Shown here in pieces: positions 1 through 59,684 of a stretch of DNA of 59,684 nucleotides. The position numbers were made by a program, and so were the translations under genes. Every line of letters begins with the position of its first letter. Position 1 is the stretch's first letter. Origin of the DNA: Ligilactobacillus agilis DSM 20509 (lineage in GTDB: Bacteria; Bacillota; Bacilli; Lactobacillales; Lactobacillaceae); NCBI RefSeq assembly GCF_001436215.1, contig NZ_AYYP01000009.1, positions 1 through 59,684 on the forward strand, written 5' to 3'. The notes under the pieces were generated by a model. It had not been told where the DNA came from and searched no databases. It was given only the letters and a program-made list of their open reading frames with translations.

Positions 1-1
1 C

Positions 2-253
2 TTATATCAAGAGAATAGAGAATTTTTATGCTCTTTTTTGCTTTCAAGTTTCAGATATAAATTAGTAGATAATGTTAAATGCAAGGATGTAAGTCCAGAA
101 AAAATTAAAATAATAAAAGACTTACTAGAACAAGCAATTGCAGAGGCTAAGAGGGATAGCACACTACATTTTCGCTATGAAAATTCAATTGCACAAAAAA
201 TGGGACGTAAAGCAACTAATAAAGTCCGTCGATTGGTTAAAGAACAATGGTAA
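2..253 (+). CDS. C-terminal end of a protein cut by the window edge, probably a malonate decarboxylase subunit (MdcE-like)
   Basis: The frame is open from base 2 with no stop, so this is the 3' end of a gene that begins outside the window. The visible ~83 residues are basic and helical and show no motif. The TAA overlaps the mdcG start by 7 nt (ATGGTAA), which implies translational coupling. Malonate decarboxylase loci usually place the beta and gamma subunit genes just before mdcG, so the gamma subunit (MdcE) C-terminus is the most likely identity. This rests on position, not on recognised residues. A TTG at 38 should not be taken as a true start. Confidence 0.5.
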   Translation, partial: LYQENREFLCSFLLSSFRYKLVDNVKCKDVSPEKIKIIKDLLEQAIAEAKRDSTLHFRYENSIAQKMGRKATNKVRRLVKEQW

Positions 254-867
254 CCTATAACATCCACGATTTTGTTTTATTCGATAATAGTACTGCTTTA
301 GAATGTGACGGGCCATTGCCAGCTTGGGTTGAAAAGATAGTCAATAAAAAAGCAGTTGCTGTTATAAGAAGGGGAGAAAGTGAGAATAAAATACCAGTGG
401 GCATTCGGGGAAAGACAAAGGCGCAGAAGTTTGGTACTTTTATTAGGTCACAAAATGTCAAGTGCTTGCTTAAGTCGACAGATGTTTTACAGATGGAATT
501 TCCAAAGAATACCAATACAAGATATTGGCAAATACTGGCACAAGTTAGAGAATATCTAGGTAAGCACGGTTTAAATTGGGGAATTTCAGGTAGTGCTGCT
601 TATGAATTAGTAACCCAAATTCCGACTGTTACAACTAATAGCGATATTGACTTAATAGCACTAAAGCAGGAAAAATTAAGCCGGGTTGCTGCAACATCTT
701 TACTCAGAGATTTGAATTCCTTTGGCATACATGCAGATGTGCAGATTATAAGGGGAACGGCTGGTTTTTCTTTAGAAGAGTATGTACAAAATAGGGGGAG
801 AAAGATATTAATTAAAAGTAATCACGGGCCTTATCTTAGCTTAAATCCATGGGATGAATTTGAATAA
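247..867 (+). CDS. mdcG: Malonate decarboxylase holo-ACP synthase (phosphoribosyl-dephospho-CoA transferase) MdcG
   Basis: MdcG transfers the 2'-(5''-triphosphoribosyl)-3'-dephospho-CoA prosthetic group onto a serine of the malonate decarboxylase acyl-carrier subunit. The 206-residue length fits the family. The nucleotidyltransferase signature is visible: GSAAYE at 115-120 followed by SDIDL at 132-136, whose acidic residues should bind the metal. CitX of citrate lyase does the same chemistry but has a different signature, so MdcG is preferred. The ATG overlaps the preceding stop by 7 nt, and mdcB follows 14 nt downstream, so the two prosthetic-group genes are co-transcribed. The region is noticeably more AT-rich than the rest of the window. 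Confidence 0.85.
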   Translation: MVTYNIHDFVLFDNSTALECDGPLPAWVEKIVNKKAVAVIRRGESENKIPVGIRGKTKAQKFGTFIRSQNVKCLLKSTDVLQMEFPKNTNTRYWQILAQVREYLGKHGLNWGISGSAAYELVTQIPTVTTNSDIDLIALKQEKLSRVAATSLLRDLNSFGIHADVQIIRGTAGFSLEEYVQNRGRKILIKSNHGPYLSLNPWDEFE

Positions 868-881
868 TAAGGGATTAGATG

Positions 882-1721
882 ATGAATAAAGATGAAATAT
901 TACTAAATGCTCAAAAAGCACTTTTTTATGAAGTTGCGACGCCAATTAAACCGGGATTGGTAGATCCGGTAACGCATGGTGCACACCAAGATATGGATAT
1001 TTATACTTTTATTGATTCAAGCCTAGTTTTGAGACCTTATTTCGAAGAATGTTTTGATGTGGGGATTAATTTTTGGGGTAGATTACCTGCTTTATTTGAG
1101 GAACTCCGTAGTCGAGGTATTCGCGCAGAAAAAGTGATGTTAACAGAAACGGGTGGGGTTAATACCCACAAGGGAGCGATTTTTTCTTTAGGAATTTTTG
1201 TGGCTGCAACTGCTTATTTAAAGCAAACACAAACAGAGTTTTCAATGATAAAGATTCAGAAAATTATCCAACAAATGCTACCTAATTTATTGAAGAATGA
1301 TTTTCGAAATTTGGCTACTAAAAAGGGGCTAACTGCTGGTGAAAAGCAATATCTAAAGTATGGGCATACAGGAATTAGGGGTGAAGCCATGCAGGGATAT
1401 CCAACTGTAGCTAAGGGAGTAGCATTTTTAGAAATGACTACTGGCACAAAACAAGAGCGGATTTTAGATACACTAATGTTTTTAGCTAGTAAAGTGGCTG
1501 ATTCCAACCTAGTAAAACGTGCTGATAACCCACAAATCTTAATTTGGATGCAAAAGCAAAGTGAAATTTATTTTGCTAAAGGCGGTGCTAAAAAAGATGC
1601 GGGCAGAAAGTATTTAAAAGATTTAGACCAGCTTTTTAGTGAAAAACAGTATAGTTTAGGGGGAACGGCCGATATTTTGATTGCGACTCTATTTTGTGGT
1701 TTAATGATGAGGATTATTTAA
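882..1721 (+). CDS. mdcB: Triphosphoribosyl-dephospho-CoA synthase MdcB (CitG family)
   Basis: Makes the triphosphoribosyl-dephospho-CoA precursor from ATP and dephospho-CoA, the substrate that MdcG attaches to the decarboxylase carrier protein. CitG-family hallmarks are present: KPGLVDP near residue 24, TGGVNTHKGA near 90 and YGHTGIRGEA near 160. About 279 residues, normal for the family. Two adjacent ATGs (879 and 882) are possible starts; 882 gives the better distance from AAGGGA. It follows mdcG closely. Citrate-lyase CitG is a close relative, but the MdcG neighbour assigns this one to malonate metabolism. Confidence 0.85.
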   Translation: MNKDEILLNAQKALFYEVATPIKPGLVDPVTHGAHQDMDIYTFIDSSLVLRPYFEECFDVGINFWGRLPALFEELRSRGIRAEKVMLTETGGVNTHKGAIFSLGIFVAATAYLKQTQTEFSMIKIQKIIQQMLPNLLKNDFRNLATKKGLTAGEKQYLKYGHTGIRGEAMQGYPTVAKGVAFLEMTTGTKQERILDTLMFLASKVADSNLVKRADNPQILIWMQKQSEIYFAKGGAKKDAGRKYLKDLDQLFSEKQYSLGGTADILIATLFCGLMMRII

Positions 1722-1750
1722 AGTGATCAGTATATCTGGGGGAAAAAGAT

Positions 1751-2596
1751 ATGAATCTTACTCAATTAAGGTATTTTATTGATACGGTGGAAGCGGGGTC
1801 AATGACGCAGGCCGCGCAAAATAATTTTATTAGCCAATCAGCAATCAGTAAGACAATTAAGCAACTTGAAGTTGAATTAGACGTTAAACTTTTTGATAGA
1901 AATGGGAAAAAACTGGCGCTTACTAAACAAGGGAAAGTTTTCTATAGCTATGTAGCTGATGGAATAAAATTACTTGATAAAGGTGTATCTATTTTAAAAT
2001 CAAATAGTGACTATTTAGCAGATAAGCCAATTTCGATTCTTTTTTTGGTGTCGTCACCACTTATTTCACAAATTGTAAACCAGATTAGTCAACGTTTACC
2101 TAACGTTCGTTTGAACTTGAGCCAGCACATCCAACCAACAACAGATTTAGAACAATTTGATTTTATTATTTCGACACATAAATATAAGCAACGAACAAAT
2201 ATTCCACTCTTTACAGAAGAGATTTTATTAGGGGGATACAAATTAGCTGGTAATGTTCAATTAGAAGAATTGCAAAGGTTAGATTTAATAGCGTTAGATA
2301 CTTCCACTCCTTTGCGAAAATATCTAGATGACTTTTTTTACGAAAAGGCAATTCAATTAGATTATCGATATGAAACAGATGATCCAGCAACATTAAGATC
2401 CTTAGCGTTACAAGGGGTAGGGGTATGCTTTATTCCTAAGGTTTCATGGAAAGAATTTGCTAAACAAATTCCTACTGCTCATATATTACCAACACCACCA
2501 ATGCGTACAATTTATCTTAGCCAAAGTAAAGGTAGAGATGATAGTATTTTTAAGCAACTTACTACTGAGTTATTAAGAATCTTTGCGGTGCTTTAA
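1751..2596 (+). CDS. LysR family transcriptional regulator (possibly of the malonate genes)
   Basis: The N-terminus is a classic LysR winged helix-turn-helix (residues 3-60, including AGSMTQAAQ and SQSAISKTIKQLE), followed by a periplasmic-binding-protein-like effector domain. The 281-residue length is slightly short for the family (about 290-300). A GGGGGAAAAAGAT ribosome site precedes the ATG. It starts 29 nt after mdcB on the same strand. LysR genes often accompany mdc operons (MdcR), so malonate-responsive control of this locus is a reasonable inference, but the effector is not readable from sequence. Confidence 0.85.
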   Translation: MNLTQLRYFIDTVEAGSMTQAAQNNFISQSAISKTIKQLEVELDVKLFDRNGKKLALTKQGKVFYSYVADGIKLLDKGVSILKSNSDYLADKPISILFLVSSPLISQIVNQISQRLPNVRLNLSQHIQPTTDLEQFDFIISTHKYKQRTNIPLFTEEILLGGYKLAGNVQLEELQRLDLIALDTSTPLRKYLDDFFYEKAIQLDYRYETDDPATLRSLALQGVGVCFIPKVSWKEFAKQIPTAHILPTPPMRTIYLSQSKGRDDSIFKQLTTELLRIFAVL

Positions 2597-2655
2597 AAGT
2601 CATTTTAGCTTACGATATTTAAAGGGTATGGTATTATGGGGGTGAGGTGATTGAA

Positions 2656-3279
2656 ATGGCAGTTTTAGTAGTTGGTAGCACTGGACGTGTTGCTAAAGAA
2701 GTGTTAAAGATTTTTTCAGCTGAAAAGACAGAAGTATTAGCAGCAGCTAGAAGACCAGAAGCTGTGGAAAAGCTACCGTATGTGACAGCAGTAGCGTTAG
2801 ATTTACATGCTCCTGTGGATAAGTTAGCTAAAGAAATTCAAGGTGTGGAGGCAATTATTTTTGCAGCTGGTTCACGTGGCAAAGATTTGTTGCAAACAGA
2901 TGCCTATGGGGCAGTAAAGTTAATGCAAGCCGCCCAACAAGTAGGAATTAAACGTTTTGTGATGTTGAGTGCCTTATATTCTTTGAAGCCAGAAAAGTGG
3001 CCGGAAACCTTAACGGATTATTACATTGCTAAATTCTTTGCTGATAACTATTTAATAAATCAAAACAAATTGGATTATACGATTGTGCAACCTGGTAGCC
3101 TAGTAACTACTCCTGGAACTGGGCTAGTTAAAATGGCAGAAGAACCAGGGCAAATTTCAATTGCTGATGTTGCAGCCGTACTAGCGACAGTTGTGAATAA
3201 AGTGGCGACATATGGACGTATAATTCCTGTAGTTGCAGGTAATCAACCAATTGCTACGGCATTACAAGAAATAGAATAA
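2656..3279 (+). CDS. NAD(P)H-binding atypical SDR (NmrA/YwnB-like) protein
   Basis: An N-terminal Rossmann fold is shown by the glycine-rich VVGSTGRVAKEV motif within the first 20 residues, followed by AARRPE, the usual position of the cofactor-selecting residues. A YYIAK segment near residue 120 resembles the YxxxK of short-chain dehydrogenases. The substrate is unknown; the family includes NmrA-type redox sensors and small reductases. The ATG at 2656 is preferred over an in-frame GTG at 2647 because GAGGTGA then sits 4-6 nt upstream. 207 residues. It is followed by a clear terminator and is not obviously part of the malonate pathway. Confidence 0.75.
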   Translation: MAVLVVGSTGRVAKEVLKIFSAEKTEVLAAARRPEAVEKLPYVTAVALDLHAPVDKLAKEIQGVEAIIFAAGSRGKDLLQTDAYGAVKLMQAAQQVGIKRFVMLSALYSLKPEKWPETLTDYYIAKFFADNYLINQNKLDYTIVQPGSLVTTPGTGLVKMAEEPGQISIADVAAVLATVVNKVATYGRIIPVVAGNQPIATALQEIE

Positions 3280-3280
3280 T

Positions 3281-3318
3281 AAAAATAGGGACAGGTTGCG
3301 TTTTGTCCTTATTTTTAT
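3281..3318 (+). terminator. Intrinsic terminator after the SDR gene
   Basis: Arms AAAAATAGGGACA and TGTCCTTATTTTT flank a short loop, with the T-rich stretch within the right arm. It separates the SDR gene from the permease transcript. Confidence 0.75.
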
Positions 3319-3451
3319 TTGTGAAAGATTATTAATAAATATTCATAATAAAGCTTTAGATATTAATAAAAATTCTTATATTCTCCAAGGAGATTTTAAG
3401 ATTAGTATGATAAAATGGCTAATGTTATTTTCTCAAAGGAGATTTTTTAAT

Positions 3452-4927
3452 ATGGATAAAAATAAAAAGATTGGCCTTTTTAGCTTAATCATGATGATTT
3501 TTTCAAGCATTTTTGGTTTTGCTAATATGCCGGTTGCTTTTTTGCAAATGGGATATGCAAGTATTATTTGGTATATTTTTGCAGCCATCTTTTTCTTCTT
3601 ACCAGTAGCTATGATGCTAGCTGAGTATGGGGCAACCTTCAAGGAAGAAGAAGGCGGAATTTATAGTTGGTTAACCCACACTTTAGGTGAAAAGTGGGCC
3701 TTCATTGGGACTTTTATCTGGTTATCCAGTTGGATTATCTGGCTACTTAGTATTTCCTCTAAGGTCTACATTCCCTTTTCAGCCATGCTCTTTGGTAAAG
3801 ATTTAACTCAAACCTGGGCATTTGGCCCCTTTAACGCTACCCAAGTTATTGGTTTATTGGGAATCTTTTGGATGCTCTTGGTTACTTTTTGTGCTAGCCG
3901 GGGTGTGAGTGTGATTTCGAAGGTTTCCAGCATCGGGGGGACCTTTGTCAGTGCCATGGTGGTCGTCTTTTTAGTGGCAACCGGCATCGCCTTTGTTGCT
4001 AGTCACGGGCAGATGCAAGAAGCATTGACAGTCCACTCTTTAGTTAAGGCGCCTAACCCAGCCTTCCAAAGTCCGGTGGCAACAATGTCGTTTGTGGTCT
4101 ATGCCATCTTTGCTTATGCCGGCCTAGAATCACTTGGGGGGATGATCGATAGCATCGACCAACCAGAAAAGACCTTCCCTAAGGGCTTATTAATTTCCTC
4201 CCTCTTGATTGCAGCCGCTTATTCCTTGATGATCTTACTTTGGGGGGTAAGTACTAACTGGCAACGTGACTTATCAGGCGATAGCGTCAACCTCGGTAAT
4301 ATCACCTACGTAATGATGCAACATTTAGGTGTTTACCTGGGACAAACTTTAGGCTTGAAGGCAAGAACCTCAGCTTTGATTGGAAATATCTTCATTCGGT
4401 TCGTCGGACTCGGGATGTTCTTAGCTTACGTTGGCTCCTTCTTTATTTTGATTTACTCACCAATTAAGTCATTTATCTTAGGATCCAAGCATTTGTGGCC
4501 AGAAAAGATGACTAAGCTAAACAAGCACGGGATTCCGGAATTTGCCATGTGGATGCAAGCCTTACTGGTATGTATTTTAATCTTCCTCATCTCCTTTGGG
4601 GGTGGGCAAGCCAAGACTTTCTATACCATCCTAACTGACATGTCCAACGTTTCAACTTCATTTCCATACCTGTTTTTAGTGAGGGCCTTTCCAATCTTTA
4701 AGAAGAAGGCCTTCGACCAACCGTTTGAAGTTTATAAAAAGCATGGTTGGACCCAAGTGATTACGTTGATTTCCTTCTTAATCATTTTATTTGGAATCAT
4801 CTTTACTTGTGTGCAACCATTCCTTGATGGGGATTACGTCACTGGTTTTTGGACCATTATCGGCCCAATCTTCTTTGGTGGGTTAGCCTGGTTAATTTAC
4901 CGGCAAGCAGAAAAGAAAACTAAATAA
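3452..4927 (+). CDS. yjeM: APC superfamily amino acid permease, YjeM-like
   Basis: A 491-residue integral membrane protein with about 12 hydrophobic segments. It starts with a short basic tail (MDKNKKIG) and a first helix containing FSSIFGFANMP, the place of the conserved substrate-binding unwound helix of APC transporters. The overall pattern matches the YjeM/GadC-like branch, whose substrates are poorly known. The ATG at 3452 follows AAAGGAG by 8 nt. An in-frame ATG at 3407 sits behind a second near-copy of the same AAGGAGATTTT element, so a longer N-terminus is possible but less likely. It converges on the next gene through a shared terminator. Confidence 0.82.
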   Translation: MDKNKKIGLFSLIMMIFSSIFGFANMPVAFLQMGYASIIWYIFAAIFFFLPVAMMLAEYGATFKEEEGGIYSWLTHTLGEKWAFIGTFIWLSSWIIWLLSISSKVYIPFSAMLFGKDLTQTWAFGPFNATQVIGLLGIFWMLLVTFCASRGVSVISKVSSIGGTFVSAMVVVFLVATGIAFVASHGQMQEALTVHSLVKAPNPAFQSPVATMSFVVYAIFAYAGLESLGGMIDSIDQPEKTFPKGLLISSLLIAAAYSLMILLWGVSTNWQRDLSGDSVNLGNITYVMMQHLGVYLGQTLGLKARTSALIGNIFIRFVGLGMFLAYVGSFFILIYSPIKSFILGSKHLWPEKMTKLNKHGIPEFAMWMQALLVCILIFLISFGGGQAKTFYTILTDMSNVSTSFPYLFLVRAFPIFKKKAFDQPFEVYKKHGWTQVITLISFLIILFGIIFTCVQPFLDGDYVTGFWTIIGPIFFGGLAWLIYRQAEKKTK

Positions 4928-4928
4928 A

Positions 4929-4972
4929 AACTAAGCCCCGCCTGGCTCTTAGTAGTTAGGCGGGGTTTTAGT
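4929..4972. terminator. Bidirectional intrinsic terminator
   Basis: Arms ACTAAGCCCCGCCT and AGGCGGGGTTTTAGT between the convergent permease and glycosyltransferase genes. A-rich and T-rich flanks allow use from both strands. Confidence 0.85.
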
Positions 4973-5989
4973 CTAGAGTTTTAACTGCTTTAGGGCTCGC
5001 TTAATGTAGTAGCCTTGGCGCATCTTATTAGCAACGGCGGCTACGTTTTGGCGAATTAAAGCATAGTCAGCGGGGGTTAAGCGGTCCAACAGGTCGTCTA
5101 AGTCATTGAGGTCAGCAATTGTTAAACCAACATGGTGTTTTTCAACAAAATCTGCTAGGGCCGCCTCCTTCCAAATAATAACAGGCAGTCCAGAGCTAAG
5201 ATAAAGCGAGACTTTGTGGGGGTTATTGTACTTCATGTATTCTCCAAAAGTGCCGGTACATGAACTTAGAGAATCGCCATCCCAAACCAAGCCAAATGAC
5301 TGCTGCAAAAACTTAGGTAGTTCCTCGGGCGTTTTTTGTCCTTGGTAGGCGATGTTTTGCGGGTAGTTGTTACTTGGATTGGGTCCAAATAAAATCAGCT
5401 GGTGCTTGGTTAAGTTTAATTTGGTAAGAAAGTCGGCCTTAGCCAGATTACCCGCAAAGCAAACGCTGGCATCATAGTAATCAGTAGTCAGTAGTGGCTG
5501 CGGGTTATCATAGTCAAAAATCTCAAGGTCGATTAGTTTGCTAGTACAGCCATTAGCTTGCAGCCAGGCAATCATCTTGTGGTTATGGACGATTAGGCCG
5601 TCAGCCTGGTTAAGGAAGTTAATTTCGCTTTGGACATAGTTAGGCTTATCTTTGAACAGCCTAAGCGACTCTAGGTCATGAATCACCAGGTAAAGTTTAG
5701 CCTGGGTGTATTTTTTTAAGTTAGTTAATATGACGTCTAACAAGTAGGTGGAATACAAGGGGTATTGTAAAACCAGGTTGTCAATGTCGGGGTGGTTTTT
5801 AAAGAAAGCTGGCACCTTAACGTGGGCTAAATAGAGCTTTTGTAAGCGCGACTTCCAGCCTTTTTTTAGATCATATTTTAGGGTAACAGAGTGAAATTTA
5901 CCGGCGAGAAAATGTTCGATATCCCGCTTGGCTTTTGGACCGGCATCATTTTTATTTTTATCAGTAATGGAAATTAAGTAATTATTCAT
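4973..5989 (-). CDS. Glycosyltransferase, Gtf3/beta-1,6-galactofuranosyltransferase-like
   Basis: A 338-residue soluble protein resembling the Gtf3/WbbI type of GT-B glycosyltransferase that extends sugars on serine-rich glycoproteins or exopolysaccharides. Visible points: a first domain with HVKVPAFF and QYPLYST, the switch segment VIHDLESLR, then a second nucleotide-sugar domain with LFGPNP, a GLVWDGDSLS stretch and YLSSGLPVIIWKEAALADF, the usual donor-binding region of GT-B enzymes. No membrane segment or signal peptide. It stands alone, without a sugar polymer cluster, so acceptor and donor are unknown. A strong GAGAGG site precedes the ATG. Confidence 0.72.
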   Translation of the reverse strand: MNNYLISITDKNKNDAGPKAKRDIEHFLAGKFHSVTLKYDLKKGWKSRLQKLYLAHVKVPAFFKNHPDIDNLVLQYPLYSTYLLDVILTNLKKYTQAKLYLVIHDLESLRLFKDKPNYVQSEINFLNQADGLIVHNHKMIAWLQANGCTSKLIDLEIFDYDNPQPLLTTDYYDASVCFAGNLAKADFLTKLNLTKHQLILFGPNPSNNYPQNIAYQGQKTPEELPKFLQQSFGLVWDGDSLSSCTGTFGEYMKYNNPHKVSLYLSSGLPVIIWKEAALADFVEKHHVGLTIADLNDLDDLLDRLTPADYALIRQNVAAVANKMRQGYYIKRALKQLKL

Positions 5990-6112
5990 TAAAAAAACCT
6001 CTCGTAAAAGTTAATTACATTATAGCATTTTTGAAGCAAGGGAAAATATTTGTCATTAATTGCGAATAAGTTTACAATTAGTAAGTAAAATTATTAATGC
6101 GAGGTGAAGTTA

Positions 6113-7144
6113 ATGTCAGAACTATTGAAACCGGCCCAAGTGGCGGGCTTAGACCTTAAAAATCGAGTGGTAATGTCGCCAATGTGTATGTACGAAGTGG
6201 CTAAAGAAGATGGAATTGCCACTGACTTTCATTTTGCCCATTATGGGGCGCGTGCGCTTGGCGGGGTCAGTTTAATTATTACTGAGTCGACGGCGGTTTT
6301 GCCAGATGGACGAATTACTAAAAATGACTTAGGTTTGTGGAACAATCAGCAAGCAGAAAAATTCAGTCAGTTAGTCAGCTACTTGCACGGATTAGGAACT
6401 AAGGTGGGGGTCCAATTAAACCACGCCGGCCGCAAAGCAGAGGACGCTAAGCTTAAGTGGGCCCCTAGTGCCATAGCTTACAATGATACCTACGGGCAGC
6501 CTAAGGAGATGAGCTTAGCAGAAATCGCTGAGGTCAAGGAAGCCTTTGTCGCTGCTGCTAAGCGGGCCCAGGCAGCCGGGGTTGATGTGATTGAAATTCA
6601 CGGGGCCCATGGCTACTTATTAAATCAGTTCCTCTCACCTAAAACAAACCAGAGAAACGATGAATACGGTGGGACTTTGGCCAAGCGTTATCGCCTGGTC
6701 GACGAAATTGTCCGGGCTGTCCGGGCGGAATTTACCGGCTCATTATGGTTAAGAATTTCGGCAACTGATTATGCGCCGGGAGCAGAGAATACCATGGCCG
6801 ATTGGAAACAAGTGGCGGGCTGGTTGCAAGCAGCCGGGCTTGACTGTTTGGATGTCTCAACTGGGGGCCTGTTGGATGTTAAACCTAACATTCCGCTCTA
6901 TGACGGTTACCAAGTACAGTTTGCCAGTGCTTTGAAGGCTGCTAGTGATTTATCCGTGGCAGCGGTAGGTTTGTTGGATAACCCCGGCTTATGTGAATAC
7001 CTGGTTCAGACTAAACAAGTCGACCTCATTTTACAGGCGCGGGCCTTGTTACGAAATCCTAACTGGGTGATGAAAGCGGCAACGGCTTTACATGATCATG
7101 ACTACCAAGCCTATAACGCTTCTTATGAACGGGCACGACTTTAA
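6113..7144 (+). CDS. Old Yellow Enzyme family NADPH:flavin oxidoreductase, YqjM-like
   Basis: An FMN-dependent TIM-barrel ene-reductase that reduces activated C=C bonds. Signature stretches: KNRVVMSPMCMYE at the N-terminus (the cysteine replaces the classical threonine near FMN, as in YqjM), QLNHAGRKA, the catalytic pair in EIHGAHGYLLNQFLSP, and QARALLRNP near the C-terminus. 343 residues, the usual size. The ATG at 6113 is chosen because GAGGTG lies 6 nt upstream; the GTG inside that ribosome site is rejected. Monocistronic, ending at a bidirectional terminator. The physiological substrate is unknown. Confidence 0.88.
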   Translation: MSELLKPAQVAGLDLKNRVVMSPMCMYEVAKEDGIATDFHFAHYGARALGGVSLIITESTAVLPDGRITKNDLGLWNNQQAEKFSQLVSYLHGLGTKVGVQLNHAGRKAEDAKLKWAPSAIAYNDTYGQPKEMSLAEIAEVKEAFVAAAKRAQAAGVDVIEIHGAHGYLLNQFLSPKTNQRNDEYGGTLAKRYRLVDEIVRAVRAEFTGSLWLRISATDYAPGAENTMADWKQVAGWLQAAGLDCLDVSTGGLLDVKPNIPLYDGYQVQFASALKAASDLSVAAVGLLDNPGLCEYLVQTKQVDLILQARALLRNPNWVMKAATALHDHDYQAYNASYERARL

Positions 7145-7152
7145 ATTAAAAA

Positions 7153-7199
7153 AATAAAGGGCCTATGTTAACCAAACTGGTTAGTATAAGCCTTTTATT
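7153..7199. terminator. Bidirectional intrinsic terminator
   Basis: AATAAAGGGCCTAT pairs with ATAAGCCTTTTATTT around the inner stem AACCAAACTGGTT. It lies between the convergent OYE gene and VIT1-type gene. Confidence 0.75.
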
Positions 7200-7910
7200 T
7201 TAGAGTAAAATCCCTAAACTATAGTGGATAATCATGGTAATGATTCCCACCAGTAGGTTTCTAATGATAGCAATTTTGACGAGGCCGTCACCTAGCTTGG
7301 CGCTAAGAAAACCGGTTAAAGAAACGGAAATGCAGACGGCTAAAATAGTAGCGGGCCACATATAAGCCGCGGGGCTAAGACTCATAGCGGCTAAAGGCAA
7401 AATCCCTCCGAGGCTGGCAGAAATCAGAGAAGAAAAGGCAGCGGACCAAGGTGACTGATAATCATCTAATTTTAAGTCGTATTTCACTTCTAAAACGGTA
7501 GCAAGTGGTTTTTTGGCCAGTAAGTCCTGGGCGATCTCTTGGGCGGTTTGAACGCTAACCCCTTGGGAAACATAGTAGTCTTGAACTACCTTTAACTCAG
7601 AAGCAAAATCATTTTTTAGCAAGGCTTGCTCTGCCTTGACGGTTTCAACCTCCGTATCTTTTTGGGTGCTAACAGAGGCGTATTCACCAGAAGCCATGGA
7701 AAAAGCACAGGCAACTAGGTCGGCTAAACCGGCGATAAAAATCGTGAAGCGGTTAGGGGTAGCGACGGCGACACTAAAGAGGACGCCGACTACCGTTAAA
7801 ATTCCGTCATTAGAGCCCAAAACGCCGGCCCGGAGAACGTTTAATTTTTCATTGACCGAAGCTTTGGACTTCTTCTTAGTAAAGTTAGGTAAGCTGAGAC
7901 TTTTCATCAT
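7200..7910 (-). CDS. VIT1/CCC1 family divalent metal (Fe/Mn) transporter, second copy of a tandem pair
   Basis: A membrane protein of the vacuolar iron transporter/CCC1 family, which exports Fe2+ or Mn2+. Hallmarks: LRAGVLGSNDGILTVVG in the first helix, ASGEYASVSTQKD in the second (metal-site Glu and Ser), then a cytoplasmic helical hairpin, then ISASLGGILPLAA and two more C-terminal helices. 236 residues. It lies 16 nt downstream of a clear paralogue and is surely co-transcribed with it. Two ATGs at the start are equivalent candidates. Confidence 0.87.
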   Translation of the reverse strand: MMKSLSLPNFTKKKSKASVNEKLNVLRAGVLGSNDGILTVVGVLFSVAVATPNRFTIFIAGLADLVACAFSMASGEYASVSTQKDTEVETVKAEQALLKNDFASELKVVQDYYVSQGVSVQTAQEIAQDLLAKKPLATVLEVKYDLKLDDYQSPWSAAFSSLISASLGGILPLAAMSLSPAAYMWPATILAVCISVSLTGFLSAKLGDGLVKIAIIRNLLVGIITMIIHYSLGILL

Positions 7911-7926
7911 TTAAACCAGGTCCTTT

Positions 7927-8607
7927 CTAGTAATTTCCAATCAAGTAACCAATCCCGAAGGTGACCAGCATAGTGATGCAACCGGAGATAACATTTCGTA
8001 AAACCCCGTGGAACCGGTCGGCCTTACTTAAGAGAGTGGCTAGATAACCCGTGCAGGCCAAGGCGATAATCACCGCTAAGAAGGTAGCAGGGACCTTAAT
8101 TTGTTCTGGAAATAGGGTAATGGCGGCTAAAGGCAAAATCGACCCGGTTGGGAAAGAAATCATCGAAGCTAAGGCTGCCTCATAGGGTGAGGTAAACTCT
8201 TGCGGGTTAAAACCAAAGCGTTCACGGACGGTAGTTGTTAAAGGGTCTTTAGACATCATTTCTTCAGTAGCCCTTTTGGCTAACCGTGGTGCAATTCCAT
8301 GAGCTAGGTATTTTTGCAAAACAAAGTCATATTCGTGGTCATAATTAGTTGCTAAGGCAGCTTGTTGTTGAATAATTGCTTTTTTTTGAAAATCTTTTTG
8401 ACTGTTAACGGAAACATATTCCCCCATCGCCATGGAAACCGTCCCGGCTAGCATCCCGGCAATCCCGGAAATGAAAATTGCGAAGTTGCTGGTGGAAGCC
8501 CCGGCGACACCAATAACGATTCCGGCGACGGATAAGATGCCGTCGTTGGCCCCCATAACGGCGGCCCGCATGACGTTAACTTTCTGTGCTAAACTCATCT
8601 TTTTCAA
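7927..8607 (-). CDS. VIT1/CCC1 family divalent metal (Fe/Mn) transporter, first copy of a tandem pair
   Basis: Paralogue of the following gene with the same five-segment plan: MRAAVMGANDGILSVAG, AMGEYVSVNSQKD, a helical cytoplasmic section, FPTGSILPLAAI, and C-terminal helices. The likely role is removal of excess iron or manganese from the cytoplasm. The start is uncertain: AAGGTGA lies 5-6 nt before a TTG at 8607; a GTG at 8616 overlaps the ribosome site and an ATG at 8598 is farther away. Tandem pairs of this family suggest a heteromeric or substrate-split function. Confidence 0.85.
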   Translation of the reverse strand: MKKMSLAQKVNVMRAAVMGANDGILSVAGIVIGVAGASTSNFAIFISGIAGMLAGTVSMAMGEYVSVNSQKDFQKKAIIQQQAALATNYDHEYDFVLQKYLAHGIAPRLAKRATEEMMSKDPLTTTVRERFGFNPQEFTSPYEAALASMISFPTGSILPLAAITLFPEQIKVPATFLAVIIALACTGYLATLLSKADRFHGVLRNVISGCITMLVTFGIGYLIGNY

Positions 8608-8792
8608 TATCTTCACCTTCTATTTATAATTTTTCTAATCAAATAAATATTATAGCTTATTTAGAGTGGTGTCAAGGATAAATCTTGTTAAATCAGAGTT
8701 ATTCGTTAATGTTTATAATCTTTCTAAGTTATAACCGCCTATCTCTAGTATAGCACTAAATTTAAGAAAAGTTATTTCAATTCAAAAAGTTA

Positions 8793-8815
8793 ATATTCAC
8801 ATTATAAGTGAATAT
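8793..8815. promoter_or_regulatory. Perfect inverted repeat upstream of the arg operon
   Basis: ATATTCAC and GTGAATAT separated by 7 nt, a symmetric candidate protein-binding site. The half-site TGAAT-like core is shared with the downstream ARG-box elements, so it may be a further ArgR contact. It could instead serve the divergent VIT1 genes. The remaining 8617-8792 stretch is AT-rich and shows nothing else recognisable. Confidence 0.5.
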
Positions 8816-8827
8816 ATCCGTTAAAAA

Positions 8828-8839
8828 TGAATAAAAATT
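8828..8839 (+). promoter_or_regulatory. ARG-box-like operator 1
   Basis: TGAATAAAAATT, close to the half-site of Gram-positive ArgR/AhrC operators. An identical copy starts exactly 30 bp downstream, and a third, inverted copy lies past the promoter. Confidence 0.7.
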
Positions 8840-8857
8840 GTTTATTTGTAACATTAT

Positions 8858-8869
8858 TGAATAAAAATT
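8858..8869 (+). promoter_or_regulatory. ARG-box-like operator 2
   Basis: Second exact TGAATAAAAATT, 30 bp after the first and just before the -35 element. This position is suitable for repression by an ArgR hexamer. Confidence 0.7.
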
Positions 8870-8879
8870 TAAAAAAGAC

Positions 8880-8908
8880 TTGAATTTTTAGTTGCGGGGG
8901 TATATAGT
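8880..8908 (+). promoter_or_regulatory. Probable argC promoter
   Basis: TTGAAT, a 17-bp spacer, then TATAGT, ending about 50 nt before argC and bracketed by ARG-box-like elements. Confidence 0.65.
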
Positions 8909-8922
8909 TATGAACATAATTT

Positions 8923-8934
8923 AATTTTTATTCA
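8923..8934 (-). promoter_or_regulatory. ARG-box-like operator 3 (inverted)
   Basis: AATTTTTATTCA, the exact reverse complement of elements 1 and 2, placed between the promoter and argC. Bound together, the three sites could loop the DNA over the promoter. Confidence 0.68.
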
Positions 8935-8958
8935 ATTATAGTGAATGGAGTGACTGGA

Positions 8959-9975
8959 ATGAATGCAGCTATTTTAGGTGTTAGCGGTTATAGCGGTAGT
9001 GCTTTATACAAATTATTGAAAGAACATCCAAAGGTTGATAAGGTGAATCTTTATAGCCGTAAGCCACGACGCTCTCTAGCTGAAGCGGTCACGGCCTTTA
9101 AAAATCAACCTGAATATTTGCAGGAATATGACCCGCAAGCAATTATGGCGGAAAATGATGTTTTATTTTTAGCCACGCCGGCGGGAGTCAGTAGCCAGTT
9201 GGCGTCAGTCTTTATGGAAGCTAAGTTTCCCGTGATTGATTTATCTGGGGATTTGCGCTTGAAAAAGGCGGCTAGTTATGAAAAGTGGTATCAAAAACCG
9301 GCGGCTGCTACCAAGCTCTTAGCGCAGGCCACCTATGGTTTGGCCGAGTTTGAACCGGTGGGAACTTATATTGCTAACCCGGGTTGTTATGCGACGGCAA
9401 CCCTCTTAGCCTTAGCTCCCTTGGTGAAAGAAGATTTGCTTCAGCTGGATTCAATCATCGTGGACGCTAAGTCGGGCTTAGCTGGTGCGGGGAAGAAATT
9501 AACTGAAACTAGCCACTATGCTTACATCAACGAAAATGCTCAGGCTTACAAGGTTAACTGTCACCAACATATTCCTGAAATAGTGCAAGAGTTACAAACA
9601 TGGAATGACAAGTTAGAAGCAATCCAATTTACGACGACCTTAATCCCCATCACACGCGGAATTATGGTTAGTGCCTACGCTAAGGTGAAACCAGGCTTTG
9701 CGCAAGCTGACTTGGAGGCGGTGTTTACCAAGTATTATCACGACAAGAAGTGGGTACGTTTTAGCGGGAGTGACCTACCAGCGATTAGGGATGTAATTCA
9801 GTCTAACTACTGTGACATTGGTTTAAGTTATAATCCGGTGACTAACACGGTGTTAGTGGTAAGCGTGATTGATAATTTATTGAAAGGCGCCAGCGGGCAG
9901 GCGGTACAAAACTTTAACAAGTTATTCGGTTTTGAAGAAACGTTAGGGTTACCAGCTATTCCTGCTTGGCCATAG
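8959..9975 (+). CDS. argC: N-acetyl-gamma-glutamyl-phosphate reductase ArgC
   Basis: Third step of arginine biosynthesis: NADPH-dependent reduction of N-acetylglutamyl-phosphate to the semialdehyde. The N-terminal Rossmann motif ILGVSGYSGSALYKLL and the active-site NPGCYAT (Cys about 143) are visible, with the dimerisation and C-terminal half intact (LLKGASGQAVQN). 338 residues. The ATG at 8959 is chosen because GGAGTGA precedes it by 5 nt; a GTG at 8941 lies before that site. First gene of argCJBDF, behind ARG-box-like operators, so repression by arginine-bound ArgR is expected. Confidence 0.95.
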   Translation: MNAAILGVSGYSGSALYKLLKEHPKVDKVNLYSRKPRRSLAEAVTAFKNQPEYLQEYDPQAIMAENDVLFLATPAGVSSQLASVFMEAKFPVIDLSGDLRLKKAASYEKWYQKPAAATKLLAQATYGLAEFEPVGTYIANPGCYATATLLALAPLVKEDLLQLDSIIVDAKSGLAGAGKKLTETSHYAYINENAQAYKVNCHQHIPEIVQELQTWNDKLEAIQFTTTLIPITRGIMVSAYAKVKPGFAQADLEAVFTKYYHDKKWVRFSGSDLPAIRDVIQSNYCDIGLSYNPVTNTVLVVSVIDNLLKGASGQAVQNFNKLFGFEETLGLPAIPAWP

Positions 9976-9989
9976 GGAGGATTTTGAAG

Positions 9990-11180
9990 ATGAAAGAGAT
10001 TGAATTTACTTGGCCTAAGGGTTTTTATGCAGACGGACTTCACAGTGGACTCAGAAAGAAAAAGTTAGATTTGGGTTGGCTTTGCTCACAAGTGCCAGCC
10101 AGTGCGGCCGGGGTGTATACAACTAATCAATTCTGTGCTGCACCAACGGCCTTAACTAAGCAAACGATTGAACAAGGCCACCAGCTTCAAGCACTAGTTG
10201 TCAATAGTGCCGTGGCTAACTCCTTTACGGGGGCCCAGGGTGAAGTGGACGCCCAAACGGAACAAGAGCTAGTTGCCGCTAAACTGGGGATAAGTCCTAA
10301 GTTAGTGGGGGTTGCTTCGACCGGAGTAATCGGCGAATTTTTACCGATGGCTAAGTTAAAGGCGGGGATTAACGCCTTGAAATTGACAGCTAACCACAAG
10401 ATTACGGAAGCAATCCTAACCACCGATACCCACCCCAAAACAATTAGCTTTGAATTCGAACAAGCCGGCCAAAAGTGTGTTATGACTGGTTTTTGCAAGG
10501 GGTCGGGGATGATTCACCCTAAGATGGCCACTATGCTAGGTTTTGTGGTGACCGACGCTAAGGTAGACGGCAAGTTGTTGCAAGAATTACTCAGCGACCA
10601 GGTAGCAACTAGCTTTAATCAAATTACGGTCGACGGCGATACTTCCACGAACGATATGGTGGTAACGATGGCTAATGGATTAGCAGTTGCTGACTCCGAG
10701 AGCTTAACTAAGGATAGTCAGGATTACCAAGAATTTAAGCAAGTCTTCCAGGCCGTGTTAGAGTACCTAGCCAAGGAAATTGCCCGTGATGGTGAGGGGG
10801 CAAGTAAGCTGGTAGAGGTGTTGGTTAAAGGGGCAGCGAGTAAAAGGGATGCCAATGTGGCTGCCAAAGCCGTTGTTGGATCTAACCTAGTTAAGGCGGC
10901 CTTATTTGGCCAAGATGTCAACTGGGGCCGGATCATTAGTGCCCTTGGTCAGACTGACGTTAGCATCGCCGTAACTAAGCTGGATTTAGCCATCAACCAG
11001 GTGGCAATTTTAAAGGCGAGCCAAAAACAGGCTTACGATGAAGAAGGTCTTCAAGCCAGTTTAGGCCAAGATCAGATTTTAATTGAAGTCGATTTACATA
11101 CAGGGCAAGCTTGCGGGCGCGCCTGGGGCTGTGACTTAACCTATAAGTACGTGCAAATTAACGCATCCTATCGGAGTTAG
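9990..11180 (+). CDS. argJ: Bifunctional glutamate N-acetyltransferase/ornithine acetyltransferase ArgJ
   Basis: Transfers the acetyl group from acetylornithine to glutamate, making the acetyl cycle self-sustaining; many homologues also use acetyl-CoA directly. The autoproteolysis site is clear: KGSGMIHPKMATMLGF, where cleavage before Thr about 181 creates the nucleophile. NQITVDGDTSTNDM follows, as in the family. 396 residues. AGGGAGG lies 9 nt before the ATG at 9990. No argA is present in the window, in keeping with the acetyl-recycling route. The gene starts 14 nt after argC. Confidence 0.95.
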   Translation: MKEIEFTWPKGFYADGLHSGLRKKKLDLGWLCSQVPASAAGVYTTNQFCAAPTALTKQTIEQGHQLQALVVNSAVANSFTGAQGEVDAQTEQELVAAKLGISPKLVGVASTGVIGEFLPMAKLKAGINALKLTANHKITEAILTTDTHPKTISFEFEQAGQKCVMTGFCKGSGMIHPKMATMLGFVVTDAKVDGKLLQELLSDQVATSFNQITVDGDTSTNDMVVTMANGLAVADSESLTKDSQDYQEFKQVFQAVLEYLAKEIARDGEGASKLVEVLVKGAASKRDANVAAKAVVGSNLVKAALFGQDVNWGRIISALGQTDVSIAVTKLDLAINQVAILKASQKQAYDEEGLQASLGQDQILIEVDLHTGQACGRAWGCDLTYKYVQINASYRS

Positions 11181-11191
11181 GGGGGAATTAA

Positions 11192-11932
11192 ATGAAAGAT
11201 TTAATTGTAATCAAAGTCGGGGGCAACGCCTTGGACCAGTTGACTAGCGAATTTTTTGAGCAGTTAGCAGCTTGGCGCCAAGCGGGGAAACAGATTTTGT
11301 TGGTTCATGGGGGTGGGCCGATGATTTCCAAGTTGTGCCAAAAGTTAAACGTTCCTGTTACAAAGACGGACGGAGTTAGGGTAACCGATGAACAAACGCT
11401 AGCGCTCACTAAGTTGGTCTTATTGGGGCAGACCCAGCCGCTATTATTACAGAAGTTAAGTGACCACCACCTTAACGTGCAGGGCCTAAATGCAGCTAGT
11501 AATTACCTGTTAAAGGGGCGTTACCTAGATAAGGCCAAATATGGTCAGGTGGGAGCTATTACTTACGTTAACCAGGCAGCATTAATGGCAGAATTAAAGA
11601 CTAAAATTGGCGTGCTAGCCCCCTTAGCTTTAACGGAGAGCGGGGAGTGGTTAAATGTTAACGCTGATCAGGCCGCGTTAGCAGTGGCAAGTAAGCTCAA
11701 GGCAGAGAAATTATATTTGCTAACGGATGTAGCGGGCGTACTAGCAAACGGTAAGTTAGTAGCCAAGCTAAGTGAAAGTAGGGCGGCCAAGTTAGCCCAG
11801 GAAGGAATTATTACCAGCGGGATGTTTCCTAAGGTCAAGGCCGCGTTGACGGCCCAGCGCAGTGGTATTAGTCAAGTTTTTATTACCAATAGTTTAGCAA
11901 AACAAGGCACCCAAATTGAAAGCGAGGAATGA
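11192..11932 (+). CDS. argB: Acetylglutamate kinase ArgB
   Basis: Phosphorylates N-acetylglutamate, the second step and usual feedback point of arginine synthesis. Amino-acid-kinase motifs: VIKVGGNALD at the N-terminus, VHGGGPMISKL, VNADQAALAVA and LYLLTDVAGVL, then SGMFPKVKAAL near the C-terminus. At 246 residues it is a short form lacking the N-terminal helix that hexameric arginine-sensitive enzymes carry, so weak or absent feedback inhibition is inferred. It lies 11 nt after argJ and its stop overlaps or abuts the argD start region. Confidence 0.94.
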   Translation: MKDLIVIKVGGNALDQLTSEFFEQLAAWRQAGKQILLVHGGGPMISKLCQKLNVPVTKTDGVRVTDEQTLALTKLVLLGQTQPLLLQKLSDHHLNVQGLNAASNYLLKGRYLDKAKYGQVGAITYVNQAALMAELKTKIGVLAPLALTESGEWLNVNADQAALAVASKLKAEKLYLLTDVAGVLANGKLVAKLSESRAAKLAQEGIITSGMFPKVKAALTAQRSGISQVFITNSLAKQGTQIESEE

Positions 11933-11937
11933 TAATA

Positions 11938-13089
11938 ATGGACTATGTATTTCCAACCTACAAGAGATTTCCCTTTGAAATCGTAGCAGGAAGCGATTGG
12001 GAACTAACGGATGATCAAGGCAAACAGTACCTAGATTTAACCAGCGGCATTGGGGTTTGCAACCTAGGTTATAACCAACCTAAGTTGAATCAAGCTGTCG
12101 CAGAGCAGTTGACTAAGGTTTGGCATACGTCGAATTTGTATGAGAGTAGTCTGCAAGACCAAGTCGCCCAGGGAATTGTTAACGGGGAAGATTACCTGGT
12201 AAGTTTTTGTAATTCGGGGACGGAGGCTAACGAAGCAGCCTTGAAGTTAGCTAGAAAGGCAACCGGCAGAGAAAAGATTTTAGCCTTCAACCATTCCTTT
12301 CATGGCCGGACTTACGGTTCGTTGTCAGTAACGGGTAATGACCAAATCAAAGTTGGCTTTACCCCAATGTTAGCGGGGGTGAGTTTTGCTGAGTATAACG
12401 ACGACCAAGCTTTAGAGCAGGTTAGTTCCGACTTAGCGGCGGTTATTGTAGAGGTCGTCCAAGGTGAAGGGGGCGTTTATGCGGCTGACGCTAGTTGGTT
12501 AAAGACACTAGCGGCTAAGTGTCAGCAAGTTGGCGCCTTACTAATCATAGACGAGGTTCAAACTGGGATGGGCCGGACGGGCAAGCTGTATGCCTTTGAA
12601 AACTATGGTTTAAAGCCAGACATCTTTACTTTAGCTAAGGGGTTAGCCAACGGAATTCCAGTGGGGGCAATGGTTGGTAAAAAGTCCTTAGGCAAGTATT
12701 TTGGCCCTGGTAGTCACGGGTCGACCTTTGCCGGCAACCCACTAGCGATGGCAGCTGCCAAGGAAGTTTTAGCAACGATGGATTCAGAGTTTTTGGAAGC
12801 AGTGGCAGCTAAGGCAGAGTTTGCTTGGCATTACTTGGAAGACTTAACGGCTTTAGAGTGTGTTACCGGTGTAACTGGGTTGGGATTAATGATAGGAATT
12901 CACTTAAGTTCAGAAGTTAAGGTGGCAGCAGTGATTGAAAAACTACAGGCAGCCGGGGTTTTGACCTTAGCAGCCCGGGACAATACTTTGCGCCTGTTGC
13001 CTCCGTTGACAATGCCAGCCTCAGAGTTACTGGCAGGAATTGAAGAAATCAAGGCGGTCTTAGCAGAAGATATCTTAGTGGGGGTGTAG
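11938..13089 (+). CDS. argD: Acetylornithine aminotransferase ArgD
   Basis: PLP-dependent class III transaminase that converts N-acetylglutamate semialdehyde and glutamate into acetylornithine. Motifs: CNSGTEANEAALKLAR for cofactor phosphate binding, FHGRTYGSLSVTG, IIDEVQTGMGRTG, and the Schiff-base lysine in LAKGLANGIP (Lys about 234). 383 residues. Two ATGs are near the argB stop: 11929 overlaps it (ATGA) and 11938 has GCGAGGA at a suitable distance; the latter is preferred. Translation is probably coupled to argB. Confidence 0.94.
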   Translation: MDYVFPTYKRFPFEIVAGSDWELTDDQGKQYLDLTSGIGVCNLGYNQPKLNQAVAEQLTKVWHTSNLYESSLQDQVAQGIVNGEDYLVSFCNSGTEANEAALKLARKATGREKILAFNHSFHGRTYGSLSVTGNDQIKVGFTPMLAGVSFAEYNDDQALEQVSSDLAAVIVEVVQGEGGVYAADASWLKTLAAKCQQVGALLIIDEVQTGMGRTGKLYAFENYGLKPDIFTLAKGLANGIPVGAMVGKKSLGKYFGPGSHGSTFAGNPLAMAAAKEVLATMDSEFLEAVAAKAEFAWHYLEDLTALECVTGVTGLGLMIGIHLSSEVKVAAVIEKLQAAGVLTLAARDNTLRLLPPLTMPASELLAGIEEIKAVLAEDILVGV

Positions 13090-13092
13090 TTG

Positions 13093-14115
13093 ATGGAAAA
13101 TCATTTTTACGGTAAATCCTGGTTAAAAGAGCTGGATTACAGCGCCAAGGAGTTGAATTTTTTAATTGACTTTAGCTTGCATTTAAAGGACTTGAAGAAA
13201 AAGCATATTCCGCATCAATATTTGGCAGGTAAAAATATTGCCTTGCTCTTTGAAAAAACCTCGACGAGAACGCGGTCTGCTTTTACCGTGGCGGCTAATG
13301 ACCTGGGAGCACACCCTGAATTTTTAGGTCAAAACGACATTCAGTTAGGTAATAAGGAATCACTGGCTGATACGGCTAAAATTTTAGGCTCGATGTTTGA
13401 TGGAATTGAATTTCGGGGCTTTAAGCAAGACAGCGTTGAACAGCTAGCCAAGTACAGCGGCGTGCCAGTTTGGAATGGGTTAACCGATGAATGGCACCCT
13501 ACCCAGATGATTGCTGACTTTATGACCCTGAAAGAAGAGTTTGGAAGTTTAGCTAACTTAACCCTCTGCTATGTTGGGGATGGACGCAACAATATGGCCC
13601 ATAGTCTGTTAGTGACGGCCGCCATTTTAGGGGTTAATTTTCACCTAGCGGCTCCTAAAGACCTGCAACCCAAAGCTGAGGTGTTGGCAATAGCGCAAGA
13701 GTTAGCGGCTGAATCAGAGGCTGAGTTGCTAATAACCACTGACCCTAAGCAGGCCGTTAACGGGGCAGATGCTATTTACACCGACATTTGGATTTCAATG
13801 GGGGAAAAGGTGGATATTCATAAACGAATTGAGGCCTTATTGCCATACCAGGTGAACCAAGCCTTGTTAGCGCAAACGGGTAAGAAAGAAACGATTATCA
13901 TGCACTGCCTGCCGGCCTTTCACGATCAAGAAACAACCTTAGGCAAGGAGCTCGCAGCAGAATATGGACTCAGTGAGTTAGAAATCACCGATGAGGTTTT
14001 TTTAGGGCCAAATTCACGGGTCTTTGTTGAAGGTGAAAATAGACTCCATTCTATTAAAGCCATTATGGCTGCCACTTTGGGCGAAATCTTTATTCCAGAA
14101 GAATATTTTAATTAA
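13093..14115 (+). CDS. argF: Ornithine carbamoyltransferase ArgF
   Basis: Joins carbamoyl phosphate and ornithine to give citrulline. The carbamoyl-phosphate loop [11 protein letters not shown] (STRTR at 57-61) and the catalytic HCLPAFHD (Cys about 272) are intact, as is the ornithine segment [11 protein letters not shown]. 340 residues, normal. The operon context (argCJBD immediately upstream, 3 nt gap) supports an anabolic ArgF rather than the arginine-deiminase ArcB. Citrulline-to-arginine genes argG and argH are absent from the window and must lie elsewhere. Confidence 0.94.
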
Positions 14116-14118
14116 AAG

Positions 14119-14160
14119 ATGCCACTTGCGAAGTTTTAGTTTGCAAGTGGCATTTATTTT
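14119..14160. terminator. Bidirectional intrinsic terminator
   Basis: ATGCCACTTGC and GCAAGTGGCAT, an 11-bp perfect stem followed by TTATTTTA. It closes the arg operon and overlaps the stop of the convergent acetyltransferase gene. Confidence 0.88.
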
Positions 14161-14734
14161 AGTGGTTTTTTAGGGGGCGAATAACTTTAGCGGGGTTGCC
14201 GGCCGCAATCACGTTGGCGGGGATATTTTGGGTCACTACGCTCCCAGCGCCGATAATCGCATTTTGGCCGATGGTAACGCCCCCGACGATGTTAACGCCG
14301 GCGCCAATCCAGACCCCATCTTCAATCACAACGGGGCGGGCATAGATTTGGTGGTGGGCCCTAGCGACTGGATCTTCGACGTGGTTAACCGTGTAGATGC
14401 CGACCTTAGGGGCGATGTTGACGTCGTTACCGATGGTAATGGGGGCACAGTCCATCAAGACCACGTCGTGGTTAGCGAAGAAATTATCGCCGATGCTTAA
14501 GTTAAAGCCAAACTCGCAGTAAAAGTTAGGTTCGATATAAGGAGCGGAACCTAACTGCTTAAACAGGGGCCTAAGCAGTTGGTAGTCGTAGTCGTTTTGG
14601 TGATAAACCTTATTATTGTACGCCCGCACGGTTTTTAAGGCGTGATTCCTAGCAGCAACCACCTTAGGGTCAAGGTCATTATAAACCTGCCCATCCTTGG
14701 TCAAATTTTGAACGTAGTTAATATCAACAGTCAT
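14159..14734 (-). CDS. Maltose/galactoside O-acetyltransferase family protein (left-handed beta-helix)
   Basis: A 191-residue hexapeptide-repeat acetyltransferase of the Maa/LacA type, which acetylates sugars with acetyl-CoA. It begins with the Maa-type N-terminal helical segment (NDLDPKVVAARNHALK) and then shows imperfect hexapeptide turns from about residue 70, including EPNFYCEFGFN, TVNHVEDP with the catalytic histidine, VIEDGVWIGAGVNI and GAGSVVTQNIP, ending in AGNPAKVIRPL. The ATG at 14734 follows AGGAGG by 8 nt; the upstream extension is rejected because it crosses the ribosome site. The acceptor sugar is unknown. Confidence 0.87.
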   Translation of the reverse strand: MTVDINYVQNLTKDGQVYNDLDPKVVAARNHALKTVRAYNNKVYHQNDYDYQLLRPLFKQLGSAPYIEPNFYCEFGFNLSIGDNFFANHDVVLMDCAPITIGNDVNIAPKVGIYTVNHVEDPVARAHHQIYARPVVIEDGVWIGAGVNIVGGVTIGQNAIIGAGSVVTQNIPANVIAAGNPAKVIRPLKNH

Positions 14735-14819
14735 AAAAAAACCTCCTGAGCCTAGTTTACTACTACAAGCAACTTTTGTGTTAAAATTTAGGGTATAAGA
14801 AAAAGGAAGGAACGTTGAT

Positions 14820-16895
14820 GTGAAACAATTAATTTTAGCAGAAAAGCCGAGTGTAGCTCGAGATTTAGCCCAAATCTTAGGTGCCAATCAGAAAAATAAG
14901 CATTACTTTGAAGGGCCTAAAGTGGTGGTAACCTGGGCGCTAGGACACCTAATGACCCTTAAGATGCCTGAAGATTTAGATAAGAAGTGGCAAAAGTGGG
15001 AGTTGGAAACCCTACCAATGATTCCTAAGTACATTGGCACTAAGCCCCTACCTAAGACCCGGCCCCAACTAAAGGCAATCGGCCAGTTAGTTAAAAGAAA
15101 GGATATCGCAGAAGCGGTCATTGCTACCGACGCTGGTCGGGAAGGGGAGTTAGTTGCTCGCTGGATTTTAGAGTATGTTCGCTTCAACAAGCCGGTTAAA
15201 CGGCTGTGGATTTCCTCGCAAACAACCAAGGCAGTCAAGGAAGGGTTTGCCAACCTTAAGCCGGCTAAGCAGTACGATAACCTTTACTATTCAGCCCTAG
15301 CCCGGGCTAAGGCCGATTGGTTAGTCGGGTTAAACGTAACCCGGGCGCTAACAGTGAAATATCAAGATAATTTATCCGCTGGCCGGGTACAGACTCCTAC
15401 TCTAGCTTTAGTCGGAAAAAAAGAAGCCGCCATTAGTAGCTTTGTTCCCCAAAAGTACTACCAAGTTAGTTTGGAGCTTAATGGAATCAAGGCCAAGCTG
15501 GTTCAAAAAAATCCCCAGGCACTAAAGACTAGCGAACAAGCCCAAGAACTAGTCGCTAAGTTAAGGAAAACGCCTGGCAAAGTCAGTGAAATTAAGACTA
15601 AAGTCAAAGTTGAACCGGCTCCATTACCTTACGATTTAACCGAATTGCAACGGGAGGCTAATAGTCGCTACGGTTATTCGGCTAAGAAGACCCTAAGCTT
15701 AGTGCAAAGTCTATACGAAACCCACAAGGTGGTGTCTTACCCCCGGACCGATAGTAAGTATCTGAGTTCTGACATCAAAGCTAGCCTAAAGGAACGCTTG
15801 CAAGCGGTCAGCGAAATGTTTCCTGAAGCTAAAGACTATGCCAAAGGCCAAGTTAAGGTTGTACAAGGTAAAGTCTTTAACGATAGTAAGGTAACAGATC
15901 ACTACGCTTTAATTCCAACCGAGCAACGGCCTAACTACGCTAAGTTTTCTAACGATGAACACCGGATTTACGGCTTAATCGTTGAAAGGTTCTTAGGATT
16001 ATTTGCCCCGGCCCACAAGGTTGAACAAGCAAAAATTACCGTTAAATTCGGGCAGGCCTTGTTTAATTTTAAAGAAGAGCGGGTAATTGAAGCGGGCTGG
16101 AAGAAGCAAGGGCAAACTAAGCAAGTAACCACTAACCTCAAAGCAGGGCAGGCAGTTGCCCCTAATTTTAAGGTGGAAGCAGCCCTTACGACCCCGCCAA
16201 GTCCTTTAACCGAAGGGACCTTGTTAGCCCAAATGGAAAAATATGGTCTTGGCACTCCGGCAACGCGAGCTGAGATTATCGAAAAGCTAGTCAAGACTGA
16301 ACTGATGGAACGGACTGGTAATCACCTGCGGGTAACCCCTAAGGGCAAGCAGCTCTTAAAACTAGTTAACCCAGAGCTAGTCAGCCCTGAATTGACCGCT
16401 AAGTGGGAAAGTCAGCTAGAAGCGATTGCCAAGGGCAAGTATGCAAGTAAGCAGTTCTTAAAGGAAATCGAAGCCGACACCAAACGTTTAGTGTCAGAGG
16501 TCAAAAACAGTCAGGCTAAGTACCAAGACTTCAGCCTCACCCAAAAGAAGTGTCCTGAGTGCGGTAGCTTCTTGCGGGAACGCAATGGTCGGGATGGTAA
16601 AGTATTAATTTGCACCAACCCTGAGTGTTCGTACCGGCGTCGGGCCGAAGCCAAAGTATCTAACCACCGCTGCCCACAATGCCACCGTAAAATGTTAATT
16701 GTCGCCGGAAAAAACGGCGACTACTTCCGTTGTAAATACGATGGTACCACCGAAAAAATGGGTGGTGGTAAGCGTGGTTCTAAGAAAATGACCAAGCGCG
16801 AAGAGCGCCGCTTGCTCCAAAAGGTCAACCAAAAAGACGAAGACCAAGAAAGTGCCTTAGCCCAAGCGCTTAAAGCCGCCTTAGGGCAAGAATAA
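14820..16895 (+). CDS. topB: Type IA DNA topoisomerase, topoisomerase III (TopB)
   Basis: Relaxes and decatenates DNA by single-strand passage. The TOPRIM domain starts with LILAEKPSVARDL and contains DAGREGE (about 104-110). The active-site tyrosine is in YPRTDS (Tyr about 307). C-terminal EGTLLAQMEKYGLGTPATRA is typical. After about residue 575 come two zinc ribbons (CPECGSF...CTNPEC, then CPQCH followed by a single later cysteine), so the second finger looks incomplete. 691 residues. The start is a GTG at 14820 behind AAGGAAGG. It is divergent from the acetyltransferase. Confidence 0.92.
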   Translation: MKQLILAEKPSVARDLAQILGANQKNKHYFEGPKVVVTWALGHLMTLKMPEDLDKKWQKWELETLPMIPKYIGTKPLPKTRPQLKAIGQLVKRKDIAEAVIATDAGREGELVARWILEYVRFNKPVKRLWISSQTTKAVKEGFANLKPAKQYDNLYYSALARAKADWLVGLNVTRALTVKYQDNLSAGRVQTPTLALVGKKEAAISSFVPQKYYQVSLELNGIKAKLVQKNPQALKTSEQAQELVAKLRKTPGKVSEIKTKVKVEPAPLPYDLTELQREANSRYGYSAKKTLSLVQSLYETHKVVSYPRTDSKYLSSDIKASLKERLQAVSEMFPEAKDYAKGQVKVVQGKVFNDSKVTDHYALIPTEQRPNYAKFSNDEHRIYGLIVERFLGLFAPAHKVEQAKITVKFGQALFNFKEERVIEAGWKKQGQTKQVTTNLKAGQAVAPNFKVEAALTTPPSPLTEGTLLAQMEKYGLGTPATRAEIIEKLVKTELMERTGNHLRVTPKGKQLLKLVNPELVSPELTAKWESQLEAIAKGKYASKQFLKEIEADTKRLVSEVKNSQAKYQDFSLTQKKCPECGSFLRERNGRDGKVLICTNPECSYRRRAEAKVSNHRCPQCHRKMLIVAGKNGDYFRCKYDGTTEKMGGGKRGSKKMTKREERRLLQKVNQKDEDQESALAQALKAALGQE

Positions 16896-16947
16896 CAAAA
16901 TGGCTCCTAGAAAAGCTATGTAACTTTTCTAGGAGCCTATTGTTATT
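16891..16947. terminator. Bidirectional intrinsic terminator
   Basis: GGCTCCTAGAAAAG pairs perfectly with CTTTTCTAGGAGCC, and the flanks AATAACA and TGTTATT extend the stem. It overlaps the end of topB and of the convergent DUF454 gene. Confidence 0.88.
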
Positions 16948-17245
16948 TCTCGATTTCACCTTGGAAAAAGAAGGTGAGGATCCGGGCCTTAATTGAGCCT
17001 TCTTTTTCCTTTAAATTATCTGCCTGGGAGTGGAGTTTTCTTTTGAAGCCCAAAAAGTATTTTTGGTATAATTTGGTCTGTTGCAACCAACTATGAAACC
17101 GGGGAGAAAACTTAGACAGACTAAAGAGACAGAGGATGAAAAACGGAATTTGGGGAATAACGGGTAGCAATAACCCGACAATCCCGCCGACAAAACTGAC
17201 AATGGCTAAGACTAACCATAAGAAACGAACGAAACTTTTAACCAC
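16943..17245 (-). CDS. DUF454 (YbaN family) small membrane protein
   Basis: A short membrane protein of about 100 residues. It has two hydrophobic stretches (about residues 5-27 and 28-45) with the family's GLLLPVIPQIPFFIL and the following FSPRFHSWLQQTKLYQKYF, then a charged tail. Function unknown. Start uncertain: an ATG at 17251 directly abuts AGGGGAG, while a GTG at 17245 is 6 nt away from it and is preferred. It lies alone, opposite to both neighbours. Confidence 0.78.
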   Translation of the reverse strand: MVKSFVRFLWLVLAIVSFVGGIVGLLLPVIPQIPFFILCLFSLSKFSPRFHSWLQQTKLYQKYFLGFKRKLHSQADNLKEKEGSIKARILTFFFQGEIEK

Positions 17246-17369
17246 AGGCATCTCCCCTTAATTTTAATTACGAACTTATTTTAAGTTAGCATAATTATAA
17301 CATGATTTCGTAGTTGAATGCACTTACAAAAACTCTAAGAATTAGTAAAGTAACTTAAGAAGGTGCAAA

Positions 17370-19520
17370 ATGGACGCAAAGTATCAACAAGCTCGCCAGT
17401 TGCTAGCGGCGGGGAAGGTTAAAGCGGCGCAGACTATTTTCCGGGAAATATTTGCGCTGAATCCCAAATATAAGTCGGTCTGCTATTTTTTAGGCAAGTG
17501 TGCTTATTTGCAGGGGAAAAATAAGGAAGTAAAGCACTATCTGAAATTGCATTTAGACGGGCGGGCGCGTAAAAATATTGGCCCGGCCTTTAAATACCTT
17601 TGCTTACTAGCTTGTAAAGAAAAGCAGTATTTAAAAGCCCAGCACTATCTAGCCCAGGCTGAAAAGTATGGTTTAAAGGCGACTAGTCTAGCGAAACTAC
17701 AAAAGCAGCTGACACAAGCAGCCTCCGAGCCGACAACCATGGCCTTTACTTACCAAAAACTGAGTAAAAAGGGGACACCGATTGCTAGTTGTAAGCAAGC
17801 CGGCTTTAAAGGGGCTAAGTTTTTTATTCACGGACTGCCTCCTAAATTGTTAGCTCGCTTTCAGGAGTTGAAAACACTTCAATTAACTGTAACCTACCCA
17901 CAAAAAACGGACATCCCGGGCTATCTAACCTGCAGGCTAACGGACGGCCGGACCCTATATAAGGACTACTTACCCTATCTACCTAGTCTGTATTACCGGT
18001 CAGCCTTTAATGATTACCTAGAAGACGACAAGTACTTCAAATTTAAGTGGGAGAAGTCGCGGGTGTTTTCCCTGTTGCTAGTGCCCGGTTTTTCGCTGGA
18101 AATAGTGGCTAAGTACCTAGAGGCAAATGACTTACTTGACTGGGTCGCGGCTGAACACTTGCAGAGTTGTCAGGGGCTAGTTAGCCTAAAAGAGGCGGGG
18201 GAAACTTTACCCGTAAGCGCTAAGGAACAGTTAAGTGATTTAGATTTGCTAAAAGAATTTGGCTTTATCTGTGCTAAGGAATGTGGTAAGACCATCCACC
18301 TTGCAAGCAAGTGTCGCTTTGAACGCCAGCTCAGACGGGCACTCAAAGCAAAAAGTAAGGTGGCTTTTCCTTACAGGAAGCTCCAGGAGCAATTTCGGTC
18401 TAGCCAAGAACAGGCGCGCTTTATTAACTGGTTAAAGAAAAATGACCAGCAGGTGATTTCGCTATTAGGGGTAGGTGGCAGTGGCAAAACCTATACCCTC
18501 AGCAAGTTACTGGACCCTAACGCTGTTTTGGCGCTAGCACCTACCCACAAAGCCCGGTTGAATTTGGTGGACCATGGCTTTAGTCAAAATGATACTGTCC
18601 AACACCTCTTGTTTAAACTGGAAGCCGAGCCCGAGCTGGTCTTAACAGGAATCAAAGTAATTTTAATTGATGAAATTTCAATGGTAACTACCCAAATGTT
18701 AGCGCAGTTGTTTGATAAATTAGGGCCGGGCTACCGCTATTTACTCGCCGGAGATGATCAGCAATTGCCACCAGTCAGCCAGGATTTAGATGCCCTCAAT
18801 GTTTGTGGTGATTTGATGAGGTTAATAAAGCAGGAAGGTAGTTATTACGAATTTAAAACCAACCTCCGGTGCCAAAATAAGCAGACAGCCGCTTTAATCG
18901 CAGCGATTCGGGCGAAAAACTTACAGCTGGTGACTAAGAAAGCCGGTAAGTTTACAGGCGCTAAGCGGGATATGCTTAACTATAAGTATTTTCACCCAGC
19001 CTTAGAGGACTGCATGATTTTGGCACACCGGAATTTGACGGTGGGTAAAATTAACCAGCAATACTACCGGGTTTTAACCAAAGATGGGCAGGCCAAGACC
19101 CCGTTTTTCTTTAAGAATGACTATGGACACGGAGGCTTTTTTGAGGGAGCGCAGGTGGTCTTTTACCAAAATGACGATGAAAAGCAACGGTATGGTTATA
19201 CCAACAGTGAGTTTGGGATTGTAACCGAGCTGCACTTGGAAGATAAGGAGCCTAAAATTAAGGTCAAAACGGCAAGTAACGAGTATGAGCTACCCTTGTA
19301 CGTTGCTAACCGGGACTTATTTTTAGCCTACGCTTTGACGATTCACAAGGCCCAAGGCAGCGGCTCTAGGCGGGTTTACGTACTGGAGGCCGCTAACGAT
19401 AGCTTGCTATATACGGCGGTTTCTCGCTCGCGGGGAGAGTTATTTTTTGTAGACTTAGACGCTAGCCAGGTAGTGGAAGCCTTAAGCCAACCAGTAGCTA
19501 AGAAAAGAAATGTTTATTGA
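17370..19520 (+). CDS. TPR-containing SF1 (RecD/TraA-like) DNA helicase with an uncharacterised middle domain
   Basis: Three parts are seen. Residues 1-120 are helical, with TPR-like repeats (QLLAAGKVKAAQTIFREI and YLKAQHYLAQAEKYG). Residues about 125-340 match no domain I know. From about 345 there is an SF1 helicase core: Walker A GVGGSGKT (367-374), Walker B ILIDEIS (Asp434-Glu435), motif III AGDDQQLPP (about 461), ALTIHKAQGSGSRRV (about 656) and the arginine-finger motif YTAVSRSRGEL (about 680). ATP-driven DNA unwinding is inferred; the TPR front end suggests a protein partner. 716 residues, no operon partner. It is unlike standard RecD2, which has HhH motifs instead. Confidence 0.85.
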   Translation: MDAKYQQARQLLAAGKVKAAQTIFREIFALNPKYKSVCYFLGKCAYLQGKNKEVKHYLKLHLDGRARKNIGPAFKYLCLLACKEKQYLKAQHYLAQAEKYGLKATSLAKLQKQLTQAASEPTTMAFTYQKLSKKGTPIASCKQAGFKGAKFFIHGLPPKLLARFQELKTLQLTVTYPQKTDIPGYLTCRLTDGRTLYKDYLPYLPSLYYRSAFNDYLEDDKYFKFKWEKSRVFSLLLVPGFSLEIVAKYLEANDLLDWVAAEHLQSCQGLVSLKEAGETLPVSAKEQLSDLDLLKEFGFICAKECGKTIHLASKCRFERQLRRALKAKSKVAFPYRKLQEQFRSSQEQARFINWLKKNDQQVISLLGVGGSGKTYTLSKLLDPNAVLALAPTHKARLNLVDHGFSQNDTVQHLLFKLEAEPELVLTGIKVILIDEISMVTTQMLAQLFDKLGPGYRYLLAGDDQQLPPVSQDLDALNVCGDLMRLIKQEGSYYEFKTNLRCQNKQTAALIAAIRAKNLQLVTKKAGKFTGAKRDMLNYKYFHPALEDCMILAHRNLTVGKINQQYYRVLTKDGQAKTPFFFKNDYGHGGFFEGAQVVFYQNDDEKQRYGYTNSEFGIVTELHLEDKEPKIKVKTASNEYELPLYVANRDLFLAYALTIHKAQGSGSRRVYVLEAANDSLLYTAVSRSRGELFFVDLDASQVVEALSQPVAKKRNVY

Positions 19521-19638
19521 ACCGGTTCCATTTTGAAATATCTGAATTTATTTACAAAGAATAAGCTTATTGCTTACGGGCGCTGAGGAAAAGTGCTAAA
19601 ATAAGAGTGTTTATTGTTAGCTAGAGAGGATGAGAAGA

Positions 19639-20817
19639 ATGGTGCTAGATAATATGCTTTTTAAACAACTACTGAAACATTCTTTTAATATTCCGGTTGA
19701 GGTGACATACCCTAACGGAAAAGTTGAGCAGTACGGTGGGTTAAAACCAGAGGTGAAAATAAAGATTAACGAGAAAATCTCGTTAAAAGCCTTAACTGAA
19801 AATGCGTCAATTGCCTTGGGCGAGGCTTATATGGATGGCAAGATTGAAGTTGAAGGTTCGCTTCAAAAATTAATTACCTCGGCTTATGCTAACGCGGACA
19901 GCTTTCTAAACAATAATAAATTTAAGAAGTTTTTACCAAAGCAATCACACACTAAGAGTCACAGTAAAGAAGATGTTCAAAGTCACTATGATTTGGGCAA
20001 TGATTTCTATTCACTGTGGCTAGATAAAACGATGACCTATTCTTGTGCCTACTTCGAAAATGAAACTGATAGTTTGGAGCAAGCCCAAAGAAATAAGGTC
20101 GAACATATCTTGAAAAAATTAGACCCTAAGCCAGGCAAGACCTTGTTAGATATTGGCTGTGGTTGGGGAACGTTAATGCTGACTGCTGCTAAGAAGTATA
20201 ATCTAAAGGTAGTCGGGATTACTTTAAGTGAAGAACAGGCTAAGTTTGTCAGGGCCCGGATTAAAGACCTCGGACTTGAACAACAAGCCGAAGTTATCTT
20301 GGAAGATTACCGGGAGATTCAGCATGAGCCCTTTGATTATATTACCAGCGTGGGGATGTTTGAACACGTTGGTCAAGAAAATTTGGGCGAATATTTCCAA
20401 ACAATTGCTAAGTACCTAGCTAATGACGGGGTGGCTTTAATCCACGGAATTACCCGGCAACAAGGTGGGGCTTACAATGGCTGGATTGATAAGTATATCT
20501 TCCCAGGTGGTTATATTCCAGGTTTGTTAGAAAACTTAGGTCACATTGTTGATGCCGGGATGCAGGTGGCTGATTTAGAGACCTTACGCCGGCATTACCA
20601 AAAGACCTTGGAAATTTGGGACCAAAACTTTAACCAGGTCTTACCTGCGGTTAGAAAAATGCACGACGAGCGCTTTATTAGGATGTGGGACCTGTACCTG
20701 CAAGCCTGTGCGGCTTCGTTTGAATCAGGTAATATTGACTGTATCCAGTACCTAATTTCTAAGGGACCAAGCGGTAAGAATTTACCGAAAACGAGGGCTT
20801 ATATGTACCAAGCATAG
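19639..20817 (+). CDS. cfa: Cyclopropane-fatty-acyl-phospholipid synthase
   Basis: Adds a methylene group from S-adenosylmethionine to unsaturated acyl chains of membrane phospholipids, a stress response in lactobacilli. An N-terminal domain of about 110 residues is followed by the family's [15 protein letters not shown], then the SAM site [12 protein letters not shown] (about 170-180), then VGMFEHVG and HGITRQ. 392 residues. The ATG at 19639 has AGAGAGG 9 nt upstream; the ATG at 19630 overlaps that site. A single-gene transcript, followed by a small terminator. Confidence 0.93.
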
Positions 20818-20825
20818 AAGTTTGA

Positions 20826-20854
20826 AGTCAGCTGGTGAGGCTGGCTTTTTTTAT
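20826..20854 (+). terminator. Weak intrinsic terminator after cfa
   Basis: AGTCAGC pairs with GCTGGCT (one G-T pair) across a 6-nt loop and is followed by a run of T. Confidence 0.6.
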
Positions 20855-20969
20855 TGAAATTTTATTAAGAAGCCGCGTGTCCTTAAAAGCATCTTGCTTG
20901 CAAGTTCTAAGATAGCCTATAATGAGTAGGTTAGTAAATTATAGCTAGAGAAAGGATTTACATAGACTC

Positions 20970-21821
20970 ATGGTAGAACTATTTAAGGCCTTTTTATTCG
21001 GGATTGTTGAAGGAATTACAGAGTGGCTTCCAATCTCAAGTACAGGGCACATGATTTTACTTGATGAATTCGTCAAGTTAGATGTTAGCAAAGATTTTTA
21101 TAGTATGTTTGAAGTGGTAATCCAACTCGGGGCGATTATGGCCGTAGTGGTAATCTATTGGCACAGGATCTGGCCGTTTAGGCTAGCCAAGGCAAATGGA
21201 ATCGGTGCCCCCCAAGGGTTATGGCGCTTTATTGATAAAGAAACCTTCATCATGTGGGTGAAAATCTTTATCGCCTGCTTGCCAGCCGGAATTATTGGGG
21301 TTAAGTTTAACGATACCTTTGAAAAGTTGTTTTATAATCCTGTCTGCGTTGCCTTAGCTTTGATTATCTTCGGGGTGGCCTTCATTTGGATTGAAACAAT
21401 TCACAAGGGGAGTCGGCCTAAGATTAACTCGATTGCAGAATTATCGTATTATACCGTCTTAATGATTGGCTTCTTCCAATTGATTGCGGCAGTATTTCCC
21501 GGGACATCTCGTTCAGGGGCAACTATTTTAGGGGCTTTACTTTTAGGGGTTTCCCGGACGGTAGCGGCTGAATTTACCTTCTTCTTAGCCATTCCGGTTA
21601 TGTTCGGGGCCGCAGTTTTCAAGTTGGCTAAGTTTGGGCTTGTCTTTAGTTCCATGGAAATGTGGATTATGGTGGTTGGTTTAATTACAGCCTTCGTATC
21701 CTCAATCGTTGTAATCAAGTTCTTGATGCAGTATATCAAGAAGCACGACTTTAAGATCTTCGGTTGGTATCGCATCATCTTAGGGATTTTAGTTTTAGCA
21801 TATTTTTGGTTACTTAAATAG
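20970..21821 (+). CDS. uppP: Undecaprenyl-diphosphate phosphatase UppP (BacA)
   Basis: Membrane enzyme that converts C55-PP to C55-P and so recycles the lipid carrier for peptidoglycan and teichoic acid synthesis; extra copies give bacitracin resistance. Both catalytic blocks are present: EGITEWLPISSTGHM (14-28) and FPGTSRSGATI (about 176-186). 283 residues with about eight hydrophobic helices. GAAAGGA precedes the ATG. It is convergent with yfhO, another probable C55-P user. Confidence 0.94.
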   Translation: MVELFKAFLFGIVEGITEWLPISSTGHMILLDEFVKLDVSKDFYSMFEVVIQLGAIMAVVVIYWHRIWPFRLAKANGIGAPQGLWRFIDKETFIMWVKIFIACLPAGIIGVKFNDTFEKLFYNPVCVALALIIFGVAFIWIETIHKGSRPKINSIAELSYYTVLMIGFFQLIAAVFPGTSRSGATILGALLLGVSRTVAAEFTFFLAIPVMFGAAVFKLAKFGLVFSSMEMWIMVVGLITAFVSSIVVIKFLMQYIKKHDFKIFGWYRIILGILVLAYFWLLK

Positions 21822-21827
21822 TTAATA

Positions 21828-21871
21828 AAAATAAGACCGCTGAGCTCGTTTGAACTCAGCGGCCTTATTTA
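21828..21871. terminator. Bidirectional intrinsic terminator
   Basis: AAATAAG-CGCTGAGCTC stem against GAACTCAGCGG-CTTATTT, between the convergent uppP and yfhO genes; it overlaps the yfhO stop. Confidence 0.82.
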
Positions 21872-24757
21872 GTTATGCCTAATGCGCCTTTTAATTAGGC
21901 TGATAACGAGGCTTAACCCAAGTAGGATTAAGCCAATTAAACTAAGCTTCTTGCCTAAAGCTAGACCAGGAATTTGGTAAGTGAAGGTGATTTGGTGGTG
22001 TCCTTTAGGTAATTTGAGTCCTAAAAAAGCGGTATTAGTTCGAATAACCTTGGCTTTATGACCATCAACCTTGGCAGACCAACCCTTAGAGTATGGGATG
22101 CTGGAAGTTAAAATCCCGGTTTGCTTGGTAGTGATTTGGCCTTTAAAGCCGGTAGTGGTAAAGGTTAAGTTTTGCAGACCGTGTTTTTGAATACGGCTGA
22201 CCTCTTTTAGGTACTGACCTTGTAGTGGCAAGGCGACTACCTTCAATTTAAAGTGGTAGTGGCCCAATTTAGAGGGCGTTAAAGTTAGACTAGTCGGTAA
22301 CTTGGTGAAGTAACCGACGTTTACCGTCCCATTTTTAACCACCTTGTAGAAAGAAGTAGCTGCTTGGGTTGGTTGGCTAATTTTTTCGGTACCTAAATTC
22401 GAGGTGATATTGAGGGCGAAGCTTTCATCGGGTGACCCCTTCAAGATGTGGTAACGGAAGTACTTGTACTTGGTTAAAGCCGAGTTAGTCCCAATTATTC
22501 CCCGGGTTAAGTCGTTATTATTGTTGCGTTGTTCTAACTTAACTTGTTCTTTGAGGCTAAAGGGTTGATAAGAAATATCGGTGATTTCTAAGTGGAGCTC
22601 ACTGTTAGCATAAAGTTGATCCAACTTTTTTTGGACCTGCTTATCAGCCGACTGAATGTTTAACACCAGTTGGTAACTCTCATTAGCATCTTGTTTGAGG
22701 AGGTCTTGGCTGGAGACGAGGTTACCCCGACTAGAAATCAACTGGTAAGGTACTTCTAACACCTGGCTGGATAGTTGCTTAGTCGAAGCTGACTTTAAGC
22801 CGGCCAGGTGTGAGTTGGCAACGACGACTCCACTGGCAAGGGCACGTTCTTTTTGACTGGGACTAAATTGCCGGTATTGCTTGAGACTAAAGGCTTGATC
22901 TTGCCAGTAAACCAGAGGAAAGTTGTTATTAGTCACGTAACGTCTAGCCTGGGTATCGTTTTTACTATTGTGGTTAGGGTCGGTAACCTTTGGGGTCAGC
23001 TTATCCAATTGATAGCCGGCTGGCAGCTTGTTAGCGTTAGGCTGATTAATTTGGCTAAAGAGGTAGCGGACCCCGAAGAAGTTATTTAACACGGTCCGGT
23101 CGGCTACTTGCCCGATTGGTCTAGTAGCCTCGTACTGAGTATTTTGGAGGTCGTTCATAAAATTTCCCAGGTAATTATTTTGCAGGGAGTAATATGAATT
23201 AAGGAGGGCTAACCTACCGTTTAAGGCGTTGTATAAATCAAAATTACTGCCAAAGAAGTAATTATTGCTGATGGTTGAGACCCGGTAGGTTAGAGGGTCA
23301 TTTAAATCTTGGTCCAGGCCAAAGTAACTATTTGCTTGCACCTTTTGGTAGGCGTTTTTAGGCAGGAGCTCATTAGAATAGTTACCCGCATAAGGCGCTT
23401 CGAAATAAAGGGCGTTGGCTAAGACGTTAAGTAAGATTAGCCCACTGAGAAGCTGCTGTGAAAACCGGGCTGGTTTAAAGTAAAACCAACTGATGATTCC
23501 TAGACTTGCGTACAAGAACAGTAGCGGGAAGAAAATCCGTTTATCACTATCAAAGAAGTAATACCCGCCAAGGTAGATGCTGTAAATAAGGGCGGCCCAT
23601 ACAAACCGTTTTAGGAGCCGGTAGTCTAACTTAGGCAAAGCTTCTAATAAGAAGCAGACCGCTAAGGCCATCGGCAGGCACAGCATTAGTGACCAGCGGT
23701 TGGATGGGGACATCCCGCCGTTAAATAAGGCTCCCACGGCTGGAATTAGAAACATGACAAAGCCCAGACTAAAGCTAGCTGTTAAGACCGGGTATTTTTT
23801 GCGGTAGCTAAAGACGTAAACGAGGGCATAAAAACTGATGCTAGCAAAGCCTAGGGCAGACCAAAAGTAAAAGTCACGGTTGGCTCCATTAATTAGTTGA
23901 CCCGGTAAGGTTAGATAATAATATAGGGGGTAAACTTTAAGCCCGTTGGCAAAGGCACTGCCGGCCCGGGTGGAGCTAGTAACTGCAAAAAATTCAGGTA
24001 ATAGAAGCGCCGCCGCTAGTAAAAGGCTAATCAGGCTCGCCCAGGCTAATTTGCCGAAAGTTTTTAGATAATTAAGCTTGTTTTTATAGGTAAAGGCTAG
24101 GCGCAAGAGGAGGTAGATAATGGCGCCAATTCCTAGCATAAAGGCAAAGTAAAAGTTATTGGCCAGCATCCAGGTAAAGCTAAGCAGTAGTGGCCAGGCG
24201 CTTTTTTGCATTAACACCCGTTCTAGGGCCCAAATCACCAAGGGAAAGATGATAAAGGGCATGATGAAGAAGGGGTGGGCTACGTTAGCATATAGCAAAA
24301 AGGCGTTGAAAAGGTAGACCGCCGCGCCGGCGACAATTGTGCTATTTTTAAAGTTAAAGTGGCTAGCAAAAAAACAAAAGGCTAAGCCGGCACAATACAT
24401 TCGTAAAATAATCAGCACTTGGTAGGCTAAGACCACTTTGCTAGCGGGCACTAACAAGGTTAGGTAATCAAAAATATCACCGATTACGTAGTATGAGTAA
24501 ACGGAAAAGGTGTCCGCACCTAGTCCCATTTTGGGAGACCAAGTTGGAAAGCCCGCACTCGGATGGTGAATAAAGTCAAGTAGTGTTTGGCGGTAACTTT
24601 CTAAAATTGGTAGGTGTTGGTTAGCCGCGTCAATGTACCAAACCAGTTGGTGGCCGGTAATTAGGTATAGACCGTAAATGAGTGAAGCTAGCCCTAAAAA
24701 GGCCAAACTATAGCTTAAATATAGGCGCGGATTTTTCCGCTTAAATGAAAATTGCAC
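21869..24757 (-). CDS. yfhO: YfhO family GT-C membrane glycosyltransferase
   Basis: A 962-residue multi-span membrane protein of the YfhO family. About a dozen helices fill residues 15-440, a large extracytoplasmic region follows (about 450-925), and a last helix ends in a basic tail. YfhO of Bacillus and Listeria is the GT-C enzyme that moves a sugar from C55-P-sugar onto lipoteichoic acid. Here it lies downstream of flavodoxin and a GtrA-type flippase in one minus-strand unit, which fits surface-polymer glycosylation. The start is a GTG at 24757 behind GGGAGG; the longer reading from 24784 runs through that site. The gene making the C55-P-sugar (CsbB type) is not in the window. Confidence 0.87.
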   Translation of the reverse strand: MQFSFKRKNPRLYLSYSLAFLGLASLIYGLYLITGHQLVWYIDAANQHLPILESYRQTLLDFIHHPSAGFPTWSPKMGLGADTFSVYSYYVIGDIFDYLTLLVPASKVVLAYQVLIILRMYCAGLAFCFFASHFNFKNSTIVAGAAVYLFNAFLLYANVAHPFFIMPFIIFPLVIWALERVLMQKSAWPLLLSFTWMLANNFYFAFMLGIGAIIYLLLRLAFTYKNKLNYLKTFGKLAWASLISLLLAAALLLPEFFAVTSSTRAGSAFANGLKVYPLYYYLTLPGQLINGANRDFYFWSALGFASISFYALVYVFSYRKKYPVLTASFSLGFVMFLIPAVGALFNGGMSPSNRWSLMLCLPMALAVCFLLEALPKLDYRLLKRFVWAALIYSIYLGGYYFFDSDKRIFFPLLFLYASLGIISWFYFKPARFSQQLLSGLILLNVLANALYFEAPYAGNYSNELLPKNAYQKVQANSYFGLDQDLNDPLTYRVSTISNNYFFGSNFDLYNALNGRLALLNSYYSLQNNYLGNFMNDLQNTQYEATRPIGQVADRTVLNNFFGVRYLFSQINQPNANKLPAGYQLDKLTPKVTDPNHNSKNDTQARRYVTNNNFPLVYWQDQAFSLKQYRQFSPSQKERALASGVVVANSHLAGLKSASTKQLSSQVLEVPYQLISSRGNLVSSQDLLKQDANESYQLVLNIQSADKQVQKKLDQLYANSELHLEITDISYQPFSLKEQVKLEQRNNNNDLTRGIIGTNSALTKYKYFRYHILKGSPDESFALNITSNLGTEKISQPTQAATSFYKVVKNGTVNVGYFTKLPTSLTLTPSKLGHYHFKLKVVALPLQGQYLKEVSRIQKHGLQNLTFTTTGFKGQITTKQTGILTSSIPYSKGWSAKVDGHKAKVIRTNTAFLGLKLPKGHHQITFTYQIPGLALGKKLSLIGLILLGLSLVISLIKRRIRHN

Positions 24758-24762
24758 AAAAA

Positions 24763-24833
24763 AACCTCCCTCACAGATTTGCACAAAGATTATTTTACCC
24801 TAAAATCAATCTTTGTGCTTACTTAGGGAGGTT
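24763..24833 (-). promoter_or_regulatory. Long hairpin that sequesters the yfhO ribosome binding site
   Basis: On the minus strand, AACCTCCCT, a spacer, GCACAAAGATT, a 6-bp inner stem, AATCTTTGTGC, a spacer, then AGGGAGGTT followed by TTTTT. The inner stem is 17 bp with one bulged base; the outer 9-bp arm pairs with the yfhO Shine-Dalgarno sequence. It sits between gtrA and yfhO and resembles both a terminator and an RBS-sequestering switch. Confidence 0.7.
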
Positions 24834-24846
24834 ATTTAATATTAAC

Positions 24847-25254
24847 CTAACGTTTCTTAAAAATTAAGAACTTACTAAAGAAGTAGTTTAATAAGACAAT
24901 CACCACTTGGTCGACTAACTTGGTTAACAGGCCGTTAGCATGAAGCAGGGAGATCCCGATAAACATGATGCCGGCATCAAAGCCTAGAGAGATGATGCGG
25001 TAGAAGAAGAACCACCACATTTCAATCAAGAAAGACTTGACGGTGGTAAACTTTGATTCAAACACCCATAACTTGTTGGTAATAAAGGCAAAAAGCACTG
25101 ACAGTAACCAAGCCAAGAAGTTAGCTAGCTGGTAGTACATGCCTAAGTTTACGGAACAAACCTGGAAAACGACGATGTTGATGATTGTGGTCAAGCCCCC
25201 AAAAAAGAGGTAGGCGATGACGGCTTTATACTTAAGCAATAACTCTTTAATCAC
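24847..25254 (-). CDS. GtrA/GtcA family membrane protein (probable C55-P-sugar flippase)
   Basis: A 135-residue protein with four hydrophobic helices, typical of the GtrA/GtcA family, which is thought to flip undecaprenyl-phosphate-linked sugars across the membrane. Visible family features: FFGGLTTIINIVVF in helix 1, FAWLLSVLFAFITNKLWVF in helix 2, and a C-terminal VIVLLNYFFSKFLIF. The start is a GTG 3 nt after the flavodoxin stop, with AGGGGAG upstream. It precedes yfhO, which should use the flipped donor. Confidence 0.87.
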   Translation of the reverse strand: MIKELLLKYKAVIAYLFFGGLTTIINIVVFQVCSVNLGMYYQLANFLAWLLSVLFAFITNKLWVFESKFTTVKSFLIEMWWFFFYRIISLGFDAGIMFIGISLLHANGLLTKLVDQVVIVLLNYFFSKFLIFKKR

Positions 25255-25257
25255 AGA

Positions 25258-25710
25258 CTACTCCCCTAAAGCCTTAACTAATTGGTCGGCAAATTCTTCT
25301 AAGCGGGCGATATCTTCATCTTCGTCAGGGGCGAGGTTAATCTTAACGTTGTCGGCCCCTTTGCTAGCGCCGGCCTTGGCTAAGGCTTCCCCGAACAGGT
25401 CAACGGCGGTACAGAAGTACTCACCGTAGAAGGTATCGCCAGATCCTGCGACCCCATAGACTTTACCGCTAAGGTCGACGTCGGCTAATTCATCGTAAAA
25501 GTCCATCCCCTCGTCAGGAAGTGAGCCTTCGTCGTAGGTGTAAGGGCAGATGACGCAAAGGTCAACGGCTTCTAACTCAGCAGGGTCAGCCTGAGAAATT
25601 TCTTCGACTTCGACGTCTAGACCCTTATTTTCTAATTCTTCTGCAATAATATCAGCGATATCTTCGTTGTTACCAGTAATGGTTGCAAAAATAACTTTGG
25701 CAGTTGCCAT
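25258..25710 (-). CDS. Flavodoxin
   Basis: A small acidic FMN protein of 150 residues. The N-terminal phosphate loop reads FATITGNNEDIAD; the second FMN loop lies around YTYDEGSLPD and the third around GSGDTFYGEYFCTAVD. It carries low-potential electrons; the partner is unknown. The ATG at 25710 has an AAGGTT site upstream. First gene of a minus-strand unit with gtrA and yfhO; a functional link to glycosylation is not evident. Divergent from map. Confidence 0.9.
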   Translation of the reverse strand: MATAKVIFATITGNNEDIADIIAEELENKGLDVEVEEISQADPAELEAVDLCVICPYTYDEGSLPDEGMDFYDELADVDLSGKVYGVAGSGDTFYGEYFCTAVDLFGEALAKAGASKGADNVKINLAPDEDEDIARLEEFADQLVKALGE

Positions 25711-25839
25711 AAAATAACCTTCTTTCAAAAAGTCTTTCTGCCTCATTATAGCAGATTTAGCAAGCTGAAAACATAATTACAGCAAGAATTAGTTTCCGTG
25801 CTATAATGGGTAGGTAAAATTTTTTTGGAGGCATTAATT

Positions 25840-26628
25840 ATGATTACCATTAAGTCACCACGAGAAATCGAAGATATGGCTAAATCAGGGGCAATTATTG
25901 CAGGAATGCATGTTGCCCTAAGAGATATTATTAAACCAGGAATTTCTAGCTGGAAGATTGAAGAATTTTGTAAGAACTATATTGAAAGCCACGGCGCGAT
26001 TCCAGAACAAATTGGCTTTGAAGGCTATAAATACGCAACCTGTGTCAGCGTCAATGATGAAATTTGCCACGGCTTTCCCCGCAAGGATCTGATTTTAAAG
26101 GACGGCGACTTGGTTAAGGTCGATACGGTGGTTAACTACAAGGGGGCAATGAGTGACTCTTGCTGGTCATACGTTGTTGGTAAATCAACCCCAGAAGTTG
26201 ATAAGTTGATGGCTGTAACTAAGAAAGCCTTGTACTTAGGAATTGACCAAGCCCAGGTTGGCAACCGTCTTGGTGATATTGGGGCGGCAATCCAACACTA
26301 TACCGAAGATGAGATGGGTTACGGCGACGTACGTGAATTTGTCGGTCATGGGATTGGACCAACGATGCACGAAAGTCCTAACGTTCCTCACTATGGTGAA
26401 GCAGGTCATGGTCTACGTTTGCGTGAAGGGATGACGATTACCATCGAACCAATGATTAATATGGGGACTTGGGAGGCTGAAATGGACGACCCTAACGGCT
26501 GGACGGCCCGGACTGCTGACGGCAGCCTTTCTTGCCAATTTGAACACACCATCGCTATTACTAAGGATGGTCCTAAGATTTTGACTTCCCAAGACCCAGA
26601 AATGGATGCCCCTTACCTATTAAAGTAG
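25840..26628 (+). CDS. map: Methionine aminopeptidase, type I
   Basis: Removes the initiator methionine from nascent proteins. Type Ia fold of 262 residues. Metal ligands are recognisable in VKVDTVVNYKGAMSDS (first Asp pair), GHGIGPTMHESP (His) and TITIEPMINMG (Glu), with a last Glu in CQFEHTIAI; the histidine in ICHGFP lines the active site. An insertion near WEAEMDDPNGW is typical of some lactobacilli. The ATG at 25840 is preceded by TTGGAGG. Transcribed away from the flavodoxin unit. Confidence 0.94.
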   Translation: MITIKSPREIEDMAKSGAIIAGMHVALRDIIKPGISSWKIEEFCKNYIESHGAIPEQIGFEGYKYATCVSVNDEICHGFPRKDLILKDGDLVKVDTVVNYKGAMSDSCWSYVVGKSTPEVDKLMAVTKKALYLGIDQAQVGNRLGDIGAAIQHYTEDEMGYGDVREFVGHGIGPTMHESPNVPHYGEAGHGLRLREGMTITIEPMINMGTWEAEMDDPNGWTARTADGSLSCQFEHTIAITKDGPKILTSQDPEMDAPYLLK

Positions 26629-26668
26629 GATTTGGTTTTAAGGAAAAATCGGTAAATCCTTAAAGAGC

Positions 26669-26696
26669 TTGTAAAATTGCTTAGGACTGTTATAAT
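26669..26696 (+). promoter_or_regulatory. Probable galU promoter
   Basis: TTGTAA, a 16-bp spacer and a perfect TATAAT, about 60 nt before the galU start. Confidence 0.6.
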
Positions 26697-26756
26697 TAAC
26701 CCTAGATGTTAGTTGCTAACGCTACCATTGCTTAGTAACAGTAAGGAGTTTTTTAA

Positions 26757-27629
26757 ATGAAAGTAAGAAAAGCTGTTATTCCTGCGGCGGGACTTGGAAC
26801 CCGGTTTCTACCAGCAACCAAGGCCTTAGCTAAGGAAATGTTTCCAATTATTGATAAACCAACTATTCAATACATTATTGAAGAAGCTAAGAAGTCTGGA
26901 ATTGAAGACATCTTAGTGGTAACCGGGAAAGGAAAGCGGCCGATTGAAGACCACTTCGATTCTGTCCCAGAGTTGGAACAAAATTTAAAGGAAAAGGGTA
27001 AAAAGGACCTCTTACAATTAGTTGAACAAACGACTGATATTAATCTTTACTTTATCCGCCAATCACACCCACGTGGGTTAGGGGACGCCGTTTTAATGGC
27101 CAAGGATTTCGTTGGTGACGAACCATTCGTAGTTATGCTTGGCGACGATATTATGGAAGATAAAGAACCATTGACAAGACAATTAATGGATCGTTACGAA
27201 CAAACCCACGCCTCAACTTTGGCGGTAATGAAAGTTCCTCATGAAGAGGTTAATAAGTATGGGGTGATTGACCCAGCTGCTCAAACCATGCCAGGATTAT
27301 ACGATGTTAAGCGGTTTGTGGAAAAGCCAGCCGTTGAAAAGGCTCCTTCTGACTTGGCCATCATTGGGCGTTACCTCTTGACCCCAGAAATTTTTGAAAT
27401 GCTCGAAACTCAAAAACCAGGGGCAGGTAACGAAATTCAACTTACAGATGCGATTGACCGCCTCAATAAGATTCAACGCGTATTTGCTCACGAATTTAAG
27501 GGCGACCGCTATGATGTGGGTTACAAGTTTGGCTACCTTAAGACTTCGATTGAATTTGGGCTTAAACACCCCGAAGTTAAAGGTGAATTGACAAGTTATA
27601 TCAAGGACTTAGCAAAGAAGTTAAAATAA
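26757..27629 (+). CDS. galU: UTP--glucose-1-phosphate uridylyltransferase GalU
   Basis: Makes UDP-glucose for glycolipids, teichoic acid decoration and exopolysaccharides. The nucleotide loop [20 protein letters not shown] is at residues 9-28; further family stretches are [19 protein letters not shown] (metal Asp) and VEKP. 290 residues, normal. It has its own promoter and a strong terminator. It probably supplies the UDP-sugar used by the nearby surface-glycosylation genes. Confidence 0.95.
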
Positions 27630-27636
27630 GCACTAA

Positions 27637-27682
27637 AAAAGGTATTTTGTGAATGCGACTTGCTTTCACAAAATACCTTTTT
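27637..27682. terminator. Bidirectional intrinsic terminator
   Basis: AAAAAGGTATTTTGTGAA pairs with TTCACAAAATACCTTTTT around a 10-nt loop, between galU and the convergent FtsX-type permease gene. Confidence 0.88.
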
Positions 27683-27687
27683 ATTAG

Positions 27688-27862
27688 CTAATCAACTGAT
27701 TTCAAAGCAGCTAACATGTCAACGGCCTTAATCTTGTAGTGCATGATGAAGGCTAAAACCAAGGTGATGCCTCCAGGAATCAAAGCCGAGATTAAGAAGT
27801 TAATCAGCTTTAAATTAGGGTCAAACATAGCGTTGGCAGGCGGTAAGCTGGTAGTGGTGAAG
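27688..27862 (-). pseudogene. Out-of-frame C-terminal end of the FtsX-like permease
   Basis: Read in the frame ending at the TAG at 27688, this stretch encodes LPPANAMFDPNLKLINFL, a hydrophobic helix and HYKIKAVDMLAALKSVD, the usual end of this permease family. It continues the main open frame only if one base is removed or two are added near 27840-27860. It is a remnant separated by frameshift, not a separate gene. Confidence 0.82.
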
Positions 27863-30277
27863 GTAAGCCCCTAACAGGTAGCCAAAACCAATCCCAATTA
27901 GGGAGAGAATGATGGTCTCACGATAAATATACATCGTAGTTTCACGGTCGTAAAAGCCTAGCACCTTGATGGTTGATAGCTCCCGCACCCGTTCAGAAAC
28001 ATTGATGTTGGTTAGGCTGTAAATGACCACCAAGGCTAAGGTGGTTGCCATTCCAATTAAAATAAAAATAACATTGCCTAATCCCGCGATAACGTTGTTG
28101 ATGGTTCGGCGATTATTGGTGTTTTGGACGACGGTTGTTAAAGCCTTAGTTTCCATAAACTTTCTTGCTTGGTGATTAACATTTTGGTAACCGGAGTCCT
28201 TAAGCTTAACTAGGTAGGCGTTATTGGTCCAAGCTTTTTTAAAGGCCGTTTGATAAGCTTTTTTGCCGACAAAGAGGTAGTGGCCCGTGTACATTTCGGT
28301 AATGCCGGTAACCTTGAAGGTCCGCACCTGGTCAGAAGTATCCTTTAAACTGATAGTTGAACCGACTTTGGCCTTGAGTAGGTTGGCTAACTTCTCAGAA
28401 ATAATCACGCTATCAGCCCTTAAAGTCAGTTGTTGTTGGTTAGTCCGGTTACGTAAGGTTACCAGTGAACTTAATTTTTTGGAATGAGGGGCAATCATGC
28501 TAATTGATTGGACACTTTGATCAGCGCCTGCTTTTTTAGTCAGTAACTGGTAGTTAACGGCCGCGGATTGGCTTACAGCCGAGCCGTCCAATTTGGCAGC
28601 CAGTTTTTGCTTAGCACTGTGTGTCGGATAATCTTTTTGACTTAAGACTAAATCATATTTAATTAAGTCATGGAACTGAATGTTAGTGATTCCCCTAAGT
28701 GAATCACTAATTCCTAAGCCCATAACCAGCAGGCCAGTGCAACCTGCCACCCCGAAGATGGTCATAAACATCCGGCTCTTATAGCGAAAGAGATTGCGGG
28801 CGGTAACCTTTTGCGTAAACGACATGTGTCTCCAAAGAAATTTAAAGCGTTCCAGTAAGATTTTAGCGCCTTTTTTAGGAGGTTTAGGTAAGAGTAGTTG
28901 AGCTGGCTTTTCAGATAGAGTCTTACGCAGTGCAACTAATGCAGCCACCGTAGTGCAAGAGATAGCTACTAGTAAAGTCACCAAGAGGTAAGTCCAAGAA
29001 AAGAGCAGCTTGGTCTGACTCAAAGTTAGGTTAGTGGTATAGGCTTTAAAAATGAGTTGAGGCAGTAGTCTAAAACCAAGACTGGCCCCCAAGGCGACAC
29101 CTAGGCCGCTAGCTACCAAGCTGTAGAGGAGAAACTTCTTACTTACATCAAGGTTACTATAACCAAGGGCCTTTAAAGTTCCAATATTAATTCGTTCTTC
29201 TTCGACAAAGCGCATCATGGTTGTCAGACTAACCAGGGCCGCGATGGCAAATAAGAGCAGGGGAAAAATATTGGCTAAAATATCGACTCGTTCTGAGTTT
29301 GAGCGAAAGAGGGTGTAGCCTGGGTTATAATCACGTTCATGGAGGGTATAGGTAGGAAGCCCCAGCTTAGTTAAAGCTTGTTTCTTATGGATTAACCTTG
29401 CTTGGGTCTTTTCAAGTTGGGCTTGCAGGAGCTTAGCTTGGGTTGGATTTACCATCTGCAACTGTTGAACCTGGGCCTGCTTTTGGGCTAGCTGGGTTTG
29501 TGAGTCAGCCAGTTGGTTTTTAAGGACCTGGTATTTTTCTTGCCCGTTATTAGTCAGGCGCTTCTTTAAGCGCCGTTGATAAAGGGCCACCTTATCTGCG
29601 TACTGCTTACTGTAAGGCGATAGGTTGGCCGTTTGTTTGTAGCTGACCCGTGCAATCGTATAAGGATTGGCTTTAAAGGCAGATTTAGCAACGATTCCAT
29701 ACCCCGCAAGTGAGCCTGAGCCAACCGTGGTTTGACCGAAGTCATTTTTATCTAAGTACTCACTGGAGCGGACAAAGCCCACTAGCCGAAAGTGGCGGTA
29801 CTTGAGTTGACCCTTTTGTTTGACCGTTATTTCTTGGCCTAAGTGATATTTTTTTGCCAGGAGGTAATCAAGGGCTAACTCGCTATCCTTATGCGGGAGC
29901 TTACCGGCAACTAGCGCATAAGTTGACAGTTTAGTTGGTTTTGAAAATAAGCGGATGGCTTGCTGGTGTTTAGTTAAAACTGCATCTTGAAAATAACCAA
30001 GCTCATAGCTTTTAATATCGGAGTCAGCTTTTAAAACCTGTTCGTCGCTGTTATCGAGACCGTAATTAGAGGTAAGGCTAGTATCGGCAAGCTGATGTCG
30101 TTGATAAAAATCACTAGCGGCTTGGCGCATATCGGGGCCGGTCATTTTAAGGCCAATTAGTGTAAAGGCGCTTAAAGCCATCAGCAAGAAAATGGCAACG
30201 AAGCGTCCAAAAGAATGTGTAATAGCCTGAAAGGCGTCCTGCCAAAGAGTTTTTTGAACATAAAACTCACCTACCAT
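27821..30277 (-). CDS. FtsX-like (MacB-type) ABC transporter permease, frameshifted near its C-terminus
   Basis: Permease partner of the ATPase gene just upstream. It has an N-terminal helix (about 18-38), an extracytoplasmic region with a coiled coil rich in Gln and Leu (about 250-300), three helices (about 345-455), a second FtsX half starting about 505 and two helices at the end. Translation stops at 27821 after ...HHYQLTACQRYV. The expected ending lies in another frame immediately downstream, so the last helix is lost. The open frame is 818 codons; the intact protein would have about 860. The ATG overlaps the ATPase stop (ATGGTAG), which points to coupled translation. Substrate unknown. 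Confidence 0.8.
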   Translation of the reverse strand: MVGEFYVQKTLWQDAFQAITHSFGRFVAIFLLMALSAFTLIGLKMTGPDMRQAASDFYQRHQLADTSLTSNYGLDNSDEQVLKADSDIKSYELGYFQDAVLTKHQQAIRLFSKPTKLSTYALVAGKLPHKDSELALDYLLAKKYHLGQEITVKQKGQLKYRHFRLVGFVRSSEYLDKNDFGQTTVGSGSLAGYGIVAKSAFKANPYTIARVSYKQTANLSPYSKQYADKVALYQRRLKKRLTNNGQEKYQVLKNQLADSQTQLAQKQAQVQQLQMVNPTQAKLLQAQLEKTQARLIHKKQALTKLGLPTYTLHERDYNPGYTLFRSNSERVDILANIFPLLLFAIAALVSLTTMMRFVEEERINIGTLKALGYSNLDVSKKFLLYSLVASGLGVALGASLGFRLLPQLIFKAYTTNLTLSQTKLLFSWTYLLVTLLVAISCTTVAALVALRKTLSEKPAQLLLPKPPKKGAKILLERFKFLWRHMSFTQKVTARNLFRYKSRMFMTIFGVAGCTGLLVMGLGISDSLRGITNIQFHDLIKYDLVLSQKDYPTHSAKQKLAAKLDGSAVSQSAAVNYQLLTKKAGADQSVQSISMIAPHSKKLSSLVTLRNRTNQQQLTLRADSVIISEKLANLLKAKVGSTISLKDTSDQVRTFKVTGITEMYTGHYLFVGKKAYQTAFKKAWTNNAYLVKLKDSGYQNVNHQARKFMETKALTTVVQNTNNRRTINNVIAGLGNVIFILIGMATTLALVVIYSLTNINVSERVRELSTIKVLGFYDRETTMYIYRETIILSLIGIGFGYLLGAYLHHYQLTACQRYV

Positions 30278-30972
30278 TCAATGTCAGCAATCGGTGCTGG
30301 CTGGCGGTTATGTTCGATTTTTTTAACCTGGCCGTCGTGGATATGGATGACTTGATTAGCAATCGGTGCCAAAGCCGCATTGTGAGTTACAATTAAGACG
30401 GTCGAGCCGTGTTGTTGGCTCATATCTTGTAAGATTTGCAAAACCTGCTTACCGGTGTGATAGTCTAAAGCACCGGTCGGTTCGTCACATAAAAGTAGCT
30501 TGGGCTTTTTAGCCAGGGCGCGGGCAATCGCGACCCGTTGTTGTTCCCCACCAGATAACTGGGCGGGAAAATTATCCTGCCTGCTAGCTAGCCCAACTGC
30601 TTTTAAGGCTTGGCTGGCACCCAGGGCGTTACTAACAATTTCACTAGCCAGTTCCACGTTTTCCTTGGCAGTGAGGTTAGGAACCAGGTTGTAGAATTGA
30701 AAAACGAAGCCGACGTCATTTCGCCTATAAGTTGTAAGCTGGCGGCGGTTGTAGTCTGAAATGTCTTGCCCATCAATGATGACCTGGCCGCTAGTGTTGG
30801 TATCCATGCCGCCCAAAATGTTGAGCAGGGTGGACTTACCCGCACCGGAGGCGCCTAAGATGACGACTAGCTCCCCCTTGTTGATGCTAAAACTAATATC
30901 TTTATTGGCATGGATGGTTGAGTTAGCGAGTTGATAGGTTTTGGTATTATTTTTAACTTCAATGTAAGCCAT
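30271..30972 (-). CDS. ABC transporter ATP-binding protein (MacB/LolD type)
   Basis: Cytoplasmic ATPase of a MacB-like exporter. Walker [10 protein letters not shown] (40-48), Q-loop in [10 protein letters not shown], signature LSGGEQQR (139-146), Walker [13 protein letters not shown] (about 159-170) and the H-loop in IVTHN are all intact. 233 residues. AAGGTGAG precedes the ATG. Its stop overlaps the permease start, so the two form one unit. The cargo may be a peptide or lipid, as in the family, but nothing here tells which. Confidence 0.93.
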
Positions 30973-31012
30973 AAGCTCACCTTATTTCTATGCAAGCGCT
31001 ATCTTGAAAGGC

Positions 31013-31047
31013 TAAAAAAATAGGGGTTGGAAAAATCCAGCTCCTAA
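31013..31047 (-). terminator. Intrinsic terminator of the small basic-protein gene
   Basis: On the minus strand TAGGAGCTGGA pairs with TCCAACCCCTA (two wobble pairs) and is followed by seven T. Confidence 0.75.
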
Positions 31048-31064
31048 TCTGCGGCCTGCGTTAA

Positions 31065-31199
31065 TTAACGTAGGTTTTTGGCATCAGCATCAAGCTTAGC
31101 GAAACCAGAGCCAGCAGCTGGCTTAGGTTGTTTTGCACGCTTTTCCATCGCCTTACGGGCCATAGCTTTGCGTTCTTCTTTACTTAATTTTTGTGCCAT
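31065..31199 (-). CDS. Small basic protein of 44 residues, function unknown
   Basis: Reads MAQKLSKEERKAMARKAM followed by a Lys/Pro/Gly-rich tail ending NLR. The first half should be a strongly basic amphipathic helix. GAAGGA lies 2-4 nt before the ATG at 31199. A longer reading from 31277 exists but passes through that site and is unlikely. The gene has its own terminator, which supports real expression. I do not recognise a family; nucleic-acid binding is only a guess from composition. Confidence 0.6.
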   Translation of the reverse strand: MAQKLSKEERKAMARKAMEKRAKQPKPAAGSGFAKLDADAKNLR

Positions 31200-31770
31200 A
31201 ATCCTTCGCCTCTTTCCGCAAAGTTCCACATCTAGTGTGGATAACTCCACAAGTTCATTATAGGTCGCTTTTTTCAAAAGTGCAAAAATTTTTATTTGAA
31301 TAAGAAATTATCCACAGCGTGATTAACCTGGTCATTATTATGAAGCCTAGAGTGTTGGGCGGAAGGACCGGTAATGGTGATTTCTTGGTAGGAAGCAACC
31401 TGGCCTTTCACTAGGGAACCTAGGGATCTAGCAGACACGTTGGTGACTAAGGAATCGGAATTGCTACCATCGGCTAGGTTACCGTAGATGTTTAGGACCT
31501 GGGTGTTTTTCGGGAAAGCCTGCCGCTGGCGGTAGTAATTTTTAAAGGCGGCATTTTGGTAAGCGGGTAAGCCGTCTGCTTGGAAATAATTTTGGTTAGG
31601 AACATCATCGATGTGGATAACCCCATCAAAGGGACCAGCGATGGCGACAAATTTATTAAACTGTGGATAAGTAGGACGGTAGGAAGTAATGGCCCAATAA
31701 AAGGTAGCCGGTCCCGCCATCGAATGGGTAACAATGTTGAAACTTTGAATGTGGTAGTTAGTTTGAAGGT

Positions 31771-31805
31771 AGGTAACGACTTTGTCAATCCAGCGGGCTT
31801 GTTGG
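31771..31805. repeat. 35-bp direct repeat, copy 1 (in the DUF915 gene)
   Basis: Begins AGGTAACGACTTTGTC and ends GCGGGCTTGTTGG; identical to the copy starting 65 bp later. It encodes QQARWIDKVV on the minus strand. Confidence 0.93.
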
Positions 31806-31835
31806 AACTGATTGCTGGGTTACCTGTCAAGTTAG

Positions 31836-31870
31836 AGGTAACGACTTTGTCAATCCAGCGGGCTTGTTGG
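31836..31870. repeat. 35-bp direct repeat, copy 2 (in the DUF915 gene)
   Basis: Exact second copy of the 35-bp unit, 30 nt after the end of the first. Recombination between the copies would delete 65 bp and repair the reading frame. Confidence 0.93.
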
Positions 31871-32258
31871 GGGATTTCAGCCTGGTTATTGGCAAAAAGC
31901 ACTTGGATTAGCGGGTACTTTACATTATCCTGCCAGGAGCCATTAATAGCTAGCTGGCCACTTTCAGTGACCGTAATCGTAAGCACCTTTTTAGCCTGGG
32001 GCAAGGCAGCCGCTGCCGCAATTAAATGGTTAGTTGAGTTGGCACTACCAGCCCAGCCGTGAAAATATAAGGTGGGCTGAGCTACGAGTTGCTTGTGTAA
32101 ATGATTGCGGGTGGTTAGGGGGGAAGTTAGGCAGAGACTAGTTAGCAAAAGCAGGCTGGTAGCTAGAGTCAAAAATAGTTTGTAAGTAAATTTCTTTATC
32201 ATTATAATAATCTCCAGTAAAATAGCATTAAGTTAATTATAGGCAGGAAGTGAAGACT

Positions 32259-32705
32259 TTGGAAATAGAAATTAAGGCAACCAAGGACTTAGCTAGTCAG
32301 ATTTACCAAGACGCGCTCATGATTAGAAAAGAGGTCTTTGTAAAGGAGCAAGGAGTCGACATGGCCCTGGAGCTTGATGGTGAGTTGGGGCCAACGCATT
32401 ATGTCCTTTACTATCAAGGTAAACCGGCGACAACTGCTCGAATAAGCCCGGAACAGGCAGGCTGGCACATTCAGCGGGTGGCTACCTTGAAGTCTTACCG
32501 CAAGTTAGGCCTAGCTAAGCACCTGTTAAGTAAGATTGAAGAGGATGCCCGCCAAAGTAAGGTAGCGTATTTAACCTTAGGGGCTCAAGATAGTGCGCAA
32601 GGTTTTTATACTAAATTAGGTTACCAAGTCGTAGGTGCGGGCTTTTTAGATGCAGGGATTGCACATCACCGGATGGATAAGTCCTTGCAAATCAAGGAAA
32701 ACTAG
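32259..32705 (+). CDS. GNAT family N-acetyltransferase
   Basis: A 148-residue acetyltransferase of the ElaA/YjcF-like group. Visible: the KEVFVKEQGV segment near the N-terminus, VATLKSYRKLGLAKHLL (the acetyl-CoA pyrophosphate loop, RKLGLA), and FYTKLGYQVVG followed by GIAHHRM near the end. Substrate unknown. The start is probably the TTG at 32259, placed about 8 nt after AGGAAG; a GTG at 32250 abuts that site. The last codons contain the -35 element of the RNA gene that follows. Confidence 0.85.
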   Translation: MEIEIKATKDLASQIYQDALMIRKEVFVKEQGVDMALELDGELGPTHYVLYYQGKPATTARISPEQAGWHIQRVATLKSYRKLGLAKHLLSKIEEDARQSKVAYLTLGAQDSAQGFYTKLGYQVVGAGFLDAGIAHHRMDKSLQIKEN

Positions 32706-32713
32706 CCTATAAT
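32685..32713 (+). promoter_or_regulatory. Near-consensus promoter of the RNA gene
   Basis: TTGCAA, exactly 17 bp, then TATAAT. Transcription should begin near 32718-32721. The -35 lies inside the end of the GNAT gene. Confidence 0.75.
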
Positions 32714-32718
32714 AAGTG

Positions 32719-32906
32719 GCATGCGATGAGTCGAGGAAAACCAGGCAATCATTGATTGTTCCGCTAAAGCGGCTAGTGGTAAGAATCGAAAGGGGACACA
32801 GATGCTACCGGATTGTAGCGTGTCTGGCTGTTAGTATTGTGGAGTACGGCAGCCCATTTGAATAAATGCCCAGAGGGGACCTAGGTAAAACTGGGTTCCT
32901 TTTTTT
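32719..32906 (+). ncRNA. Probable structured small RNA of about 187 nt, class not identified
   Basis: No open frame of note, but a strong promoter just upstream and an intrinsic terminator at the end. Visible helices: CAATC/GATTG and CCGC-TAAA-GCGG early on; a long central hairpin with GACAC and GCTAC against GTAGC and GTGTC; GGCTG against CAGCC; and GGCAT (32718-32722) against ATGCC (32866-32870), which may close the fold. The next gene, lemA, has its own -10 element after the terminator, so this is not simply a leader. Size and central hairpin recall 6S RNA, but I cannot build the 6S bubble and the class stays open. Confidence 0.6.
32875..32906 (+). terminator. Intrinsic terminator of the RNA gene
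   Basis: GGGACCTAG pairs with CTGGGTTCC over a 6-nt loop (two wobble pairs), followed by seven T. Confidence 0.82.
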
Positions 32907-32968
32907 AATTTAAGTTTAAATTAAAGGCGAACCAGCTGATAAATTAATAACTGAAAGTAAAATTTTGG

Positions 32969-32974
32969 TATAAT
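32969..32974 (+). promoter_or_regulatory. -10 element for lemA-htpX
   Basis: TATAAT in the short space between the RNA terminator and lemA; no good -35 element is seen. Confidence 0.5.
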
Positions 32975-33003
32975 GAAAATAAAGCTTTTGAGGAGGAAAT
33001 TTA

Positions 33004-33558
33004 ATGACACTACTGATTGTAATTGTTGTCTTAGTAATCTTGGCTTTGATTTACATCTCAATGTACAATGGTTTGCAAAAAGCCAAGGTTAACACTGAAG
33101 AATCATGGAGTCAAATTGACGTGCAATTAAAACGCCGGAATGATTTGATTCCTAACTTAGTCGAAACTACTAAGGGTTACGCTAAACACGAAAAAGAAAC
33201 CCTTGCTCAGGTAATTAACCTTAGAAATCAACTAACCGAATTACCAGCTGATGCACACGCGCAAAAGATGGAAGTCTCAAACCAATTAACAGACACCTTA
33301 AAATCAATCTTTGCCTTGGCAGAAGCTTACCCAGATTTGAAAGCTAACCAAGAATTCACCAAGTTGATGGAAGAATTAACCAATACTGAAAATAAGATTG
33401 CTTACTCACGGCAACTGTTCAACAGTTCTGCAGCTAACTTCAATCAACGCCTACTAACCTTCCCATCAAATATGGTTGCTAAGATTCACCACTTTACTAA
33501 GGTCGACTACCTTGAAGTACCAACCGAAGAAAAGGAAGCTCCTAAGGTATCCTTTTAA
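33004..33558 (+). CDS. lemA: LemA family protein
   Basis: A 184-residue protein with one N-terminal membrane helix (residues 2-21) and a long helical body. The family core is clear: YNGLQKAKVNTEESWSQID then QLKRRNDLIPNLVETTKGY, and later NTENKIAYSRQLFNSSAANF. The function of the family is not settled. It is paired with the protease gene htpX, 20 nt downstream, a common arrangement in lactic acid bacteria. GAGGAGG precedes the ATG. Confidence 0.92.
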   Translation: MTLLIVIVVLVILALIYISMYNGLQKAKVNTEESWSQIDVQLKRRNDLIPNLVETTKGYAKHEKETLAQVINLRNQLTELPADAHAQKMEVSNQLTDTLKSIFALAEAYPDLKANQEFTKLMEELTNTENKIAYSRQLFNSSAANFNQRLLTFPSNMVAKIHHFTKVDYLEVPTEEKEAPKVSF

Positions 33559-33578
33559 TGGTAAGTGAGGTTTTGTAA

Positions 33579-34472
33579 ATGTTATATCAACAAATTGCCA
33601 AAAATAAGCGGATGACCGTGGTGGTAATGGTTGGCTTCATGCTCTTGGTGGCTTTAATCGGTTCGGCCGTGGGCTACGTCTTCTTTAATAGTTCGACCGC
33701 CGGCTTAATTATGGCCATCGTGATTGGGTTGGTTTACATGTTATTAATGCTTTCCCAGTCGACCGATGTGGTGATGAGCATGAATAATGCCCACGAAATC
33801 ACTAGCCCAGACCAAGCCCCCGAGTTATGGCACGTGGTTGAAGATATGGCGCTGGTTGGGCAGATTCCTATGCCCCGGGTTTTTATCATCGATGACCCTA
33901 GCCCTAACGCCTTTGCGACTGGTCCTAATCCAGAACACGCTGCGGTAGCTGCTACCAGCGGAATTTTAACTAGGTTAAACCGGGAGGAACTCGAAGGGGT
34001 TATGGCCCACGAAGTTTCGCACATTAGAAATTACGATATTAGGTTACAAACTACGGCCTTAGCTTTAGCAGCGGCTATTTCGATGCTGGTCAACTTTGCC
34101 AGCCACTCCTTTTTCTGGGGTGGTGGCCGGAGGGATGATGACCGCGAAGGATCAAGTGCCCTAGACCTCATCATGATGGTGGTCTCAATTTTGGCAATTA
34201 TCCTCGGCCCGTTGGCTGCTAGCATGGCCCAAATGGCTTTATCACGTAACCGTGAATACTTGGCGGACGCTTCTGCCGTGGAGTTAACGCGCAACCCACT
34301 CGGCTTGATTTCGGCCTTGCAAAAGATTAGTTCAAGCGAACCAATGCAAGCAGCCGACCCAAGTAGTGCTTCAATGTACATTGCCAATCCCTTTAAGGAC
34401 GGATCGTGGACGCATCTTTTCGACACCCACCCTCCAATTGAAAAGCGGATTGAACGTTTGAGAAATATGTAA
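33579..34472 (+). CDS. htpX: Membrane zinc metalloprotease HtpX (M48)
   Basis: Membrane-protein quality-control protease. The zinc site HEVSH is at 144-148 and the third ligand is in [13 protein letters not shown]. Helices flank the catalytic domain: two at about 14-58 and two at about 155-215. 297 residues. It follows lemA in one transcript and ends at a terminator. Regulation by envelope stress is known elsewhere; no operator is visible here. Confidence 0.93.
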
Positions 34473-34477
34473 GACTA

Positions 34478-34530
34478 AAGGGAACCGTACTTAGCCAACC
34501 GGTAACGAGGCTAGGTGCGGTTCTTTTATT
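34478..34530 (+). terminator. Intrinsic terminator after htpX
   Basis: GGAACCG and TTAGCC pair with GGCTAG and CGGTTC around a 12-nt loop; TTTTATT follows. Confidence 0.75.
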
Positions 34531-34625
34531 TATCTAACTAGGACTTTTAAAAATAGAAAGTCAGACAAGTATGGTACAATGGGTGAGAGTGAAATTTTGC
34601 AGAGCAGGAAAGGAAGAAATATTTC

Positions 34626-35996
34626 ATGAAAATGCAGTTGGCAGAAATCGCCCGGGCTTTAGGGGCTGAAGTGAAGGCGGGCTATGAAGATATCTGTATA
34701 ACCAGTGTCAGCTTTGACAGTCGTACGTTAGAAGCTGGCGCCCTATTTATTCCTCTAGTAGCTGGTAATGACGGCCATAATTTTATTCAAAGTGCAATAG
34801 AGCACGGGGCAGTGGCTACTTTGTGGCAGGCTGATCATGATTTGGGGCAAGTGGACTTACCTCAATTGGTGGTAGCCGATACCTTGGAGGCCTTGCAAAC
34901 TTTAGGTAGATATTACTTGGATAAGATTAACCCTAAGGTAGTGGCTATTACAGGAAGCAATGGTAAAACTACTACTAAAGACATGGTGGCCGCTATTTTG
35001 GGTAGCCAGTTTAACGTACAAAAAACCCATGCAAACTTTAACAATCAAATCGGGGTACCGATGACGATTTTGGGGATGGAACCTAACACGGAAGTTTTAG
35101 TTGTTGAAATGGGGATGGACCACTTTGGTGAATTAGATCACCTAAGTCGCCTGGCTGCGCCTGATGTGGCTGTGATTACGATGATTGGGGAAGCCCACAT
35201 TGAATTTTTCGGAAGCAGAGACAAGATTGCGGACGCTAAGATGGAGATTACCCACGGGCTCAAAGAGGATGGAACCCTGGTCTACAATGGCGATGAACCA
35301 TTGTTGCGGACACGGGCAGAGGACTTAAAGCAGTTAACGGTAACCTTTGGCCGCAACGACAACAATGATTTACAAGCGACTAATATTGTGAGTGATGATA
35401 CCCAAACTGGTTTTAGGGTAGTATCCTGGCCTGAAGAAAACTTCACGATTCCAATGATTGGGGCTTACAACGTTAATAATGCCTTAGCTGCACTTGCGGT
35501 TGGTAATTTATTCCATGTCCCTGTAGAAGCGATGAGAAAGGCTTTGGCCGCCTTTGATTTAACTGCCAACAGGACAGAGTGGGTTAAAGGTGCAAAGGGT
35601 GAACGGATTTTAAGTGACGTTTATAACTCTAACCCAACGGCTGTTAAACAGGTGCTCCAAGCCTTTACTAAGGTAGAAACTGCTGGCAAGCGGATTGCGG
35701 TCTTAGGGGATATGCTAGAGTTAGGCGACCAGGCTGAGATTATGCACACGGGCTTAGCTGCTGAAATTCAACCAGAAGAAATTGCGGAAGTCTATCTTTG
35801 TGGCCCAATCATGGCGAAGTTAGCCCAAGTATTAGATGAAAAGTATCCTGCTGATAAGGTCCATCACTATGATACGGATGCAAAAGCACAGTTAGTAGCC
35901 GACCTAAAGGCAAGTATCCAACCGGAAGATATCGTGGTAGTCAAGGGCAGTCACGGGATTCATCTTGAAGAGGTTTTAGCCGCATTGCAAAAGTAA
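34626..35996 (+). CDS. murF: UDP-N-acetylmuramoyl-tripeptide--D-alanyl-D-alanine ligase MurF
   Basis: Adds D-Ala-D-Ala to the UDP-MurNAc-tripeptide, the last cytoplasmic step of the pentapeptide. The N-terminal substrate domain has SFDSRTLEAGALFIPL. The Mur-ligase ATP loop is TGSNGKTTTKD (about 109-119), followed by THANFNNQIGVP and VVEMGMDHFGEL; the C-terminal domain contains YNSNPTAVKQ. 456 residues. ATGs at 34626 and 34632 are both possible. The cshA-acpS-alr genes follow on the same strand. Confidence 0.95.
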   Translation: MKMQLAEIARALGAEVKAGYEDICITSVSFDSRTLEAGALFIPLVAGNDGHNFIQSAIEHGAVATLWQADHDLGQVDLPQLVVADTLEALQTLGRYYLDKINPKVVAITGSNGKTTTKDMVAAILGSQFNVQKTHANFNNQIGVPMTILGMEPNTEVLVVEMGMDHFGELDHLSRLAAPDVAVITMIGEAHIEFFGSRDKIADAKMEITHGLKEDGTLVYNGDEPLLRTRAEDLKQLTVTFGRNDNNDLQATNIVSDDTQTGFRVVSWPEENFTIPMIGAYNVNNALAALAVGNLFHVPVEAMRKALAAFDLTANRTEWVKGAKGERILSDVYNSNPTAVKQVLQAFTKVETAGKRIAVLGDMLELGDQAEIMHTGLAAEIQPEEIAEVYLCGPIMAKLAQVLDEKYPADKVHHYDTDAKAQLVADLKASIQPEDIVVVKGSHGIHLEEVLAALQK

Positions 35997-36164
35997 TTTG
36001 CTTAATTTAAGAATTAATGCTATTCTTAATAAGTTACTTAATATTTTTAAGTTAGTCGGATTGCAAGACAGTCAGAAAAATTTTTCAGCCTGCCTTGCGA
36101 GTACAGTGGATGTTACACATATGCGCTAATAGCGTAAGCTAGGCACATTAGGAGGAAAAATTTT

Positions 36165-37646
36165 TTGAAATTTAGTGAACTTGGTCTGGAAAAAGATTTA
36201 TTAACAGCGATTGAACGAAGTGGCTTTGAGGAAGCAACCCCCATTCAAGAAGCAACAATTCCCTTGGTATTAGCAGGGGTAGACGTGATTGGGCAGGCAC
36301 AAACAGGGACTGGAAAGACAGCGGCGTTTGGGTTGCCAGTGTTACAACACGTCAATCCCAAGAAAAATATTATCCAGGCCGTAATTATTTCACCAACCCG
36401 TGAGTTAGCAATTCAAACGCAAGAAGAATTGTACCGCTTGGGTAAGGATAAGAAGGTAAAGGTATTGGCCGTTTATGGTGGGGCCGATATTCGGCGGCAA
36501 ATCCACCAGTTAAAGCATAATACCCCTCAAATTTTGGTTGGGACGCCGGGTCGCCTACTAGACCACATTAACCGTAAAACCGTTGACCTTAGCTTGGTTA
36601 ATAGCTTGATTTTAGACGAAGCCGATGAAATGTTAGACATGGGCTTCTTAGATGATATCGAGTCAATTATTGAATCAATTCCGCCTAACCGGCAAACACT
36701 CTTGTTCTCAGCAACGATGCCTAAGGCTATCTTAAACATCGGCGAAAAGTTCATGATGGAACCACAGGTTGTCAAAATCAAGGCCAAGGAATTAACGACT
36801 GATTTAGTCGACCAATACTTTGTCCGGGCTAAGGATTTTGAAAAGTTTGACATCATGACTAGGATTATGGACGTGCAAGCCCCAGAGTTGACGATTGTCT
36901 TTGTCCGGACTAAGCGCCGGGTAGATGAGTTGTCTAAGGGCTTAGAAGCAAGGGGCTATAATGCCGCCGGGATTCATGGGGATTTGACGCAACAACGGCG
37001 GATGAATATCTTGCGGAAATTTAAGGCGGGCCAGCTTGATATCTTAGTGGCGACCGACGTGGCAGCCCGGGGGCTAGATATTTCTGGGGTAACCCACGTT
37101 TATAACTACGATATTCCCCAAGATCCAGAAAGTTATGTCCACCGTATTGGTCGGACTGGCCGGGCGGGCCACCATGGAACGTCTGTAACCTTTGTGACCC
37201 CAAATGAAATGGACTATTTACGGGTTATTGAGAAATTGACTAAGAAGCGGATGGAACCAATGAAGCCACCAACAGAAGCGGAAGCCTTTGAGGGGCAAAT
37301 TTCTTCTGCTTTAGTCGACATCAAAGAATTAGTTGCTAAGACAACGACCGCCAAATACGAAGCTCAAGCCAAAGAATTATTAGAGCAATACGATGCGGTT
37401 GACTTAGTAGCCGCTTTGCTTAACAACATGACTAAGGATGATGCTAGTCAAGTTCCAGTTAAGATTACGCCAGAACGGCCGTTACCACGACGCAAGAAGG
37501 GGAACCATACCGGTAACTTCCGGCGGAGCAATAAGAATTGGCGTCCTAAAAACAAGCGCTATGATGAACGGAGAAGGTCAGAGCGTGACCGGGACCGTGA
37601 TCAATTTAAGCACCGGACTAAAAAGCGGAAGTTTACCATCCGCTAA
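36165..37646 (+). CDS. cshA: DEAD-box ATP-dependent RNA helicase CshA
   Basis: RNA helicase linked to the degradosome and cold adaptation. Q motif and GFEEATPIQ at the start, AQTGTGKT (45-52), PTRELAIQ, DEAD (151-154), SAT, and HRIGRTGRAG are all present. The C-terminal tail (from about residue 435) is rich in Arg and Lys and probably binds RNA. 493 residues. The start is a TTG at 36165 with TAGGAGG about 9 nt upstream. The 168-nt gap after murF is AT-rich and likely holds a promoter and long leader, common for cold-inducible helicases. Confidence 0.94.
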   Translation: MKFSELGLEKDLLTAIERSGFEEATPIQEATIPLVLAGVDVIGQAQTGTGKTAAFGLPVLQHVNPKKNIIQAVIISPTRELAIQTQEELYRLGKDKKVKVLAVYGGADIRRQIHQLKHNTPQILVGTPGRLLDHINRKTVDLSLVNSLILDEADEMLDMGFLDDIESIIESIPPNRQTLLFSATMPKAILNIGEKFMMEPQVVKIKAKELTTDLVDQYFVRAKDFEKFDIMTRIMDVQAPELTIVFVRTKRRVDELSKGLEARGYNAAGIHGDLTQQRRMNILRKFKAGQLDILVATDVAARGLDISGVTHVYNYDIPQDPESYVHRIGRTGRAGHHGTSVTFVTPNEMDYLRVIEKLTKKRMEPMKPPTEAEAFEGQISSALVDIKELVAKTTTAKYEAQAKELLEQYDAVDLVAALLNNMTKDDASQVPVKITPERPLPRRKKGNHTGNFRRSNKNWRPKNKRYDERRRSERDRDRDQFKHRTKKRKFTIR

Positions 37647-37657
37647 AAATAAACGCT

Positions 37658-37699
37658 GAAAAAATCTGTCTTTCTCGTGGGAGAAAGCAGATTTTTTTT
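37658..37699 (+). terminator. Intrinsic terminator after cshA
   Basis: AAAAAATCTG-CTTTCTC stem against GAGAAAG-CAGATTTTTTTT with a GTGG loop. Confidence 0.88.
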
Positions 37700-37782
37700 A
37701 CTTTTAGCTTGTAAACATTTTTTAAACTTGCTGATTTATTGGCGGTTCTTTGCTAAAATGAGAGAGAAAGTGAGGATGGGTA

Positions 37783-38178
37783 ATGATATATGGTCAGGGA
37801 ATAGACATTGCTAGTCTAAAAAGAATAAAGGCTGCTTATCAAAAGAACCCTAAGTTTGCAGCCAAGGTGCTTACCGAGGGTGAATTGGCTGTTTTTGAGA
37901 CCCTAAGTCCTAAACGGCAGGTTGAGTTTTTAGCGGGCCGTTTTTCGGCAAAGGAAGCCTATTCTAAAGCCGTCGGGAGTGGGATTGGTTCCCAGGTTGG
38001 GTTTAGCGACTTAGAGATATTGAATAATAAGCAGGGCCGACCAGTGATTGTAAAACACCCACTTCAAAATAAGCTGAGGGTCCATTTATCAATTACACAT
38101 GATAATGAAGTGGTGGTTACGAGCGTAATCCTTGAAAAACTTGGGGGCTTTGAACGCTTGAAAAGCTACTTTAAATAG
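37783..38178 (+). CDS. acpS: Holo-[acyl-carrier-protein] synthase AcpS
   Basis: Transfers 4'-phosphopantetheine to the acyl carrier protein of fatty acid synthesis. The Mg-binding start GQGIDIASLKRI and the second motif FLAGRFSAKEAYSKAVG are standard; LSITHDNEVVVTSV closes the core. 131 residues, slightly longer than usual owing to a short C-terminal extension. It precedes alr by a few bases, the order found in many Firmicutes. Confidence 0.94.
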   Translation: MIYGQGIDIASLKRIKAAYQKNPKFAAKVLTEGELAVFETLSPKRQVEFLAGRFSAKEAYSKAVGSGIGSQVGFSDLEILNNKQGRPVIVKHPLQNKLRVHLSITHDNEVVVTSVILEKLGGFERLKSYFK

Positions 38179-38202
38179 ACTTTGATGAGAGAAGATGGAA
38201 AG

Positions 38203-39324
38203 ATGGTTGTGGGAAAACACCGCAATACAAAGGTCATTGTTGACTTAGGTGCAATTAAGGAAAATGTTGCTCAAGAAAAGCGACAATTAGAAGCAGACCA
38301 AAAATTATTTGCCGTGGTTAAGGCTAATGCTTACGGGCACGGGTTGGTTGAGGTAGCTCAGGCGGCCAGTCAAGCCGGGGCAGATGGCTTTTGTGTGGCC
38401 GTAATTGATGAGGGGGTGGCCTTGCGCCAAGCTGGTTTTGAGCAGGAACCAATCTTGATTTTGGGGGTCAATCCGGCTAGTGAGGCTACTTATATGGCTA
38501 GTTATAATTTGTCCGTAGCCGTTAGCAGCCTGGACTTTTTACAAGCTGCCCAACCCGAATTACTTAAGGCTAAGCTTAAATTAAGGGTCCACCTCGCACT
38601 TGATACCGGGATGGGGCGGATTGGTTTTAAAGATGTAGCCACCCTAAAGGAGGCGGTCGCTTATCTAAATGCCAACCCCCAAGCCTTTGTTTTTGAGGGG
38701 ATTTTCACCCACTTTGCTCAGGCTGATAGCAAAGATACCAGCTATTATCACCAGCAGTTAGCTAAATTTAAGGAACTTACTGGTAGCTTGGAGCAACTTC
38801 CACCCTATGTCCACGTCGCCAATTCGGCTGCAGCCTTATGGCATCATGATTGCGGTGGCAACGTAATTCGTTATGGTATTAGTATGTACGGTTTAAATCC
38901 GTCTGGCCGTGAGCTAGAATTACCCCGGCCTTTAAAGCCAGCACTAAGCTTGGTTAGTGAGTTGGTCCACGTTAAACAGGTAGCCAAGGGTGAATCGATT
39001 GGCTATGGTTCGACCTATACTGCTAGTGAAGATGAATGGATTGGCACGGTGCCTTTGGGATACGCCGATGGTTGGTTAAGACGGATGCAGGGCTTTGCGG
39101 TTTTAATCGCAGGTCAATACTGTCCCATCGTGGGCCGGGTTTGCATGGACCAATTCATGGTCAAATTACCTGCTAACTTAGCCTTAGGAACGAAGGTAAC
39201 TTTGATTGGGAAAGACGGGTCTGAAGAAATTACTGCCCAAGACGTGGCCGACTATGCCCACACTATTCACTACGAAATTACCTGTTGCTTGGGTGAGCGT
39301 CTTCCTAGGATTTATCGCGAGTAA
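38203..39324 (+). CDS. alr: Alanine racemase Alr
   Basis: PLP enzyme that makes D-alanine for peptidoglycan and for teichoic acid D-alanylation. The cofactor lysine is in VVKANAYGHG (Lys about 40); the second catalytic residue, a tyrosine, is in SIGYGSTY; VGRVCMDQFMV is also typical. 373 residues from the ATG at 38203, which matches the family's MVVGxHR start. An ATG at 38185 and a TTG at 38182 lie in frame upstream but lack a ribosome site. Part of acpS-alr-mazEF. Confidence 0.94.
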   Translation: MVVGKHRNTKVIVDLGAIKENVAQEKRQLEADQKLFAVVKANAYGHGLVEVAQAASQAGADGFCVAVIDEGVALRQAGFEQEPILILGVNPASEATYMASYNLSVAVSSLDFLQAAQPELLKAKLKLRVHLALDTGMGRIGFKDVATLKEAVAYLNANPQAFVFEGIFTHFAQADSKDTSYYHQQLAKFKELTGSLEQLPPYVHVANSAAALWHHDCGGNVIRYGISMYGLNPSGRELELPRPLKPALSLVSELVHVKQVAKGESIGYGSTYTASEDEWIGTVPLGYADGWLRRMQGFAVLIAGQYCPIVGRVCMDQFMVKLPANLALGTKVTLIGKDGSEEITAQDVADYAHTIHYEITCCLGERLPRIYRE

Positions 39325-39393
39325 AGCTAGGGCTTACAAAAATGACTTAATATGGTATATTTATTGTAATAGTAGGAAAGTAAAGGGGCGCTT

Positions 39394-39633
39394 ATGATGG
39401 AGCAGGTACAAAGCAGACGGCTATTTGACGATACTAAGCTATCAGAATACTGTGAATTCTATGGGATTAGTGCGCAGTCGCTAGATGATAAGGCCTTGAA
39501 ATATATTGAGTCACGTTATGAAAAATTGGACTTACTAATCACAGGTTATGGTGAAATGGCCAAGTTAAACCAAGAAATTTGTACTGAATTTTTAAGTTGT
39601 GATTGTGATGAATTAGACGAATTAGTAAGGTAA
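39394..39633 (+). CDS. mazE: Antitoxin of the MazEF module (MazE/EndoAI-like)
   Basis: A 79-residue acidic protein directly upstream of the toxin gene. No clear ribbon-helix-helix motif can be read, but size, charge (C-terminal [10 protein letters not shown]) and position after alr match the chromosomal antitoxins of lactobacilli. It should bind and inhibit MazF and autoregulate. The start could be ATG 39394 or 39397; AAGGGG is upstream of both. Confidence 0.75.
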
Positions 39634-39650
39634 TAGAAAAGAGGAATCTA

Positions 39651-40013
39651 ATGGTAGCTGAGGTCAAGCGTGGTGATATTTTTTTTGCTGACCTATCGCC
39701 AGTAGTAGGATCAGAACAAGGCGGGATGAGACCGGTATTGATTATTCAAAATAATATCGGCAACCATTTCAGCCCAACGGTGATTGTCTCTGCAATTACT
39801 TCCAGGATTTCCAAACCAAAAATGCCGACGCACGTGGGGCTAAAGGCGCAAAAAAATGGCTTAGAAAAGGATTCTGTCATCCTATTGGAACAAGTAAGAA
39901 CGATAGATAAGCAACGGTTACGAGAAAAAATCGCACATACAGATCAAGAAACAATGAAAAAAGTCAATGAGGCCTTAAGAATTAGCTTTGGCCTGATTGC
40001 GATACATAAATAA
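39651..40013 (+). CDS. mazF: mRNA interferase toxin MazF (EndoA/PemK family)
   Basis: A 120-residue sequence-specific endoribonuclease. Family residues are clear: [20 protein letters not shown] (the Arg and Ser region of the active site), [19 protein letters not shown] and [13 protein letters not shown]. 17 nt separate it from the antitoxin gene and a GAGGAAT ribosome site precedes the ATG. The alr-mazEF linkage is the chromosomal, housekeeping type rather than a mobile module. A terminator follows. Confidence 0.93.
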
Positions 40014-40015
40014 TT

Positions 40016-40047
40016 AAGGTTATCGGGCGCTACTTGGTAACCTTTTT
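40016..40047 (+). terminator. Intrinsic terminator after mazF
   Basis: AAGGTTA and TAACCTT form a 7-bp stem with a long loop, followed by TTTTG. Confidence 0.65.
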
Positions 40048-40149
40048 GTTTGCAAGGTAGTCATAATTTGAAGGGGGAATACCCAAAGATTTGCTTTTGG
40101 TTGTTGGGGTATAATTAAAATCTAGAAAGTTAGCTTAGGAGTAGTTGTT

Positions 40150-40680
40150 GTGGTACATTTTATTTTAGTTTAAGCGGTTTGCTTTTTAGGGACGATTATC
40201 TTCTTTTTATCCTACCAATGTCGCAATAACCGCAACCTTTTTCGGATGCAGTTAGCATCTTATCTCTGTTATATGACTCATATGTTTTTACTAGGGGCTT
40301 TGACCGGGGGAACAAGTTACATTTTAAACGTGGTCCGCTCCTATTGTTTAAGCAGTCGGAGTCGGTTTTTACACAGCCGGCAAATGTGTGGGGTAATTTG
40401 CTGTTTGCAACTGGTGACCCTGTACTTGACTTGGAGTAACTGGTGGTCACTTTTACCAATAGTCGCTAACATCGCCACTACCATCGGAGAATATACTTAT
40501 AATTCTCAAAAGATTAGGTTAGTTGGATTAGCGATTAATTCCCCCCTAAAGATTGGTTACGACTTCCTAGTGGGGTCGTGGGCCGGAATTTTTGACGAGC
40601 TAGTGACGCTAGCCTCGGTAATTATTTCTATCTGGCGTTATGGCTGGAAAAATTTAGACCGGGTCGAAGAGATTGGTTAA
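40150..40680 (+). pseudogene. ygjV: YgjV family membrane protein gene with a premature stop at codon 8
   Basis: From a GTG at 40150, with AGGAG 8 nt upstream, the frame reads MVHFILV then TAA (40171-40173), then AVCFLGTIIFFLSYQC and on to the stop at 40680 without another break. The continuation matches YgjV (RNNRNLFRMQLASYL, GTSYILNVVR, and later PLKIGYDFLVGSWAG), a small multi-span membrane protein of unknown function. Without the TAA it would be about 176 residues. After the stop the first in-frame start is ATG 40246, which would lack the first helix. A TATAAT at 40110-40115 could be its promoter. Confidence 0.72.
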
Positions 40681-40684
40681 ACAG

Positions 40685-40734
40685 CAAAAAAGCTTTGCAG
40701 CTGGCAAGTAAGGCCAAGCTGTAAAGATTTTTTA
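40685..40734. terminator. Bidirectional intrinsic terminator
   Basis: AAAAAAGCTTTGCAGCT pairs with AGCTGTAAAGATTTTTT around a GGC...GCC inner stem, between ygjV and the convergent brnQ. Confidence 0.78.
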
Positions 40735-40746
40735 CTAATCCAATTG

Positions 40747-42135
40747 TTAGTCCATTTCACTAGCTTGCGTTTTGACAAAGACTTCCTTGTAGAAGTGAAC
40801 AGCTAACCCAAGGGCTAGGCCGACCAAGGCAGGAACTAACCAGGAAAGGCTGTAATCAGCTAGAGGTAAGTAGTGGTGTTGGAAGGCGTAGACTGCTTTA
40901 CCAAAATTGCTTTGGCTGATAACGGCTGGGAAAGTGGCTACCATGTCAAAGAAAGCAGGGACTACTGTAAATAAAACTACGAAGAAGTAAACGTAACTAT
41001 CGCGTTTAAAGAGTGGTGAGAAAACGGATAGTAAGATTAAGACCATTGCTAATGGGTAAAGGAACATCAAGAATGGTAATGACCAAGCTAGAATTGTTTC
41101 TAAGCCGAAGTTAGCAAAGAAGAATGAGGAAGCACATGATAAGACTAACCAAGTGTGGTAGCTAACCTTTGGGAAGTGTTTGTGGAAGTCTTGGGCAAAG
41201 GCGGCTACTAACCCGATAGCAGTTGTTAAACAAGTAACGGTGATTAAGGCGGCTAAGATAGCTTGACCAGCGACACCGGCATATTGATTAACGATTTGTG
41301 AAAAGGCTACCCCACCATCGGCGGAAAGCTTGAATTTACCTAATGATTGTACCCCGAGTAAAGTTAGGAGTAAGTAAATCAAAGCAACGGCCCCCATACC
41401 AAAGACCCCAGCTTTAGCGGTAACGGCAGCTACCTTAGTTTCGCGCTTAACTCCCATAGAACGGATAGCGGTAACGACGGTCACCCCAAAGGCTAAGCCG
41501 GCTAAGGCGTCCATGGTGTTATAGCCTTCTAGAAAACCATGGATGAAAGAAGTTCGGCCTAAGTATTCCTTAGTAGGAGTAGCAGTACTTAAAGAACCAA
41601 GTGGATGTAAGAAGGCCACGAAGAAAACCAAAGCTAACAATGCCAAGAAGACTGGGTTCAAAAGTTTACCGACGTTAGAAACAATCTTGTTTTCTTTACG
41701 TGAGAATAAGTAGGCTACTAGAAAGAAGCAAGCTGAGAAAACAAATAATGCCACCTTAGTAGAACCTGCGGGTAATAAGGGCGCTAAACCAACCGCAAAG
41801 GAAACAGTAGCAGTTCTAGGGGTACCGAAGAAAGGACCGATAGTTGCGTGAATTAAAACCATAAAGACTAAGGCAAACGCAGGTCCTAAGGGACGACCGA
41901 TATCATACACACCTTCTGAGCGGGTGATAGAAATTGCAAGAACGGATAGTAATGGTAATAAGACCCCGGTAACCAGGAAGCCTAAAACAGCTGGGCCCCA
42001 GTTATGGCCGGCTAGTTGGCCCAAGTGGAGGGGAAAAATTAGGTTTCCGGCCCCAAAGAAGAGCCCAAATAGCAAGGAACTGACGACGAAATAATCTTTT
42101 TTAGTTAATTTCTTCTCTTTCAACTTATTAAGCAT
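40747..42135 (-). CDS. brnQ: Branched-chain amino acid transport system II carrier protein BrnQ
   Basis: Sodium-coupled uptake carrier for leucine, isoleucine and valine. 462 residues with about 12 hydrophobic helices. The LIVCS signature is in the first helix (LFGLFFGAGNLIFPLHLGQ), and GYNTMDALAGLAFG lies in the middle. The ATG at 42135 is preceded by GGTGGG. Upstream lies a T-box leader, so the gene should be induced when the cognate tRNA is uncharged. Confidence 0.94.
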   Translation of the reverse strand: MLNKLKEKKLTKKDYFVVSSLLFGLFFGAGNLIFPLHLGQLAGHNWGPAVLGFLVTGVLLPLLSVLAISITRSEGVYDIGRPLGPAFALVFMVLIHATIGPFFGTPRTATVSFAVGLAPLLPAGSTKVALFVFSACFFLVAYLFSRKENKIVSNVGKLLNPVFLALLALVFFVAFLHPLGSLSTATPTKEYLGRTSFIHGFLEGYNTMDALAGLAFGVTVVTAIRSMGVKRETKVAAVTAKAGVFGMGAVALIYLLLTLLGVQSLGKFKLSADGGVAFSQIVNQYAGVAGQAILAALITVTCLTTAIGLVAAFAQDFHKHFPKVSYHTWLVLSCASSFFFANFGLETILAWSLPFLMFLYPLAMVLILLSVFSPLFKRDSYVYFFVVLFTVVPAFFDMVATFPAVISQSNFGKAVYAFQHHYLPLADYSLSWLVPALVGLALGLAVHFYKEVFVKTQASEMD

Positions 42136-42212
42136 GATTAAAAACCCACCTTAAATTTTAATCTTAGTATTACAGAATAAATATCAGCTCCCACACGTCC
42201 CGGGATTGTGTG

Positions 42213-42261
42213 GAAAAGAAAAAGGCGCCCTCAAACTAGAATGCTCTAGTTCAAGGGCGCC
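42213..42261 (-). terminator. T-box-controlled terminator of the brnQ leader
   Basis: On the minus strand GGCGCCCTTGAACTAGA pairs with TCTAGTTTGAGGGCGCC, followed by TTTTTC. It lies directly after the T-box sequence. Confidence 0.9.
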
Positions 42262-42514
42262 AGTGCGCGGTACCACCTTGGTTTTACAATTACATCGCTG
42301 CAATTGCCTTTCACGTGCGGCCCCAGCCTTAGTGGGGCGATACGCTAACACGATAATGGGTGTTCCCAGTGTACCTACTAATAATTGTTGGGTACAGCGC
42401 TCGAAAGGGATTTTCGCTTTTAAAGCACCTATTCCCTCACACCAACCGGAATTCGCTTGAGGCCTTTAAAAGTTACTCTTCTTTCTCATTGCGTTCTTTA
42501 ATATTTAATCTATA
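42213..42514 (-). promoter_or_regulatory. T-box riboswitch upstream of brnQ, probably isoleucine-specific
   Basis: The core T-box sequence GGTGGTACCGCG (minus strand, 42277 to 42266) precedes the terminator. Upstream, GGTTGGTGTGAGG fits the distal Stem I loop. The Stem I base can form from AAAGG and CCTTT, placing ATC in the specifier position (GAAAATCCCTTT). ATC codes for isoleucine, a BrnQ substrate. Uncharged tRNA-Ile should favour the antiterminator. The specifier assignment is inference from the fold. Confidence 0.9.
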
Positions 42515-42520
42515 CTCAGT

Positions 42521-42549
42521 AATTTACAATCAAAAACTCATTTTGTCAA
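42521..42549 (-). promoter_or_regulatory. Promoter of the T-box-brnQ transcript
   Basis: Minus strand TTGACA, a 17-bp spacer and TAAATT; transcription should start near 42514. Confidence 0.7.
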
Positions 42550-42566
42550 GAGCTTTTTTGAAAAAA

Positions 42567-43202
42567 TTATGCTTGCAAATCTTCGATTTCAGAAACGCGG
42601 AAATTCTTCCGTTCTAAACTAGCAACAATTCGTTCCAATTTTTCGTGGCTAACATCGGCAGGGAGGGTAAATAAAGTTCGGTGCACTAGCTCGCCTTGTT
42701 GAACGTCCAAGGTAATGCAGCTGGCAATAGAGGTATACTTAGTGATAACCTTAGCCATGTCAACGAGATCTCCCCGTTCTCCAGCAGAAACAACCGTTAA
42801 GACGTAACTACCAACGTTGAAGTTCCAAGATTGGGAAAGCATTTCTAAGAGGTGGTTATGGGTTAAAATCCCGTAGAAGTAGTTGTTTTCATCAAGAACC
42901 GCGATGAAAGGTAGGTCGCGGATGGAGAAGAAGACATTAAAGAAAGCTGAGTTAACAGTGATGAACTTAGTGGCATTTTTTAATAAATGAGTGACGGGTA
43001 AGTTCATGTCACCGCCACGTGATTTATGGCGGTAAATGTGCATCTTATAGATGTTACCCCGGAAAATTTTGCCGGTGGTATCAAGGACCGGTACACAGCG
43101 GTAGCCGGAGGTTTCTAAGGTTTCAAGCGCCTCAGCCAAAGTAACATCCTCGCGAACTGTTGTTAAGACTTGTTTGGGTTTAACCAAGGTTTTAAGTAAC
43201 AT
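42567..43202 (-). CDS. CBS-ACT domain protein, CbpA-like (possible c-di-AMP binder)
   Basis: Two CBS motifs fill residues about 10-140 (TLAEALETLETSGYRCVPVLD and VNSAFFNVFFSIRDLPFIAV), followed by an ACT-like domain (about 142-211, SYVLTVVSAGERGDL). No membrane segment. The arrangement resembles CbpA of Listeria, which binds cyclic di-AMP; DarB/CbpB has only the CBS pair. 211 residues. It lies between ldh and the T-box leader; the role is therefore signalling, target unknown. Confidence 0.78.
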   Translation of the reverse strand: MLLKTLVKPKQVLTTVREDVTLAEALETLETSGYRCVPVLDTTGKIFRGNIYKMHIYRHKSRGGDMNLPVTHLLKNATKFITVNSAFFNVFFSIRDLPFIAVLDENNYFYGILTHNHLLEMLSQSWNFNVGSYVLTVVSAGERGDLVDMAKVITKYTSIASCITLDVQQGELVHRTLFTLPADVSHEKLERIVASLERKNFRVSEIEDLQA

Positions 43203-43270
43203 AGCAATAACTCCTAAGCTAAATATTTTCTAAGTAATTCTTAATTCATTTTAGCATTTTCGCGGGTAAA

Positions 43271-43305
43271 GAAAAACCCCCCACGGAAATTCCGCAGGGG
43301 GAAAA
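43271..43305 (-). terminator. Intrinsic terminator of ldh
   Basis: Minus strand CCCCCTGCGGAA pairs with TTCCGTGGGGGG (one mismatch) and is followed by TTTTTCTTT. Confidence 0.85.
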
Positions 43306-43314
43306 GAAGTTAAA

Positions 43315-44289
<975 letters not shown>

Positions 44290-44324
44290 TCATCCTTTCA
44301 TAAGAAACTTATTGATACAAATAT

Positions 44325-44330
44325 ATTATA
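44325..44330 (-). promoter_or_regulatory. -10 element of the ldh promoter
   Basis: TATAAT on the minus strand, about 40 nt before the ldh start; no strong -35 element could be assigned. Confidence 0.55.
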
Positions 44331-44462
44331 CCATGCTTTTTAAAAATGTTGTATGAGTTTTCACTAATTTTACATCTATGAAAACCCTTACTTTCTAATC
44401 TTTTATCCGCTAAATGAGGAATTAGTCACAAACTAAAAGAAAGTTTTTTTCAGAAAGTATGG

Positions 44463-44585
44463 TATACTAATGGAAAAATACTAGCGTTGAGATGGCGCTG
44501 TTAGTTAAAGAGGATTAGGTAGCTTACCTTATCCTCTAATTTGCCATGCTTAAGTTAAATGGGACATGAAAGGATATTTAAAAAT
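44463..44585 (+). promoter_or_regulatory. pth promoter -10 and structured leader
   Basis: TATACT at 44463-44468, then a leader of about 110 nt with two hairpins: AGCG/CGCT near 44485, and AGAGGATTAGGTA against TTACCTTATCCTCT (44508-44539, one mismatch). The second lacks a T-run, so it is more likely a leader structure than a terminator. The rest of 44290-44462 is AT-rich with nothing else evident. Confidence 0.55.
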
Positions 44586-45149
44586 ATGAAAATGATTGTC
44601 GGACTAGGGAATATTGGAAGAAAATATGATGAAACACGTCACAATGTAGGGTTTATGGTTTTAGATCAGTTTGCCAAAGAACACCAAGTTAGCTTTGATA
44701 AGGAAGATTTTAATGCTCTAATCGCCAGTGTTTTTATTAATGGTGAAAAAGTTCTGTTAGTTAAACCTACTACTTACATGAATGAATCCGGCCGGGCGGT
44801 GGGGCCGTTAGCAACTTATTATAATATTGCTAGCGAAGACATCGCAGTCATCCATGATGATATGGACCTAGAGGTTGGCAAGTTACGCTTGCGCCAAAAG
44901 GGTTCCGCTGGGGGCCATAACGGAATCAAGAGTTTAATTCACCACTTACGCACGCAAGAATTTAAGCGGGTCCGGGTGGGGATTGGCCATCCGCAAAAAA
45001 TGGCTGTAGTTGACTGGGTTTTGTCTAAGTTTACTGCTGAACAAAGACAAACAATCGATGTAACCGCCAATGAGGTGGTGGCAGCCTTAGACTATTGGTT
45101 AGCTAGCGACGACTTTATGAAGACTATGAACAAGTATAACCATAAATAG
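44586..45149 (+). CDS. pth: Peptidyl-tRNA hydrolase
   Basis: Releases tRNA from peptidyl-tRNAs dropped by ribosomes. The active-site histidine is in DETRHNVGF; also seen are KPTTYMNESG and HDDMDLEVG, then KGSAGGHNGIKS. 187 residues. The ATG at 44586 has AAAGGA about 11 nt upstream; a longer frame from 44559 is rejected because it includes that site. First gene of the long cluster that runs to lysS; mfd follows by 9 nt. Confidence 0.94.
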   Translation: MKMIVGLGNIGRKYDETRHNVGFMVLDQFAKEHQVSFDKEDFNALIASVFINGEKVLLVKPTTYMNESGRAVGPLATYYNIASEDIAVIHDDMDLEVGKLRLRQKGSAGGHNGIKSLIHHLRTQEFKRVRVGIGHPQKMAVVDWVLSKFTAEQRQTIDVTANEVVAALDYWLASDDFMKTMNKYNHK

Positions 45150-45158
45150 GGGGCAGTA

Positions 45159-48100
45159 ATGGACTTAAGTGAAATTCTTCTTGAAGAAACCAAGGTTACA
45201 GACTGGTTAAAGCAGTTAAATGAAAATAAGCGCCGTAATTTAGTGACAGGCCTGGTTGGTTCAGCCAAGACGCTATTTTTGCAGACGCTTTTTCAAGAGC
45301 TAAAGCGACCGTTGTTAATAGTAACTAGCGACCTGTACAGAATGCAGGAACTAGAAGATGACCTTAAAAACCAGGTGGAGCCAGGAACTTTATACACTTT
45401 TCCGGTTGAAGAGGTATTAGCGGCTGAAATGGCAACCAGCTCCCCTGAATTTAAAAGTCAACGGGTTCAAGCTCTAAACGCCCTGGCTAGTGGACAAGCC
45501 AAGCTGATTTTGACTTCTGTCAGTGGCTTAAGACGAAAGCTACCTGCAGTCGATTATTGGCGGAGTTTGCAATTGAAATTAACGGTGGGAAGCCAACTTG
45601 ACTTAGATGCCTTGGGGCAAAAGTTGACGGCCATGGGCTACCGGCGCCAAAAATTAGTGGAACGGCCGGGGGACTTTGCCATTCGGGGTGAAATTGTCGA
45701 CGTTTACCCGGTTGCTGGGTTAGAGGCAGTCCGCATTGATTTTTTTGACACGGAGATAGATTCGCTGCGAACCTTTGATGTAGCGAGCCAAAGAAGTATT
45801 GCTAACCTAGAGGAAGTTAGCCTGGCGCCAGCTAGTGACTTCTTGGTGGCTAAAGATGACCTAAAGGCTGCCGGAGTTAAATTGGCGGCGGATTTTGAAA
45901 AGCTAGGTCCGGAACTAAGTGATGCTAAGCAACGGCAGGCCCTTCAAGCAACGGTTGCTCAAAAAGCCACTGCCTGGCAGGCCGGGGCTTTGACGGAAAC
46001 AGACTTACCCTGGGGCGCTTACCTTTACCCCGAGGCGGTTACCCTCTTAGATTACCTAAGCTTAGCCGGGCTAGTGATTGTTGATGATTACAGTCGCATT
46101 GTAGACAAGAACCAAAAACTAATTAACGATGACCAAAATTGGCAAGTTACAAAGTTAGCAAGCGGTGAACTGTTGCCCAACTTGCAGCTAGGCTTTGATA
46201 GCGCCGAGCTATTAAAGAACAATCAGCGGACGGGCAGCATCTTCTTAGCGCCATTTGCTAAGGGGATGGGGGGCTTACGCTTTAGTAATAAGCTCGCCAT
46301 AAAGAGTCGGGCGGTCCAACAATTCTTTGGCCAGATGCCGCTTTTGAAAACGGAAAGTGAGCGCTGGCGTAAGCAAAAACAAACGGTGGTAATTTTGGTC
46401 ACGAGTAATGAGCGTTTGCACAAGGTTGAACAAACGTTGACAGACTTCGATATCCAGGTCTTACTTAGTGAGCCCAGTCAGCTTCAAAAGGGTAACTTGC
46501 AACTGGTTTTAGGTGGCTTTAGGTCGGGCTTTGAGCTGACAGAAGCTAACCTAATCGTTTTGACCGAACATGAGTTATTTGCCAAGGTTAATCGTCACCA
46601 AGCTCGCCGGCAGACCATGTCTAATGAACAACGCTTAAAGAGTTACACGGACCTCAAAGTTGGTGATTACGTCGTACACGTTAATCACGGGATTGGTAAG
46701 TATTTGGGAATGGAGACCATTGAAGTTAGTGGCCGCCACCAGGATTACATGACCTTGCTTTATAAGGATGATGCCAAATTATTTATCCCCGTTAGCCAAA
46801 TTGACCGGATTCAAAAGTACGTTTCCTCGGAGGCTAAGCAACCGCAAATTGCTAGTTTAACTTCTGATAAGTGGCGCAAAACTAAGAATCGGGTGGCAAG
46901 AAAGATTGAAGACATTGCGGATGAGTTGGTAGAACTATATGCTAAGCGTGAATCTGAGCAAGGCTATGCCTTTAGTAAGGATGACAGTTACCAAAAGGAA
47001 TTTGAAGATGCCTTTCCGTATACGGAAACTCCCGACCAGCTCCGCAGTAGCCAAGAAATAAAACGTGACATGGAAATGACTAAGCCGATGGACCGGTTAC
47101 TAATTGGGGACGTAGGCTTTGGCAAAACGGAGGTCGCCTTACGGGCTGCTTTTAAGGCGATTCAAGATGGTAAGCAGGTCGCCTTTTTAGCGCCGACAAC
47201 GGTCTTAGTCCAACAGCACTATGAAACGATTCTTAACCGCTTTGATGGTTTTCCTGTTAGCGTTGGCATTTTATCACGTTTTAGTAGCCCAACCGAAGTT
47301 AAGCAAACCCTCCAGGACTTGCGGCTAGGATTAATTGATATTATTGTCGGCACCCACCGGCTCTTATCAAAGGACGTGAAGTTTGCCGATTTAGGCCTGC
47401 TGATTATCGACGAAGAACAACGCTTTGGGGTTAAACACAAGGAGCGCTTAAAGGAACTCAAGGCTAGCGTGGACGTCTTGACCCTAACGGCAACGCCAAT
47501 CCCACGGACCTTAAACTTATCGATGTTAGGCGTGCGGGACTTATCCGTGATAGAAACAGCGCCGCTCAACCGTTACCCAATTCAAACCTACGTCTTGGAA
47601 CAAAATTTTGGGGTAATTATCGACGGCATCAAACGCGAATTAGCCCGGGGGGGCCAGGTCTTTTACCTTCATAACCGGGTAGAAGATATTGAAAGTGTGG
47701 CTAATGAAATCCGGGCGCTAGTTGCAGATGCCCGGGTGGCCTACATTCACGGCCAAATGACTGAGAGTCAACTAGAGCGGGTGTTAATGGACTTTATTGC
47801 GGGTGAATATGATGTTTTAGTAACTACGACCATCATTGAAACCGGGGTTGATATTCCTAATGCCAATACCTTATTTGTTGAAAATGCAGACAAGATGGGG
47901 CTGGCTCAGCTATACCAGTTACGCGGGCGCGTGGGACGGTCTAACAGGATTGCTTATGCTTACTTTATGTACCAACCGGATAAGGTTTTGACCGAAACCG
48001 GTGAAAAAAGACTAGAGGCTATTAAAGATTTCACGGAGCTTGGTTCAGGTTTTAAGATTGCGATGCGAGACTTAGCCATTCGTGGTGCCGGTAATATTTT

Positions 48101-48683
48101 AGGTAAGCAACAACATGGCTTTATTGACTCAGTCGGTTATGACCTTTATACTCAAATGTTAAATACGGCGATTGCTAAGAAGCAGGGGAAAAAGGTGCAG
48201 GCTAAAACCGATGCTGAAATTAACCTAGAAATCGAGGCCTACCTGCCAACAGAGTATATTGAAGATGCCCGCCAAAAGATTGAAATCTATAAACGCATTG
48301 GCCAGTTTGAAAATCTCGAGCAGTACCGGGAGGTTCAGACTGATTTAATTGACCGTTTCGGGGATTATCCACAAGAAGTAGCTAACCTCCTAGAGATTGG
48401 CCTTTTAAAGATGTATGCCGATTTAGCCTTAATTGAAAAAATCAAGCAGATAGGCAATAAAGTGACCGTGCTCTTAGCAGAAAAATTCGTAAAGCAAGTA
48501 CCGGCTCAAGCCCTCTTGAAGGTGCTAGCTCAAACTAAGCTGGTGACAAAGTTAGTGCCTAAAAAAGAGCAAGTGCAAATCGAGTGGGTCTTACAACCAA
48601 CGGTGGATACCGCCCAAGAGTTAAGTCAGCTAAAGGAGTTGGCCCAGCTATTAGGAAAAGAATTACAGGCTAAGAAAGGATAA
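45159..48683 (+). CDS. mfd: Transcription-repair coupling factor Mfd
   Basis: Removes stalled RNA polymerase from lesions and recruits UvrA. Order of domains: UvrB-homology region (about 1-350), RNA polymerase interaction domain with VGDYVVHVNHGIGKYLG (about 505-520), SF2 translocase with Walker A GDVGFGKT (650-657), DEEQRFG (751-757) and LRGRVGRS (about 925), then the TRCF domain. 1174 residues, the normal size. Short spacing from pth and to the next gene suggests one transcript. Confidence 0.95.
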   Translation: MDLSEILLEETKVTDWLKQLNENKRRNLVTGLVGSAKTLFLQTLFQELKRPLLIVTSDLYRMQELEDDLKNQVEPGTLYTFPVEEVLAAEMATSSPEFKSQRVQALNALASGQAKLILTSVSGLRRKLPAVDYWRSLQLKLTVGSQLDLDALGQKLTAMGYRRQKLVERPGDFAIRGEIVDVYPVAGLEAVRIDFFDTEIDSLRTFDVASQRSIANLEEVSLAPASDFLVAKDDLKAAGVKLAADFEKLGPELSDAKQRQALQATVAQKATAWQAGALTETDLPWGAYLYPEAVTLLDYLSLAGLVIVDDYSRIVDKNQKLINDDQNWQVTKLASGELLPNLQLGFDSAELLKNNQRTGSIFLAPFAKGMGGLRFSNKLAIKSRAVQQFFGQMPLLKTESERWRKQKQTVVILVTSNERLHKVEQTLTDFDIQVLLSEPSQLQKGNLQLVLGGFRSGFELTEANLIVLTEHELFAKVNRHQARRQTMSNEQRLKSYTDLKVGDYVVHVNHGIGKYLGMETIEVSGRHQDYMTLLYKDDAKLFIPVSQIDRIQKYVSSEAKQPQIASLTSDKWRKTKNRVARKIEDIADELVELYAKRESEQGYAFSKDDSYQKEFEDAFPYTETPDQLRSSQEIKRDMEMTKPMDRLLIGDVGFGKTEVALRAAFKAIQDGKQVAFLAPTTVLVQQHYETILNRFDGFPVSVGILSRFSSPTEVKQTLQDLRLGLIDIIVGTHRLLSKDVKFADLGLLIIDEEQRFGVKHKERLKELKASVDVLTLTATPIPRTLNLSMLGVRDLSVIETAPLNRYPIQTYVLEQNFGVIIDGIKRELARGGQVFYLHNRVEDIESVANEIRALVADARVAYIHGQMTESQLERVLMDFIAGEYDVLVTTTIIETGVDIPNANTLFVENADKMGLAQLYQLRGRVGRSNRIAYAYFMYQPDKVLTETGEKRLEAIKDFTELGSGFKIAMRDLAIRGAGNILGKQQHGFIDSVGYDLYTQMLNTAIAKKQGKKVQAKTDAEINLEIEAYLPTEYIEDARQKIEIYKRIGQFENLEQYREVQTDLIDRFGDYPQEVANLLEIGLLKMYADLALIEKIKQIGNKVTVLLAEKFVKQVPAQALLKVLAQTKLVTKLVPKKEQVQIEWVLQPTVDTAQELSQLKELAQLLGKELQAKKG

Positions 48684-48686
48684 GGA

Positions 48687-50282
48687 ATGCAGACAAAAAA
48701 TGCGACCAAAACCCTCTTAAAGGGGGCGTTGATTTTATCACTGGCTTCGTTAATCGCGAAGATTCTGAGTGCCTTTTACCGGGTACCCTTTGAAAATATT
48801 GTTGGCAATACGGGTTTTTATGTTTACCAACAAGTCTACCCCTTATATGGGATTGGAATGACCTTTGCCTTAAGTGGGTTTCCGGTCTTTATCTCTAAGT
48901 TAATTGCAGAGCAAGAAGGGCAGCTAGCCAAAGTTAATTTAGCCCGCCGCCTCTTTGTTATCTTGAGTTTTTTTGCTGGGGGAATATTTATTTTTCTCCA
49001 ACTGACTAGCAGGTTAATTGCCAATTCGATGGGGGATGGGCAGTTAGAGTTGCTGATTAAAAGCGTCAGCTTCATGTTTTTATTCATGCCGCTTTTGGCG
49101 GTAGGAAGGGGCTATTATCAAGGGACCTTTAATATGGTTCCTACGGCCATCTCCCAAGTTAGTGAGCAGTTAGTCCGGGTGGCGGTGATTTTGTTAGCCG
49201 CCTACCTGTTTACCAAGCGGGGCTGGACCTACTATGAGATGGGGGCCTGGGCGATGGCAGGTGCCACTATCGGGGCCCTTTGTGCTAGCTTAAGCTTTAG
49301 CAAATTTTACTTAGGTTCCTTTTTAAGTCAACCATTTGCTACTAGTAAGCTAAGCATGCAGACTTTAATCAGACGTCTGCTAAGCGAAGGGTTGATTATC
49401 TGTCTTTTTGCTTCGTTGATGGTGTTATTACAGTTGGTAGATTCATTTACCGTTAAACAGGCCTTAGAAGTCAAGGGTTTTAGCTCAGAGTTAGCCAAGG
49501 AAATTAAGGGAACCTACGATCGCTCGCAACCCTTAGTTCAACTAGGAATTGTGGTTGCCGTCAGTTTTTCATCGACCTTACTGCCCTCGCTGACCGAAGC
49601 CTTGCAAAAGCGGCATTTAAATGAATTTCGCAAGACAGCCAAGGCGCTATTAAGAATCAGTGTTGGCTTGGGAGCGGCGGCTACGGTGGGGTTGATTGCT
49701 TTGATGCCTGAGATTAACACGGTTTTATTTGGGGATGCTAGCTTAAGTAAAACAATCAGTATTTACGTGGTAAGTGTTTTTATGATGACCCTAATTAGTA
49801 ACTATAATTCGCTATTACAGAGTTTAAACCAATATCAAATGACGGTAATAGCCTTGCTGGCCGCAATTGTGGTAAAAGCTTTAATCAACAGTTATTTAAT
49901 TGAGCGCCTGGGGATTGCGGGAGCAAGTATAGCGACCGTCCTTGCGTTAATAGTTGCTCAAGCGTTAATTGCTGGCAGCCTGCCTTCCCTCTTAAAGGGG
50001 CTGTTAAGTGGTGATAATTACCTCTTAAAACTAGGGCTTGTAACTGGGATTATGGGAGGAGTTGCCGCTGTGGTGGCTAAGGTTGGTACCTTCTTACTTC
50101 CTGGTGGGCGGTTGGCCTTGTTGTTAGTAGCTTTGATTAGCGTTGGGATTGGGGTGCTCGTTTTTATTGGACTAGCCTTGTGGTTGAGGTTATTTAGTAT
50201 TCGTGAATGGCTGGCAATTCCTGGGGGAAAGAAATTGTTACGTTTGACTAATAAATTTACAAATAGAAAGGGTTTAAGTTAA
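48687..50282 (+). CDS. Polysaccharide flippase of the MATE/MOP superfamily (SpoVB/YabM-like)
   Basis: A 531-residue protein with about 14 hydrophobic helices, from the SpoVB/MurJ-like part of the MOP flippases. Telltale N-terminal features are [22 protein letters not shown] and [16 protein letters not shown]; later [19 protein letters not shown]. It probably flips lipid-linked envelope precursors. It begins 3 nt after mfd and ends one base before rqcP, so translation is coupled across all three genes. Confidence 0.87.
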
Positions 50283-50283
50283 A

Positions 50284-50553
50284 ATGAGACTAGACAAGTT
50301 TTTGAAAGTGTCGCGGGTGATTAAGCGGCGGACAGTGGCTAAAGAAATTGCAGATCAAGGTCGAATTTTGATTAATGATAAGGTGGCTAAATCTTCAAGC
50401 ACTGTCAGTGTAGGTGATGTATTGACCATTAAATTTGGAAACAAAACCAGCAAGATTAAGGTACTAGAGTTAAAGGAAACAACTAAGAAAAATGAAGCTG
50501 CCAGCATGTATGAATTAGTCAGCGAGGAATATAAAGAAGATTATCGTCTGTAA
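50284..50553 (+). CDS. rqcP: S4-domain ribosome quality-control factor RqcP (YabO)
   Basis: An 89-residue protein that is mostly an S4 RNA-binding domain ([20 protein letters not shown] at the start, then [20 protein letters not shown]). RqcP binds obstructed 50S subunits with RqcH and assists alanine tailing. Position after the SpoVB-like gene and before divIC matches Bacillus yabO. Confidence 0.92.
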
Positions 50554-50577
50554 ATAATGAGATGAGGGATAAGTAAA

Positions 50578-50964
50578 ATGGAGCCCAAAAGAAAGCAGAT
50601 TAGAGTTTTAAATAATGAATATTTTCAAGCTAAGCAAAAAGAAGCCCGGTTGCAAGCCAAGCGTCAAAAGCGGCAACAGCAACGTAGCCTTTTGCATCTT
50701 ATCTGCATGGCGACAATGGGGCTGCTATTTACTTATGGCGTAATTAGGGTGGCCCAAGCCTACCTGCAAATTAAGGCGCTTAAGCAAGAAACGGTAGTGG
50801 CTAAGCGCGAACTCAAGCGGACGCAGGCTAAAAACGACCGGCTCAAGCGAGAAGTGGAGCAGTTAAAGGATACTGACTACGTGCAAAAGATTATTCGGTC
50901 TCAATATTTTTACTCCAAAGATGGTGAAACGATTTACATCTTACCCGATGATGCTAAGGACTAA
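50578..50964 (+). CDS. divIC: Cell division protein DivIC (FtsB/DivIC family septum initiator)
   Basis: A 128-residue bitopic membrane protein. The basic cytoplasmic part (1-38) is followed by one helix (about 40-60) and a coiled coil (about 65-105, LKQETVVAKRELKRTQAK). It ends with DTDYVQKIIRSQYFYSKDGE, typical of DivIC. It works with FtsL and DivIB at the septum. AGGGATAAG precedes the ATG. Confidence 0.9.
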   Translation: MEPKRKQIRVLNNEYFQAKQKEARLQAKRQKRQQQRSLLHLICMATMGLLFTYGVIRVAQAYLQIKALKQETVVAKRELKRTQAKNDRLKREVEQLKDTDYVQKIIRSQYFYSKDGETIYILPDDAKD

Positions 50965-51057
50965 AAAATTTAGGCTAACGGTAGTTCTTAGTATAATTCT
51001 TTAATTGGTCGTGTTATACTGTTTTTGTAGACAATTTTGAGGAGGAAAAACTTTTTT

Positions 51058-51552
51058 ATGTCAGTAGAAGTAGGAACTAAGGTTACTGGAAAAATCTCTG
51101 GGATTACTAATTTTGGAGCATTTGTTGATCTAGGAGATAAACAAACCGGATTAGTTCATATTAGTGAGGTTTCTGACGGTTTTGTAAAAGACATTCATGA
51201 TGTTTTAGCCGTGGGTGATGAGGTACAAGTTAAGATTCTTTCAGTTGGTGATGATGGTAAGATTGCTTTATCAATTAGAAAAGCAATGGCTAAAAAACCA
51301 AGTGCAAAGGAACATAAGCCTTATAAGAAGCATGAAGGCGATAATAACAATGGCCGCTTCCACCATGAACATAATCGAAATCGCGATGACAAGCGGCACT
51401 CATTTAACAATTCCAAACGTAATAATGATGGTAAGAAAAAAGATTTTGACTCCTTATTAGCTGGCTTCTTAAAGGAAAGTGAAGATCGCCTTACTTCTTT
51501 AAAACGTAATACCGAAGGTAAACGTGGTGGTCGTGGTGGCCGCCGTAGTTAA
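51058..51552 (+). CDS. yabR: S1 RNA-binding domain protein YabR
   Basis: An N-terminal S1 domain (residues 1-75) with EVGTKVTGKISGITNFGAFV and TGLVHISEVSDGFVKDIHDV, then a low-complexity tail rich in His, Asn, Lys and Arg, ending GGRGGRRS. It probably binds RNA or ribosomes; function not settled. 164 residues. The ATG at 51058 is chosen over a TTG at 51037, as the strong GAGGAGG site lies between them. A TATACT at about 51015 may be its promoter. Confidence 0.9.
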   Translation: MSVEVGTKVTGKISGITNFGAFVDLGDKQTGLVHISEVSDGFVKDIHDVLAVGDEVQVKILSVGDDGKIALSIRKAMAKKPSAKEHKPYKKHEGDNNNGRFHHEHNRNRDDKRHSFNNSKRNNDGKKKDFDSLLAGFLKESEDRLTSLKRNTEGKRGGRGGRRS

Positions 51553-51561
51553 ATAGAATTG

Positions 51562-51593
51562 AAAGGGGAACTGGAGTAATCTGGTTCCTTTTT
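51562..51593 (+). terminator. Terminator-like hairpin between yabR and tilS
   Basis: AAAGGGGAAC pairs with GGTTCCTTTTT (wobble pairs), followed by the tilS start within 10 nt. It may limit read-through into tilS. Confidence 0.65.
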
Positions 51594-51600
51594 GATTAGG

Positions 51601-52953
51601 ATGATGATGATGTTAAGAAAATTTCAAGCTCAACTAGCTAAATTAGGCTTGGCTGGGAAAAAGGTACTGGTGGCGGTCTCTACCGGTTGTGATTCGATGG
51701 TCTTGCTAGATTTATTGCTCAAAAGTCAAAGACGGTTTAACCTGCAAATATATGTGGCTTACGTGGACCACCAGTTACGCCCGGCAAGCAAAGTTGAAAC
51801 GGCCTTTATTAAGGACTATTGTCATAAAAGCCAACTTCCTTTAAGAATGTACACTTGGCCCCTAGCCGCGCACCCGGCTAAGGGGGTAGAGGCTGCTGCT
51901 AGAAAGATGCGCTATGACTTTTTTAAGCGGGTGATGGCAACCGAGCAGCTAACGACCTTACTGACCGCCCATCATGCAGACGACCAGGCGGAAACCTTTT
52001 TGATGAAGCTGATTAGGGGTGGACAACTAGCGCAGTTAACTGCAATCGCGCCTCAGCGTAACTTTGGGGCGGGAAAAGAATTAGTTCGCCCGCTACTAGG
52101 ATTTACCAAGCAGGAACTGGCAGACTATGCGCAGGCTAATAATTTGACCTACTTTGAAGACGAGACTAACGCTAGCGATGACTACCAACGCAATCGAATC
52201 CGCCACCACCTCTTGCCCTTGTTGAAGGCGGAAAACCCGCAAGTCCTAGACCACATCGCAGCTTATCGGACCCAGCTAAGCGATTTGCTGGCATTGGGGG
52301 ATGAACTAGCGGCCACTAATATTGCCAAGATGAAAGCAGCCGATGGTAGTTATAACCTAAAGGTCTTTCAAACTTACTCGCCCAAGTTACAAGTGCTATG
52401 CTTACAGCACTTGCTAATGGAGCAAGGAGTCGAGCTAAGGACCCAGTTGCCAGAAGAGTTGCGGGCCGGCTTACTCGATGACCGAAAGCCTAATTTAAAA
52501 CTTAAGTTGAATAAGGAGTATTACCTCCTAAAAAGTTATGAGCGGTTTGGTTTTGAAAGTGTTTGCCCCAAAAGTCAAGCGCGTGCGGTGAGTTATAACT
52601 TGGAGCTTAATGAGTGGATTGACCTCGGGGCAGCAGGAAAGGTGGGGTTAGTTAGCTTTGAAGATTACCAGGCTAGATCCGGGGATGATTGCCTAGAGCT
52701 AAGCGAACTACCCGCGGGTGGCCTAGTTTTACGGCACCGGCTTAGTGGGGATAAATTGGTGACTACACATGGTCGCCAAAAAGTTAAGAAAATAATGATT
52801 GATAACAAAGTACCGCTAGCCCAAAGAAAGACCAGCTGGTTGGTGGCTGATCAGGGCCAAAATGTTTATTGGGTTTTAGGTTTAAAAAAATCTGATTTGT
52901 CACGGGGCGCTGTAAATGCTAAAATTCAATACATAGTAGTACATAGAAGTTAA
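51601..52953 (+). CDS. tilS: tRNA(Ile)-lysidine synthase TilS
   Basis: Modifies C34 of tRNA-Ile(CAU) to lysidine so that it reads AUA. The PP-loop reads [13 protein letters not shown], a variant of the common SGGxDS seen in other lactobacilli. [21 protein letters not shown] and [20 protein letters not shown] stretches are conserved, and the C-terminal TilS domain is present ([20 protein letters not shown]). About 450 residues. The start is ambiguous: four ATG codons in a row at 51601-51612, with TTAGG just upstream. Confidence 0.92.
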
Positions 52954-52972
52954 TTCAGAAAGAGGATGCATT

Positions 52973-53518
52973 ATGAATAACGATATCAAAGAAGTGTTAT
53001 ATAGCCAAGAAGACATCAAGGCTGTCGCAGAAAAGTTGGGGCAAGAAATCACGAAGGATTACGAAGGTAAAAATCCCATCGTAATTTGTGTTTTAAAGGG
53101 AGCCATTTTATTTATGGCAGACATTGCCCGTGAAATTAAGACCTACTGTGAATTGGATTTCATGGATGTTTCTAGTTACGGTGATGCGACTGAGTCATCA
53201 GGTGAAGTTAAAATTATTAAGGACCTAGATACATCTGTTAAAGACCGTCACGTTTTGATTATTGAAGACATTATTGATACTGGGCGGACTTTGGAAAGAT
53301 TGGTTGACCTATTAGAACACCGTAATGCTGCTTCTGTTAAGATTTGTACTTTACTTGATAAACCAGAACGCCGGGTAAAAGGGGTTAGTCCTGATTACGT
53401 TGGTTTTGAAGTTCCAAATGAATTCGTAGTGGGGTATGGCCTTGATTACATGGGTAAGTACCGTAACCTACCATACGTGGGCATTTTAAAACCAGCAGTT
53501 TATGAAAATAATGATTAA
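52973..53518 (+). CDS. hpt: Hypoxanthine phosphoribosyltransferase
   Basis: Purine salvage: hypoxanthine or guanine plus PRPP to IMP or GMP. The PRPP loop is [17 protein letters not shown]; the N-terminal PPi loop is [31 protein letters not shown] closes the active site. 181 residues. It lies between tilS and ftsH, as in Bacillus; AGAGGA precedes the ATG. Confidence 0.95.
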
Positions 53519-53597
53519 GAAGCTGGCTAATTATTGGTTAATAAAAGTCAAATATGCTATGATTACTTACAGTAACTATTAGGTTAGGAGGAAACTT

Positions 53598-55724
53598 ATG
53601 AACAATAAGAAAAATGGGCTATTAAGAAATAGTCTATTTTACATCGTGATTTTCCTTGGATTTATGGGGATGCTTTACTACTTCTTTGGTAGTAAGGAAA
53701 GCACTAATTCCCAACAAATTCAATCGAGTCAGTTCGTAACTGAGCTGCGCAAAGATAACGTTAAGGATTTCACGATTCAACCTTCTGGCAGTACCTACAA
53801 AATCACAGGTACCTATCGCAAAGCTAAGAAGGCTAAGGCACCAGCCGGGTTAGCAGGCTTATCTGCTCCAAGTGCTAAGGTGACTACCTTCACAACAAAT
53901 GTTTTAACGAATGATACTGTCATTAAGACGATTGAAAATTATGCTGCCAAGAATAACGTTAAAAATAACACCAAAGAAGAAGAATCCAGTAGCGTGTGGA
54001 TTCAACTGCTAATTTCACTGTTGCCCTTGGTCTTTATCGTAATCTTCTTCTATATTATGATGGGCCAAGCTGGTCAAGGCGGTGGCAATGGTCGGGTGAT
54101 GAACTTTGGTAAGTCGAAGGCTAAGCCGGTCGACAAGAAGAATAACAAGGTTCGCTTCTCTGACGTTGCTGGTGCCGAAGAAGAAAAGCAAGAGTTAGTG
54201 GAAGTCGTTGAATTCTTACGTGATCCACGGAAATTCTTAGCTTTGGGGGCACGGATTCCATCCGGGGTCTTACTTGAAGGCCCTCCCGGAACTGGTAAAA
54301 CCTTGCTCGCTAAGGCCGTAGCCGGTGAAGCTGGGGTACCGTTCTTCTCAATTTCTGGGTCCGACTTTGTTGAAATGTTCGTCGGGGTCGGGGCCAGCCG
54401 GGTTCGTGACTTGTTTGAAAATGCTAAGAAAAACGCGCCATCAATCATCTTTATCGATGAAATTGATGCCGTTGGTCGCCGGCGTGGTAACGGTATGGGG
54501 GGCGGTCACGATGAACGTGAACAAACCTTAAACCAAATGCTGGTTGAAATGGACGGGTTCGAAGGCGATGAAGGAGTCATCGTTATGGCTGCTACTAACC
54601 GGTCTGATGTCTTGGACCCAGCCTTGCTTCGGCCGGGCCGGTTTGACCGTAAGATTTTAGTTGGTCGTCCTGACGTTAAGGGCAGAGAAGCAATCTTGAA
54701 GGTCCACGCTAGAAATAAGCCGTTAGCTGGCGACGTTGATTTGAAGATGATTGCCAAGCAAACGCCTGGTTTTGTGGGGGCTGACTTGGAAAACTTGCTT
54801 AACGAAGCGGCCTTACTAGCAGCTCGGCGTGACAAGAAGAAAATTGACGCGTCTGATATCGACGAAGCTGAAGACCGGGTAATTGCTGGGCCAGCTAAGC
54901 GCGATCGGGTCATCTCTAAGCAAGAACGCGAAACGGTTGCTTACCACGAAGCTGGGCACACCATCGTTGGCTTAGTCTTAAACGATGCCCGGGTTGTTCA
55001 CAAGGTAACGATTGTTCCGCGGGGTCGTGCTGGTGGTTACGCAATTATGCTGCCAAAAGAAGACCAAATGCTTCTTTCTAAGAAGAACATGGAAGATCAA
55101 ATTGCTGGGCTGATGGGGGGCCGTGCTGCAGAAGAAATTATCTTCGGGCAAAAGTCTTCCGGGGCTTCTAACGACTTCCAACAAGCCACTCAGTTAGCCC
55201 GGGCAATGGTTACCCAATATGGGATGAGTTCTAAGTTAGGACCGGTTCAATATGAAGGTAGTGCCAACATCATGCCTGGTGAAATGGGTGGAGCCGCCCC
55301 TTACTCAGGGCAAACTTCAAATCTGATTGACCAAGAGGTTAAGCGGATTTCTGAAGAAGGGATGCAAAAGGCTAAGGAAATCATCGAAGCACATAGAAAA
55401 GAACACAAGATTATTGCACAAGCCTTGTTAGAATACGAAACACTTGATGAAAAGCAAATCTTGAGTTTGTACAAGACTGGTAAGATGCCGGTCAAAGCAA
55501 GTGATGAATTTCCAAGTGAAAAGGCTGCGACCTTCGAAGAATCTAAGGAAGCCTTAGAGCGAAAAGAAGCTTTGAAGAAACAAGCTTTAGCCGATAAAGA
55601 CACAAAGGATACAGCTGAGCTTTATCCAAGTGAAAAGGCTGCTGAAGACGACAGTCTTAAGACGACGGTTTACTATCCTAAGTCAAAGACTAGCGAGTCG
55701 GATTCAGAGGATAAACAAAAATAA
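53598..55724 (+). CDS. ftsH: ATP-dependent zinc metalloprotease FtsH
   Basis: Membrane AAA+ protease for quality control. Two helices (about 10-28 and 134-156) flank an extracytoplasmic loop. Walker A GPPGTGKT is near 229-236, Walker [10 protein letters not shown] follows, and the zinc site HEAGH is at 450-454. The C-terminal tail from about 640 is long, acidic and low in complexity, with the near-repeat FPSEKAA/YPSEKAA. 708 residues. AGGAGG is 7 nt before the ATG. Confidence 0.95.
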
Positions 55725-55733
55725 GAGCTACTA

Positions 55734-55789
55734 AGTGGGACAGAAAAAGGCAGTCCGTTGATTGCGATTTTCTCGTCTCACTTTTTTTG
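55734..55789 (+). terminator. Intrinsic terminator after ftsH
   Basis: AGTGGGACAGAAAA pairs with TTTTCTCGTCTCACT (one bulge and one wobble), followed by TTTTTTT. Confidence 0.75.
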
Positions 55790-55804
55790 GAAAGGAAGAT
55801 CTAA

Positions 55805-56689
55805 ATGACAGATTACATGGTGAAATCATTAGTATATAAAGGGGCATTGCGGGCCTATGCGGTTGATGCAACCGAAGTTGTGCGCGAAGCCCAAAAAAGA
55901 CATGACACTTGGAGTGCCGCTTCTGCTGCCTTAGGGAGAAGTTTGGTGGGAACGTTGCTTTTAGCCACCGCCTCAATGAAAGGCGACGAAAAGATGACCG
56001 TCAAAATTAACGGCAATGGGCCGGTGGGCGGAATCGTGATTGATGCTAATTCAAAGGGGGAAGTCAAAGGCTACCTGCAACACCCACATGTCCACTTGCC
56101 TTTAAATCCTAACCATAAAATTGACGTTAAGGGTGCGGTTGGAACGGAGGGGTTCTTAGCTGTGACTAAGGATCTAGGCTTAAAGGAACCTTTCACCGGC
56201 CAAGTTCCTTTGATTTCAGGGGAATTGGGTGAAGACTTTACTTATTACCTGGCTAAGTCAGAACAAATTCCTTCGGCAGTCGGCTTGTCTGTTTTTGTTA
56301 ATGACGATAACAGTATCGAGACCGCAGGTGGGTTTATGATTCAAGTCCTTCCAGGGGCAAGTGATGAAATTTTAACTAAGCTTGAACAACGCTTAGCAAA
56401 GCTTCCGCTAGTTTCTGAAATGATGCGGCAAGGTAAGACGCCAGAAGCGATTTTAGAAACCATTTTCCCTGATACCGAAGTTGAATTTTTAGAAAGACAA
56501 CCCGTAGCCTTTAAGTGTGACTGTTCTAAGGAACGATTTGCGGAAGCTTTGGCTAGCTTGCCCCAAGCGGATATTGACGACATGATTGCTAAGGACCATG
56601 GGGCCCAAGCAGTTTGCCATTTTTGTGGGGCTGAGTATGATTACAGCGAAGCCGACTTGAAGCGAATTATGAAAGAAGCCCGGGCATAA
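55805..56689 (+). CDS. hslO: Redox-regulated chaperone Hsp33
   Basis: Oxidation-activated holdase. The N-terminal domain starts with DYMVKSLVYKGALRAYA, and the C-terminal redox switch has the four zinc cysteines: CDC at 238-240 and CHFC at 271-274. 294 residues, normal. It follows the ftsH terminator closely; GGAAAGGA precedes the ATG. Confidence 0.94.
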   Translation: MTDYMVKSLVYKGALRAYAVDATEVVREAQKRHDTWSAASAALGRSLVGTLLLATASMKGDEKMTVKINGNGPVGGIVIDANSKGEVKGYLQHPHVHLPLNPNHKIDVKGAVGTEGFLAVTKDLGLKEPFTGQVPLISGELGEDFTYYLAKSEQIPSAVGLSVFVNDDNSIETAGGFMIQVLPGASDEILTKLEQRLAKLPLVSEMMRQGKTPEAILETIFPDTEVEFLERQPVAFKCDCSKERFAEALASLPQADIDDMIAKDHGAQAVCHFCGAEYDYSEADLKRIMKEARA

Positions 56690-56771
56690 CGGTTTTCATT
56701 TTCAGAAAAAAATGGTATCATGCAACGAGTAAGCAAAAGTCAGACTTAGTAATATTTAGTATGAGGTGAAA

Positions 56772-57770
56772 ATGAAAATGGAATGGAAGATAGGTGACAT
56801 TGTTATCCCTAACCAGGTAGTAGTTGCACCAATGGCAGGGGTAACCAACGTTGCGTTCCGGTTGATTTGTAAGGAATTTGGCGCTGGCTTAGTGGTATGT
56901 GAAATGATTTCCGATAAGGGGATTCAATTTAGAAATAAAAAGACTCTGGGGATGTTATTTGTTGATCCAACTGAACACCCGGTCAGTGTTCAAATTTTTG
57001 GGGGCAGCAAGGAAACCTTAGTGGAAGCCGCTAAATTTGTGGCAGAAAATACCAGCACAGACATTATCGACATCAACATGGGTTGTCCTGTGCCTAAGGT
57101 AACTAAGACTGATGCCGGGGCTCACTGGCTATTAGACCCTGATAAGGTCTACGAAATGGTTAAGGCTGTAACTTCTAGCATCGATAAGCCGGTTACGGTT
57201 AAGATGCGGACCGGTTGGGATGAAGACCATATCTTGGCGGTAGAAAACGCGCTGGCAGCTCAAGAAGGCGGTGCGGCCGCCTTAGCAATGCATGGTCGGA
57301 CTAGAAAGCAACTTTACAGTGGCCATGCCGACTGGGACTTACTCCACAAGGTGGCTAACAGCCTAACTGAGATTCCGTTCATTGGTAATGGTGATGTCAC
57401 CACCCCTGAAGAAGCTAAGAAAATGCTTGATGAAGTCGGGGCAGATGCGGTTATGATTGGTCGGGCTGCTTTAGGTAACCCGTGGATTGTAAAACAAACG
57501 GTTAACTACTTAGAAAATGGGGAAATTATTGCGGAACCAAGTCCAGCCGAAAAGATTACTGTGGCTAAGGAACACTTACACCGCTTAGTGAAGGTTAAGG
57601 GCGAAAAGATGGGGCCAAGGGAATTTAGGTCACAAGCCGCTTACTACCTAAAGGGAATTCCACGCTCAGCCCGGACTAAGGCCGCTTTAAATTCTGCTGA
57701 AACCGAAACGGAAATGGTGGAAATTTTTGACAACTTTTTAGCGGACACACTAGCAAGACAAGCACGCTAA
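56772..57770 (+). CDS. dus: tRNA-dihydrouridine synthase (DusB-like)
   Basis: FMN-dependent reduction of uridines in the tRNA D-loop. TIM barrel with VVAPMAGVTNVAFR, the active-site cysteine in NMGCPVPKV, KMRTGWDEDH, HGRTRKQLYSG and GNGDV. 332 residues. GAGGTG is just upstream; the ATG at 56772 is chosen, with ATG 56778 as an alternative. Positioned between hslO and lysS, as in Bacillus. Confidence 0.94.
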   Translation: MKMEWKIGDIVIPNQVVVAPMAGVTNVAFRLICKEFGAGLVVCEMISDKGIQFRNKKTLGMLFVDPTEHPVSVQIFGGSKETLVEAAKFVAENTSTDIIDINMGCPVPKVTKTDAGAHWLLDPDKVYEMVKAVTSSIDKPVTVKMRTGWDEDHILAVENALAAQEGGAAALAMHGRTRKQLYSGHADWDLLHKVANSLTEIPFIGNGDVTTPEEAKKMLDEVGADAVMIGRAALGNPWIVKQTVNYLENGEIIAEPSPAEKITVAKEHLHRLVKVKGEKMGPREFRSQAAYYLKGIPRSARTKAALNSAETETEMVEIFDNFLADTLARQAR

Positions 57771-57809
57771 AATCTTTATAAGATTAGGCTTTAATTTGTG
57801 CTATACTGA

Positions 57810-59336
<1,527 letters not shown>

Positions 59337-59351
59337 AGGTTAACTAAATAA

Positions 59352-59398
59352 AGCTAAATGAGCACGTTGTAGCACTAACTACGACGTGCTTATTTTTT
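59352..59398 (+). terminator. Intrinsic terminator after lysS
   Basis: AAATGAGCACGT and ACGTGCTTATTT with an inner GTAG/CTAC pair, then TTTTT. It isolates lysS from the rRNA promoters. Confidence 0.82.
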
Positions 59399-59421
59399 GT
59401 GGAAAATAATTCAAAAAAGTA

Positions 59422-59450
59422 TTGACGATAAAATATTAGCTTGGTATACT
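59422..59450 (+). promoter_or_regulatory. rRNA operon promoter P1
   Basis: TTGACG, 17 bp, TATACT. Confidence 0.78.
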
Positions 59451-59498
59451 ATAAAAGTTGTCGCCGTTAAGTACGGTGGTAACAAAATAAAAAACTTG

Positions 59499-59527
59499 TT
59501 GACACTAATTAATAAGTTTGGTATTAT
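59499..59527 (+). promoter_or_regulatory. rRNA operon promoter P2
   Basis: TTGACA (perfect), 17 bp, TATTAT. Its -35 lies 77 bp after that of P1. Confidence 0.8.
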
Positions 59528-59577
59528 GTAAAAGTTGCTGTTAGTCAGTTACTTCTTAAGTTAATAAAAAATAATTC

Positions 59578-59606
59578 TTGACATTAAGAGTTATTTGAGC
59601 TAGACT
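59578..59606 (+). promoter_or_regulatory. rRNA operon promoter P3
   Basis: TTGACA (perfect), 17 bp, TAGACT. Its -35 lies 79 bp after that of P2. Confidence 0.78.
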
Positions 59607-59684
59607 AAAGTAGTTGCTGATAAGCAACTTGAGTAGATCTTTGAAAACTGAACAAAGTTTTAGACAAACCAAATGTGTAGGGTC
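59607..59684 (+). other. Leader of an rRNA operon (start of the pre-16S transcript)
   Basis: Contains TCTTTGAAAACTGAACAAAG and ends TGTGTAGGGTC, a leader typical of lactobacilli a short distance before 16S rRNA. The 16S gene itself is outside the window. Confidence 0.85.

Follow-up and report, generated by a model that had tools for sequence, protein, structure and literature searches.

What RNA, if any, is made from the DNA between a GNAT gene and lemA in Ligilactobacillus agilis DSM 20509, and what might it act on? The locus lies in a 59,684-nt stretch that was analysed as a whole (hereinafter the window), with the gene order GNAT gene, small RNA, lemA, M48 peptidase, Mur ligase and DEAD-box helicase. 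A preliminary description, drawn from the sequence itself, had proposed a TTGCAA-17-TATAAT promoter driving an RNA of ~187 nt with at least four helices and a strong terminator. All of these sequence features are borne out by our analysis, which places the features of the gene as follows.

32685-32713, plus strand: promoter, with a -35 element TTGCAA, a 17-nt spacer and a -10 element TATAAT (consensus scan, 10 of 12 positions matching)
32721-32906, plus strand: Ref68/MarS-family small RNA of ~186 nt, with predicted ends (RF02840 match, our own model R1, terminator)
32735-32792, plus strand: P1 domain, a junction with two hairpins (covarying helices 1-4; absent or reduced in divergent relatives)
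32794-32825, plus strand: P2 hairpin, with NGGA in its loop (covariation alignment; 23S site comparison)
32826-32854, plus strand: P3 hairpin (covarying helices 8 and 9)
32855-32868, plus strand: P4 hairpin (helix 10 of the covariation alignment)
32872-32906, plus strand: intrinsic terminator (stem 32872-32903, T run to 32906)

The transcript is predicted to start at A32721, 8 nt past the -10 element, which gives the length of ~186 nt. A TATAAT at 32969-32974, read from the sequence 5' of lemA, agrees with the earlier proposal that lemA has its own -10 element, and the small RNA is therefore likely to be a free transcript separate from lemA; the promoter scan reports a weaker promoter at 32936-32963 before lemA and not this TATAAT. 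A 49-aa GTG frame (32716-32865) overlaps the gene, and a coding RNA is opposed by the covarying helices and by length changes among relatives. Sequence signals and covariation together support an independent structured small RNA gene. The DEAD-box helicase gene (36165-37646, plus strand), three genes past lemA, is a possible candidate for the release of an RNA duplex, proximity being little evidence of such a role.

Is the RNA a known one? The Rfam model RF02840 (Ref68/Lacto-3) matches 32722-32847 over its full length (model positions 1-124 of 124) with 100.5 bits (gathering cut-off 44), and the RNA belongs to this family by covariance-model score. The preliminary description had called the gene unassigned and had held that a match to a known Rfam class would remove its novelty; the match does so, and the RNA gene is not new as a finding because Rfam already names RF02840. 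The Rfam model ends inside P3 (window 32847) and its title names neither a function nor a target, whereas the 3' part, P4 and the 23S pairing described below are added by the present analysis. A 6S-like RNA, the main alternative named earlier, is not supported, no 6S family being present among the matches of the window Rfam scan or of a permissive scan of 32500-33100 (up to E 10); the two RNAs are alike in a size near 190 nt and differ in architecture and target. Across all Rfam classes, the window scan yields RF02840 and a T-box only, the latter a leader at 42250-42498 on the minus strand (99.9 bits against a cut-off of 93). The stretch GAUGAGUC bears what we take to be a passing likeness to the hammerhead ribozyme.

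A second Rfam family, streptococcal asd/MarS (RF01732), aligns to the window with 29.1 bits (E 0.0012), below its cut-off of 84, and membership by score thus fails; the alignment has an identical 5' end, AUGCGAUGAGUCGA, and extends through to the terminator. At E 0.001, RF02840 has a match in 49 of 60 genomes (the window's own included; 36 above the family cut-off) and RF01732 in nine (three above cut-off). Six of the nine RF01732 places are RF02840 places and three are extra, so that 52 of the 60 genomes carry either family, one copy each. Judged by these matches, in which the two families share places in six genomes and one model finds both, Ref68 (RF02840) is homologous to asd/MarS (RF01732). 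MarS/asd shares with the window RNA its 5' end, the order of elements and the match places in those six genomes; it differs in having been published as an mRNA regulator (PMC5613026). At the three RF01732-only loci (L036-L038) both of the 23S-pairing elements described below are present, in genomes with 23S U2474, and by common locus together with these same two elements the window RNA does belong with RF01732. The two families share no clan in the Rfam tables used and could be joined.

The predicted fold has a z-score of -3.17 and 1 of 200 shuffled sequences folds equally well; in this modelling the structure exceeds chance. Among 52 homologues, 91.0% of helix cells are paired versus 64.2% in shuffled alignments, 41 of 44 pairs vary in both partners and the covariation score reaches 0.572 versus 0.182. 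These values are biased towards the structure, since the alignment was fitted to it and 24 of the 52 sequences went into the model. At L049 and L097-L100, among other loci, the P1 domain is reduced. L097-L100 are the shortest relatives examined: beyond the 5' element and the terminator they keep just two hairpins, one of which bears the P3 element. Over the predicted folds of 129 of the 131 relatives, the unpaired fraction averages 72% for the P3 motif, 56% for nt 2-10 and 34% for the rest; the motif was not found within the searched stretch in the other two genomes with the RNA (G029 and G037). In the window RNA's own predicted fold, part of the 5' element and part of the P3 element are base-paired, which, like the modest openness of nt 2-10, counts against the pairing with 23S described below.

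The distribution was followed with our own covariance model R1, built from 24 sequences. R1 matches the window at 32721-32872 with 136 bits, a score to which the window sequence contributed as one of the builders, and finds all 52 homologues at E up to 1, the 24 builders matching by construction; the three streptococcal-type loci score 18.5-29.2 bits and the weakest of the 52 scores 13.4 bits (E 0.083). With nine candidates scored per genome, R1 matches at least 99 of 295 Lactobacillales genomes, and every genome listed with a match has one copy. Of 395 Lactobacillales genomes, 89 contain a strict pattern in which a -10 box shortly precedes the 5' end, versus three reversed-control matches, as counted by eye. 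Twenty strict-pattern matches were read, and four without RNA architecture by eye (G142, G151, G337 and G282) were excluded; in G282, R1 finds another place. Applied to 84,980 species genomes, a still tighter pattern matches 103 stretches, of which about 28 are expected by chance on a rough estimate; 74 of the 80 listed are Lactobacillales by name and six are not. On these sequence matches the Ref68/MarS small RNA is widespread in Lactobacillales. In G028, G332 and G033 (family f1) its gene lies ~1.5-2.4 kb downstream of a 23S gene, as reckoned from coordinates.

What, then, does so conserved an RNA pair with? Two elements of the RNA have counterparts in 23S rRNA (E. coli numbers).

32721-32734, plus strand: 5' element, antisense to 23S U2506-U2519 with one G.U (sequence complementarity, register test)
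32838-32843, plus strand: P3 loop element UGUGGA, antisense to 23S U2473-A2478, the helix 89 loop (base 5 of the element covaries with 2474)

When the 5' motif was searched for in the window's own genome with two mismatches allowed, the matches besides the gene itself were one copy with a single mismatch, on a 3-kb contig, and three with two mismatches. The contig is 23S rRNA and its copy lies on the antisense strand; the 5' end AUGCGAUGAGUCGA is therefore antisense to 23S, at a site placed as U2506-U2519 via alignment to E. coli rrlB. The earlier proposal of a closing pair GGCAT/ATGCC does not hold: its first three bases fall before the point where the transcript is predicted to start, and the 5' end is conserved for a different reason, this 23S complementarity. 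With 14 bp including one G.U and a predicted energy of -23.1 kcal/mol, the 5' duplex is the longest RNA-23S complementarity in the own genome, for which 1881 bases of 23S were compared; the P2 loop comes second, with 13 bp of which five are G.U. Matches as good as that of the 5' element are reached on a same-genus rRNA operon by 0 of 20000 shuffled 14-mers and by 55 of 119342 window 14-mers.

The match is kept in register among relatives. The site was read in 47 genomes, for which nt 1-14 comprise 658 positions; 648 of these (98.5%) pair, versus 16.0-47.4% when the register is slid by 1 to 4 bases. Nucleotides 2-10 and 12-14 pair in all 47 and nt 1 in 46. Nucleotide 11 (window 32731) lies opposite G2509; U occurs there in 35 genomes, the Watson-Crick partner C in 3 and an unpaired G in 9. 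The position may have been kept weak to help the duplex come apart. Nucleotides 15-18 have no consistent complementarity, so the match ends at nt 14/U2506. In all 60 genomes compared, nt 2-10 match 2510-2518, the next best 23S site being matched in 17; the regions 1323-1330 and 2454-2461 were rejected as sites for the 5' element, nt 5-12 pairing less well there. Between nt 7 and 23S 2513, the states in 81 genomes are U-A in 54, U-G in 17 and C-G in 10, with no C-A, and nt 7 C has three origins on the tree, each time with 2513 = G.

The P3 loop provides the second contact. Relatives carry [U/A]GUG[G/A]A in the P3 loop region, the fifth base facing 2474; the first base is an unpaired A in 4 of 47 genomes. 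The fifth base and 2474 are G-C in 55 genomes, A-U in 33 and discordant in none, a count that covers 88 of the 131 genomes with the RNA, the 23S sequence of the other 43 not having been found. In three genomes (G370, G007 and G012) the loop was hand-picked among several matches; under an automatic loop rule G370 becomes discordant (87 of 88) and the other two are unchanged. On a tree of 60 23S sequences, 2474 changes five times and the loop base five times, always together and with no genome disagreeing; this was a quick tree, built with the target columns removed, in which 35 of 57 inner branches are starred and one genome (G296) is poorly filled. The five independent contrasts all run in the same direction, for a sign-test value of 0.0625, the smallest that five pairs can give. 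Of 1091 variable 23S columns, one (2474) agrees fully with the loop base and the next best reaches 86%; here the 2474 state stood in for the loop base, to which it is identical in all 60 tree genomes, and N letters were excluded. Two other 23S sites, 2074 and 2554, are pairable with nt 2-6 of the motif by G.U in 60 of 60 genomes but show no joint change, and were rejected.

Three contacts (5' end, P2 loop and P3 loop) were proposed before the 23S sequences of other genomes were read; the 5' end and the P3 loop held and the P2 loop failed. The pairing of the P2 loop with 23S 2391-2400 (AUCCGG) is good in the own genome and missing in lineages with other loops, and was therefore dropped as a general contact; no 23S place fits the NGGA loop in more than 32 of 53 genomes. 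States of 2474 were also predicted for 48 genomes ahead of reading their 23S. The site was found in 7 of 50 genomes searched, and all seven testable predictions held, five of them from one genus whose other members were already known as C. The most telling predictions come from the own, mostly-C genus: G009 (C), and G013, which was predicted and found to be U.

Taken as sequence evidence, this amounts to conserved, covarying base pairing with rRNA, and we consider it highly probable that the Ref68/MarS RNA pairs with 23S. The two elements are colinear and antiparallel, the 5' end facing the downstream site and P3 the upstream site. We take U2506-U2519 to be the 5' strand of helix 90, beside the catalytic nucleotides, and U2473-A2478 to be the helix 89 loop. 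In the E. coli secondary structure of the mature subunit, helix 90 is closed by another 23S strand, and the peptidyl transferase region is among the last to settle in late 50S intermediates. Since the 5' element would compete with this closing strand, the RNA should act before the region has closed, its substrate being nascent 23S or a late 50S intermediate. Anchored there by a kissing contact between the P3 loop and the helix 89 loop, it would hold the 2506-2519 strand with its 5' end, and misfolding of the peptidyl transferase centre might thereby be prevented until the RNA is displaced by proteins and helicases. Given the pairing, a role as a late 50S assembly chaperone is reasonably likely, and a 23S-pairing RNA that chaperones late 50S assembly is, on balance, the explanation of the whole that we favour. 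To the wider proposition that Lactobacillales own a dedicated trans-acting RNA ribosome assembly factor, which takes hold of nascent 23S at the helix 89 loop and the helix 90 strand and acts as a chaperone while the peptidyl transferase centre folds, we give about an even chance.

Published observations on streptococcal relatives bear on this reading. In the accessible parts of the report on group B streptococcus (PMC4448216), Srn046/asd is ~200 nt and visible on Northern blots, its level falling strongly in late stationary phase and also dropping at pH 5.2; by analogy, this profile might be that of a growth-linked ribosome factor. A MarS deletion strain is described in the available portion of its report as having wild-type-like growth characteristics in THY medium (PMC5613026), which implies that the RNA is not essential in that streptococcus.

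The alternative that survives best reverses the roles: free precursor 23S would titrate an mRNA-acting small RNA and so tie mRNA control to rRNA supply. Part of the MarS report describes binding to the mga 5' UTR in a gel shift, abolished by a CC to GG change at nt 88-89 (PMC5613026). In L038 the CC of GUGAACC, adjoining the P3 element, lies at ~nt 89-90; on this comparison the MarS CC at nt 88-89 is probably next to the P3 element, so that one region of the RNA may serve in both contacts. What weighs against titration is that the 5' element and the P3 loop track 23S in the readable families of the order, and that we know of no mRNA target conserved across Lactobacillales. We regard it as unlikely.

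With almost the same low probability, the RNA could pair with 23S to block or store ribosomes, binding free or damaged 50S at the catalytic centre and inhibiting translation. The two target sites presumably flank that centre, and the helix 89 site, which we take to be a loop, would be reachable in finished subunits; the 5' site, however, is presumably a closed helix there. The streptococcal relative also drops in late stationary phase according to the accessible parts of PMC4448216, the opposite of what is expected of a storage factor. Cleavage, in which the RNA would mark surplus or misfolded 23S for a double-strand nuclease, draws on the predicted 14-bp duplex of -23.1 kcal/mol and is very unlikely, the duplex being, as we understand it, short for RNase III and nt 11 being a wobble or mismatch in 44 of 47 genomes. 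Least credible of all is coincidental complementarity in an ordinary trans-acting mRNA regulator: the published MarS account, as far as accessible, is of that kind (PMC5613026), and part of another report describes a conserved enterococcal RNA with computed targets (PMC7724050), possibly an RNA other than Ref68, but the states of 2474 and the P3 loop coincide in 88 of 88 genomes, a match unique among 1091 variable columns, and a second element pairs in register at 98.5% of positions.

New here is the likely 23S target, the RNA family itself being already catalogued. Among the matches listed from the open-licence literature, titles and abstract openings contain no report of Ref68/MarS-23S pairing, and '23S' and 'ribosom' are absent from the main text of the MarS paper (PMC5613026). 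None of the names looked for, namely srf-17, asd, ref68 and several enterococcal numbers, turned up in the accessible main texts of two Grad-seq reports (PMC7196914 and PMC10117718), nor is the name ref68 used in the available part of Shioya et al. (PMC3166299). In pneumococcus, srf-17 carries the annotation asd RNA motif (PMC6212727). We found no explanation there for the conserved core of the catalogued family.

Assembly chaperoning by the Ref68/MarS RNA would liken it to the rRNA-pairing snoRNAs of eukaryotes and the C/D or H/ACA guides of archaea, in that all are trans-encoded RNAs with rRNA-antisense elements and a chaperoning or guiding role, here a proposed one. It differs from them in having no C/D or H/ACA architecture by eye, and we claim no common descent; we know of no bacterial rRNA guide machinery. 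As far as we are aware, the peptidyl transferase centre is handled by proteins in bacteria and by snoRNAs in eukaryotes and archaea. If the proposal is true, bacteria would also use a trans-encoded RNA for the folding or use of this centre, and some of the published MarS effects may be ribosome-borne.
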